This document shows, one piece after another, positions 1 to 49,940 of a stretch of DNA of 49,940 bases (positions are counted from its first letter, which is position 1; every line of letters starts with the position of its first letter). The DNA comes from Stramenopiles sp. TOSAG23-6. Taxonomy: Eukaryota; Sar. The notes under the pieces are model-generated. The model saw only the letters and a program-made list of their open reading frames with translations. It was not told the DNA's origin and did not search any database. The translations under genes were made by a program, and so were the position numbers. The stretch lies in contig LT635920.1 of assembly GCA_900128565.1 (NCBI GenBank), positions 5,001 through 54,940 of the forward strand. Reading direction: 5' to 3'.

Positions 1-461
1 TGTAAATATGTCAATCACTCAAAATATCTTTAATATATGCAATATGTCAACACTACATTACTAAAAAAATAAATATTGATACTTTCAAAAAGATACAGCA
101 TTATATCATTTTTTGTAACTATATAAATTACCCAGCTAATTAACATGTGCAATATGTCAACACTAAATTACTAAAAAAATAAATATTGATGCTTTCAAAA
201 AAATACATCATTATAGCAGTTTTGTAACTATATAAATTACCCCAATTTCTCGATATTTCATATGCAATATGTCACAACTAGAATAGTAAAAAAGTAAATA
301 TTGATACTTATAAAAAGACACATCATTGTAGATTTTTGTAACTAAATAAATTACATGCCCCAAAGAAAATAATGCATACAATATGTCACAACTGTACAGT
401 TAAAAAATAAATACTGCTACTATCAAAAATATATTCAATTTCTTTTTGTAATTTACAATTA
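1..461 (-). repeat. Four diverged copies of a ~110-125 bp intron-like repeat (family C)
   Basis: Read on the minus strand, four copies begin GTAATTtATAtAGTTACAAAA (the rightmost reads GTAATTGTAAATTAC), pass through AATATTTAtTTTTT and end near TGACATATTGyAT. The rightmost copy begins exactly at the end of the Cys-rich exon at 463-930, giving a phase-2 GT donor. The shared ending relates this family to the A repeats at 1-4 kb. Short linkers between copies (for example around 355-372 and 243-260) may be micro-exons of the same gene, but I cannot establish a continuous frame. The gene therefore probably continues past the left edge. Confidence 0.6.
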
Positions 462-462
462 C

Positions 463-930
463 TTTGCAGATGGGCATTTACAATCTGTCGCCAAACAGTT
501 CTCACATGCCTGTATTGCTTCATATCTAGCTTGTGGCATAATGACATTGCTTTTTTTTGATGATTCCCTGTATTTTTTTGAAGCTCTTTGTGCAGCACAG
601 TGAGCTTGAGGGCCTTGAATCTGAGGACATACATTTTTTTTTATAGCATTTTGTATTTTTGTAAAATTTCTTTGATCAACCAAAGAAAGTGACAAATCAT
701 GATGAACACCACAGACTTTCTCAAAAATATCCTTTGCTTCAGAGAGAGTATTTTTTGTAAGCAAAATCATAATTCTGATTGTCTCAAAGCATTCTGGTAA
801 GTCAACCAACACAGTATCAACAATAGCTGCGCACTTGGAATAACTATAGCTTGTTTGTATTGTTTGTATTTGATTTTGTATTTTTGCAACTGCATCGACT
901 TGTTTCCACTTTGTACAATACATATAATCA
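463..930 (-). CDS. Cys-rich exon of the WSC-containing minus-strand gene
   Basis: This is an open exon of about 155 residues. It begins near DYMYCTKWKQ and ends CENCLATDCKCPSA(K), where an apparent TAA stop is really the first bases of a GTAATTG donor belonging to the family C repeat. The start motif DYMYC matches the small upstream exons (DYLYCLGYC, DYLYCGWSC, DYTNCARLC), which supports both frame and membership in the same gene. Cysteines are frequent, as in an extracellular disulfide-bonded protein. I recognise no named domain here. The 3' splice site feeding the exon is inferred and could shift by a few bases. Confidence 0.55.
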
Positions 931-3900
931 ATGTCATACATCAAAAGTAGTTGAAATGAATATATATTGATAAATTTTTAAATTATACTACAATAGTATA
1001 TCTTGTAATGTATAAAAAATATGGTTTGCCTTTCAAATAATGTATAGAATATTTCAAAATATATCTACATGAATAAATATTATTTTTTTTTTATAGTACA
1101 TTACTATAGTATTCTTAGTTAAAAGTGTAAAAATACCCAGAACTACCTAGGCAATATGCTTTACACTTCATATAATGTACAGCATAAAACAACAATAATA
1201 CAAATAAATAAACATTGATACACTTTAAATGATTCCATTATAGTAGTATATTGTGTAATTCATGTAAAGTATTCCTCAAATGGTGTAAAACCACTAAAGC
1301 TAGAAAAGATATTCTCTCAATTATGTATACAATATGTCGAAATGATTCTACAGAAATAAGTATTCTGTTTTCATATGATAGTATTGTAGTATTTTATTTC
1401 TAAAGTACAAAATACTTGCTGCATAAACGAGCACAATTGGTATAATCTCTGTGATACATCAACAGTAGTACAAATGAATATAGATATATTTCACAAACTG
1501 TATTAAAGTTGTATATTGTGTAATGTGTATAAAATATTTTCCGAAATTTGCATGTGATAAAACATAATGTACACAATATTCCAAAATGATTTTACATGAA
1601 TAAATATTATTTTTTCAAAAGATTACATCATTATAATATTTCTGGTTAAAAGTACAAAATACCCATTGCAATAACCAAGGCAATATAGATAATCTGTGTG
1701 ATACATCAAAAGTAGTACAAATAAATATACATGGATATATTTCAACAATAAGAGTATTTTGTGTTTTGTATATAAAATATTCTCCATATTTTTTTAAATC
1801 AGAGTTTGATAACCAAAAATGTGTACAATATTTCAAAATGATTTTACATGAATAATTATTATCATTTTTGCAAAATAATATAGTACTATAGAGTATTCTT
1901 TGTGAAAAGTATAAAATACCCAGCACATTTACTACCAAAAGCATCACAATTCATATAATGTACAGTATACATCAACAATAGCAAAAATGAATATACATTG
2001 ATATACTTTAAATGATTCTATTATAATAGTATATTGTGTAATTCATGTGAAATATGATTTGACAGCTGATGTAGCACTACAATAATGCATACAATATACC
2101 AAAACAATTCTACATGAATAAATATTATTCTTCAAAAAGAGTACATGATAATAGTATTCCTTGTCAAAAGTATAACACACACATCCTTTTTGCAATAATC
2201 ACTACAATGCATGTAATGTTTGTTGATACAACAATAGTAATACAAATGAATATACATTGATATATTTCAAATAATTCCATTGTAGTAGTAAATTGTGTAA
2301 TATGTATAAAATAAATTCCAAAATGTTTTGCAAAATAGTCATTTGTAGATTTTAACAAGTAATGTATACAATATATCAAAACAATTCTACATGAATGAGT
2401 ATTATTTTTTCAAAAGATTACATCACTATAGTATTCATGATTAAAAATAGAAAATACTTTCCACAATATGTATCACAATAAACATAATATATGGTATACA
2501 TCAACAAAAGTAAAAATGAATACACATTGATATACTTTAAATGATTCAGCGATAATAGTATATTGTGTAATTCATGTAAAATATCCCCCTAATTTTTTTT
2601 TTGATGATTCATTTACTGTTTTCGATCAATAATGTATATAATATGTCAAAATGATTCTACATGAATATTCAATATTTTTTTCAAAATGTTTCATCTTATC
2701 ATAGTATTCATTGTTAAAAGTATAAAATACTGATACTCGGTGCAAGACCAGCCGCAATAAAGATAATCTGTGGAATACATCAAAAGTAGTATAAATGAAT
2801 ATACATTGATATATTTCAACAATAAGAGTATTTTGTGTAATGTATATAAAATATTTTCCCAAATTTACATCATTAGCTGGTAAGAAATAATGTATACAAT
2901 ATGTCAAAATGATTTTACATGAATAAATATTATCATTTTTCAAAATAATATAGTACTATAGAGTATTCTTTGTGAAAAGTATNAAATACNTGTCACATTT
3001 ACTACCAAAAGCATCACAATTCATATAATGTACAGTATACATCAACAATAGCAAAAATGAATATACATTGATATACTTTAAATGATTCTATTATAATAGT
3101 ATATTGTGTAATTCATGTGAAATATGATTTGACAGCTGATGTAGCACTACAATAATGCATACAATATACCAAAACAATTCTACATGAATAAATATTATTC
3201 TTCAAAAAGAGTACATGATAATAGTATTCCTTGTTAAAAGTATAAAACACTCATCTTTGCAATAATGAGTACAAGCTATATAATGTTTGTTGATACACCA
3301 ACAATAGTACAAATGAATATATATGATATATTTCAAAATTTTGCTGTAGTAGTATATTATGTAATGTATATAAAATATTCTCCAAACTTAACAAAACTTG
3401 ATTTGTTGGAATTCCCAGCTGTAGTTGAACTAGGATCTAACAAATAATCTATACAATATATCAAAATAATTCTACATGAATAAACATAATTTTTCAAAAG
3501 ATTATATTACTATAGTATTCCTTGTTAAAAGTATAAAACACGTTTTGCATATGTCTTTGCATGTCATAAAATGTATAATATACACCAACAAAACTACAAA
3601 TGAATATACATTGATATATTTCAGACAATTGAATTATTCTAGTAGTGTATTGTGTAATGTGTAGAAAGTACGCTGATTTAATAATATCACTCAACTTAAC
3701 TTCACCACCATTTTCATCCCCATCATGAATACAGTATGTCAAAATAATTCTACATGAATAAATATTATTTTTTAAAAAGATTACATTATTGTAGTATTCC
3801 TTGTTAAATATATAAAATACCCAGTACATTCTTTGAATGCTGTTGTTTCGAAAACATCCATATGCCAACTACCTCCAATTTTACAGTCTATATCTTTGCA

Positions 3901-4390
3901 CAAACCTGGAGATAAACGACCTTGGACGCATTTGTTTTGATCCATTTTCGTCTCATCTTTAAGATGTTCTTCATTTCCACACCAACATTCCGATCCAAAT
4001 TGTATTACAAATAAATGATAGGATTTAGCACTACAATGCTTATCACATTTGTCATGCGGATTTTTTTCATGTCGTAACATGTCTAATTTAGGTTTAGGAA
4101 AAACCCTTTTACGGCCTTGATCTTGATAACACCCCAAAAAATAATATTCGATATATTTCAAGTATACTCTAAATGAGTAAATAATAAAATCATATATATT
4201 GTTGTAATATTACATGTAATACATATCAAATACTGTGCATATGTTTTTGCATAACCTATTATTTTGTCTTGGTTTATTTTGTCTTGGTTGCTTTGTGCAA
4301 AAACAAGCCCCCCCTGTGCCCCAGAAATAATCGCAAGTCCAGTACATTTCACAATTGTTACAAGCTTGTTCATATTTGCAATGTTTCTGT
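463..4390 (-). CDS. Partial multi-exon gene: WSC domain plus tandem Cys-bearing micro-exons
   Basis: The gene runs leftwards on the minus strand. The recognisable exons are a Cys-rich exon at about 4247-4388, the WSC exon at 3821-4168, about ten short segments between 3.75 and 1.1 kb, and the Cys-rich exon at 463-930. The small segments alternate. One type carries Cys pairs (MTCKDICK, CTHYCKDEC, DYCKKDVC, YCDTYCGK, DYLYCGWSC, DYLYCLGYC, DYTNCARLC, CKAYCLGSS). The other reads like SNSDLKKYGE, NDYFAKHFGI or NKSSFVKFGE. All the Cys segments end in phase 2 at a GT that opens an A-type repeat, which is hard to explain by chance. WSC domains are carbohydrate-binding modules of surface or secreted proteins, so an extracellular repeat protein is likely. 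Promoter, first exon and 3' end are not identified. Confidence 0.55.
1850..2172. repeat. Near-identical segmental duplicate, copy 1 (offset 1070 bp)
   Basis: This stretch and 2920-3242 are almost base-identical, including the unique linkers, while neighbouring units are clearly diverged. The copies are displaced by exactly 1070 bp, about four 265-bp units. This indicates a recent unequal exchange or duplication of a multi-unit block. Identity decays abruptly at about 2172/3242. Confidence 0.8.
2920..3242. repeat. Near-identical segmental duplicate, copy 2 (offset 1070 bp)
   Basis: Second copy of the 1850-2172 block. It includes two single-N positions (2983 and 2990) next to the A-module donor, where the assembler could not decide, as expected inside a recent duplicate. 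Confidence 0.8.
3821..4168 (-). CDS. WSC-domain exon
   Basis: The exon encodes a complete WSC module: YFLGCYQD at the start, then CDKHC, the FVIQFGSECWCG core, DQNKCVQG, and a GGSWHMDVFET end. Cysteine spacing and the ECWCG signature are diagnostic. WSC modules bind glycans in cell-wall sensors and secreted proteins. The acceptor is CATTTAG and the exon ends ...ECTG at a phase-2 GTATTTTATA donor that opens an A-type repeat. This is the firmest evidence that the surrounding repeats are introns. Confidence 0.8.
4247..4388 (-). CDS. Cys-rich exon upstream of the WSC exon
   Basis: After a CTACAG acceptor one frame reads HCKYEQACNNCEMY, then TCDYFWGTGGACFC and a basic tail. The Cys density resembles an extracellular disulfide module. 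It ends at GTATTTGATATG, the start of a B-like repeat. Another frame (VKCTGLAIISGAQGGLVFAQ) is also open and would give the phase-2 junction seen elsewhere, so the frame is not settled. Confidence 0.4.
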
Positions 4391-4498
4391 AGTTATGAGT
4401 ATATATTACATATTTAATTTGTAAGTACAAGTGTAACTCTAAATGTATAAAGTTACAGTATTTGATAAATATCAAGTGTTGAAGCATTTTGTTTCTTC

Positions 4499-4800
4499 TC
4501 AATCAAACACGACATTTGTAAATTTCTTCTCAAACAAACACTACATTTGTAGATTTATGTTCAAACAAGCACTACACTTGTAGATTTATGCTCAAACAAG
4601 CACTACATTTGTAGATTTCTTCTCAAACAAACACGACATTTGTAAATTTCTTCTCAAACAAGCAAGCACTACATTTGTAGATTTATGCTCTAAAAAAACA
4701 CTACATTTGTAGATTCATGTTCAAACAAACACTACATTTGTAGATTTCTTCTCAAACAAACACTACATTTGTAGATTTATGTTCAAAACAAAGACTTCAA
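4499..4800. repeat. Minisatellite, ~31-bp unit, about ten copies
   Basis: Consecutive units read like caaacaaacactacatttg followed by tagattt and either atgtt or cttct. Variants alternate, and one unit carries an extra caag. The unit length is not a multiple of three and no frame stays open, so it is non-coding. It lies just upstream of the Cys-rich exon of the minus-strand gene, probably in an intron or the 5' flank. Confidence 0.85.
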
Positions 4801-5279
4801 CTGTAGATTTGTATCGAATTGTGCAGACAAAGTAATATTCGTAAAATATCTACTCTTCTTCTATTATAAACCTTAAATGGGTTTACGTTTACTTCTAAAG
4901 TATAATCCAACGTATAATGAATACACTTTGAATTCTAACGTTTACTTGAAAAGTTGCAAGTGTGTCCCTCGACTCATAGATTCATAGTACCCACATGTGA
5001 GTAAAATGAGTTGCTTCTTCGACGCGGACTTTACAAAACATGTCTACGCCAAACACACATATAAACATACACATATACATAATATGTACACATTCTTCTA
5101 TTGACGACAAATTGTATATATTATAATATCTTTGTATTCTACTTTGGCTTATACAAACCTTTGAGAAATATCGGCAAGACATTTGTTGCTCTATTTCAAT
5201 CCTGCGACTACTTTTCCAGTTAATCCATAAAATACCTCTTCAAATCAATAATATACTAAAACAATCTTTTGGATTCGGG
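4801..5279. other. AT-rich stretch with no supported gene
   Basis: A 66-codon minus-strand frame exists at 4982-5182 but has no recognisable features. I see no RNA gene and no further intron-family copy here. Confidence 0.5.
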
Positions 5280-5306
5280 AAATAATGTTTACAATATGTT
5301 GTGACT

Positions 5307-5510
5307 TACCTTTTGAAAGATGATCAAAGCAATATGACTCAATATGTGTAAAGTGTACAAGGTTTTACAAGTAGGATACTGTAATATAGTTGCCGTATCC
5401 AAAATCCAAAAAGATTTGTTTCCGGCAAAATTTTCATCGTCCGTTAAAATTATCGTTATAGATAAAGCAGTTTTGTGACATCCGACATAATAGAAAAAAA
5501 AATTGTACAA
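5307..5510 (-). CDS. Possible first exon of an unidentified minus-strand gene
   Basis: An open frame starts at ATG 5510 (MYNFFFYYVGCHKTALSI) and runs into a good donor, AAAG|GTAAGTC. The sequence right after the donor (CACAACATATTGTAAACATT) resembles the 3' part of the intron families at 1-4 kb. It could be the 5' exon of the WSC gene, with a weakly hydrophobic N-terminus. Composition gives little support and homology is unknown. Confidence 0.25.
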
Positions 5511-5653
5511 TTTTTTTTAAATTTTTTTTATTCTTTTCATCATTGTCCTTAAAAATGTTCAAAAAAAAATCAATCCCATCATATAAAATACACCACAAGA
5601 TGAATCCCCACATTTAAATCTCTTTTGTAAAACAACTTCATTAAAACAAAATA

Positions 5654-6820
5654 TTAAAATTCTACGTCACAATGAAATCNTTTTTTTTTCTTTTTTGCTT
5701 TTTTTGCTGCTTTTTTCTCAGCTGCAATTCTTTTTTCTTCTTCAAGTCGAAGTCGTTCATCTTCTCTTTCTTTCTGTTCTGCTTCTTTACGCTTTTGTTC
5801 AGCTTCAGCTGCTTGACGTCTCATTTCAAGTCGAGCTTGTTTTTGTTCTTCAATCCATGCAGCTTCACTTTCTTGTTTTGCTTTTGCTTTATCTTGCTTG
5901 TGTTTTTCAAGTTTTTCTTTCTTTGCTAAAAGTCGATTTTGTTTTATAGAACGCATTTTTTCATTTCGATCACTCTTGTTTTCATCCACTCTTTGGCCTA
6001 TTGCAATGACATCATCAAGTTGTATCATTGATTCATCAATATTTAGAATGATTAAAGTTGTATTTTCAACCATTGCATTAGCAAGGATATGTCCACCATT
6101 TGCACCAAGTGATGTATTTTGCAAATTAAGAAATGTTAAAGTTTTGTTTTTCACTAGTGAATTTCCAATTTTTGTAATGCCATGATAATCTAATTCTCCA
6201 TTTGATAAAGAATTATCACTGACATCCAAATATTGTAAAGTTGAATTATAAAGTAGTGCATCTCCAATAGCTTCTGCTGTAGCTGGACCAAACATATTTT
6301 CAGATAACTCAAGTTTAATTAAAGTTTTGTTTCTTGATAGGAAATTACCAACTAAAATTCCTACCTCATCAGATAACATATTTCTACACAAATCTAAACT
6401 TCGTAAACCAACCTGCACAGGAAGATTCTTCATTACATATCGAGATAAAACAGGCGTAATACGTAATTTTGCATCAGATGGACATTCATTTACTTGAGCA
6501 AGAGTCAACCACTGCTTAATATCAGGTCTCTTTGCTAGTGCATCTCCTTCTTCAAGAGCATCGCGTTCTGACTTTCTTTTTTCTGCAGCAAGGAGAGCCT
6601 CACGATTTTTCTGGTCCGCCAGTTTTTTTAAACGATCATCTTCCATAGACATTGCCTCCGTATATTCATCATCAAATAATTTCTGTAGAGTTTCCACATC
6701 TTGTTGACGGAATCCTTTTGGTTCGAGTCCCCGTGCCAAGAGTTCTTTTCTCAATTCTTGACTATTTAATTGTTGTGCATCCTGTTGCACAGGTGCTCCA
6801 CTAGAATCATGTTTAGGCAT
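5654..6820 (-). CDS. Leucine-rich-repeat protein with charged coiled-coil tail
   Basis: About 388 residues. The N-terminal 20-60 region (ELRKELLARGLEPKGFRQQD) looks SAP- or SAP-like-helical. Residues 75-100 are a charged helix. Residues 125-285 hold RNase-inhibitor-type LRRs (LRSLDLCRNMLSDEVG, LIKLELSENMFGPATAEAIG, LQYLDVSDNSLSNG, LTFLNLQNTSLGANGG). From about 290 a long K/E/R/Q-rich coiled coil ends in a poly-lysine stretch. RI-type LRRs with coiled coils are common in ciliary and cytoskeletal scaffolds. That role is inference, and I cannot assign an orthologue. An N at 5680 in the A-run makes the last residues (FHCDVEF) uncertain, and the frame could end earlier. Divergently paired with the ARL13B-like gene. 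Confidence 0.8.
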   Translation of the reverse strand: MPKHDSSGAPVQQDAQQLNSQELRKELLARGLEPKGFRQQDVETLQKLFDDEYTEAMSMEDDRLKKLADQKNREALLAAEKRKSERDALEEGDALAKRPDIKQWLTLAQVNECPSDAKLRITPVLSRYVMKNLPVQVGLRSLDLCRNMLSDEVGILVGNFLSRNKTLIKLELSENMFGPATAEAIGDALLYNSTLQYLDVSDNSLSNGELDYHGITKIGNSLVKNKTLTFLNLQNTSLGANGGHILANAMVENTTLIILNIDESMIQLDDVIAIGQRVDENKSDRNEKMRSIKQNRLLAKKEKLEKHKQDKAKAKQESEAAWIEEQKQARLEMRRQAAEAEQKRKEAEQKEREDERLRLEEEKRIAAEKKAAKKAKKKKKXFHCDVEF

Positions 6821-7149
6821 AATATATAATATTTGATATTGAAATATCCTTTATATCCGACAATGTATATATTCAGCAATGTATCTAGCCAACAATGTAT
6901 CTAGCCCAACAATGTATAAATGAATTTATACTTTTGGTAAGATTATAGTATTCTTGACTGATACTACTATATCTCGCACAAGTCTCAATTCTGTAACGGC
7001 GATTTTTGCAAATCTTTGAAGTAACGTCTTGATATATATAACTATAAGCACACTTTTTTAAACACAAAAGTCGTAAAAGAGTTTCTCACGTTGACATTGC
7101 TTGGGATTCATTGAGTTTTAAAGGTAATTAAGCCTGGAAATTGCCAATA
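6821..7149. promoter_or_regulatory. Divergent intergenic region, LRR gene / ARL13B-like gene
   Basis: This 329-bp spacer must hold both promoters. Around 6858-6916 the motif caatgtat is repeated four times (caatgtatatattcag, caatgtatctagcc, caatgtatctagccc, caatgtataaatg). I see no TATA-box arrangement I would defend. Confidence 0.4.
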
Positions 7150-10044
7150 ATGTCATTACCATCAATTGTAAATGAAAAATGTTGTACTACCCAGGTTCTC
7201 TCAATGCTAAGTGACATGAAAACACCATCACCTCGTCAGACCAATCGAAGGTTAGTCAAACAAAAACAATCCTCAAATTATTCAGATACAAACAATTTAC
7301 CCTCAGTAAATGATTCTTCTTGTTGTACAACTCGTGTACTTTCACTGTTAGAAAAAGCGGGAACGCATTCTCCACGACGACAATTTAAACAAAAAAGAGA
7401 TATAAGTTCAGAGTGTGGTACAATTAGAGTTTTAGGTATGCTTGATCGAAACGCTTCACAACACTCCCCACGGCGCAGATCTCAATACAACGTCTCGAAA
7501 AGTCAAAGCAAAAATAGTCGTCGCAATATTACACTCATGCTAGTTGGACTGGACGGTGCTGGTAAAACTACCATTCATAATGCTCTCAGAGGACATACTA
7601 AAAAAAGCGTTAAACCAACAGTAGGATTCACACGTCCATTCATACTTAATCAGGGTAATTATTTATGCAAACTATATGATCTTGGTGGTTCATCAACTTT
7701 TAGAAGTGTTTGGGAAAACTATTATGCTGAAACACATGGCTTTCTTTTTGTCATTGATTCTTCAGATCCTACTAGATTACATGAGGCATGTAAAGAATTA
7801 TATACATTATCTACACACCCATTAGCAAGTGGTAAGCCACTCATTGTCATTGCAAATAAACAAGATCAACCCTCATCAATATCTCTATCAAAATTAATAT
7901 CAGAAATACGTTTAATATGTAAGGATACAGTGTATGTTGATCAAAGCATTGATAAAGGGGGAAATCAGTCCAATGAAAGCTCTCCCAAAGTTATCAAATG
8001 TATCGCTTCGGCAACACACTTTGCAAATAATGTGACCAATAAAGAGGTCAAAACACAATTGTTTGACCAAACCATTACAAATGGAATTGACTGGGTGCGA
8101 CAACAAATTCATAATGTGTATACAAAACTACACGATAGAGTCACAAATGATGTGGCTAAAGCTCATGCTGAAGAGCAGAAAAAGTTTAAAGAACGTTCTG
8201 AAAGAGTTGCTGAAGCCAAAAGGAAACGTACAGAATCTTTACAACGTGAAGATAAATTGGATGCTATAGGTGTTGAGTCATCAAATGTCATTCGAGATGA
8301 GCAGGGTAAAAAGGTCATTTGTNTACAATGCAATGCAAGAGTTGCCACTATGAAATCAATTGCGTCTGCTTGGAGACCAGTTTGTAATGAATGCAACTCT
8401 ATATTAGTTGAAAAGTATAAAAACACAAAGTGTGTTCCTTGTTCACGCTGTGGCAAACCTGCCACAAAAAAGAGTGCATCTCTTGGTTGGAAACCTTCTT
8501 GTGATGCCTGTGATAAAAGTGCTCAATTACAAGGAAAGCGAAAAATTAATACAGTCGTAGCTTCATCGGATGTAAATAATAATACATCCAATGNAAATAA
8601 TAATACATCCAATGCAAATAATAGTACATCCAATGTAAATAATAGTACATCCGATGTAAATAATATTACTTCATCAAAGGACGGTATGACTGTACGTTCA
8701 TCTTCATCTCGAGGAGACATTTGTCTTGATGGTACAGCGCCTGCACCTCCCCCATCTCGTCCGTTGTCACGAGATACAAAAGCTTCAGCACTGTCATTAG
8801 GTGAGGGGTATGGAACATTACGAGCAAATAATTCTACGTTAGAAAATAGTTTTGTTGAAGGAATGGGTGTAAGTCCCGCAGCTGTTTGGAATTTTTCAAC
8901 CTCAAATGCAGCAATGGCAGCTGCTGATGCTGCCAATGCAGCATCAATTGTACTTACAATGGTAAGCCGAATGGCTGCAGAAATGGCAGACTCTGTCGCA
9001 GGAGTTGTTGGTGTTGGTAGCAGCTCGCTACCTGTAGGTGGAAGCGCTGGTTTATTGAGCTCTAGACGATCTGGTCGCAAGTCCCCAATGTTACAATCAA
9101 TGTATTATCCTTCTTCATTTACAAATTCCAGAGCATTCCCAAAATCAAAGCAACGTATACATACACACTCATTTAAAAGACATGGTGGTAAAGAAATGCA
9201 TTACAACTCTGGTAGCTTAAGAACAAAAAGGCAAAGAGGTAGAAGGCGACGATCAAAGTCTCCCCTTCGAAGAATATCTTCGGAAACTTCAATTTTTGGC
9301 AATAAAAACTCCCAATATGGTCGGTTGGCAAATGCGAATCCAAATCTGGGTTATAAAACATCTTTGCACCAACAACACCGGAATCGGAGTAAAAGCCGTG
9401 ATGCGTATAGAAAACGAAGTCGTAGTCGTGATACTCATCGGAGTAGTAGCCGTGATACGTACGGAAAACGAAGTCATAGCCGTGATACTCATCGTAGTAA
9501 TAGTCGTGATACATATAGAAAACGTAGTCATAGTCGTGATACTCATCGTAGTAATAGTCGAGATACATACAGAAAACGTAGTCATAGTCGTGATACGTAT
9601 AGAAAACGAAGTCGAAGCCGTGATAGTCGTGATTCGGAGAGATCACAGAACCAGGTCCCAGCAAATCCAAATGATTGGACATATGATGATTTATCCAAAG
9701 AAATGGATAATTTACTTTCCATACACCGTATGACGAATACAAAAAGCCGTTTGTTACCCAATGCAATATCGAAAACAACAACAAAACGTCAACAATCGAT
9801 TCGCCAAACTAATTCAAATAATATATCTCCTAAAACTGTAGCTACAAAAAAAATAACACCAAGAATTCCAGAAATTAGTTCTACAATGAAAAATCCAGGA
9901 AATAAAAAAACAAAAATTATTTGGACACTCCAAGAGAAAAACACACATTCGGCAGTGAGTACAAAAACTAAAATTAAAAAGTCCGGTATTAGTAGTAGTA
10001 CAAATGAACAACTACCGCTCCCTCATGTAAACGAGTTTAAATAA
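7150..10044 (+). CDS. ARL13B: ARL13B-like ciliary GTPase with extended N- and C-termini
   Basis: 964 residues from ATG 7150 (an in-frame TTG lies 9 bp upstream). The G domain spans about 126-255: P-loop GLDGAGKTT (133-141), switch I PTVGF, G3 DLGG in place of the usual DxxGQ, and NKQD (236-239). The DLGG substitution at the catalytic Gln and the WENYYAE motif are hallmarks of ARL13B, the ciliary-membrane GTPase that acts as a GEF for ARL3. After the G domain come a charged coiled coil (~330-375), two tandem CxxC...CxxC zinc-ribbon-like modules (~389-460), an Asn/Thr/Ser repeat (~470-505), an Ala-rich segment and an Arg/Ser repeat (SRDTYRKRSHSRDTHRSN-like, ~745-835). The N-terminal 125 residues contain three copies of a CCTTxVLSxL...SPR motif. 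Human ARL13B is about 430 residues, so this protein is more than double. One N (8324) lies in the first Cys pair and another (8594) in the Asn repeat. Confidence 0.85.
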   Translation: MSLPSIVNEKCCTTQVLSMLSDMKTPSPRQTNRRLVKQKQSSNYSDTNNLPSVNDSSCCTTRVLSLLEKAGTHSPRRQFKQKRDISSECGTIRVLGMLDRNASQHSPRRRSQYNVSKSQSKNSRRNITLMLVGLDGAGKTTIHNALRGHTKKSVKPTVGFTRPFILNQGNYLCKLYDLGGSSTFRSVWENYYAETHGFLFVIDSSDPTRLHEACKELYTLSTHPLASGKPLIVIANKQDQPSSISLSKLISEIRLICKDTVYVDQSIDKGGNQSNESSPKVIKCIASATHFANNVTNKEVKTQLFDQTITNGIDWVRQQIHNVYTKLHDRVTNDVAKAHAEEQKKFKERSERVAEAKRKRTESLQREDKLDAIGVESSNVIRDEQGKKVICXQCNARVATMKSIASAWRPVCNECNSILVEKYKNTKCVPCSRCGKPATKKSASLGWKPSCDACDKSAQLQGKRKINTVVASSDVNNNTSNXNNNTSNANNSTSNVNNSTSDVNNITSSKDGMTVRSSSSRGDICLDGTAPAPPPSRPLSRDTKASALSLGEGYGTLRANNSTLENSFVEGMGVSPAAVWNFSTSNAAMAAADAANAASIVLTMVSRMAAEMADSVAGVVGVGSSSLPVGGSAGLLSSRRSGRKSPMLQSMYYPSSFTNSRAFPKSKQRIHTHSFKRHGGKEMHYNSGSLRTKRQRGRRRRSKSPLRRISSETSIFGNKNSQYGRLANANPNLGYKTSLHQQHRNRSKSRDAYRKRSRSRDTHRSSSRDTYGKRSHSRDTHRSNSRDTYRKRSHSRDTHRSNSRDTYRKRSHSRDTYRKRSRSRDSRDSERSQNQVPANPNDWTYDDLSKEMDNLLSIHRMTNTKSRLLPNAISKTTTKRQQSIRQTNSNNISPKTVATKKITPRIPEISSTMKNPGNKKTKIIWTLQEKNTHSAVSTKTKIKKSGISSSTNEQLPLPHVNEFK
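8567..8672 (+). repeat. In-frame 21-bp repeat encoding NxNNSTS
   Basis: Five copies of a unit like aatgtaaataatagtacatcc lie within the ARL13B-like gene. They encode an Asn/Ser/Thr linker between the zinc-ribbon pair and the Ala-rich region. One copy carries an N. Confidence 0.8.
9385..9640 (+). repeat. In-frame ~60-bp repeat encoding an RS-type array
   Basis: About four copies encode variations on SRDTYRKRSHSRDTHRSN in the C-terminal part of the ARL13B-like protein. The near-identity of DNA copies implies recent expansion. RS-type arrays are often phosphorylated or nucleic-acid-associated in other proteins. Such a segment is not a known ARL13B feature. Confidence 0.8.
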
Positions 10045-10205
10045 ACCAAAAAAGGACAAAAGTAATATTACATTGCTAACTCGTTACTATTTATATAATT
10101 CTAAATAAAAGTTTCACACAATACTAATGTACCTCTTTTTACTCTTACACTAAAAGATTGATAGTCACACTAATTGTCAGCAATCATTGATGTTTAAATT
10201 TGTGT

Positions 10206-12503
10206 CTATTGAGCAGTAACGAGGGTGATACGAGTTCTAGAAGCATTAAGACGAAAGACATCAAGTTCTTCATATTGTTCAATTGTCTCTCTGATTTCAT
10301 CTTGATTATATCCTTTTGCAAGAAGAAGCGGCTCAACTCTACTAAAAGATATTGTTGCATGTTCACCTCCAGCAGTACGAATGTGTGATAATATAGAAAG
10401 ATAAATCGCAGAAGTTGCATCCTGTCCGTTACGACGCTCATCATCTTCAAGTAGTTGAGCTTTACAAGTATGTACCAAACGAATAGCTTCATCAACATCT
10501 TCTTCTGTGACTTCATTTGAAAATTGTAATCGGGCAAGAGCCTGTGAAAGCCGCAAAATACTTAGTAACTGTCTCGCTGTCATCAGCGATGCTTCATTCG
10601 CAGCACGTGCATCAGCAACATCACGTTGTCGCATATTTACATACTCTTCAACAATATATGATGATAATTTTGCAGGAATAAAAGGTTCACATCGTCGAGC
10701 TTGTCCAATATATGCTCGAATAAATTTTGCTGAGAGTGGAGTGAATGAAAGATCAGGGTGGCAATTACATCTATGAACATATGCAATATGGTTAGCCAAT
10801 AAACGATCTTTATCGGCACTAGGGCGATCAAGCATTAGAAACATTAAATCAAAACGACTTAGTAATGCAGCAGGAAGGTTTATATTAGCAGATGGAGATT
10901 TCTTTTTGTTATATCTACCCATAAGGGGATTTGCAGCAGCAAGTATAGCTGTTCGAGCATTTAAAGTTGTTGTTATTCCACCCTTCGCAATACTTACTGT
11001 TTGTTGTTCCATTACCTCATGAATGGCTGTGCGGTCACCTTCTTCCATTTTATCAAACTCATCAATACAACAAATTCCACGATCAGCAAGTACCAATGCA
11101 CCACCTTCGAGAACCATTTCACCACTAACTGTATCTTTCATTACTGCGGCTGTGAGTCCTACACCACTACTACCCTTACCTGTAGTAAAAACAGCACGTG
11201 GTGCAATCTTTGCAATGTGTTTGAGAAGCTGTGATTTTGCAACACCTGGGTCACCCATCATACATATATTAATATCACCACGTATGCGCATACCATCACT
11301 TAATTTTTTTGTAACTCCGCCCACTAATTGAAGAAGTAAAGCTTTCTTTATATCCACCAATCCAAATATTTCAGGAGCAATTGATTTTGCTAATTTATCA
11401 TAAATTTCATCATCTTCTACTGCCTGCTCAACTAAAGCACTAATATCATCAGTCATTGTAGCCTGTAATTCATCATATGTTTTTTTATGAGACTGAATAT
11501 GCATTCCTTCTAGATATGTATCTGCTGTAAGACCTGCACGAACGGCACGATAACCAGTATATGGAGTTGGTAAAAACATTCCTGATACCGTTAATTGATC
11601 ACCAGGCATTGCACTTCTTGTTAGCTCTCCACAAAGATGAACAGTCATAGATCGAGGTATATGACCAATTGGAACTTGATCTGGCAATTCTTGCATTTTA
11701 GCAGTCTGAAATTTTACAAATTTGGATCCACGGGTTTGCATGAAAAGTTTACCTCGGCTTTTGTTTGTCATACACATTTGAGAAGGACACTCTGAAAGCG
11801 GCATAAATTTTCGAGCTTTTACTTGTTGATAAATTTCAAATCCACAGACATCGCATGTGTATGTTGCGACACTCATTAATGGTTTTACGTCTGTTACTCG
11901 AGTTATCATTCCTCTTACTTGAACTAAACGACCAATCTGTCTTGCTCCAACCTCCCGAATGGCAACAACTTTACCTCCAGTACGTGGACGAAGATGAACT
12001 TCATATCGCCGCATTAGTTCTGCAGGGAACACCTTAGATGCATCTACTTCACCCCCACGCTCATGTGCTGCTTCTTGTTGTTGTTGTAAACGTTGGTTGC
12101 GCAATACATCGACAGCGTCCTCATCAAAGAGCGTGTCAGCGCCTTGTACAGACGGTAGCAAGGAGTCAATGGCATCGGAAACTAGAGAAATGTATCTCCG
12201 TGCATTGCGCTCTATATGATGAACAAATTCTTCATCCCCCTCAAAATCTAATACATCATCTAAGGAAAGCTCTATTACTTTACATTTACGTTGAGCCACT
12301 TTCTCGAGAATTGTGACATACTTTGGAGTTAGCTTTGAGGGTGCCGAATACGAGGAAGACTTTTTTCCTTTCTCCCGATAATTTGAAATGAAACGCTTGA
12401 ACTTCTCAAGTTCTTCTGTATAGTTTGGTAAAGTTCGGTATTTAGACCCTGATTCCATGGCACCATACGCCCCATTGACTCCTCCACCATCAAGTGATGC
12501 CAT
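10206..12503 (-). CDS. MCM7: MCM7, replicative helicase subunit
   Basis: 765 residues, close to the family size of about 720. MCM7 is one of six subunits of the MCM2-7 ring that unwinds DNA at replication forks in the nucleus. The N-terminal zinc finger is C217-x2-C220 ... C239-x4-C244 (ATYTCDVCGFEIYQQ, CPSQMC). The AAA+ core has Walker A GDPGVAKS (417-424), Walker B CIDEFDKM (479-486) and arginine finger SRFD (549-552). MCM7-specific features are APEIFGLVDIKKALLLQLVGG, CMTNKSRGKLFMQTRGSKF and HIAYVHR after the core. The C-terminus has a winged-helix-like segment (ISFSRVEPLLLAKGYNQDEI). No intron. Convergent with the ARL13B-like gene (161 bp apart) and divergent from the formin gene. Confidence 0.97.
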   Translation of the reverse strand: MASLDGGGVNGAYGAMESGSKYRTLPNYTEELEKFKRFISNYREKGKKSSSYSAPSKLTPKYVTILEKVAQRKCKVIELSLDDVLDFEGDEEFVHHIERNARRYISLVSDAIDSLLPSVQGADTLFDEDAVDVLRNQRLQQQQEAAHERGGEVDASKVFPAELMRRYEVHLRPRTGGKVVAIREVGARQIGRLVQVRGMITRVTDVKPLMSVATYTCDVCGFEIYQQVKARKFMPLSECPSQMCMTNKSRGKLFMQTRGSKFVKFQTAKMQELPDQVPIGHIPRSMTVHLCGELTRSAMPGDQLTVSGMFLPTPYTGYRAVRAGLTADTYLEGMHIQSHKKTYDELQATMTDDISALVEQAVEDDEIYDKLAKSIAPEIFGLVDIKKALLLQLVGGVTKKLSDGMRIRGDINICMMGDPGVAKSQLLKHIAKIAPRAVFTTGKGSSGVGLTAAVMKDTVSGEMVLEGGALVLADRGICCIDEFDKMEEGDRTAIHEVMEQQTVSIAKGGITTTLNARTAILAAANPLMGRYNKKKSPSANINLPAALLSRFDLMFLMLDRPSADKDRLLANHIAYVHRCNCHPDLSFTPLSAKFIRAYIGQARRCEPFIPAKLSSYIVEEYVNMRQRDVADARAANEASLMTARQLLSILRLSQALARLQFSNEVTEEDVDEAIRLVHTCKAQLLEDDERRNGQDATSAIYLSILSHIRTAGGEHATISFSRVEPLLLAKGYNQDEIRETIEQYEELDVFRLNASRTRITLVTAQ

Positions 12504-12883
12504 TCTTAGGGTGGTCTGGGTAATATAATATCGATCGAAAGGAAGGTTGATTTATTCCGGTGCTTTCAGACTGATATTCGAGCTGTTTTTTAGGTTGAAG
12601 TTCCTTTTCAAGAAAAGTTTGACGGCAATCAAAAAAGCACACACGAAATCGGCAAACGCATCAAAAAATGACGTTTTACATCCGTTAAAAGTTTGGGAAT
12701 CCAAAACAAGTACTTATGAATGCTATTACAAGTAGCGGAAATATATATATATCTGTGTCAGACCAGAGTGCAGTAGTAGCTTATATATGAGCGCTTAACA
12801 AACTCAATATAACTAGTTTAAATTTAGAAATATTAAGTGGCCTGTATTTAACTTTGGCAATGGCAAATTCAGTTTGAAAGTCG
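12504..12883. promoter_or_regulatory. Divergent intergenic region, MCM7 / formin
   Basis: 380 bp separating two start codons that point apart. It contains a short AT dinucleotide run at about 12741-12751. I find no RNA gene. A 62-codon plus-strand frame at 12547-12735 has no homology that I recognise. Confidence 0.4.
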
Positions 12884-15800
12884 ATGGCGACGACGTTATT
12901 TGAAAAACGAAAAGCCGCACATAACGAAGCTCTTAGACTTGTTTCTGAGAAAAACTATCAATCGGCCATAGATTATGGCTTACAATGTATTGCGATTGGA
13001 TCACAGTTGCATTCAACAGATCATTTTCAATTTTTGCATGATCTGCTTCTCCTCATTAATCTTTACTCCCTTACTGGAGATGAGAATAATGTTGACATAT
13101 TCATCACACACGCAGCAAGTATAGCTCTTCGAGCCGGCGAACAAAAGGATAAATGTAAAAGCATCAACATGCTTGGTATTATTGCAAAGATAAGTTTTAA
13201 AAATAAACATCGAATGTCGGAGAGACTATTTAGTGAGTGGATAAGGCTTGCCCAGAAAGTATTTGGAACAAAACACCCCATCGCTACGGATTGCCTTACT
13301 ACCGCTGCTGGATATTACATTGATAAAAAAGATTATGAAACTGCTCAGTTGTTGACAGGGCAGGCATTAGTCTCCCAAATCGAAATTTTTCAAAATGATA
13401 AAGTTCCTTGTATTGGAAATACTTTTCTCACTATGGGATTACTCTACCGCTTGCAAGGAAATATTGAAGAAGCTATTAAATATTTTCAACATGCACGTAA
13501 AGTATATTCTTTTCTTTGGGGAAGTTTTTCTGTAAATGTTGCACAAGTGAAAATGAGCATTGCAGTAGTTGAGGAAGAAAGGGGTAACGTTTGGTGTGCA
13601 CGAGATATGTATGGTAGTGCATATTCGATATTTTGTAGTATTTTAGGCGAAAAAAATAAACATACTCAAAAAGCGCTCAAATGTTTCAATAGAATAAGAG
13701 GTGAATTAAATGAGCATTCAATTACTGTACCAATCGTGGATTTTGTGCCCAAATATGTCGATGAAATGCCAGAAGTGATAGGATGTGTAGACAATGTAAT
13801 GAATGAAAACATAACATTAGATGACTTAGAGTTGATCGTACAAAATATTAATCATGATAGTCTAAATGTCAACAAAAATAACCAAAAATGTATTAAATCT
13901 AAAGATTTCAAATATGAAACTCCAAAAATAATTGCAATTCCATTGTATTTAAAAAAGATCATTGTTCAGTCAGTGTTGGATATATCAAAACAAAGAGGAG
14001 AAATATCTACAAATAATCATGATAATGAAATAAATCAGAAACATTGTGTGACTCTCGCAGAATTAGAAGTAACACTAAATGATATGCCATGTATAATGAG
14101 TTTATTAATCACATCTTTCGTACAAAAATATGAAACTACTGTGCCTATTGATGCTGTGAAGAAGAAAGATACTGTACATAATTATGATACATGTACAGAA
14201 AATAACGTATTACCAGCAATTGATTCTAACCATTCTAAAGATGTTCTAGATTCTAACCATTCTAAAGATGTTCTAGATTCTAACCATTCTGAAGATGTTC
14301 TAGATGTAGCTCAACTATTTTTCGAATATAAACAAAGAGACAATATAACAGATGATGAGATGTTTGCATCCTTCAATCAAATGCATTATGGTTACGGATG
14401 GGGTAATATGTTATCGATAAATGATTCACAAAATGAACCCTTTATTTTCTCAAGGCATGAATCGATATTCCTCAAAAACGCCAGAAAAGAAGCTTTAAAA
14501 GAAGCATCTTTATTAGAAGCAAAAACGTCTGATTTCGTGGGATCTTGCAAAGATGTACTTTCACAGTTGATGTATTCAGGGCTAAGTATACATGCAGCTG
14601 TCATTTGTTCCTGCGAAGTAGCAATAATGCTAGCAATGCGTAAGATAAATGATGAAGACAAATGGACTAAACCTGACTTCGTATTGAAAAAAACTAATAG
14701 ATATATGCTACTAGTGGGCCAGTCAGCAATTAGTTTATTTGTTGCTGGAAAAATAAGAGATGTAGCGACAATGTTGAGATTGTTCTCTTTCTGTTCTGCC
14801 CAAAGTTTTGCACATTTTCTTGTTCGAAAATGTGAAATAACAAATCAGGATACGATAAATCAAGATATGATTGGAACTTTACATGTATCAATTAGAAAAG
14901 CTTTCGATATTGCAGTTAAACAGACTGGTATGAGCAATCAGAAAGCCGATTTATTTACCATACAGTTATTGGGAGCTTCACTTGGGAAAGAATTGCTTCG
15001 AAGAGGCATAAGTGTGAAAAGTGTAGCAAATACATTGTATAGAACACCGATATATTTAGGTAGGTCTCCTAAGGAAGCATCTAAGATGGCATTTGTTATT
15101 GGATCTAGGATTTGCACGGAACATATTATCAACAACTCAATCCAAAATGTAGATCAAGAAAAAGATACAAAGGCGAATTCTATCACAACTAATTGTACCA
15201 ACACCTCTGATGAAAACTATGAAGCAACAAGCATAAGCAGACGTGTTGTACTTTCCGTTTCTGAATTTGTAAAGTGTGTTCTAGATATATGCAACTCGCC
15301 TCTACTTGGCTCAAGTGATACAAACACAGCCCTGCTTGTAGCAGCTGAAATAGTTTCATATGTAACAGCATTCTTTTTAGCCCGCAAAGGCAAAACATTT
15401 TCTCAAATAGTTTTTTCGACAATGAAAATTTGGGATTTATTCAATCTCTCTGGACATTGCGATCTGCAACTAATTCATTCAATTTCGCTTTGGGCTTTTA
15501 CTGTTGAAACTGAAGCTAAATCGAAACAAATGATATCTGAATCCTTGTATACATGTAAAATATATCAAAATAAAGGCGAGGTAATAGATGCAAAACAGTT
15601 GGCGAGCAAGTATAGATTTAAACCCGAGGATAAAGTACTTGAAGAAAGGACTACATTTACTCAAAAGAATGGGGAAATGATGATCAAAGAAGTACAAAGT
15701 CGCTGGAATGATCTAAATTTAGAGATAAACGGAGACTTGTGGCTTCCCTGTGCCAATATTGACAAAGCTCAATGTATGCCGAGTGCTTCAGAGCCCCAAT

Positions 15801-17860
15801 TTCCACGTATTCAAAAAGTTAGTTCTGAAAATCAAGAGACACTTTCAAAGTTCACCTTAAAAGATATTCAATTTGCTATTTCTCATATCTTGGAGCAAGA
15901 AAAACTATGTATACAACCAAATATGACATCTGCTCTATCTAAAGAAAGAAATATTTTAGTAAACAAAGTATTAGCATTTGTTGAAAGTAAGATTGATATT
16001 GGAGGTGTTACACCAGATGAGTTGCTATTTACTTTTGATAATAATAGAAGGTTCATTTATCAAATTATTTCAACGCTTATGGCTCCTATACAAACTGCGC
16101 AGCGTGCACATGACATGGAAGCAAATAATAATAAAGACAACCAAAAGGATGTAGAAGTTAAAGGGGTCAGTGTTGTGACATCAAAGGGTCATCGTGTTAA
16201 AGTTAATCCTATGTCGTCGCGAGACCTATGGCAATTTTTTACACCAAAGATTTATATAATGGGTGCATTTATGCAATCAATCCAAAAGCGACATCGAAAA
16301 CGGCGACTTTTGAAAACGTTATTTTTAGATTTGTCAATGAGAATTCTGAGGAAACAAAGAACAAGAAGACGTACGATGAAACTATTTCTCCTGGATAAAA
16401 CTAGTTGGATCATTCGACGAAAAAAGGTCCAATCTATAGCTTCTACTTTGTTTTGTGGTGGTGTGTTTCAAAGCTTACAGTCGGAGCGAAAATGGATCCA
16501 ACGAGCACGCATGGCATTTAGTATTGGTTCATTCATGAGTATTCACAAAGAATTTCGTAAAAAACATAAAATATCAAAAAAGCACAAGAAAAAGATGCCT
16601 AAAACGATGAAACCAATTCGATGGAATTCTGCATGTGATGTAGATACAAATTTGCTATCAAAAACATTTTGGGGTGACTTAGATTCTACAAAAGAAACAA
16701 AAGAGGATGATATAAATGATTTTGTCCCTGTTCCATTTCAAGATGTATTGGGTGATGTTGTCTTGACATTTCGTCCCACCGCCCCAAAGTCTTCAAAGAA
16801 AGCAATTGGTGCAAATACTTCACAGAAAAATAGTGGTAAGAAAAAGAAGAAAAAGAAAATACTAAAAACATTTCTAGATCCTTCGGCATCACAAAATCTT
16901 ACTATTCTAGTTTCAAAATTTCCAGTGACAGGAAATGATCTAGTTACAGCAATTGAAACTTTTGATATTTCTCTGTTGGATTCTGAAGTAATAGCGAGTA
17001 TCATGAGTATTACGAGAGCTGGTAATTGGAATGATCTCTTATCCCAAGGACGAGCCCACGTGAATGATACAGACATAAATAAATCAGAGAGTGGAGTAGG
17101 AGACCCGGATAATACAATTGTCGCATTTGCAAAGGCAGAATCATTTATTGTATGTATGGCAACTGTTGATTCATTGCCTCTTAGATTGAATATTTTAAAA
17201 ACTTTGTTGACATTTGATGATAATATAGATGAAGTAGAGGGGATGATTGATGACGTCATTGAAATGCTTAATTCAATAAAAGATACAAAAGATCTCACAA
17301 GGTTACTGGTATATTGCAAAGAATTGGGAAATAAAATGAACATAGATACTCCTAGTATACCCAAACGAAAACATATGGGAATCCAAGAAATAAAATTATT
17401 TCATATTACAAGGGGGCCAAAAGGTACAACAGCATTGTATTATTTACTCAAAAAGTTACATGCACACACCGAGACAGAAAGTATATTAAATTTAGGAAAG
17501 AAATTAAATTCCATTAATGGGCATGTTAGTGAAGATAGTATTAAAAATCGTGTATCTTCGTTAGCAAAGTCACTAGATTCGATGGATAAAATATGTGAAA
17601 ATAAAGACAAAACTGGAGATAAAACGTGGACAGAGCACTTGGGCGAGTTTCGTAGTCGTGCTCGAGAAGATGTAACATTGCTTCAAGAACACCTCAAAGA
17701 ATGTTTTGACTTATACACTGAAATTAGAAATAAACTTTTTTATCAACCGATAGACCCAAAGAAAGATAAGATAGAAGAATTTTTCGCTGTGTTGNAAGAA
17801 ATTGCTCAACTAANAGAGGTAACAAGGAAAAGGATTGAAAAAGATATAGCAAAGAAATGA
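12884..17860 (+). CDS. Formin with N-terminal TPR-like repeats and C-terminal FH2 domain
   Basis: 1658 residues, intronless. Residues ~130-275 form kinesin-light-chain-like TPRs (IATDCLTTAAGYYIDKKDYE, TFLTMGLLYRLQGNIEEAIK, VKMSIAVVEEERGNVWCARD). A low-complexity middle contains three copies of DSNHSKDVL (~445-475). A basic helical region (~1120-1235) precedes a recognisable FH2 domain: lasso MKPIRWNSACDVDTN...TFWGDLDS (~1241 on), LDPSASQNLTILVSKFP, ESFIVCMATVDSLPLRLNIL, LLVYCKELGNKMN and GPKGTTALYYLLKKL. FH2 dimers nucleate and processively elongate actin filaments. No proline-rich FH1 precedes the FH2, so profilin-actin delivery would have to come from elsewhere. Two Ns (17795, 17814) sit near the C-terminus. 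Stop is TGA, and the convergent neighbour ends 82 bp away. Confidence 0.85.
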   Translation: MATTLFEKRKAAHNEALRLVSEKNYQSAIDYGLQCIAIGSQLHSTDHFQFLHDLLLLINLYSLTGDENNVDIFITHAASIALRAGEQKDKCKSINMLGIIAKISFKNKHRMSERLFSEWIRLAQKVFGTKHPIATDCLTTAAGYYIDKKDYETAQLLTGQALVSQIEIFQNDKVPCIGNTFLTMGLLYRLQGNIEEAIKYFQHARKVYSFLWGSFSVNVAQVKMSIAVVEEERGNVWCARDMYGSAYSIFCSILGEKNKHTQKALKCFNRIRGELNEHSITVPIVDFVPKYVDEMPEVIGCVDNVMNENITLDDLELIVQNINHDSLNVNKNNQKCIKSKDFKYETPKIIAIPLYLKKIIVQSVLDISKQRGEISTNNHDNEINQKHCVTLAELEVTLNDMPCIMSLLITSFVQKYETTVPIDAVKKKDTVHNYDTCTENNVLPAIDSNHSKDVLDSNHSKDVLDSNHSEDVLDVAQLFFEYKQRDNITDDEMFASFNQMHYGYGWGNMLSINDSQNEPFIFSRHESIFLKNARKEALKEASLLEAKTSDFVGSCKDVLSQLMYSGLSIHAAVICSCEVAIMLAMRKINDEDKWTKPDFVLKKTNRYMLLVGQSAISLFVAGKIRDVATMLRLFSFCSAQSFAHFLVRKCEITNQDTINQDMIGTLHVSIRKAFDIAVKQTGMSNQKADLFTIQLLGASLGKELLRRGISVKSVANTLYRTPIYLGRSPKEASKMAFVIGSRICTEHIINNSIQNVDQEKDTKANSITTNCTNTSDENYEATSISRRVVLSVSEFVKCVLDICNSPLLGSSDTNTALLVAAEIVSYVTAFFLARKGKTFSQIVFSTMKIWDLFNLSGHCDLQLIHSISLWAFTVETEAKSKQMISESLYTCKIYQNKGEVIDAKQLASKYRFKPEDKVLEERTTFTQKNGEMMIKEVQSRWNDLNLEINGDLWLPCANIDKAQCMPSASEPQFPRIQKVSSENQETLSKFTLKDIQFAISHILEQEKLCIQPNMTSALSKERNILVNKVLAFVESKIDIGGVTPDELLFTFDNNRRFIYQIISTLMAPIQTAQRAHDMEANNNKDNQKDVEVKGVSVVTSKGHRVKVNPMSSRDLWQFFTPKIYIMGAFMQSIQKRHRKRRLLKTLFLDLSMRILRKQRTRRRTMKLFLLDKTSWIIRRKKVQSIASTLFCGGVFQSLQSERKWIQRARMAFSIGSFMSIHKEFRKKHKISKKHKKKMPKTMKPIRWNSACDVDTNLLSKTFWGDLDSTKETKEDDINDFVPVPFQDVLGDVVLTFRPTAPKSSKKAIGANTSQKNSGKKKKKKKILKTFLDPSASQNLTILVSKFPVTGNDLVTAIETFDISLLDSEVIASIMSITRAGNWNDLLSQGRAHVNDTDINKSESGVGDPDNTIVAFAKAESFIVCMATVDSLPLRLNILKTLLTFDDNIDEVEGMIDDVIEMLNSIKDTKDLTRLLVYCKELGNKMNIDTPSIPKRKHMGIQEIKLFHITRGPKGTTALYYLLKKLHAHTETESILNLGKKLNSINGHVSEDSIKNRVSSLAKSLDSMDKICENKDKTGDKTWTEHLGEFRSRAREDVTLLQEHLKECFDLYTEIRNKLFYQPIDPKKDKIEEFFAVLXEIAQLXEVTRKRIEKDIAKK
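14221..14304 (+). repeat. Three in-frame 27-bp repeats in the formin gene
   Basis: gattctaaccattctaaaga followed by tgttcta occurs three times with one substitution, encoding DSNHS(K/E)DVL in the linker region. This looks like a recent slippage expansion in a disordered segment. Confidence 0.85.
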
Positions 17861-17942
17861 AATACGTTCATTTCATGTAAAAGTTTTTTTTNCAAATAAA
17901 AAACCATTACGTATGAGCTTAAATTTTAATTGTAATTTTAAT

Positions 17943-20900
17943 TTACATTTCAAAATCATATAAACTATCTGAATCATCTGATGCAGCTCCCACAGAAATT
18001 ATTTCTGGGGAAGTCAAATCACTGGAAGATCCGAACGTGTTTGACATTTTGATGTCTGAGGACACTTGGTCTCCATTGAAACTTTGACTCAATCTATTAG
18101 CGTGGCCAAGTGATTTCCTCAGACGATCTACCGAACCTTCTCTCCGCCTACTTGCTAGTGAGCATAAGTTGCCGTCTTCATCTTTATATTGAACTCGCTC
18201 ACAAAATTGCTTTGTCATTCGTTTTTCTATGTAATCTGGGCTTCGTTGTGGTGGTAATAACGGGAATATTATCCCTTGTATGTGTCCTGGTAGTTTTACA
18301 AAGTGTGCCTGAATAACAGAAGAGTCTACTTTTGTAAATGCTGTTTTAATTATAGATTGTGCTGTTATTTTTCTGAGTGTATTTTCACTTGAGACTTCAT
18401 CAAGCACAACATCTATGACGGAATCTAAAGTCATGACAGAGGTTGCATTGAGCCCATGAGCAAGAATTAATGATCGAAGTACTCGCAACTTGTGGATATT
18501 ATCATGTGTATGAAATATTGTTGCTTGATGTTTTATATCAGAAGAAAGCTTTTGTGTTTGATCATTCTTCATCGAACTTTTCAAATTAGCGAATAAATTA
18601 CGGGTAATTATATCCAATGCTGATGTATGCGACTTTGCAAGTTCGCAAATTGTGGAGTGTACCAGTGCGCGTACACTAGCTCGTGAATCACAAATTATAT
18701 CTAAAAGAGATTTTATCAACGAACTAATAGCTAATCTTTCTCCCCATGAATTCCACGGAATAGTAAAATACTCACATGGTGAAATGTCTTTAGAATCCTT
18801 TTTATAGTTTTGTGTCTTGGACTCGAACGGGGAACCTTCATTATTACTATTTTGATCGGCATTCTTTTGAAGTACATTGTCAGATCGAATTCCAAACAAC
18901 CTCAATAATTTCAATGTTGCTACAAGTACCCTCGAAGATGACATTTGTAATTGTTTCCTCATGATTTTACAATTCATCCTCCACACTTCTTTGACTGTTA
19001 TATCATAGATATTGTCAAATTGTGAAATGTCTATATCCTTCAAAGGTTGGATTGAAGAATGGGCGTCCTTGAACTGTTTTATTATATCAATGACGTAATA
19101 AATTGTTCGCGAGTGAACATCAGGTGTAGAAGTTTCATCACAAAGACATAGAAGTCTATGTTCATCTGTACCATAGCATTTCCCGAATAATGTTATATCT
19201 TTTGGTCCAAGTATTATTTTATGTGTATTCGAAGAGTTTTCAACATTACTCGTGTCAAATAATTCATTTATCGGAGTACCAGATGGTGAGTCGTCGTCAT
19301 GAAATACAACGTTAGAGTTAGGGTTTTCAAGTGATTGTGCGATTCTTTTCTGTGCGAGTAAATCCAAGTCATTAAGAAGTGATGTACGTAGATGTTTTAC
19401 ATAATCATGTATTTGTTTGCTATTGTTCTTTCCAACAACAAAGTAAGCAGTGGCATATAATTTCTTAGCACTTTCTCGTACCCCTTTCCACTTATTCTTC
19501 AAAACTTTTACGTTGAATACCATCACACTATTCATGATTAGTCCAGACCCAACAGGAATCTGTCCAAACCCATATGTACACAAAAGATGTGTCATTGTGG
19601 TGATTATCGCGACTAAAGCATCCTCAGAAGTATTTGAATGGGTAGAAATATCATCGGCTCGAAACTGAATGGCATTTGATATCAGGCCGCGACACTGACT
19701 TGATTTTTCAGCGTAATGTAGTAGCTGATGCATTATAATATTCATTTTACTTACAGAATGTAGCTTCACGCTACTTGCAGTAAGTTTCAATACCATTATA
19801 TCAATTATAGGGCATACTTTTGCATATGACCTCCTGTCTTTATGCATGACCTTCGGTATCCAATCAAGGATCAAAATTTGTGCTAAATCCAAACCTTTTG
19901 ACCAAACTTGAATAATGGGGTCATTCAAGGAATGCACAACAAGGTCTATTATTCTATCAAGTATTATACTAAGATCCTTCCGATCAGTAAATGTTATTGG
20001 TGATGTTGCACTTATTTCGCTCGGAGTGGGTTGTCGTCTCTGAAACTCAGCATTATGATTTGACATTGTGCTTCCAGTTCTAGATTTTGTATTTACTTTC
20101 ATAAGTGAGCCAGCTTCACAACTTCTAATTGTTGCTACAATACGCTGGATGCATACAATCATAGCAGCCACGCGAGACCTCCATTCAGAAGAGTATAAAC
20201 AACATGCAAATGATACACCAAACATTGAAATAAAAGGTTTTGCAATAATATCAAACTCTGGCCGAAGAGGTTTGGAATATGGTAAAATTGTAATTGAGCA
20301 TTTACTTCTATTGTTGGTTTGCATACTTGAATCGTTACTATCTGGCAATAATTTCGTATGTCTAGCAGAATCTCTCTTTTCTGAAGTCCTATCTACATGT
20401 GAGGAAATGTCGTCGTATTGCACTTCGTCGTCAGCTCTCCATACATTAGAAATTCCAGCGGATGCCGAACATTCTTTACCTGTCCAAACATCATCAATTG
20501 GCACAAAGTTACTGATATCTGATTGTACTGTAGAATATAAATTGTTCGTACCTATATTGTTTGACGCAAATATATTTTTTTGTTGAATTTTCTTTTTATC
20601 ACTATTTGAACCGGAGTGCAAAATATTTAATAGATTCATTGCCTCAATTCGCACTTTTTTTTCTCTGTGGCATTTGGCAGCAACGGCAAAATTATTCAAA
20701 GTGTTAAGTGAAATACCTATAACATATTCGCTTTTTCCATACCGTGTAATTATTTTGACAAATAAGCGAAGAATTGAAAGTATATCATACACTCTCCCCT
20801 TTGATATTGAAATATTACTCACCATACGTTCATTGTTTTTTTCATCATCTATACGTGGTTTAATCCCTATTTTCTTTTCTAGCTGAATAAGTCGATGATA

Positions 20901-23900
20901 AATTGCCTTCATCACCTGAGCCGGACCAACATATGAATCTGAACAGAGCATCATCAGTGCTGTTTCAGCAGTAGATGCTACTCTAATATTTGATGAACAT
21001 GAGCGAGACAAAATGGCTTGCAATAGTAAAGGTATTCTCACAGTCAGTATATTTTCCTCATCTGTTACATGTGTGACATTCAATGTCGGTATATACAATT
21101 CCATTATGGCAGATAATAATGCCAATCCTCCATTATATACCATTTTAATATTGTCTTCTATTGCCCGCTGAGCAAATATTAGAAGTTGTGATGCTAATGC
21201 CAAGTTTCCTGGTGGAAGAGGCTTCACGCCACACAGGTCACTGAAAACATCAATATCTGCTAATCCAGGACAATCTGTGCCTTCAGATTTTGCATCCATT
21301 TCAGCCGCCATCCTCCGGATTCGCGCATTAAGTAATTGCATCACTGCATGTCTAGGTTCCCATCCCTTTGCGAAAATGCAACGCACGGTGTCTTCGCCTA
21401 GTAAAGAAACAATATCACCAGATAGTTCTGGAGATGAGTTATCTGTATGGTCAAGTGGAGGAGCATAGGGTAATACAAAGTGACTTGTACGACCACTTGA
21501 TGTAGCTGTACGCATTGCAGTTCGCGGGCGACAGCTTGTACGCGGTCTTCGTGGCGCGATACGCCCGTATTTACTTTCGCTGTGTTTATCTTCAGTGTTT
21601 TTGTTCTTGTCTACTTTATCCACACGACTAATATCTTTTGCAGACATAGCCTCACGGATATGAACTGCATTTTCTTGCATTTGTCGCATACTTTCAAGTG
21701 CTGCTGTCTCTCCTTCAACTTGCGCGATAATTTCAGAAAGTCTTTCTTGCCCAATTGCAGATAAATGAGTTGCTATAGAAGATGCATTCCCCGTTGGCGA
21801 ATTCTTTCGTGAGGTGAGACTATCAGAGATTTTTGTATTATGAATATACTCAATAAACATGTCTTTGCATTGCTTTGGAAAAAAACGAATAATAGTCTCA
21901 AATAATTCATCTGCTAGTCTTCTTATTTTCCTGTGTGCTACATTGAGTCCTAAGTCGGCGACGGCAAGTATATGGGGCACAGAAAGGTGCGCACATACAA
22001 TCTTAGCATCTGTTTTATTATCAGTTGATATATTCTTATCTGACGATTTTTTTATTACGTTTTTAATGTTTGGCCATGGAGTTTTCCCTCTGACACCTTC
22101 CGCTAATAACTTTAAAAGCCTTAATCTATATTGAATCAACCGAAAACTTTCCTTTGGGATATTTATTTTTTGCTTTTCATCGATATTTTGTAGTTCTTTT
22201 GATGATTCATCTCTATTGTTACTTTGTGTATGTTCTTCAGCCACATTGCACCTTTCTATCCCTGCACTCTGATAACAAGCAACTGCTACTGCTTTTAAAG
22301 CAATACTCCCTGTTTGTGCCAACGCAAGAAGAGCTGATAATGTTGCTTCGCGAACACGCGACTTACCATCACTAAATCTATGAATCATATGAACTAAATA
22401 TGAACTATTCGCACTTAATGGACTATTTGTATGGCTTCGCACACTAGTAATTGGATTCTGTAAAATCTTAATCACGCGCGACAACTTTATACGAGGGATC
22501 TTATTACGTATTTTTTTCTCGAGTATACTACTGTTATGATGTTTTATATTATTGCAAGTATGAAGTGTTTCAGTTATATCATCGTGATGCAATATAATTT
22601 CGGGTGATGCTAAACCAGGTATCTCACCGGTGGATTTTAAAGGCGACCCACCCGTTACTAAACGTAGCAAGTATAAGCTTTCTATGTATGCTATTACAAC
22701 ATTGTCTAATAAACCAACTTGTAAAGCGAGTAGCACAGCTTTACCTGTCTCAGGATCGACAAATTTTAATGTTGAGTAAGTCGACATTATGTTCCGTATA
22801 GCATCCCTTCGTTGTATTCCATTACTGCTCCATAACGCACGTGCTACATTTTCTCCAAATGCAAAAGTAATACCTTTTGCAATTTTTTTAGTATTGGAAT
22901 CTAATGGGCTTGCATACGATACTTTGTCTATTGTAGTCATTGATTTTCTAATCTTTCTATGTTTTTTATTTTTTATCTGTTTTGTGTATTTTTTTACTTT
23001 GGAATTGCTATATTTGTATGTTTTACTCGTTACACTATTATCTATGTCGTTAGATTGATTATTTTTATGCATTGAATTTGAAACTGAGAATTGACTAAAA
23101 GATGATTCCTCTTTTGCCATTCTTTCATTAGCTGNTTTTTGTAACATTTCATCCAGTTTTTTAGAGCATTTGAGACGAAGTCTCTCTTGAATAAGAAACT
23201 TCAGATTTGAAAATGTTGTGTTGAATGCATCCTCTAATACATTGGATATCACTGTTTCTGATTCATTTGATGATACCATCCTAGCACGGTCTAATGCATG
23301 CACAACTGTAACTAAACTCAAAACATCTTCAGCTGACTCCCGAACTAATAAACGAGGATGAACTATATGTGTAAGACATAATTTAGAAGTACTTGCATGC
23401 ATTGATGTTAGTGCACGGTTACCATGAATTTCCAATACAGTTTTAAGAAGTTTTATATGAACTAATGTACTACGCCATCCTTTAGAAATTTCATGTTTTT
23501 TACTTGCTCTATTAAAAGCACCTCGGAACACATGTCGGCATATTAATCGAGCACCTATCATACTTTCGACATTTTGATTTTTTATGATGGATTGAGCAAT
23601 TTCATTAGCAATTGTACTGGTGCGTGTATGTGCCTCACTACATCTATTCACTAGACTTGAAATGATTTTGTCCATTTTTGCATGAGCTTCTTTTGATTGA
23701 AGAATTGTTTTGGAGGCACCGGATATTATTTTTTCAATTTGTGGAGCTATTGCATAGAACAATTGAGGCACACGATCAGTTATCGCAACTACAATAAATC
23801 TACAACAAGCACAAAAGAATTCAATTTCACTAATGTTACTATCATATTGCGTTTTATCCCATTGATTTAGCTTTCTACTCGCTGCCTCTACAGCATCTAG

Positions 23901-24389
23901 ACGAACTTTCCAACTTGTAGCTTCCATTTTAGCCATGACCTCACGACCAAATATTTTGCAAAGCTGAAGATCTGCATCATTATCAACAATCATCTTTGAT
24001 GAACCACGAAGTGTAGCCACGTGAATATGTCTTTTATCATCGTTGTGCTGTAATCTCAAGTGTTCTCGTTTCAAGGAAGCTACAGCTGTAAGTGGTCGTG
24101 AAACTATTTTTTTCTCCGTGGTGCTCACTACAGCCAGAGGAACGATAAGTGCTTCAGCACCCCGTAAAGTTCCATTATTCCCCAATCCATGTCTACGTGT
24201 TTTAGAACTACCCCTCAATTTCACTTCTATTTGGGGAACATCATCCTCAACCCAGCCATCATCGAAACGAAGACAAAGTGTTTCGTCCTCATTGACAGAA
24301 ACTACAACCGCATCAAAAGCTACGTCGTCTAATAGACGCTCTACCTTGTCTCCAGCCTTCAGTAGACTTCCTTTCCCTAGAATATCCAT
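17943..24389 (-). CDS. Giant multi-TOG, CEP104-like microtubule protein
   Basis: 2148 residues from ATG 24389. The frame extends another 30 codons upstream, but MDILGKGSLLKAGDKVERLL is the likelier start because a Tudor/SH3-like fold (residues 5-55, ending FDDGWVEDDVP) follows at once. The rest is mainly helical HEAT-like repeat. Recurrent TOG-type openers are EATSWKVRLDAVEAASRK (~155), FGENVARALWSSNGIQRRDA (~510), LGEDTVRCIFAKGWEPRHAV (~993) and FGVSFACCLYSSEWRSRVAA (~1391). The FGE..(A/V)..L(W/F)...W..R.A pattern resembles the TOG domain of CEP104, a ciliary-tip tubulin-binding protein, and other TOG arrays. A ciliary-tip or axonemal role is inference. CEP104 itself is under half this length, so this is a relative rather than a clear orthologue. 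One N at 23135. Intronless. Confidence 0.65.
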   Translation of the reverse strand: MDILGKGSLLKAGDKVERLLDDVAFDAVVVSVNEDETLCLRFDDGWVEDDVPQIEVKLRGSSKTRRHGLGNNGTLRGAEALIVPLAVVSTTEKKIVSRPLTAVASLKREHLRLQHNDDKRHIHVATLRGSSKMIVDNDADLQLCKIFGREVMAKMEATSWKVRLDAVEAASRKLNQWDKTQYDSNISEIEFFCACCRFIVVAITDRVPQLFYAIAPQIEKIISGASKTILQSKEAHAKMDKIISSLVNRCSEAHTRTSTIANEIAQSIIKNQNVESMIGARLICRHVFRGAFNRASKKHEISKGWRSTLVHIKLLKTVLEIHGNRALTSMHASTSKLCLTHIVHPRLLVRESAEDVLSLVTVVHALDRARMVSSNESETVISNVLEDAFNTTFSNLKFLIQERLRLKCSKKLDEMLQKXANERMAKEESSFSQFSVSNSMHKNNQSNDIDNSVTSKTYKYSNSKVKKYTKQIKNKKHRKIRKSMTTIDKVSYASPLDSNTKKIAKGITFAFGENVARALWSSNGIQRRDAIRNIMSTYSTLKFVDPETGKAVLLALQVGLLDNVVIAYIESLYLLRLVTGGSPLKSTGEIPGLASPEIILHHDDITETLHTCNNIKHHNSSILEKKIRNKIPRIKLSRVIKILQNPITSVRSHTNSPLSANSSYLVHMIHRFSDGKSRVREATLSALLALAQTGSIALKAVAVACYQSAGIERCNVAEEHTQSNNRDESSKELQNIDEKQKINIPKESFRLIQYRLRLLKLLAEGVRGKTPWPNIKNVIKKSSDKNISTDNKTDAKIVCAHLSVPHILAVADLGLNVAHRKIRRLADELFETIIRFFPKQCKDMFIEYIHNTKISDSLTSRKNSPTGNASSIATHLSAIGQERLSEIIAQVEGETAALESMRQMQENAVHIREAMSAKDISRVDKVDKNKNTEDKHSESKYGRIAPRRPRTSCRPRTAMRTATSSGRTSHFVLPYAPPLDHTDNSSPELSGDIVSLLGEDTVRCIFAKGWEPRHAVMQLLNARIRRMAAEMDAKSEGTDCPGLADIDVFSDLCGVKPLPPGNLALASQLLIFAQRAIEDNIKMVYNGGLALLSAIMELYIPTLNVTHVTDEENILTVRIPLLLQAILSRSCSSNIRVASTAETALMMLCSDSYVGPAQVMKAIYHRLIQLEKKIGIKPRIDDEKNNERMVSNISISKGRVYDILSILRLFVKIITRYGKSEYVIGISLNTLNNFAVAAKCHREKKVRIEAMNLLNILHSGSNSDKKKIQQKNIFASNNIGTNNLYSTVQSDISNFVPIDDVWTGKECSASAGISNVWRADDEVQYDDISSHVDRTSEKRDSARHTKLLPDSNDSSMQTNNRSKCSITILPYSKPLRPEFDIIAKPFISMFGVSFACCLYSSEWRSRVAAMIVCIQRIVATIRSCEAGSLMKVNTKSRTGSTMSNHNAEFQRRQPTPSEISATSPITFTDRKDLSIILDRIIDLVVHSLNDPIIQVWSKGLDLAQILILDWIPKVMHKDRRSYAKVCPIIDIMVLKLTASSVKLHSVSKMNIIMHQLLHYAEKSSQCRGLISNAIQFRADDISTHSNTSEDALVAIITTMTHLLCTYGFGQIPVGSGLIMNSVMVFNVKVLKNKWKGVRESAKKLYATAYFVVGKNNSKQIHDYVKHLRTSLLNDLDLLAQKRIAQSLENPNSNVVFHDDDSPSGTPINELFDTSNVENSSNTHKIILGPKDITLFGKCYGTDEHRLLCLCDETSTPDVHSRTIYYVIDIIKQFKDAHSSIQPLKDIDISQFDNIYDITVKEVWRMNCKIMRKQLQMSSSRVLVATLKLLRLFGIRSDNVLQKNADQNSNNEGSPFESKTQNYKKDSKDISPCEYFTIPWNSWGERLAISSLIKSLLDIICDSRASVRALVHSTICELAKSHTSALDIITRNLFANLKSSMKNDQTQKLSSDIKHQATIFHTHDNIHKLRVLRSLILAHGLNATSVMTLDSVIDVVLDEVSSENTLRKITAQSIIKTAFTKVDSSVIQAHFVKLPGHIQGIIFPLLPPQRSPDYIEKRMTKQFCERVQYKDEDGNLCSLASRRREGSVDRLRKSLGHANRLSQSFNGDQVSSDIKMSNTFGSSSDLTSPEIISVGAASDDSDSLYDFEM

Positions 24390-24738
24390 ATACTTATAGA
24401 TAACAGGGATAGAGACGACGGGTGCCTGGAACCCTCTCAAGGGAATACCCAGTCGTATAAAGAATATAGATAACCACAAAATTAATGAAGCTCTGAAGGT
24501 GGTTTATTCAATGATCCGACTACAGTTTCACTTTTTGGAACTTTTGGATTGTAACTGCTGCAGTCGAGATGGTCAAAACTACCTACTACAACTATTGTTT
24601 GTCGGACATCATCATTATTGATAAATATGGCTACATGATGTGTTAATGGGACAACAGCCATTCAAGGTCATGGAAAGATTGAAATAGTGTATTTGGTTTG
24701 AATAAATATATTTCAGTGATATCAGAAAACAAGACAAT
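24390..24738. promoter_or_regulatory. Divergent intergenic region, TOG gene / IQ gene
   Basis: 349 bp between the two chosen starts. The TOG-gene frame remains open to 24479, so its start could lie there and narrow the spacer to 259 bp. No other structure seen. Confidence 0.4.
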
Positions 24739-27700
24739 ATGAACAGAAAGGCACTGCACCCTTCTAATGATCCACACTGGAAAGCTCTAATAGCAAAAAG
24801 TCGTAAAGCCCACGAAAAGGAAAAACAGACTAGTAAACAAAAACAGAAACTTTATCCAGAGAAGCGCCCATCAACTTATAACTCTAGAGTCTATGCTCAA
24901 AATCAGCGGAAGTTGTATAGTCGAAGGAAGCATAAGCGCCCACATACATACTATCAAGGTCAGCGAGAAAAAACTGATAAATGTAGAACTCCTACAGTGA
25001 CAAAAACGACAGCGCAGAAGGAGACTAAAAGGCCATATAAGAAACACATAAACCCTTATAAAGAGTATAATGCCTTAGAATCTAAAGATAAATCAAGACT
25101 CCATAGATATCATCATGAAATAAAATTTAGCAGTTCAATACAACCAAATGTCAACGTTGTAATGAATCACGAGTGTAGTTTAGATAGAGGAAGTTCTCTA
25201 TTCACAGCTCACTCTAGTTGTAATAGAAAAGATACTTATTCAATACGAGAATATTTAAACACAAGCACAACACGTTTACATAATCCTGAATCAAAAGTAT
25301 TAGATCATTCTAGCCCAAAAAGTCAAAAACAAATTAACAAAGATACTACGGGGCAAATATTGAATGATGCTACTGCAGGTATTTTACCAGTGAAATATAT
25401 TGAGTATCTAATGAGTCCACATAAACGCGGTTTGGTGGGCAGAGAAAGCGTAAAGCAATCATTTGAGAAATGTTTTGTACAAACAGGAACAGTTCCAATG
25501 CCACCTCATCAAACACTTCCTATTGAGAAACAAATGACGAATATGATTAAATGGAAACAATTGCATGATAAGAATGCTTTGTCAGAAATTGTTCAGAATG
25601 ATCGAGAAGATATTGCAAAGTCAATAGGATTATCGATGGATGATTTGAATAGATTAGATGTAGAGGATAGTGATGATACAGACGTTAATATTGATATATA
25701 CCGAAGAGCTTTTGAGAAGTTTGACACAGATGGAAATGGGACAATTGATTCAGATGAGTTATCAGTACTCCTTGAAAAATTAGGCGAAACTTTAGATAAT
25801 AAAGAAGTTGATAAGTTGATAAATGATGCTGACGCAGACGGAAATGGAAAAATAGACTTTGAGGAATTTGTTACTGCGATGAATGCAAGAAAACGAATAT
25901 TGAAATTTGCAGCAAAAATATCGCAACAGAATCAAAATGAATCAAATTTTAAGAAGCAAATGCCAATGAAGGTAAATTCAAGAAAAAGAAAACAAACACA
26001 ATTACCTCATCTAAATTCTGGTAATCGTGCTACTAGTTGTCATATAATAAATAGAAGGAAATCATCACCTCAAGCACGGAGTAATCGTGCTAAAAGTAGT
26101 CGTATAGCAAATAGAAGGAAATGGTCACCACGAGATCGGAGTAATCGTGCTAAAAGTAATCATATATCACACAGAAATCGTACTTCACCACGCGCTCGGA
26201 GTGTTCGTGCTAAAAGTAATCATATATTCAACAGAAATCAAAACTCGCCTCAAGCTTGGAGCAACCGCCCTAAAAGTAGCCGTGTATCACATAGAAATAC
26301 TCTTATTGATACATCTTCAATCGATGCATTACAGAGTTCTACGGATTTGTCTTCCATTCGCGAGTTGTGTCTGAATGATGAAACTTCGCAAAAATCTACA
26401 GCTCGAAGTAATGTTAGTGGTGATAGTTGGCATTACACCACAGTTCAACGACCCACGCCACGTCAACTTNCGGAAATAATGTTTTCCAAAACTGCTAATA
26501 GTAAATTGGGCACTTCTCGTACAAAAACAAATATTTGTCGACAACTCATATTCAGTAAAGAAGAGACTGATACAGAAGTTCAAATGTTGGAAGATGCAAT
26601 TGAATCGCATCTTGCATGGACAAGAAGGAATATTCCTGTAGAATCAATACGTGCTCAATTATACTGTTTCAAAAATGGAAGTGATAAACTTGATGCCCTT
26701 TTTGCTCGAATGAGCGATACAAGAATAAATCGAGCATTTCAATTATGGAAGGGTTTTGTTGATCACGAAAAATGTCAAGAAAAGGCGCAACAATATTTAC
26801 GATGGAAAGGGTCCAGGAAACTTATTGCAATGCTGAACAAATCCGTGTTAAATACAATATCTCCAGCATGGAATACATGGTCAAGTAAATATAAAGAATG
26901 CGTGCACAATGAGAGAGAAGTGGCTTGTTTATTAATACAAAGAATTTCTCGTGGGTATTTTGCAAAATTATTTACAGAAAATTTAAGGTCGATGGTACTC
27001 ACTACTAAATGTGCGATTCGTATTCAAAATTGCTGGAGACAGCGCATTAGCCGAGCAGTGCTTAAGCATATGTATATGAACAGAATGGCAGTTCGAGTAC
27101 AGATATGTTGGCGACAAAAGTTAGCTCGCCAAGTGATATATTTAATGAGACTAACTCAAGCTGTCATACGAGTGCAGTCGTTCTGGCGTAATAAAATGGC
27201 GCGAGCTGTTTGTGCAGCATTGTGGCTTATAAAGGAACAAAATCGAGCTGTGACGATTATACAGAATAAATGGAGATGTTATAAATCTACTTTGTTTGCT
27301 GGCATTTTACGTCGTAATCATGCTCATCTAGAGGCTATGGTACTACGAGTGCAATGTGCTTGGAGGTGTAAACAGGGTCGTTTTGCGTATTATTTAAAGA
27401 AACGTGCCAATACCATACAAAAAGAAGAAGAAGAACATGCTGCAATTGTGCTTCAGAATAAAATGCGATGTAGGCAATCCTACGCTAAAGCTACTTTTTA
27501 CAGAAAGAAGAGAGATGAAAATAACGCAGTGACAACAATAAGTAGAATATGGCGTGGGGTTTATACACGACGCATTTATAAAAAAATGTGTGAGGTACGC
27601 GATATGCGATACAAATTTCAAACTCGTAGAGTTCAAAGATACATTAGAAAAACATATCTCCCAAGAATGAGGACTTGGTGGGCTGATCATGAAGCACGCT

Positions 27701-30700
27701 CAAAAGTTTTTGTGGCGCTTTGGAGTCAAAGATATTTTCGTGCACGAAGGGAGCGTCATTTGTTTTATTTGAAACTTCGAGCTGTGCGTGAGCTTCGTGA
27801 GGAAATAAGTCAACGACAAAATACTCGCAAATTACGTACAGCTGCATCAATACGTCTTCAAGCACAATGTAGAAGATTTCTTGTAGTTTTGAATGCAATG
27901 CATGAATGTGAGCGACATAAAGCTGCAGTGTATATTCAGTTTCGTTACCGAGGATTTAGTAGTCGTTTATCGTACATAGCAATGGCCAAGAAGAAGAATG
28001 CATCACTGAAGTTGCAGAAACAATTTAGAGGACGAAAGGTCCGAATTCAAATAGCCAAACAAAATGCAGCTGTCACTTGTATACAGTCGAAATTCCGTGG
28101 CCGTGTTGGTCGGAATGTTTTTNTCAATAAGAAAATGGAATTTGATAGATTAATATGGTCAATAAAACTTCTGCAAAGTTATTGTAGAATGTATCGTGCC
28201 AAAAAGCAAGCGCAAGTCGTTCGGGTGGCTCGCCAGAGATATTATGCAGAAGAGTGTGCTCGAGAGGAAGCAGCTGCAGAATATGAACGGGAATTGAGGT
28301 TTGTGATAAAAATTCAGGGACTGTGGAGAACTAAAAAGGCGAAGCGCAAGGTGGGCAATTTACGTGCAAAGATGTTAAAAGAATTAGCAGCAATAGATGA
28401 TGAGGAGGAACGCGAAAGAGTTCGTTTATATCGCATTACTGAAATTGCGGCTATAAAATTACAGATGCAATACAGACGTCATTCAGCAGTTCGAGCTCTT
28501 GCTCGCGCAAAACAGGAACGTATTCAAAAACTAAAGAGAGATCGCAAAGATGCAATTAGGCGTCGAAAGGACAACTGTGCGATAAAAATACAATGTCAAT
28601 TCAGAGTAAAAATTGCGTGTAGAAAAATGAATAAAGCTAAACAAATAAAGCAGGATATACTTGATGAAGAAGAGCGACAACGTATGGATAAAATTCTTAA
28701 GATTGAAGGAGTTCGGGACATGCAAATATTTGTCAAGTTCAATACAGCGGAGTCTCGGGTAAAAGAACTGGAAACTTTGTTGAAGAAACTTGAAGAACCT
28801 TATCAAGATTCATCACAAATTCCAAAGGTTCACATTGAGCTTGAAGAGGCTAAAGCAAATTTATCCAGACTCGCTTTGAAAAAGAATAACGTAGAAAAAC
28901 ACCAAGCTGCCGCATTACGTATTCAGAATAGACTTCGTATATGTTTAGGAAAAATGCGATTAGAAGCAGAACGTAATGGACAAATGTCAGAGTTATTCAA
29001 AATGAGAATGGCGGGTGCTTCGGTAGAGGAATTGCGCAATGTATCACTAGCACACTTAAAAGTTATGTCAGCGGTTCGTCTACAGGCAATCATGCGGGGC
29101 CATTGGGCAAAAAAAGAAATGTCAGAAAGGGTCCGAAGGCAACGAAATTGGATCAAAAAGAACACAACAGAAATTAATAAAACAGATATGATTACTCGTT
29201 TGCAGTGCTTTGTTAGACAAAGACAAGCAAAGCGAAGTTTACAAATCCACAAGGATAGATTGTTTTTCGCTCAACGCCGGGAACGCAAAAAACAAGAATT
29301 GGAGCTTTTGATCAATAAATCCTGGCGTTTGGAATGGGATGATAAATATCAGTGCGAAGTGTATGTGAATCATCATACAAAAGAGATATCGTATAAAAAA
29401 CCAGAGTACTGGGCTCTGTCCGAGCTTTGGGCAGCGAGTGAGTATGCTCTAGAGTTTGAGATACCTCCAGAAGCTGATGCTATAGTCGATGAGTCAAAAC
29501 TGTGCGCGGAATGCGGAGACAACCCTGTGAGAGAATGTCATCAATGTATTAAGGAAAACAAAGATAAAACTACACACCCTTTACGTTTTTGTGAAAAATG
29601 TTGGGGGGAGAAGCACAAAATGGGTCGTTCAAAAAGTCACACGTATCGCAATCTAACACAAAACCTTTGTGTTGAATGTGAAGAGCCTGGGAAACGGTCT
29701 TGTCAGCAGTGTGGTGATATGTTTTGTGAGGAGTGTTACACTCTCAAGCATTCTCGCGGAGATGAAAGATCACATACATGGAAACCAGTAACTGCGTCTA
29801 CAAAATCGTCAAAACCTGGCGATGTAGAAAGACGACCATGTATACAGTGCAACGAATTTCCAGAATGCGACCGGGAAGCTGGGCGATATTGTATTCAATG
29901 TGCCGATGATTTCTGTGTTCTTTGTTACCAATCGGTCCATTCCAAAGGAAAGAAGAAAAGTCACACATGGCAGAGGGTTCGTAGTTTAGCAGACGAGAGA
30001 GCACATCAAAAATATATCTTAGAAAAACGTAAACGAGAGTTCGCAAAACGAAAGCAACGGAAAGGTAAAACAAAGGGTAAATATAAAATAGTTTGGAAAC
30101 CCATTTTTGATGAAGAATCAGAAACGTATTATTATTATCATTCTCTTAGTGGGGAATCATTGTGGGAAGATGAGTTTTACGATTTTCGGCATAAATTAGG
30201 CAGTTTCAAGAATGGTTTGTTAGATAAAGATGGTGACATTATTGTTTGGGAACCTGGTACAGCAATTTTGCGGAAGCCAGACGAAAAAGTAATAAATGAA
30301 GCTTCTACTAATGAGGATAAATCAGATGACTCGACCGTGAAACAAATAGTTACTCCTTTTGATTTTGCAACTTTTGCAAAAACAAAGCAAAATTGGAAGC
30401 GAGATATTTATCAAGCTGAAAAAAACACTCAAGGCGAAGAAGAAAAGAAATCTGCGATAGAAAAAATGATTGCGGAAAATATTAGAGTTGCCAAAGAAGC
30501 AAAGGAAGCACAAGAAAAAATCCTAGAATTAAAGAACAAAAAATTAGTAAATAGAATAGGTCGACAATTCTTTGGTGGCATTGGAAAACGCGGCGTTCAG
30601 GCGTCTAGTAATGTAACAGAAGATTCCAAAGACTATGAAGTTGAAGACCACAAAGATAATACAGCAGAAGATTCAGAAAAAAAAATAGAAACAAGTAATA

Positions 30701-30813
30701 TTGCAGATGTTAGTAGTTCTCGTGCTTTATATCTAAAAATGATAAGTGCCTCTAGCACGGGTTTAAATAAGACAGGTAAAAAGACTACAACAAAGAATAA
30801 ATTTAGACACTAA
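24739..30813 (+). CDS. EF-hand / multi-IQ / WW / B-box-type zinc finger protein
   Basis: 2024 residues, intronless. Two canonical EF-hands occupy ~320-385 (loops DTDGNGTIDSDE and DADGNGKIDFEE). A five-copy basic repeat (SNRAKSSRIANRRKWSPRDR type) spans ~430-515. About fifteen or more IQ-like helices cover ~720-1500 (VRVQICWRQKLARQV, IRVQSFWRNKMARAV, VTIIQNKWRCYKS, IRLQAQCRRFL, CIQSKFRGRVGR), interrupted by a coiled coil. A WW-like module follows at ~1525-1560 (WRLEWDDKYQCEVYVNHHTK), then three B-box-like zinc modules at ~1585-1755 (CAECGDNPVRECHQC, CVECEEPGKRSCQQCGDMFC, CIQCNEFPECDREAG, each followed by a HS/HT pair). A second WW-like module (VWKPIFDEESETYYYYHSLS) and a charged tail end the protein. 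The parts predict Ca2+/calmodulin-responsive scaffolding, perhaps on the axoneme or cortex. No single family name is certain. Confidence 0.75.
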   Translation: MNRKALHPSNDPHWKALIAKSRKAHEKEKQTSKQKQKLYPEKRPSTYNSRVYAQNQRKLYSRRKHKRPHTYYQGQREKTDKCRTPTVTKTTAQKETKRPYKKHINPYKEYNALESKDKSRLHRYHHEIKFSSSIQPNVNVVMNHECSLDRGSSLFTAHSSCNRKDTYSIREYLNTSTTRLHNPESKVLDHSSPKSQKQINKDTTGQILNDATAGILPVKYIEYLMSPHKRGLVGRESVKQSFEKCFVQTGTVPMPPHQTLPIEKQMTNMIKWKQLHDKNALSEIVQNDREDIAKSIGLSMDDLNRLDVEDSDDTDVNIDIYRRAFEKFDTDGNGTIDSDELSVLLEKLGETLDNKEVDKLINDADADGNGKIDFEEFVTAMNARKRILKFAAKISQQNQNESNFKKQMPMKVNSRKRKQTQLPHLNSGNRATSCHIINRRKSSPQARSNRAKSSRIANRRKWSPRDRSNRAKSNHISHRNRTSPRARSVRAKSNHIFNRNQNSPQAWSNRPKSSRVSHRNTLIDTSSIDALQSSTDLSSIRELCLNDETSQKSTARSNVSGDSWHYTTVQRPTPRQLXEIMFSKTANSKLGTSRTKTNICRQLIFSKEETDTEVQMLEDAIESHLAWTRRNIPVESIRAQLYCFKNGSDKLDALFARMSDTRINRAFQLWKGFVDHEKCQEKAQQYLRWKGSRKLIAMLNKSVLNTISPAWNTWSSKYKECVHNEREVACLLIQRISRGYFAKLFTENLRSMVLTTKCAIRIQNCWRQRISRAVLKHMYMNRMAVRVQICWRQKLARQVIYLMRLTQAVIRVQSFWRNKMARAVCAALWLIKEQNRAVTIIQNKWRCYKSTLFAGILRRNHAHLEAMVLRVQCAWRCKQGRFAYYLKKRANTIQKEEEEHAAIVLQNKMRCRQSYAKATFYRKKRDENNAVTTISRIWRGVYTRRIYKKMCEVRDMRYKFQTRRVQRYIRKTYLPRMRTWWADHEARSKVFVALWSQRYFRARRERHLFYLKLRAVRELREEISQRQNTRKLRTAASIRLQAQCRRFLVVLNAMHECERHKAAVYIQFRYRGFSSRLSYIAMAKKKNASLKLQKQFRGRKVRIQIAKQNAAVTCIQSKFRGRVGRNVFXNKKMEFDRLIWSIKLLQSYCRMYRAKKQAQVVRVARQRYYAEECAREEAAAEYERELRFVIKIQGLWRTKKAKRKVGNLRAKMLKELAAIDDEEERERVRLYRITEIAAIKLQMQYRRHSAVRALARAKQERIQKLKRDRKDAIRRRKDNCAIKIQCQFRVKIACRKMNKAKQIKQDILDEEERQRMDKILKIEGVRDMQIFVKFNTAESRVKELETLLKKLEEPYQDSSQIPKVHIELEEAKANLSRLALKKNNVEKHQAAALRIQNRLRICLGKMRLEAERNGQMSELFKMRMAGASVEELRNVSLAHLKVMSAVRLQAIMRGHWAKKEMSERVRRQRNWIKKNTTEINKTDMITRLQCFVRQRQAKRSLQIHKDRLFFAQRRERKKQELELLINKSWRLEWDDKYQCEVYVNHHTKEISYKKPEYWALSELWAASEYALEFEIPPEADAIVDESKLCAECGDNPVRECHQCIKENKDKTTHPLRFCEKCWGEKHKMGRSKSHTYRNLTQNLCVECEEPGKRSCQQCGDMFCEECYTLKHSRGDERSHTWKPVTASTKSSKPGDVERRPCIQCNEFPECDREAGRYCIQCADDFCVLCYQSVHSKGKKKSHTWQRVRSLADERAHQKYILEKRKREFAKRKQRKGKTKGKYKIVWKPIFDEESETYYYYHSLSGESLWEDEFYDFRHKLGSFKNGLLDKDGDIIVWEPGTAILRKPDEKVINEASTNEDKSDDSTVKQIVTPFDFATFAKTKQNWKRDIYQAEKNTQGEEEKKSAIEKMIAENIRVAKEAKEAQEKILELKNKKLVNRIGRQFFGGIGKRGVQASSNVTEDSKDYEVEDHKDNTAEDSEKKIETSNIADVSSSRALYLKMISASSTGLNKTGKKTTTKNKFRH
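26026..26295 (+). repeat. In-frame ~60-bp repeat, five copies, basic
   Basis: Tandem units encode variants of RSNRAKSSRIANRRKWSPRD within the EF-hand/IQ protein. They form an Arg/Ser/Lys-rich linker between the EF-hands and the IQ array. Their charge resembles the RS array of the ARL13B-like protein, but the unit sequence differs. Confidence 0.75.
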
Positions 30814-31016
30814 TGTCCACAAAAACATTAAAAATGAAATAAATAATAATCACTGGTTATTTTCTTGACTCCCTTAATTCTTTGACATTAACAAATCACC
30901 CAATTTTTATCAACGTATAAAATAATGAGAGAAAGTTTGGTGTTAACATATACGCAAAATATACGGTATTTTTTAATTGTTTCTCATAAGCTATGATATT
31001 GGAAAAAATATTTTAT

Positions 31017-32552
31017 TTATCTAGAATTATATCGATTTATCAAACCTTTAGGGCTTGGGGTATGCCTGATGTTCGATGGACTTTTACCACCACTACTTCT
31101 TATACGAAGGTCTCTCATAGCTTGAGCGCGCAATCTATTTTTAATCTGTAATTGGATTGTTTGTTGTTGAGTTTTATTCCCTTCTTTCGCAAAGTCAGGT
31201 TTTACCAAGGAAATTATAAATTCACTATTTAGTAGTTGTTTAGCCGATGGTCTTTCTTCTGGATTTCTTCTAAAACAAGCTGAAAGAAATGTTTTCAGTT
31301 CATGTGGTGCTTTTTGTGGTATATCTTGAACAGGAGTTTCACCTGATTCAGCTAAGAAAAACATCAAAGCATGTACAGAAGGGAAATTTCGTTTTTTCCA
31401 AGGAGGGTTTCCAGTTAACATTTCCAGGACACTACAACCAAGACTCCAAATATCAGCAGCAAAACCGACATCGCCATGATTAGTCACACATTCAGGAGCC
31501 ATATAGTAAGGAGTTCCACGAATCATTGTCGCTGCTGCACCAAAAGCTAAGGGCGAATCAACATCTGATTGTTTTTGAAGATGTTCTTTCAGAGAGTCTC
31601 GTGATTGAGAAATATCACCATCTGTCTTTGTTGCTCTAACTTGTGCAGGATCTAATCGTTTCGATGCACCAAAATCAGCTAATTTTACAATACCTTGGTC
31701 ATCGACTAAAATATTCGCACATTTAATGTCACGATGAATGACATTATTAGCATGTAAGTAAGCTAAACCATCTAATAGTTGCTTAGTATAAACACGGATG
31801 ACATTTACATGCAGTTTTGTAAATTTCTCCAACATTGTTAGTAAAGATCCACCAGGGACCCATTCTGTAAGAATATATAATGTTTGATCTCGAACTTCAG
31901 CACCAGTGTAGGCGACAACATTTTTATGACGCAGGGATCTCATTAAATTTATTTCATTACGAAGCTCATGAAGTTTTTCAACATTTTTTCCAAATGTTAT
32001 TTCTTTAATAGCAAGCATACCACCGGTTTGGTTATCGAAGCCTACATAAACTTTGCCATATGACCCTTTTCCTATTTGTTCACCCTTCTTCCAGCGAAGT
32101 CCTGAAGGTTTTGAATTTGTACTAGATAATGGAGTTACACAGACTTGTGCGCTTTTTGGAGGTTGTGTTTTTGGCGGTACAGGGCGTCGAGGATTACTCA
32201 TTTTTGCTATGTTGCGTTTGTATGCTTTATCTACTATTTTATGTCGTTTCATTGAGGGAGATACACTTGGTGTTATCCGTCTCTCCCTCCCTCCACCAGA
32301 AGGCGGAGTTTTGGTGAAAGATATAATCTGACCAGTCTCTTTTAATTTTGAAACTGGATGATCCGAAGTTATACATTGCCGCATTTTCGTTGATTTAACC
32401 TCGAATGAATGCGATGCATCTAATGAAATGGTTGACGTAGTTTTCTTTTCTTCAATTGCTGCACGACGAAGAGCTTGGTCAAGATCTTCCGCGGAAGTCA
32501 TTCGGGGTTTTTCAGGAATAGTAAAATCTGCACGAGATACTTTGGCCCCCAT
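31017..32552 (-). CDS. STE11/MAPKKK-type protein kinase with myristoylation-type N-terminus
   Basis: 511 residues. The kinase domain covers ~154-450: glycine loop IGKGSYGKV (160-168), Lys183 in AIKEI, HRDIKCAN (273-280), DFG (293-295), GTPYYMAPE (346-354) and ADIWSLGCSVLEMLTGNPPW. The WVPGGSLLTML hinge and RDIKCANILV loop are typical of MEKK/NPK1-class MAPKKKs, which phosphorylate MAP2Ks. All catalytic residues are present. A ~45-residue insertion separates DFG from GTPYY, lengthening the activation segment. The N-terminus MGAKVSRADF fits the myristoylation pattern (Gly2, Ser6), so membrane anchoring is possible. The flanks are basic and Ser/Pro-rich. Intronless, and convergent with the IQ gene at 203 bp. 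Confidence 0.85.
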   Translation of the reverse strand: MGAKVSRADFTIPEKPRMTSAEDLDQALRRAAIEEKKTTSTISLDASHSFEVKSTKMRQCITSDHPVSKLKETGQIISFTKTPPSGGGRERRITPSVSPSMKRHKIVDKAYKRNIAKMSNPRRPVPPKTQPPKSAQVCVTPLSSTNSKPSGLRWKKGEQIGKGSYGKVYVGFDNQTGGMLAIKEITFGKNVEKLHELRNEINLMRSLRHKNVVAYTGAEVRDQTLYILTEWVPGGSLLTMLEKFTKLHVNVIRVYTKQLLDGLAYLHANNVIHRDIKCANILVDDQGIVKLADFGASKRLDPAQVRATKTDGDISQSRDSLKEHLQKQSDVDSPLAFGAAATMIRGTPYYMAPECVTNHGDVGFAADIWSLGCSVLEMLTGNPPWKKRNFPSVHALMFFLAESGETPVQDIPQKAPHELKTFLSACFRRNPEERPSAKQLLNSEFIISLVKPDFAKEGNKTQQQTIQLQIKNRLRAQAMRDLRIRSSGGKSPSNIRHTPSPKGLINRYNSR

Positions 32553-32840
32553 TTTAATGATATCGTTCCATACTAATTAAGGACATATCATATCAAATGT
32601 TTTATCAAGAACATCTTTGTTATATACTACAGTAGTTAAGTATGGAGGTAAAAAAGAAAAGTCCACGTAGAATGTGAAACCGTTTTTTTACTCAATTTGA
32701 CACGTGGCATTGAAAATACTACGAACGATTTGATTGAAAACAACACGTGGTCAGGCAGATTATATTCAGCACTGTGACTGATGGAAAAACAGTTGTTCCA
32801 ATAAAGAATACAAAAAGGAGTATCCATTGTTATATCAAAC

Positions 32841-33749
32841 ATGTCTACATTAATTCCACTTACCCTCGCTGCTGGTACGACAGCTACAATTATGTACCCC
32901 GTTGATGTTGTCCGTGCACTTCGAATGGCCAGTGCTGGAGGAACCGAAACGTTCTCTATTACCAAGTTTATAAAAACTCATGGCGTTAGAGGTTTGGCGT
33001 CTCAGGGCGCAGTTGCTGAGATCGTAAAGAGCAGTGTAATGCGTGTTAGCAAGTTTTTCTTTTTCCCTCTTACATGTAATGGTATGTTTGGAGCAAGCAG
33101 CAAAGAGCTTGCGCCTTGGCAAAAAGGTCTTGCTGGTTGTGCGGCTACCATACCTGAAATTTTTTTAATCACACCACTTGAAGGCGCAAAACTTGGACTA
33201 CAAACTGATTCTACGAAACGATACAGTAACAGCATGACTAATATTATGAAACATGTATACCAAACTCGCGGTTTGGGTGGTTTGTGGACTGGATGGGCAG
33301 GTTTACAATTGCGTAATGGATTATGGACTGGTACTTATTTTGCGACGTTGAGTTCATTTAAAGAAGTAATCGAACCTGGTGTTGTTGGTGTCGGTTTACC
33401 ACAGGGAGTGGCTCAGTTCACTGCTGGTTTCTGTGCTGGTACATTTGCTGCAGCATTTAATACACCAGCTGATGTCATACGTACAATTGTACAAAGAAGA
33501 ATGTTCAATGAAATCACTGCAAGTATGAAAGGTTCTTCTGAAGTAACTGTCACAAGAACTGGATTTTCTTTAGGTTTGGGGTTCCCTGAACATTTCAGAG
33601 TTTTTAAGGAAATCATTGGCAAATCGGGTATTAAAGGTGTTTATCCTGGATTTGGATTCAAGGCTATGCATCTTGGAGGTTCTGGGGCGTTAATGGCAAT
33701 GTTTATTCCTATATTTTCTCGTTTACTTGGTATTAAGTATGATATCTAA
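32841..33749 (+). CDS. Mitochondrial carrier (SLC25) family protein
   Basis: 302 residues, the normal family length, with the threefold repeat. Signature motifs are PVDVVRALRM (20-29), PLEGAKLGLQ in the second repeat and PADVIRTIVQ in the third, each beginning a carrier half-signature Px[DE]xx[RK]. Six membrane helices are expected in the inner mitochondrial membrane. Loop motifs such as GVRGLASQG, GLGGLWTGWAG and GIKGVYPGFG fit the [FY/W]xG matrix-helix pattern. Substrate is uncertain. The sequence would be compatible with an oxodicarboxylate/citrate-type carrier, but contact residues were not analysed rigorously. Divergent from the kinase gene. Confidence 0.85.
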   Translation: MSTLIPLTLAAGTTATIMYPVDVVRALRMASAGGTETFSITKFIKTHGVRGLASQGAVAEIVKSSVMRVSKFFFFPLTCNGMFGASSKELAPWQKGLAGCAATIPEIFLITPLEGAKLGLQTDSTKRYSNSMTNIMKHVYQTRGLGGLWTGWAGLQLRNGLWTGTYFATLSSFKEVIEPGVVGVGLPQGVAQFTAGFCAGTFAAAFNTPADVIRTIVQRRMFNEITASMKGSSEVTVTRTGFSLGLGFPEHFRVFKEIIGKSGIKGVYPGFGFKAMHLGGSGALMAMFIPIFSRLLGIKYDI

Positions 33750-34166
33750 AGCCTCTCTCAGTATAAATATATATATTATGGATACGGGATAATGCCTTAT
33801 TATTGGGTGAAAATATGATGGAAATTATCTAGAGTATAAAATTCATTGGTAGTAATATGAGATGAAGTTAAAAACTCATGATTTGTCTGAAAAGTTTATA
33901 AATTTTATAAAGAATTCATTTTTTAAAATTTGAAATTGATATTTATGACGCAGGTATTATTTTATTACCATTATAATTATTATTTAGTATATAATAGGGA
34001 TAGCAGATCAAGATCGATCGGCGGTTGATTTTCTCAAATTTCAAATTTCAAAATTTCAAAATTTCGAATTTTCATTTCAAAAGCGCGCTGACGTACCGAA
34101 AGGAACACTAATTCCTTTAACAAACAACTAGAGTACTACTCCTCCTCTTGACGAAATCAAGGAAAT
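33750..34166. other. Intergenic region, carrier / creatinase
   Basis: 417 bp, very AT-rich. It contains a run of AATTTCAAA-type direct repeats at about 34036-34080, just before a GC-richer patch (aagcgcgctgacgtaccg) that probably lies in the promoter of the downstream gene. I see no RNA gene. Confidence 0.4.
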
Positions 34167-35716
34167 ATGCTCTCAACACGTTTGAATATTCGCCGCGTTG
34201 TTCTTCGGGGAATATCAAGTCGATCTGTATCAACTCAATCTGTACCAATAAAAAAAAGTACTGATAGTCACCGCGAGACATATCGTTATGAATTTTATAA
34301 CGGAGAAAAGGTCAAGTCAACCTTTTCGAACAAAGAGATGGACCGGAGAACAACCAACCTTCGAGAAACGATGTCGAAGATGAATTTAGAAACATGTTTG
34401 ATGACTTCAATGCATAATATTGCTTACTTTAGTGATTTTGTGTATTGTAGTTTTGGCCGGCATTATGGTCTTGTTGTTGGTCACGAAGGTCCTGTCAAAA
34501 CAATTAGCGCTGGAATCGATGCTGGCCAACCTTGGAGACGAACAGCAAACGGCGGAGAAAATGTGACTTATACGGATTGGCAGCGTGATAACTATTTCAA
34601 GGTAGCTGTTGAAGAGCTTATTAGATCTTCTTTGTCGAATCATGGGTGTTTTCGCGTTGGAGTTGAGTATGTATGTTTTATTTTTTTCAATTTCGAATTT
34701 ATTTTTTTATAGGAAATTTTGTACCTAACAAATTTTTTAAAGATTTCTTTTGAAATATTTTACCAAAATAAATGACCACTTGACTCTGGATATGTTTTCA
34801 AAATTAAGAAGTGCTCTACCTGACTCAGTTGAACTGGTTGATATAAGTAAAGATATTATGAAGAGTCGCATGGTAAAATCTGCTGAAGAAATCGAACTTA
34901 TTCGCTTAGGTGCTTGGGTTGCTGATCAGGGTGGAGAATCAGCAGTGAAGGCAATATCTGATGGTATTGGAGAATACGAAGTTGCATTAGCATCAACACA
35001 GAGAATGGTAACTGAAATTGCTAAGCATGCTCCTGGAAATGCTGAATTGATGGATACATGGACATGGTTTCAAAGTGGTATAAATACTGATGGTGCACAC
35101 AACCCCGTGACTACACGAAAACTGAACTGTGGAGATATTCTTTCTCTGAATTGTTTTCCGATGATTGGAGGATACTACACTGCTTTGGAGAGGACTTTAT
35201 TTCTAGGTGAACCTGATAAAGTATCATTAAAAATGTGGGAGGCTAATGTTGCTGTACATGAATTGGGTAATAAGTTAATCAAACCAGGAGTAAAATGTAG
35301 TGATATTGCAGAAGAACTTAATGTACGTTTTCAAAATTGAATTTCAAATTTATTTATTTTTTCGTACGAAATTTTGTACTTAACGATTTTTTTGACTAAA
35401 TTGTTTTTTCTTCACAATACATGAACTCTGTGAATCTTTGGATGTTTTACAATATCGTACTTTTGGTTATGGTCATAGTTTTGGCGTATTAAGTCATTAT
35501 TATGGTAGAGAAGCTGGTTTGGAATTACGTGAAGATGTCAATACTGTACTTGAACCTGGAATGGTCGTTTCAATGGAGCCAATGATTACAATTCCAGATG
35601 GTTTGCCTGGTGCTGGTGGATATAGAGAACATGATATTCATGTAATTACAAAAGATGGAGCTGTAAATATTACTGGTTTTCCCTACGGACCAGAACAAAA
35701 TATTATTCACGCATAA
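34167..35716 (+). CDS. Creatinase-type M24 metalloenzyme-fold hydrolase (3 exons)
   Basis: The exons are 34167-34670, 34774-35322 and 35423-35716, all phase 0, giving 448 residues. The protein aligns along its whole length with bacterial creatinase (creatine amidinohydrolase, creatine to sarcosine plus urea). Signature stretches are CSFGRHYGLVV, TDWQRDNYF, WTWFQSGINTDGAHNPVTTR (catalytic-type His277), ALERTLFL (Glu307), YRTFGYGHSFGVLSHYYGRE and VVSMEPM (Glu403). Creatinases use the M24 pita-bread fold without needing metal. The N-terminal ~45 residues (MLSTRLNIRRVVLRGISSRS) look like a mitochondrial presequence absent from bacterial enzymes. The two junctions predicted by homology (VEY|DHL and ELN|ELC) match introns that do not end in AG. 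Bacterial origin by transfer is likely but needs a tree. Confidence 0.85.
34671..34773 (+). repeat. Introner-like intron 1 of the creatinase gene
   Basis: 103 bp, GTATGTTTTATTTTTTTC at the 5' end and ...ACCAAAATAAAT at the 3' end, with the family core AATTTTGTACCTAAC. Borders are set by homology (GAG TAT | GAC CAC). A conventional alternative (donor 4 bp earlier, acceptor TTTAAAG at 34742) is also in frame but would insert ten residues, FLLKYFTKIN. Confidence 0.75.
35323..35422 (+). repeat. Introner-like intron 2 of the creatinase gene, without any AG
   Basis: 100 bp, from GTACGTTTTC to CACAATACAT, with the core CGTACGAAATTTTGTACTTA. No AG dinucleotide occurs anywhere in it, so a GT-AG intron is impossible here. 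Because an AT sits at both borders, it can equally be read as GT-AT, TG-CA or AT-AC. Confidence 0.85.
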
Positions 35717-35920
35717 GAATAATAATAACCTAAGAAGAATCTACCAATGATGAAAAACATTTCAAATAATTATACAGTAATAAATAATGGTTTATTAGGT
35801 GTACCGGGTACACGATTTGACCGATGTTTCAAAACATCACTGAATTTTCTTGATTTTTTTTATTATTTTAATTTTTTTATTATTTTTTTTCTCGAAGCAA
35901 CTTCTATAAAATTAGGGCAA

Positions 35921-37642
35921 ATGATATTCCGCTCAAATTTCTTGCCTAGGGCAAATACCGGATATATGTTCCGTCGAATGTGTACCACGACTTCAAAACG
36001 GAAAAAGACCTTTCATTTTTTTGCTGCTGGAGCTGCAGTTTCTGGTGGTTATTATTTTATTAGAGATTACTTTTCTCACCTATCCGCTAATAATGTACAT
36101 TTGTCGTCTTCTATTGATACAAGTGAAGCAATATTAGATGCATCTTCTTTTTCAGATGAATTAGTTTCGGTAACATTTGAAGCTGCAAAGGATCATGCGG
36201 TGTATATAGATGACGTAGAAAAAGAGTTTACTGATTCAGGAAAAGAAACATGCCAAGTAGTATTAGACAAAGTCGACCTTGTTCAACTTATATCTGAGCG
36301 TATTTTTTATTTATTACAATCAAAACAGCAATGTTACATTACTCCATAATACCACTATTTATTCATCATCATCAAAAATGGCGTATTGTTCACATTAAAT
36401 GGCATATCAAATTAGAAAATTTACGTATCCAATTGAAGTCTTTAGCAAAAGAATCAATTGAAAAAGGAACCTCATCTATTTTTGATACTGCTAGGTCTGA
36501 AAGAGTTCCGATATTCTCATCATGGTATTTCTCATATCCAACTACATATACCCTGATGTCGGAAGCTATATCAGCTGCATTTGCCCATCAAATTCCATGG
36601 CGTCGAAAGTCCGCCAATTGTACATTTTCATCATTCATTTCAAATTTATGTTTCATACCAAAGTTTGTACCTAACGAATATTTTGACTGAAAAAAAATAT
36701 TTTTTACAATATTCGGGATGCAACTACAAAATCAGCAGTATCTAGTCGAATTCAAGAGGTTATTCTTGCAAAATATGAAGCAATAGTGCTACGACCTGAG
36801 GTAAATGATACTAAATTTCAAACTGTTTTTTCTTCTTCAGCAAATGAATTACATGTAAACTTTTTGAGTGGTTTAGATACTGTTGAAGATGATTTTCGTT
36901 GTAAATTAAGTTCAAATAATACTTTTATAGATAGTTACTATAGTTCTTCTTCTTCAAAGGAAGATGATAACAATAGATCTAATAAACCCAATAAACCTAA
37001 TACACCTAATACACCTAATAAACCTAGTAAACGTCGAAGGAAAGGAAAACGGGGTAAAGTTCGATTGAAATTGGATTGGAGAGCTCAAATGAGAAAAATC
37101 CGTCATGTACCTCACACGATTGGACGACTTCCAGCAGAGGCATCTATTGGCTTAGCTTTTGGTGGCGCTGTCGCTGGTAAAGTTGCTGGAGGTGCTATTG
37201 CTAAGACTGCCACGACAACATTTTCTAGTAAATTGACAGCACCATTTGTAGGTAAGGCGATGAGTTCTGTTGCTGGTACATCAGGGGCAGCTGTAGGGGC
37301 TTTAGGTGGTATATTTTTTTTATAACATATATATGTATTTTTAAAGATTATTTGAGTTCACAGATAATTTGCTAAGTTTATAATTTTTATATATATATTG
37401 CAAATAATACATGTCCTGGTGGAGCAGTTGCAGGGGCAACACTTGGGATAGGTGTTGATGCTGTTTTGAATGTCATGCATAGAATGATTCATCAAGATGA
37501 CTTTGTTGCTGAGGTTAGAGATGTCCTTTGTGCCAGTGAAGAACATTTTAATAATTTACTAATATCAGAGTTAAATCGTGCTATTGACGTCTGGATTGAT
37601 ACTTCTATTGATGCCATATCACTTGTTGAAACTGAAAAATAA
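35921..37642 (+). CDS. Gly/Ala-rich probable membrane protein (multi-exon)
   Basis: Likely exons are 35921-~36300, ~36305-36619, 36715-37308 and 37413-37642. The start MIFRSNFLPR followed by an Arg/Lys-rich stretch and FAAGAAVSGGYYFIRDYF looks like an organelle-targeting sequence plus a short membrane segment. The C-terminal part is a long Gly/Ala zipper (LAFGGAVAGKVAGGAIAKTA, VGALGGPGGAVAGATLGIGV), then a helical tail ending SLVETEK. Such Gly-zipper segments are typical of membrane-embedded hairpins, some of bacterial type. Frames of exons 1 and 2 do not join directly, so either a very short intron (29 bp, GTATTTTT...AAACAG) or a missing T near 36305 is needed. No named family is recognised. 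Confidence 0.5.
36620..36714 (+). repeat. Introner-like intron in the Gly/Ala-rich gene
   Basis: 95 bp, starting GTACATTTTCATC and carrying a diverged core (AAGTTTGTACCTAACG). The only end that keeps the downstream frame near the family end is ...ACAATATTC|GGGATG. No usable in-frame AG follows the core. Confidence 0.6.
37309..37412 (+). other. Intron with ATACAT-type end, core absent
   Basis: 104 bp from GTATATTTTTTTTATAAC to GCAAATAATACAT. Using this end restores the frame across GGT G|GT CCT. It lacks the GTACYTAA core, so it may be a decayed or different element. A conventional end at GCTAAG (about 37377) also stays in frame and would add an AT-rich peptide. Confidence 0.5.
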
Positions 37643-37698
37643 TGAAAAAAACCCGAATTATTTTTTTAATTTAGATTGTAATACAAAAAGAGGTTGAA

Positions 37699-39039
37699 TT
37701 ATTTTTTTAATTTAGATTGTAGTACAAAAAGAGGTTGGTTTTTCCAACTTTCGCCTTTCCATAAAACTTTCCCCAAAATTGAATTATTATTATTATTATT
37801 TGCTTTCCCTTCATTTATTGGTACATAATTTTCATCAACAGGATGTTGAGTTTGTATTGCATCTAATAATTTCCAACCACGACTTTCATGTGTTAATGCT
37901 TGAAATCGTTTCTTTCCATAAATTCGATGTCGATTACCTGAGATTAAACCGTTACCTTCACCTATAGGAATACCCAAGAAAAGTAAACCACCTGGCTTGA
38001 GTAACATTTTAAATTCATCCATCGCTGCAAAATCTCCACGTGGATCCAATGGTTCGCCATATCTACCTAATCCATCATGTTCAATAGATGAAAAGGAACA
38101 AATAATATCAAATTCACGAAATTTTGAAAATTTCCCGTTAAGTAAATCTTTAGCATGAACCGTTTGAATGAGTGGTGATTTAGAAATTAAATTTTGATAT
38201 TCACTTGTAACGACAATTGATGCTTTGTATGCAATGGCAATAACTTCAATCCATGGCATTTCAGAACCCACAACCAAAACTCGAAGGCCGTTGACTGGGT
38301 ACCTAGTAAATGCTTCATAGAAATCAGGGATTGCATTAGGATATGCTCGGTGGTTCAGATCAATACCTTCACGTGCCTGATTAAGGAAATTATTAACAAG
38401 ATCTATTTCCCACACAATGTCACCAGTACCACCGAAACGAGAATCTTCAAACTTATCTTCAAATTTTTCGCCAAATTCCGTAAATTCATCAAAGAATGGA
38501 AGTGTCTGCAAAGGTATTGGCCCAGTGGCCCGGTAATGTCTAGTCGTTTGTATACATTTACTTGTATTTATCATTTCATTTTGCAATTGTAAGTTTGATC
38601 CTTGAGATGAAATATTACGAATATGACGATCGACTGAGTTTTGTTTTTGGTGTTCAGTCAATGCACCATCCACCAAAGACTTCGCACAGTCTGTAGAACT
38701 ATCAATATGGTGGGCTCTACAGAATTCTTGAGCATAATTGTGGACATTATCAGAAGCTACACCATCAAAATCACGAACAGCAAAAATCATAGGAGAGCCA
38801 TCCACCATCACAGGCACCTCAACGTGAGTGTCAATTTTTTTTTTATGTTCTTCTTCAAGTTGAGAATGACTTTGAGTTCTCTCCAATAACATTTTATGAA
38901 GGGCTTGCACTAGATCTTGATCTCCTAATCCATACTCTTTTTCAACAAATTTTGCTAAATTATGAGACTTTATTGGAATATTCGACTGACAGAAGCCAAT
39001 GCAAAGTGATAAAAACAAAGCAACTGCTTGAAAGAACAT
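37699..39039 (-). CDS. Secreted or luminal DUF268-type methyltransferase-like protein
   Basis: 446 residues. A signal peptide is visible (MFFQAVALFLSLCIGFCQS, 1-19). The C-terminal half carries the DUF268 pattern: VLVVGSEMPWIEVIAIAY (SAM-binding-like glycine region), CSFSSIEHDGLGRYGEPLDP, LLKPGGLLFLGIPIG and HRIYGKKRFQAL. DUF268 proteins are predicted SAM-dependent methyltransferases, often in secreted or glycan-related settings. The substrate is unknown. The N-terminal ~150 residues are unassigned, and a short poly-Asn tract precedes the end. Intronless. Downstream it faces the previous plus-strand gene with about 56 bp between stops. A ~36-bp direct repeat (aattatttttttaatttaga followed by ttgta.tacaaaaagaggtt) overlaps its 3' end at about 37659-37734. 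Confidence 0.8.
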   Translation of the reverse strand: MFFQAVALFLSLCIGFCQSNIPIKSHNLAKFVEKEYGLGDQDLVQALHKMLLERTQSHSQLEEEHKKKIDTHVEVPVMVDGSPMIFAVRDFDGVASDNVHNYAQEFCRAHHIDSSTDCAKSLVDGALTEHQKQNSVDRHIRNISSQGSNLQLQNEMINTSKCIQTTRHYRATGPIPLQTLPFFDEFTEFGEKFEDKFEDSRFGGTGDIVWEIDLVNNFLNQAREGIDLNHRAYPNAIPDFYEAFTRYPVNGLRVLVVGSEMPWIEVIAIAYKASIVVTSEYQNLISKSPLIQTVHAKDLLNGKFSKFREFDIICSFSSIEHDGLGRYGEPLDPRGDFAAMDEFKMLLKPGGLLFLGIPIGEGNGLISGNRHRIYGKKRFQALTHESRGWKLLDAIQTQHPVDENYVPINEGKANNNNNNSILGKVLWKGESWKNQPLFVLQSKLKK

Positions 39040-39274
39040 GCCAATAATATATAATAAAAGACAGAGAAACGTGCAATATTTTTTCTATTTTTTTTGAGAA
39101 AAAAAAAATAAAAACGTCAAAGTTTCGAAACAAAAATAATTCAAATCCAAAAACACGAAATATCGAAACAATAAAAATGTGACACTTCAAGTAATTTAAA
39201 TTATATATAGACAGTTATAAATATATGATATTTTTAAATGATATACTTGTATTTTATAATGATATATTATCCTA

Positions 39275-40610
39275 TTACAATTGCTGTTGTCGTTTTTGAT
39301 AAGAATAATAAGCAGGTCTAATAGGAGCTTGGATTACTTCAAGAGGAGCATATTCATTACAACTGTTTTTTTCCTGTCCTTGTTTAGATTTCGTGTCTTT
39401 TTTCATATTTTCCTGTGAAGAACAAATATCCATTGTTTCACGACATGTACGCATGAGTGTATCAGCAGCAACTGTTGCATTTTCTCCCATTTTCATACTC
39501 AAATCATAAGACATATGTATTTTGTAAAAATATTTCAAAAAAAAAATCTGAAAAAAATTGTTAGGTACAAAATTTACTATGAAAAAAAAAATATAGATAA
39601 AAAATTGAAAAAAAATAAAAAACATACATCCGCATCAAAACCAGATAAATCTCCACAAGCAACAAATGGGGTAATAATTCGTTGCATTGACGATTCTTTT
39701 TCTAAATTTTTATAACTATGATCTAAAAGAGGATTTAACATTGTTGGAATGTAACCAATCGGAGGATTATAGCGACGACATACAACAAAAGCTTCAATAG
39801 AAGAATTACGGCTACCTATTTTGTGAAAAAATATTTCAAAAAAAAAATCGTTTTTCTTTAAGTACAAAATTTCGTACGAAAAAAACTAAATTCGAAATTG
39901 GAAAAAAAATAAAACATACTTTTTGGTTTACAACAAATTACCTCTTCGAAATATACTTTAAGCTGAGAATATAAAAGACAAACATCTTTACCTCGAAATA
40001 TTTTTGCTACAAAAGTACCACCGGGTCGTAAAAGATTGGTAGTAATATTTAACGCAGCCAAAAGAAGTTGTGCCTGAACATATTCATCAAGGTCATGCAA
40101 ACCTGTCACATCAGGTGCTCCATCACATATCACAAGATCCGCTTTTTCCCCTTTAAATTGAGAAATTATATTTGTAGCAGTTTCATGAGATGTTATATCA
40201 CCTTGCATATGTACAACACCTTCTATTGGAGTCATTTCCTGTAAGTCTACAGCAACAATACGCGCAGCGCCATTTTTATCAAATTTTCGTGTATTTTTAC
40301 AAATTGGAGAAACACTATCCCCAGGAGTTTTACAAATTGGAGAAACACTATCCCCAGGAGACGTTTCACTAGGACTCTTTTTATCATTAGTTTTTTCTAT
40401 TGATTGTTGGAGTGTCTTTAGAATACGCCTACTACAAACTTGACTCCAACTACCGGGTGCTGCACATAAGTCAACTACTCGTTCCACACCCGTAAAAATA
40501 TCAAGTTGTTCATCAATTTGTAGTAGTTTAAAAGCTGATCTAGCTCGAAAACCAACCTCCTTGGCTTTGCGATAATATATGTCGCGTTTATCTTTGGACG
40601 TGCGACCCAT
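39275..40610 (-). CDS. TRM7: TRM7/FTSJ1-type tRNA 2'-O-ribose methyltransferase (3 exons)
   Basis: The exons are 40610-39920, 39815-39628 and 39514-39275, giving 372 residues. RrmJ/FtsJ enzymes methylate ribose 2'-OH. The TRM7 branch modifies positions 32 and 34 of tRNA anticodon loops in the cytoplasm. The start [20 protein letters not shown] and [12 protein letters not shown] (SAM site) are typical. The catalytic K-D-K-E tetrad is Lys28, Asp163, Lys203 and Glu238, with Glu238 supplied by exon 2 ([12 protein letters not shown]), confirming the first junction. [13 protein letters not shown] runs into exon 3 MSYDLSM. An 11-residue tandem duplication (GDSVSPICK twice, ~86-105) sits in a loop. 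Divergent from the DHX16 helicase gene. Confidence 0.92.
39515..39627 (-). repeat. Introner-like intron 2 of TRM7
   Basis: 113 bp. On the coding strand it runs from GTATGTTTTTTATTTTTTTT to TTTTTACAAAATACAT, with core AATTTTGTACCTAACAA. Homology favours FDAD|MSYDL. A TTTCAG acceptor upstream (39550) would also be in frame and add eleven residues ([11 protein letters not shown]), strikingly like the extra peptide possible for creatinase intron 1. Confidence 0.75.
39816..39919 (-). repeat. Introner-like intron 1 of TRM7, ending in AG
   Basis: 104 bp, from GTATGTTTTATTTTTTTTCC to TTTTTTCACAAAATAG, with core CGTACGAAATTTTGTACTTA. Here the end is a conventional AATAG|GT, showing that the family can also provide a normal acceptor. 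Confidence 0.85.
40327..40362 (-). repeat. Tandem 33-bp in-frame duplication in TRM7
   Basis: The sequence ttttacaaattggagaaaca followed by ctatccccaggag occurs twice in a row at about 40294-40360, duplicating 11 residues (around GDSVSPICK) in a surface loop between the SAM site and the catalytic Asp. Confidence 0.8.
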
Positions 40611-40949
40611 TTGTTATAATGAATGTTGTATTTCGTCAAATATTCCAAGACTTTACAATAAGACTTGTGACAATAGACAACTGTTTACACGGTTAAAATG
40701 GGTAGTACTGCCTTGGCCTGACAGAATAATTTTTTTCATGCGCTGACTAGGCGTTACCGGGTTTCCTCTCCTTCGAATAAAATTCACTCGAGCGTCGTCG
40801 TCCTTACCGATTTTTCGTATGCTNGGAGGAAAGCAAATTTGTAGTCACAATACTTTGTACCCATTTGATATTATTTCGCATCTATTGAATTATATCAAAA
40901 TGTCATTAGTATAGATAGATATATTGTTTATAAAGTATCGTATTGAATC
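40611..40949. promoter_or_regulatory. Divergent intergenic region, TRM7 / DHX16
   Basis: 339 bp, with a distinctly GC-richer patch at about 40700-40830 (for example cgttaccgggtttcctctcc and cgagcgtcgtcgtcc), then an AT-rich stretch before the helicase ATG. One N at 40824. No RNA gene recognised. Confidence 0.4.
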
Positions 40950-43900
40950 ATGTCAGCAGCTCAGAGTAGCGTCTCGCAGTGGTGTTCGGACGAGTTGCAT
41001 GGGTTGTTAGGTTTTACATCTGCCACAATGACGGAATATGTTCTAGCTTTAGGTCGCACTTCGAAGAGCCATGAAGAATTTTGTAAAAAGTTGGTTGATG
41101 CAGGTGTTAATGATATCAATAAAGCAAATGCATTTGCAGAAAGGTTGCTCGCGCGAGTACCAAGAAAAAAGTCAGTGAATGCTTCAGTGTCAAAGTCAAC
41201 GTCCAGGTCTGTAAGCAACGCAGCAGAACTTGAACGGTCAAGCAAATACTCTTTAGTTCTTAGCAGTGAAGACGAATCTACACATCAGTTTGATTCGGTA
41301 CGTCGAAAAAAAAAGTCGAAAGTAAAATCAAAGAGTAGTAAAAGTAGCAAACGAAAAAAAGAAAAAGTTCAAAATGACGGACAGGAATTTGACTCTAAAA
41401 GTATTTCCAAAAAGAAACGAAAGCGTCGTAAAAAGTTTAGACAAAAAGATGTCGATAATAGTTCCTCTGGAGATGAGGTTTCAATCAATCGAAGACAACG
41501 AATTATGGAGACACTTCCCGTGGAAGAGGAGACTGAGGAAGCTAGAGACCAACGTGAGAGACAAGAATTTGAGGAACGTCTCCGAGCTCGTGATGTTTCT
41601 AAAACTCGTCATTTGGCTGACAAAACTGACTATGAAAATGATCAGATGAAAACGAATAAACCTTCTGATAAAGCGAATTCTACGCGTGATGGTATGACGC
41701 AATCTGAGCAAAGACGAAATTTAAAACGACTTCGTGAATTAGCTCGTCGAAAATATTTGGGAGAACGTGAAAAAAAACAACTCGATTTACTTGAATTTCA
41801 AGTTAAAGATGAAGATTTTCTTTTTTCTGGTCAAAAGCTTACAAAGAAGGAACTTGAATTACATNAAAAAAATAAGCAACTTTTAGACATTGCGACGAAT
41901 CGAATCAAAAAGATAGGACCAGTGAATGATGATTATCATATACCTGGTAATGAGTCAGACAATGATAATAAACAAGATATGAAGAGTAAAGAAGCACTAT
42001 TAGAAGCACGTTATGTCGAACCTACATACACTGAAGTAAAATCAATTCAACAAACATGGGAAGAGGATCGTGCTAAAGGTGCATCTTTTACATTTGGTAG
42101 TAAATCAAAAATATCAAAAGAAAACAAATATGAATTTGTGATTGATGATTCGATTGATTTTATTTCTGGTACAACAGCAAACAATAATAAGAACACAATT
42201 AAACCAGGTAGTAAAGAAGACCTTGAAAATCAAAAACAAATGAAAAAGAAAAAGTCAATGGCTCTTTCAGAAGTTAGAAAAACTTTACCTATTTATGGTT
42301 ATCGCAATGAGTTGCTTGATACAATAAAAAATAATCAAATAGTCATTGTTGTTGGTGAAACTGGTTCAGGAAAAACAACACAAATCCCTCAATATTTACA
42401 CGAAGCTGGTTATACAAAAAAAGGTACGAAAGAAAAAGCTGCTATCAAAGTTGGTTGCACACAACCTCGGCGTGTAGCTGCGATGAGTGTAGCTGCACGT
42501 GTTGCACAAGAAGTTGGAGTTAAAATAGGAAATGAAGTAGGATATTCGATTCGTTTTGAAGATTGTACATCACCAAAAACTATTTTAAAATATATGACTG
42601 ATGGTATGTTACTTCGTGAGTTTTTGACATCACCAGATTTAGAAACGTATTCCGCAATTATGGTAGATGAAGCACATGAACGAACTTTACATACTGATGT
42701 TTTATTTGGTCTTGTTAAGGATATTGCAAGATTTCGTGAAGATATTCGACTTGTTATCTCATCGGCTACAATGGATGCTGAAAAGTTTTCAGAATATTTT
42801 GATGATGCTCCAATTTTTGTCATTCCTGGTCGAATGTATCCAATTGATACGTTATATTGCAAAGCTCCTGAAGCTGATTATATTGATGCAGCTGTAGTTA
42901 CTGCATTACAAGCTCATATATCACAACCAGTACCGGGAGACATTTTAATATTCATGACGGGTCAATTGGAAATTGAAACTGCTGAACAAATGTTACGTGC
43001 AAGAACAGAGGCACTTGGATCTAAAATACGCGAATTGATAATTTGTCCAATATATGCTTCTTTACCCTCAGAGAAGCAAGCTTTAGTATTTCAGCCAGCG
43101 CCACCTGAGGGACGTAAAGTTGTATTAGCTACAAATATTGCAGAAACTTCGTTGACAATTGATGGAGTCACTTTTGTAATTGATACTGGATTTTGTAAAC
43201 AGAATAGTTATAACCCTCGAACTGGAATGGAATCTTTATTAGTTACGCCAATTTCAAAAGCTGCAGCGAATCAACGATCAGGTCGTGCAGGAAGAACTGG
43301 ACCGGGAACATGTTTTCGTTTATTTACTGCTTGGAGTTATAAGCATGAATTAGAGGATAATACAGTACCAGAAATTCAACGAACAAATTTATCTTCTGTA
43401 GTTCTTATGCTTAAATCTTTAGGGATAAATGATCTTATGAATTTTGATTTCATGGATCCTCCTCCTGCTGAAACATTAATGATGGCATTTGAAAGTTTGT
43501 ATGCATTAGGCGCGATCAATTCTAAAGGTGAACTTACAAAAATGGGACGGAGAATGGCAGAGTTTCCATGTGCCCCACAACTATCTAAAATGATATTAGC
43601 CTCTGAAAAATTTGGATGTGTTGAAGAAATTCTAACAATATGTGCAATGCTTGATGTGAATAATTCAATATTTTTAAGACCAAAAGAAAAAAAAGTTCAT
43701 GCTGATAATGCTCGGATGGCGTTTGCACGTGGTAATCATGGTGATCATATTGCATTATTGAGAGTATATCAAGGATGGGAAGAGTCTGGATTTTCACGTC
43801 CATGGTGTTTTGAAAATTATGTTCAAGAAAAAACAATGAAAAGAGCGCGCGATATTAGAGAACAATTATTAGGTTTATGTAGTCGTGTTGAAATAGAAGT

Positions 43901-44252
43901 TGTTGGTAATTCAAAGGAAGGTATGGATGATATTTTAAAAGCTATAACAGCTGGGTTTTTTTATCATACTGCAAAATTACAAAAATCGGGTTCATATAGG
44001 ACTGTCAAACATGGACATTCTGTGAATATACATCCATCATCTTCGTTTTTTAAACAAGAAACTTTACCTACATGGTTACTTTACCATGAACTCGTATTTA
44101 CTACAAAAGAATTTATGAGACAAGTTATTCAAATAAAATCTGATTGGCTAGTTGAACTTGCACCACATTATTACAAACCTAAAGATTTGGAAGATCCAGG
44201 CAAAAAGAAAATGCCTAAAAATAAAGGTCGTGTAGCTGAAGCATTTAAATAA
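40950..44252 (+). CDS. DHX16: DEAH-box spliceosomal helicase, DHX16/Prp2 type
   Basis: 1100 residues, intronless. Prp2/DHX16 remodels the activated spliceosome before the first transesterification, in the nucleus. The N-terminus ([12 protein letters not shown]...MTEYVLALG) matches the DHX16-specific leader and is followed by a long charged Lys/Glu/Ser region to ~420. Helicase motifs: [10 protein letters not shown] (~469-477), Ia [22 protein letters not shown] (~573), III SAT (~605), [22 protein letters not shown] and [14 protein letters not shown] (~775). The DEAH ratchet/OB-fold part follows ([43 protein letters not shown]). Motif IV has Leu where Glu is usual (GQEEIE), a small oddity. One N at 41865. 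Its presence fits an organism with active splicing. Confidence 0.93.
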
Positions 44253-44465
44253 AATAAAATTAATCATGAAAATTATTCGATTTATTTCGATTTCGGAGGT
44301 TTTTTGTAAACGTCGGAGGAGGTAATATTTCTACTAGTGCCATTTTGTTGTCGGTAATGTGTCTCGAGGAAGTGTTCCAAAAAACTACATGTTGAATCTT
44401 ACATGCACAAATATACACCCAACCAATCGTATAACTGGATCCGTTTAATATTTATAACACGTACA
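44253..44465. other. Intergenic region, DHX16 / ankyrin gene
   Basis: Between two same-strand genes. If the upstream in-frame ATG at 44403 is used, the spacer is only 150 bp. Two tcggagg copies at about 44294-44321 are the only small repeats seen. Confidence 0.3.
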
Positions 44466-45542
44466 ATGGCATCTACAACATGCGCTTCTAATTATCACTC
44501 TGTAGGTGAAGATGGTAGTCTTTATCGTCACGATGGCGTTCGTATTGTACACGATCCATTTTCTCCAGATATGGCTGCAAAGTATGGTGCTCCTGGAAAG
44601 ACAGACAGTGACGGATTTAATCCATACGCAGATGCAGTTGGGGCTGGTATTTATGGCGGAACAGTTCAAAGATCGGCTAATGGAGCTATTGTCATTGGTC
44701 GACAGTACCAAAATCATAATCCTCGACCAGGTCCAGTCTACTCTAATGGTGGATATTCTCCAATTTCTATCGCACTGCAGTCTTTCCACTCCAAATCATC
44801 TCATCTCAAAGCGTTACTTGAGAAATATCCTGACTTAGTAAATGATACAAGTACAGGGGGTGCACTACCACTCCATAATTGTGGGATGAGCCAGAGAAAT
44901 CAATTGGCAACAAGTTTCATAGTTAGTCACGGCGGTGACATTGAAGCTGTCGACACTTATGGTTTTACACCATTACATCGGATGGCATCTAATAATCTTC
45001 CTATTGGTACCAAAGCACTGTTAGATGCAGGAGCATCACCCATTGGATTACCTGGATTAAATACACCAACACCTTTACAGATTGCGCGTGAGTCAAGAGC
45101 TGAAGCGGTGATTTCTATCTTGGAAACTTTTGGTAACAAACGAAAGGTAGATAATACTACACTTGTATCATCAATAACTATTTTTACTGCATCATATCCA
45201 GCCATTATAGGTAAATACTCACGTCGTGATGGTCGTACTGAAATACCTAAAGGATTTGTTTCAGTCTGCCACGAAAACCAATGGAATCCTTCTACAACTT
45301 GGAAAAAGCTTAATGGTGGAGAAAACTTGACTTGGTTTGCTCATGAAGATAATGATTCCTATATTTATTTTAATAAGTCAGATGGTTGCTGGTGGATTGA
45401 TGGCCCTGATGGTCTTGGTGCGTATAAAGCAAAAGGTCCAGCATATGCACCTCCTTGTGGACAAATTCGATGGGATGGTTTGAAAGGAAATGAAACAAAT
45501 GTTGGCCCAGTCTTGGCTGTTTATCGGGGGATTGATGAGTAA
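44466..45542 (+). CDS. Ankyrin-repeat protein of an alga-type family
   Basis: 358 residues from ATG 44466. An in-frame ATG at 44403 adds 21 residues, but MASTTCASNYHSVGEDGSLY looks like the conserved start. A distinctive N-terminal block (DMAAKYGAPGKTDSDGFNPY, GAGIYGGTVQ, IGRQYQNHNPRPGPVYSNGG) precedes two to four ankyrin repeats (~125-225: GALPLHNCGMSQRNQ, DTYGFTPLHRMASNN, NTPTPLQIARESRAEAV). A conserved C-terminal module follows (YPAIIGKYSRRDGRTEIPKG, WWIDGPDGLGAYKAKGPAYA). I associate this full-length pattern with unicellular stramenopile or haptophyte-type algal proteins of unknown function. That link is from memory. A truncated second copy of the last ~80 bp follows the stop. Confidence 0.75.
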   Translation: MASTTCASNYHSVGEDGSLYRHDGVRIVHDPFSPDMAAKYGAPGKTDSDGFNPYADAVGAGIYGGTVQRSANGAIVIGRQYQNHNPRPGPVYSNGGYSPISIALQSFHSKSSHLKALLEKYPDLVNDTSTGGALPLHNCGMSQRNQLATSFIVSHGGDIEAVDTYGFTPLHRMASNNLPIGTKALLDAGASPIGLPGLNTPTPLQIARESRAEAVISILETFGNKRKVDNTTLVSSITIFTASYPAIIGKYSRRDGRTEIPKGFVSVCHENQWNPSTTWKKLNGGENLTWFAHEDNDSYIYFNKSDGCWWIDGPDGLGAYKAKGPAYAPPCGQIRWDGLKGNETNVGPVLAVYRGIDE

Positions 45543-45552
45543 ACATTTTTAT

Positions 45553-45631
45553 TTTTATGCGGTTTGAATGGAAATGAAACAAATGTTGGCCTAGTCTTGG
45601 CTGTTTATGTTGGGATTGAGTACACATTTTT
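45553..45631 (+). pseudogene. Truncated tandem copy of the ankyrin gene's 3' end
   Basis: ggtttgaatggaaatgaaac and the following bases repeat 45477-45554 with about 10% mismatches, covering the last ~22 codons plus the beginning of the 3' flank (acatttttatttttatgcg). The copy has no start and drops the final Asp-Glu codons, so it is a relic or a 3'-UTR segment, not a gene. Confidence 0.7.
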
Positions 45632-45690
45632 ATTTTATGCGTTGTTTACCTACAACTTTGTGTTCCGGTTATTTTGTATAAAAAAGTTTA

Positions 45691-45779
45691 TTTACAAAGG
45701 TACAATCTCTATGAATTGTTTTTCGGTTTCTATATTTATAAAGGAACAATATCTATGAATTGTTTTTCGGTTTCTATTT
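45691..45779. repeat. Short tandem duplication at the 3' end of the pseudouridine synthase gene
   Basis: A ~43-bp unit (acaatctctatgaattgttt then ttcggtttctat) occurs twice. The right copy encodes the C-terminus EKQFIDIVPL of the minus-strand gene, and the left copy lies beyond its stop. Together with the ankyrin 3' copy it makes this a small hot spot of tail duplications between two convergent genes. Confidence 0.75.
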
Positions 45780-46235
45780 CAAAGTCATAATAATTTTGAG
45801 ATTTTCCTTCATCAGTTGGAGTTATTTCCTTATCTATTTTAGGAAATTTTAATCTCACACATCGAAGGCATATATTTGGTGTATGTGGATCAATTCCTAT
45901 AGCATCATCCCAATTCAAAGCATTTGAACCTTTAATGAATGGTATCCGATCAACTATTCTCTTGGAATATTTTGTCTTCGAATCTGAATTTTTTTCTAAA
46001 TATTTTTTCTGACTTTTAGACTGATTTTCTAACAAGTTAAAATAATTCTGCCGTTTAATCATCATAGCATTTAAACTATTATACATTACATCACCAACAA
46101 GTGGATAACCACGATGAGCTAGTTGTGCTCTTATTTGATGTGTTCTACCTGTAATCAATGTTATATCAACTTCAGCTATTGTAGATAATTTTGTTTCTGC
46201 AATTGGAATTGTATTACAATCTGACTTATTATTAC

Positions 46236-46272
<37 letters not shown>

Positions 46273-47319
46273 TGAGTCATTTATACATCTATTTTTGAGT
46301 TTTTGTTTACAATACAAGTCATCTTGAATACATTTCATTGCGCTTGCTTTAGTAAATGATATCCATTTTGGATATTCGGACACATCATCACTGAATACAC
46401 GAATTCCAGTTATTTTCATAATACATTTTTGCCACTTTCCTAATTGATCTAACTTTGCCTTTTCTACAACATCACTTGAAGTATTACACATTATCTTTGG
46501 AGCCCTAGGAGTTTTCAACATATAGTCTGAAAAATAATGTTCACTATATTTCTGTTCTTTTTTATTATCATTATTCATTTCTATTTCATCATTTTGCAAT
46601 AGTTTTGTGAGTTTTGTCAAATTAGTATCACTTGAACAGTGTACTAGAGCTCTATATTCTTTGCAAACTTTACCAGCTTCGACTAATTTATTAAATTGGC
46701 GTTGAAATTCTTTAGATTTTGCATAGACTAACAATCCTTGTGTTGGAACATCAAGCCGTGTTGTTGGTAAAATAGCGTTTCCATTATGACAACTGACACC
46801 CAAAGAAATAAAAAGCTGCTGGGGTACATTTTCAATAAAATTATCAACACTCGGAACGCTCGGCACTCCAGCAGGTTTATCAACTACAACAAAGTTCTCG
46901 TTATTGTAAACAATTCTTTCTGACCATTTTGTGGACAACGCAGATAAAAAACGCTTCGGTTTCGAATGAACTCGGAGATATCCTCCACTATGTAAGATTG
47001 TCGAACGACCATTATCTCCAAGTAAACGACGAAGTAATATTTTAGGTGCATCTGGACCCTTCGGATTATAGTAAACAGCTCCCAAATCGAAAATATTGTC
47101 AATATCTTGGTTAGGCATACTACATAAAATGCTCTTCACTACTTCATGGGCAGTTTTACCCGTAGAGTCCACGCAAGCATTACTACCAAGAATAACGTGG
47201 CATTGACGACCTGACCACGTCACATCCATATCAGAAGTAGTAGAGATACTTCGAATAATATGTTTACCTGCTGAACAGAAAAATTCCACTTGCTTTGCTT
47301 TTCTCAAAACATGAAACAT
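45736..47319 (-). CDS. RluA-family RNA pseudouridine synthase
   Basis: 527 residues. RluA-type enzymes isomerise uridine to pseudouridine in rRNA, tRNA or mRNA. The catalytic loop is TTRLDVPTQGLLVYAK with Asp190, preceded by FVVVDKPAGVPSVPS (~143-157) and followed by the conserved ITGRTHQIRAQLAHRGYPLVGD. The family's HRLDxxTSG box appears here as TRLDxPTQG, a fair variant. The N-terminus (MFHVLRKAKQVEFF...HIIRSIS) is basic/hydrophobic and may target mitochondria. An insertion of ~120 residues with a poly-Asn tract lies between the catalytic loop and the THQIR motif. An N-terminal S4-like segment is not clear. Convergent with the ankyrin gene and divergent from the dioxygenase gene. Confidence 0.88.
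46229..46273. repeat. Trinucleotide (ATT/AAT) tract
   Basis: Fifteen nearly perfect triplets encode the poly-Asn stretch of the pseudouridine synthase. Related shorter Asn tracts occur at 37781-37799 in the DUF268 gene. Confidence 0.9.
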
Positions 47320-47896
47320 GTATGAGTTGAGTATTTTACGAACGTAGTAAGGAAGAAATTTTAGAAAATGATCGAACTATCTATCTCTAATCTACTCTCA
47401 GATCAGCTGCTGAACTCAAAAACACGAAATCTAACATTCCAAATTGTTGAATTGGAAAAACAACATTCCTTTGAAAGATACGCGAAAAAGATACGTATCC
47501 ACCACCACCAGAAAAGCATATCTACTATTTCCAAAGGCTTTTGCTTACTTTAAAAGAAAACTATTTCAAATAAGAAACAAATATAATCGACATATAGTAG
47601 AAGTTTATCACATTTAAATGGTTCAAACCTATCTTGTTTCACTCGAAAGATTCCACGAGTAAGACAACGAGTAAGATCTTTTTTGTTGTTGTAAAGTTTT
47701 ACTCCGTTACGGTTTTTTTTGTGTAGATATTATATAGTCAACAAACTACTTTTTAACAATAGATGGAATATAAAGATTAGCATATATGACTTATAAGTAA
47801 TATAGTAACAAGAGTGTGAAAAATATAGTTATAGAGAAATTTTTACTCAGTCGTGAAAGCGTACAATATAACTTTTGAAACTACATTCAAACAATA
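47320..47896. promoter_or_regulatory. Divergent intergenic region, pseudouridine synthase / dioxygenase
   Basis: 577 bp, the longest gene-free gap in the right half. A 61-codon plus-strand frame at 47368-47553 looks spurious. An imperfect direct repeat (cgagtaagacaacgagtaag) lies near 47654-47673. No RNA gene or intron-family copy seen. Confidence 0.4.
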
Positions 47897-49184
47897 ATGT
47901 CTGGAAATAAAACAAACTCTACAACAAAATCAACATCTTTTCGTCCTATAGCATCGAGTGTTTCTAAATCATCTCCAGAAAAATATTTTGCAGGATTTAG
48001 TGGTCAATGTCGTAATGTGAAAAATACTATTGTCACAACTCCATTTCTAACATCGACAGCATGTAAAAAAATAATAACAATGTGTGAAGAATTTGCAATT
48101 TCAAAAAGTGGTTGGTCTAGAGATCACTCTTCCATATATACACAATCTACTACTGATCTAGAAGTTGTATCAATTCCTTCACTTCGTAAATGGTTTTTAA
48201 AAACTGATTTTATGAATGAATTACAATCTTTTTATGACGAAGCATGTACGTTTTATTTTTTTTCAATTTGAATTTTTTTTTCGTACGAAATTTTGTACCT
48301 AACAAATTTTAGTTTTTTTTTTTGAATTATTTTCCAAAATACATATGGAGAACAAATTTATTTTATGGATGATTTTTTTGTAGTAAAATACTCAACAGAA
48401 ATTGGTGGACAGCGTTCCTTACCCATTCACAAAGACGCTGGAAATATTAGCTTTATGATAGCATTAAGTGATCGTTCCGAATATAGTGGAGGTACGTTAT
48501 TGTTTCAACCCTAACCCTAACCCTAATTTTTTCAACAATATTTTTTGTATCAAAGAGTTATTTCTAATTTCTAATTATTTTTCAACACATTTTTTTTTTC
48601 GTACAGGCGGTACATATTTTGAAAGTACAGATAAAATATTACATCTTGAGCAAGGAGAATTAGTATCTTTTGGAGCTAATTTGATGCATCGTGGGGAAAA
48701 TATTGAAAACGGTACCAGGTATCTTTTAGTAGGATTTTGTCATACAAAAAAAGATTATACACCAATGTCAGGAGATATAGATCCATCAAAATTACAAGTA
48801 GTTCCGGGAAATAGACTTTCTCTTCCTAGTTGTGCTTTTAAAGCATCTGAAGTGTTAGCAAAAGCAAATCAGAGTAAGAATAAAAATGTACACATTGAAC
48901 AAAATATCAAACATATAAATCCTATACTCGATCATGAAAATGAAACCGATGAAACATTTAGTTTTCATACACCAAATATGAAATGCTTCTTAGGTGAACA
49001 TCCAGGAGTATATAGCTCAAAATGTCTTAGCAATGTGTATAAAGAACAAAAACGATTACGAAAGCGACACCAAGCAATAATAAGTAATAAAAGGGCGCGT
49101 TTATCGCCTAGAATTGATGTCGACGAACGGTATCAAAAGAAGAAAAAAAGGAAAAAATCACACAAAAGACATTTTCAAAAATAA
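47897..49184 (+). CDS. 2-oxoglutarate/Fe(II) dioxygenase, prolyl-4-hydroxylase-like (3 exons)
   Basis: The exons are 47897-48245, 48345-48491 and 48607-49184, giving 357 residues. P4H-type enzymes use 2-oxoglutarate, O2 and Fe(II) to hydroxylate proline or related side chains. The double-stranded beta-helix core carries His145-x-Asp147 (LPIHKDAG) and distal His193 (LMHRG) as iron ligands, and Arg203 (GTRYLLVGF) as 2-oxoglutarate anchor. Both junctions fall inside the core (DEA-Y-GEQIYF and SG-G-GTYFE), so the splice positions are well fixed. The C-terminal ~130 residues are a basic, low-complexity tail ending in Lys/Arg-rich sequence, perhaps a nuclear signal. No signal peptide. Substrate unknown. 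Confidence 0.85.
48246..48344 (+). repeat. Introner-like intron 1 of the dioxygenase gene
   Basis: 99 bp, from GTACGTTTTATTTTTTTTC to TTTTCCAAAATACAT, with core CGTACGAAATTTTGTACCTA. Frame and homology require GCA T|AT GGA GAA. The only AG in its second half (TTTTAG, about 48312) shifts the frame and soon hits a stop. Confidence 0.85.
48492..48606 (+). other. Conventional GT-AG intron with telomere-like repeats
   Basis: 115 bp, GTACGTTATTG to TTTTTCGTACAG. It contains three tandem CCCTAA units (48511-48528). The 3' end TTTCGTACAG partly recalls the introner core, so it may be a rearranged relative. Confidence 0.8.
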
Positions 49185-49437
49185 ATTATATTTTTCTGTT
49201 CGTTTCTGTTTTTGTGTATTCACAAAGTTGTATTTATTTTTTTATACATGTGTATTCGCTGTGTTCTAGCACTAGTAGCTAGGGTTAGGGTTGATTGACT
49301 GGTCATATATATATATGGCCAAAAAACACGACGACGACGTCTCAAAAAAAATCTCAATCCTCGGGACACTCAAAAAATACTACTTTCATCCATACACTTT
49401 TTTTTGAAATAGAACAATAACTATAACACATTATAGA
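49185..49437. other. Intergenic region, dioxygenase / isochorismatase
   Basis: It holds a second telomere-like motif (agggttagggtt, 49281-49292) and, just after it, a near-palindrome (ggtcatatatatatatggcc, 49301-49320). Confidence 0.5.
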
Positions 49438-49887
49438 ATGTCTCTCGGTCCTCGATCTGTGGGTCGTCTTTTAGAGCGGGGTACTACAAAGCTATTTGTC
49501 TGTGATATGCAGGAACGCTTTCGGTCTCTCATTCTTGATATGCCGAAAGTGATCTCTTCAACGAAGTTGCTTGTTGAAACTGCAAATTTATTGAACATTC
49601 AATGTGTTGTAACAGAACAATACCCCAAAGCTTTAAAACACACTATTGACGAGCTTAAAAGTGTATTGGATGCTTCTGCATTAGTTGTAGAAAAGAAAAA
49701 ATTCTCAATGATGACTTCTGATGTCGAAAATGCTTTATGTCCACCTGGAGAAAAAGAAACTACATCTGTTATTCTTTGTGGTATCGAAGCACATGTATGT
49801 ATCTTACAAACAACATTAGATCTACTTGATCGTGGTATTGACGTTCATATCGTTACAGATGCTGTTTCAAGTCAACGGGAAGAGGAT
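49438..49887 (+). CDS. Isochorismatase-fold protein, ISOC1/2-like (5' exon, cut by window edge)
   Basis: 150 residues of the first exon from ATG 49438. The sequence follows the ISOC1/ISOC2 branch of cysteine hydrolases: KLFVCDMQERF, VVTEQYPKALKHT, VILCGIEAHVCILQTTLDLL and DAVSSQREED. The catalytic triad positions are Asp23, Lys88 and Cys121. These eukaryotic proteins keep the isochorismatase fold, but their physiological substrate is unclear. The exon ends in phase 0 at GAG GAT|GTATGTTTTATT, and an introner-family intron follows to the window edge. The 3' exon is outside the window. Confidence 0.9.
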
Positions 49888-49940
49888 GTATGTTTTATTT
49901 TTTTTCAAATTCCAATTTTTTTTCGTACGAAATTTTGTAC
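49888..49940 (+). repeat. Introner-like intron (5' half) at the right edge
   Basis: It begins GTATGTTTTATTTTTTTTC and ends at the window edge inside the core TCGTACGAAATTTTGTAC. The host exon ends in AT, as in most family members. Confidence 0.85.

Follow-up and report, generated by a model that had tools for sequence, protein, structure and literature searches.

Segment 35323–35422 of the window (the whole 49,940-nt stretch that we analysed, from contig LT635920.1 of Stramenopiles sp. TOSAG23-6) belongs to a large introner family, whose members lie in coding exons in sense orientation, have frame-exact borders and a 2-bp target duplication, prefer the register that begins with GT and leave conserved protein junctions when cut out. 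We read these elements as introns of the U2-type spliceosome whose non-AG acceptor is supplied by the target duplication, a reading to which we give a probability of roughly 0.78; that the RNA is spliced at these borders, by the spliceosome and with a relaxed choice of 3′ site, is what we infer from the DNA. Under the proposed mechanism, a short, non-autonomous, MITE-like DNA element would insert into a coding exon and duplicate 2 bp (here AT). The GTAYGT 5′ splice site, the branch region of CTAAC type and the U-rich tract would all come with the element, and the 3′ splice site would be the second of the two duplicated dinucleotides, which follows ...UAC; excision of the element from the transcript, carried out by the major (U2-type) spliceosome, would therefore restore the exon exactly. 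Because the duplicate follows ...UAC, the acceptor would mostly be CAU, also CUU or CGU, and not YAG.

A predicted intron without AG in a creatinase gene

The segment lies in a creatinase/M24 peptidase gene with the following features:

34167..35716, + strand: creatinase/M24 peptidase gene, three exons (Pfam and relatives)
34671..34773, + strand: introner copy, intron 1 of the creatinase gene, GT...AT, joins VEY/DHLTL
35321..35322, + strand: last two exon bases, AT, the left-hand duplicate of the 2-bp target site (sequence; family test)
35323..35422, + strand: introner copy, intron 2 of the creatinase gene, GT...AT, no AG
35323..35328, + strand: predicted 5′ splice site GTACGT (family donor counts)
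35376..35384, + strand: branch-like block GTACTTAAC (family GTACCTAAC; family alignment, putative role)
35421..35422, + strand: terminal AT of the intron, the right-hand duplicate, with CAT as proposed acceptor

Pfam Creatinase_N and Peptidase_M24 matched on the frames of all three exons, and the joined protein was about 60–67% identical to its relatives, with 84–94% covered. The earlier note had proposed that 35323–35422 contains no AG and is excised exactly, a proposal that held up on the DNA: the 100-nt segment starts with GT, ends with AT and has an AG count of 0, and its predicted excision fuses GAA CTT AAT with GAA CTC TGT (ELN/ELCES) and restores the creatinase frame. Relatives are gapless at this join in a by-eye comparison, for example P0004 (CCDIALELNKIYEGYGLLQYRTFGYGHSFG vs CSDIAEELNELCESLDVLQYRTFGYGHSFG). 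By itself, the missing AG is weak evidence, because about 2.6 AG are expected from the base composition and the probability of finding none is about 0.07. We also dropped AG absence as a special trait of the segment, since 31 of the 98 in-frame family copies described below likewise contain zero AG. The segment had been taken for a single odd intron, a view that gives way to that of one member of a large family, with more copies across the window and the genome.

Copy number and consensus of the family

Exact matches to the two main 3′-end motifs, TTTTTCACAATAC and TTTTTCCAAAATAC (plus trailing free bases), numbered 356 and 468 across the 8.03-Mb genome, compared with 0 for their reversed controls, and ATGTACGTTTT had 456 genome matches vs 21 for the reversed pattern; these whole-genome counts include mirrored duplicates. 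Searching 250 kb (the window and 20 stretches of 10 kb each) with a family profile yielded 83 matches and 72 distinct cores. A very rough extrapolation from the 46 distinct cores in 200 kb (the first 30 kb of contigs C1–C5 plus the window, mirrors included) puts the genome total at ∼2,000 copies. The 22-base core had 0 matches in viral contigs. Mirrored duplicates were seen within contigs C2 (L012–L014), C4 (L018–L020) and C37 (L042/L043), which we interpret as chimeras from whole-genome amplification of single cells.

The majority sequence of the 98 in-frame copies is GTACGTTTT...CGTACGAAATTTTGTACCTAACAAATTTT...TTTTTTCACAATAC-AT, with a median length of 100 nt (range 84–144). The donor is GT in 92 of the 98 (GTATGT in 37, GTACGT in 35) and was called as GA, GC or AT in two copies each, that is, as something other than GT in 6/98. 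GA or GC donors occur at L011 272-, L027 9520-, L063 and L077, where removal still keeps the frame. The CTAAC-type branch-like block is present in 85/98, at a median of 41 nt upstream of the end (range 27–81), and the terminal inverted ends are short (GTAY...RTAC). At L010 7588+, one copy begins right behind the end-like sequence of another (TTTTCACAATATAT followed directly by GTATG), as though it had inserted at that copy's 3′ border.

Further copies in the window are at 34671, 36620, 48246 and 49888 on the + strand and at 39919 and 39627 on the − strand. Those outside the creatinase gene are listed here, together with a divergent intron that escaped the family profile search:

36620..36714, + strand: introner copy in the gene after creatinase, right border uncertain by a few nt
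37309..37412, + strand: divergent GT...ACAT intron in the same gene, joins ALG/GPGGAVAG (frame join)
39816..39919, − strand: introner copy in the Trm7/FtsJ gene, AG end
39515..39627, − strand: second introner copy of the Trm7/FtsJ gene, ACAT end
48246..48344, + strand: introner copy, ACAT end
49888..49940, + strand: introner copy cut off by the window end

Frame and homologues place the borders

For 54 copies with enough flank, we cut from GTAYG to AATAC plus two bases and joined 120 + 120 nt. The joined frame was open at the exact register in 43/54 copies; shifts of 1 or 2 nt left 7–8/54 open and shifts of 3 nt, which necessarily keep the frame, 39–44/54. With the element left in, only 6/54 frames were open, and 5/54 when the join was read antisense. 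The flanks themselves were open in the sense of the element on the left in 51/54 and on the right in 50/54, compared with 21/54 and 24/54 in antisense. Sixty additional short loci gave the same picture, so that 98 of 111 copies in the merged set are in frame; all tests of intron ends below use these 98 copies. A mis-called end accounts for at least one (ATP synthase beta) of the 11/54 copies whose join is not in frame.

The orientation of the flanks also bears on whether the elements are excised from DNA, in the manner of ciliate internal eliminated sequences, or sit in non-expressed genes. The 2-bp duplication and the short inverted ends are compatible with DNA excision too, which does not, though, call for flanks that are coding in the sense of the element much more often than in antisense. 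The copies also retain a directional donor, branch block and U tract, and their two flanks have intact frames and conserved residues, all of which makes this account very improbable.

Fourteen non-AG junctions are gapless against homologues; they are listed here with the AG-ending copy of Trm7:

Creatinase: two junctions, gapless vs relatives (by eye)
Trm7: two junctions, gapless; one copy ends in AG, the other in ACAT
CHD: junction LADE/MGLGKT, gapless
CHD: junction HEE/STWESE at a divergent GT...ACAT intron missed by the family profile, gapless
SLC38-like transporter: one junction, gapless (weak match)
CHK2-like kinase: one junction, GT...GT, gapless
Threonine synthase: one junction, GT...TT, gapless
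ClpB: two junctions, gapless
ThrRS: one junction, gapless
ATP synthase beta, C-terminal extension: one junction, gapless vs P0121, 86% identical there (by eye; right end of the intron also set by eye)
DENN: one junction, gapless
Myb: one junction, gapless (judged from profile span)

For the C-terminal extension of ATP synthase beta (L025 around 7474), the protein database search gave just two matching proteins.

Could an AG inside or near the element be the site truly used, and the precise AT border be an illusion? In 32 copies there is an AG between the branch block and the end, and 14 of these would keep an open 60 + 60-nt frame if it were used; a count of the first AG downstream (56/88) was made on a stretch too short to inform. 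A published gene model likewise forces another junction at creatinase intron 1: P0003, a EukProt entry whose label, GSMAST32, points to a MAST stramenopile, is 96% identical over 66% of the creatinase query. This junction, however, drops the conserved SNHGCFRVGVEY and adds FLLKYFTKIN, and the terminus of the model, ...ELNVRFQN, is read-through into 35323–35422 up to a stop. Moreover, 35323–35422 offers no AG whatsoever, and the fourteen junctions gain or lose nothing against their homologues. We regard use of such an AG as very improbable.

A scan of acceptor trinucleotides, although noisy, placed CAT first among those with ≥10 matches (52 in frame vs 20 and 22 out of frame; CAG, 30 vs 15 and 20).

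A 2-bp target duplication at the 3′ end

Copies end in ...AATAC plus a dinucleotide, mostly AT but also TT, GT and AG. Among the first 100 listed ends of the first motif type, these were AT in 67, TT in 13, GT in 12, AG in 4, AA in 3 and GC in 1; among the first 100 of the second type, AT in 86, TT, AC and AG in 3 each, GT in 2, and CT, AA and GG in 1 each. In the 98 in-frame copies, the intron base at −2 equals the exon base at −2 in 78 (51.2 expected) and that at −1 in 83 (73.4 expected), values that 0/5000 permutations reached in either case. There was no excess of matches at −3 (35 vs 35.0) or −4 (31 vs 34.1) in these copies, and position +1 gave 55 vs 52.3 expected, reached by 148/5000 permutations. 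Because of the excess at −2 and −1, we conclude that insertion duplicates 2 bp, mostly NT, and that the intron consists of the element plus one duplicate.

With equal duplicates, every register yields the same mRNA. This agrees with the earlier note, which had treated GT-AT, TG-CA and AT-AC as ways of writing one DNA cut, ATG being common to both ends of 35323–35422. Registers can differ in the 34 copies with unequal duplicates: all three are open in 27, none in 6 and only two in 1. Conserved residues inform the register in four of them, and some of the others have the same residue in every register. In the SLC38-like copy (L028 5481-, TATC/GT...ACAT/GCG), the GT register gives R, as in SLC38A9 (a weak match), a one-base shift gives C and the AT-AC register a stop codon; the PCAT1 residue at this junction is not R. 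For the AG-ending Trm7 copy (39919-), the GT register gives PKSSRNSS, which resembles the PRSSR found in the two solved Trm7 chains closest to it, and either shift gives PKGSRNSS. In ClpB (L081), the GT register gives V, as in the chains shown, and AT-AC gives I; in DENN (L082), it gives R, as in DENND1A and 1B, and AT-AC gives H. The residues at L081 and L082 leave the GT register and the one-base shift unseparated. Together, the four informative copies favour GT...NT over AT-AC, which goes against the earlier view of AT-AC as the most conventional way to write these borders.

The same copies bear on U12-type AT-AC introns, in which the minor spliceosome would cut before AT and after ...TAC. 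An AT duplicated at both ends permits this writing, and a CTAAC-like block exists. U12-type introns have the donor ATATCCTT or GTATCCTT and a branch site about 10–20 nt from the 3′ end. The 5′ end found here, ATGTAYGTTTT, differs from ATATCCTT, as the earlier note had rightly remarked (the donor itself is GTAYGTTTT), and the branch block lies much further from the end (median 41 nt, n = 85). The AT-AC register would also bring a stop into L028 5481-, I for V into ClpB, H for R into DENN and G for S into Trm7, and copies with a TT or GT duplicate would have to begin with TT or GT. A U12-type origin is thus hardly credible.

AG-ending copies were seen at L064, L065, L066, L067 and 39816–39919 of the window. 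Their exon ends are mostly other than NT: GG, AA, CG and AA, with AT once. AG may have arisen where the duplicate made a poor acceptor.

The splicing machinery

The fixed GTAYGT donor, the GTACCTAAC block, the U-rich tract and the AG-ending sister copies point to the major spliceosome as the probable agent. As in U2-type GT-AG introns, the donor is GT (92/98); 35323–35422 departs from that class at its acceptor, ending in AT. Canonical GT-AG introns occur in the same genome, in an FKBP gene (L016 2397) and in a gene for a FAD-binding protein (L026 2977-). These were chosen with a looser listing and a donor/acceptor scan, which served for this choice only; the scan gave a modest frame excess for GTA[CT]GT with ACAT (12 vs 4 and 6) and none for [CT]AG acceptors (for example GTAAGT: 2, 2, 2). 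Prp8 domain IV and Slu7 are present in the genome. In the Prp8 gene, domain IV is matched twice, in different frames, and the two matches abut at several N (L089 around 1490–1510), a break that is probably an assembly fault. Nine U2AF-like matches in the genome were all below the cut-off, and 2/14 control bacteria also matched. Genome searches for U2, U6, U12 and Prp18 returned no match, but the 14 control genomes were equally silent, so these negatives carry no weight; that for 5S returned none either, with 11/14 controls positive.

Removal without a spliceosome, as proposed for the nonconventional introns of euglenids and diplonemids, would have the ends pair and a machine of another, unknown kind cut them. 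The short inverted ends GTAY...RTAC, the direct repeat that borders the non-AG ends and the 1.48 pairs at the ends, vs 0.73 in shuffles (60 copies at most), would be compatible with it. Introns of the euglenozoan type combine strong end pairing with an unconserved border, however, and here the pairing is weak and the donor conserved and of standard form. RNAalifold found no common structure in a gap-rich alignment, and the conserved branch-like block and the AG-ending sister copies also speak against end pairing. This is improbable in our view, if less so than the other alternatives.

Within the preferred reading, U2-type splicing of the introners, we suspect, though at somewhat less than even odds, that the spliceosome has dropped the AG rule for this mobile class and accepts whatever dinucleotide the insertion duplicated (AT, TT, GT, rarely AA or AC), with the 3′ site set by its position behind ...UUUUUCAMAAUAC and some copies having moved to AG.

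Relation to known introns

Introners, splice sites from target duplications and AG-less acceptors are each already known separately. Gozashti et al. 2022 (PMC9860276) describe introner elements from DNA transposons and discuss, in the main text, GC/GA donors and GY/AG core sites. Like those introners, the family described here consists of many near-identical copies that lie as introns in unrelated genes, with a target duplication that partly supplies the splice sites and an exon that is restored exactly; unlike them, its acceptor is mostly AT, TT or GT. The introners of Amoebophrya (Farhat et al. 2021, PMC7789003) are likewise non-canonical, with direct repeats over their borders, and come from a marine protist. 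They are described in that text with direct repeats of 3–5 nt, inverted repeats of 8–20 nt and both ends variable, compared with a 2-bp duplication, inverted ends of about 4 bp and a fixed GTAYGT donor here.

In Fritillaria species, 3′AT is reported in the main text for 34% and 44% of introns, and U2AF is duplicated in F. borealis (PMC13326754). Fritillariid introns resemble ours in that 3′AT is common and the last three bases are YAY, a pattern that the CAT found here also fits, and their non-canonical introns are thought to be handled by the U2-type spliceosome; their major non-canonical classes are AG/AC and AG/AT (PMC13326754), unlike the GT donor and target-duplicate acceptor found here. 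According to the main text of PMC10711555, CAU and UAU serve as 3′ sites in yeast that lacks Prp18, and the HAU sites that are used have stronger poly(U) tracts, so the chemistry of non-AG splicing is possible. In the prp18 mutant these are alternative sites, whereas here such a site is apparently the main one of a large intron family. Diplonemid nonconventional introns (PMC12621601) share the non-AG ends, and a MITE origin is discussed there; as described in that text, they have strong end pairing and unconserved borders, compared with a conserved donor and little structure here.

In the main texts of the literature that we searched, we did not meet the combination of a canonical donor with a duplicated AT/TT/GT acceptor, here in a likely stramenopile. 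The main text of PMC5778133 has 'intron' twice (gene prediction and read mapping) and 'splic' 0 times, that of PMC12614181 has neither, and that of PMC8163842 has a single 'splic', in a reference.

Meaning of the finding

Hundreds of near-identical mobile introns that appear to be excised exactly, although they mostly end in AT, TT or GT, suggest that this organism, an uncultured marine protist, has an unusually permissive splicing machine. If confirmed on RNA, they would reveal the extent to which 3′-site choice can loosen in a spliceosome still able to process GT-AG introns, and how a transposon can turn into an intron without bringing an acceptor; prp18-deleted yeast and Fritillaria would then have a natural counterpart. 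AG-less introners may also account for broken gene models, such as that of P0003 at both creatinase introns.
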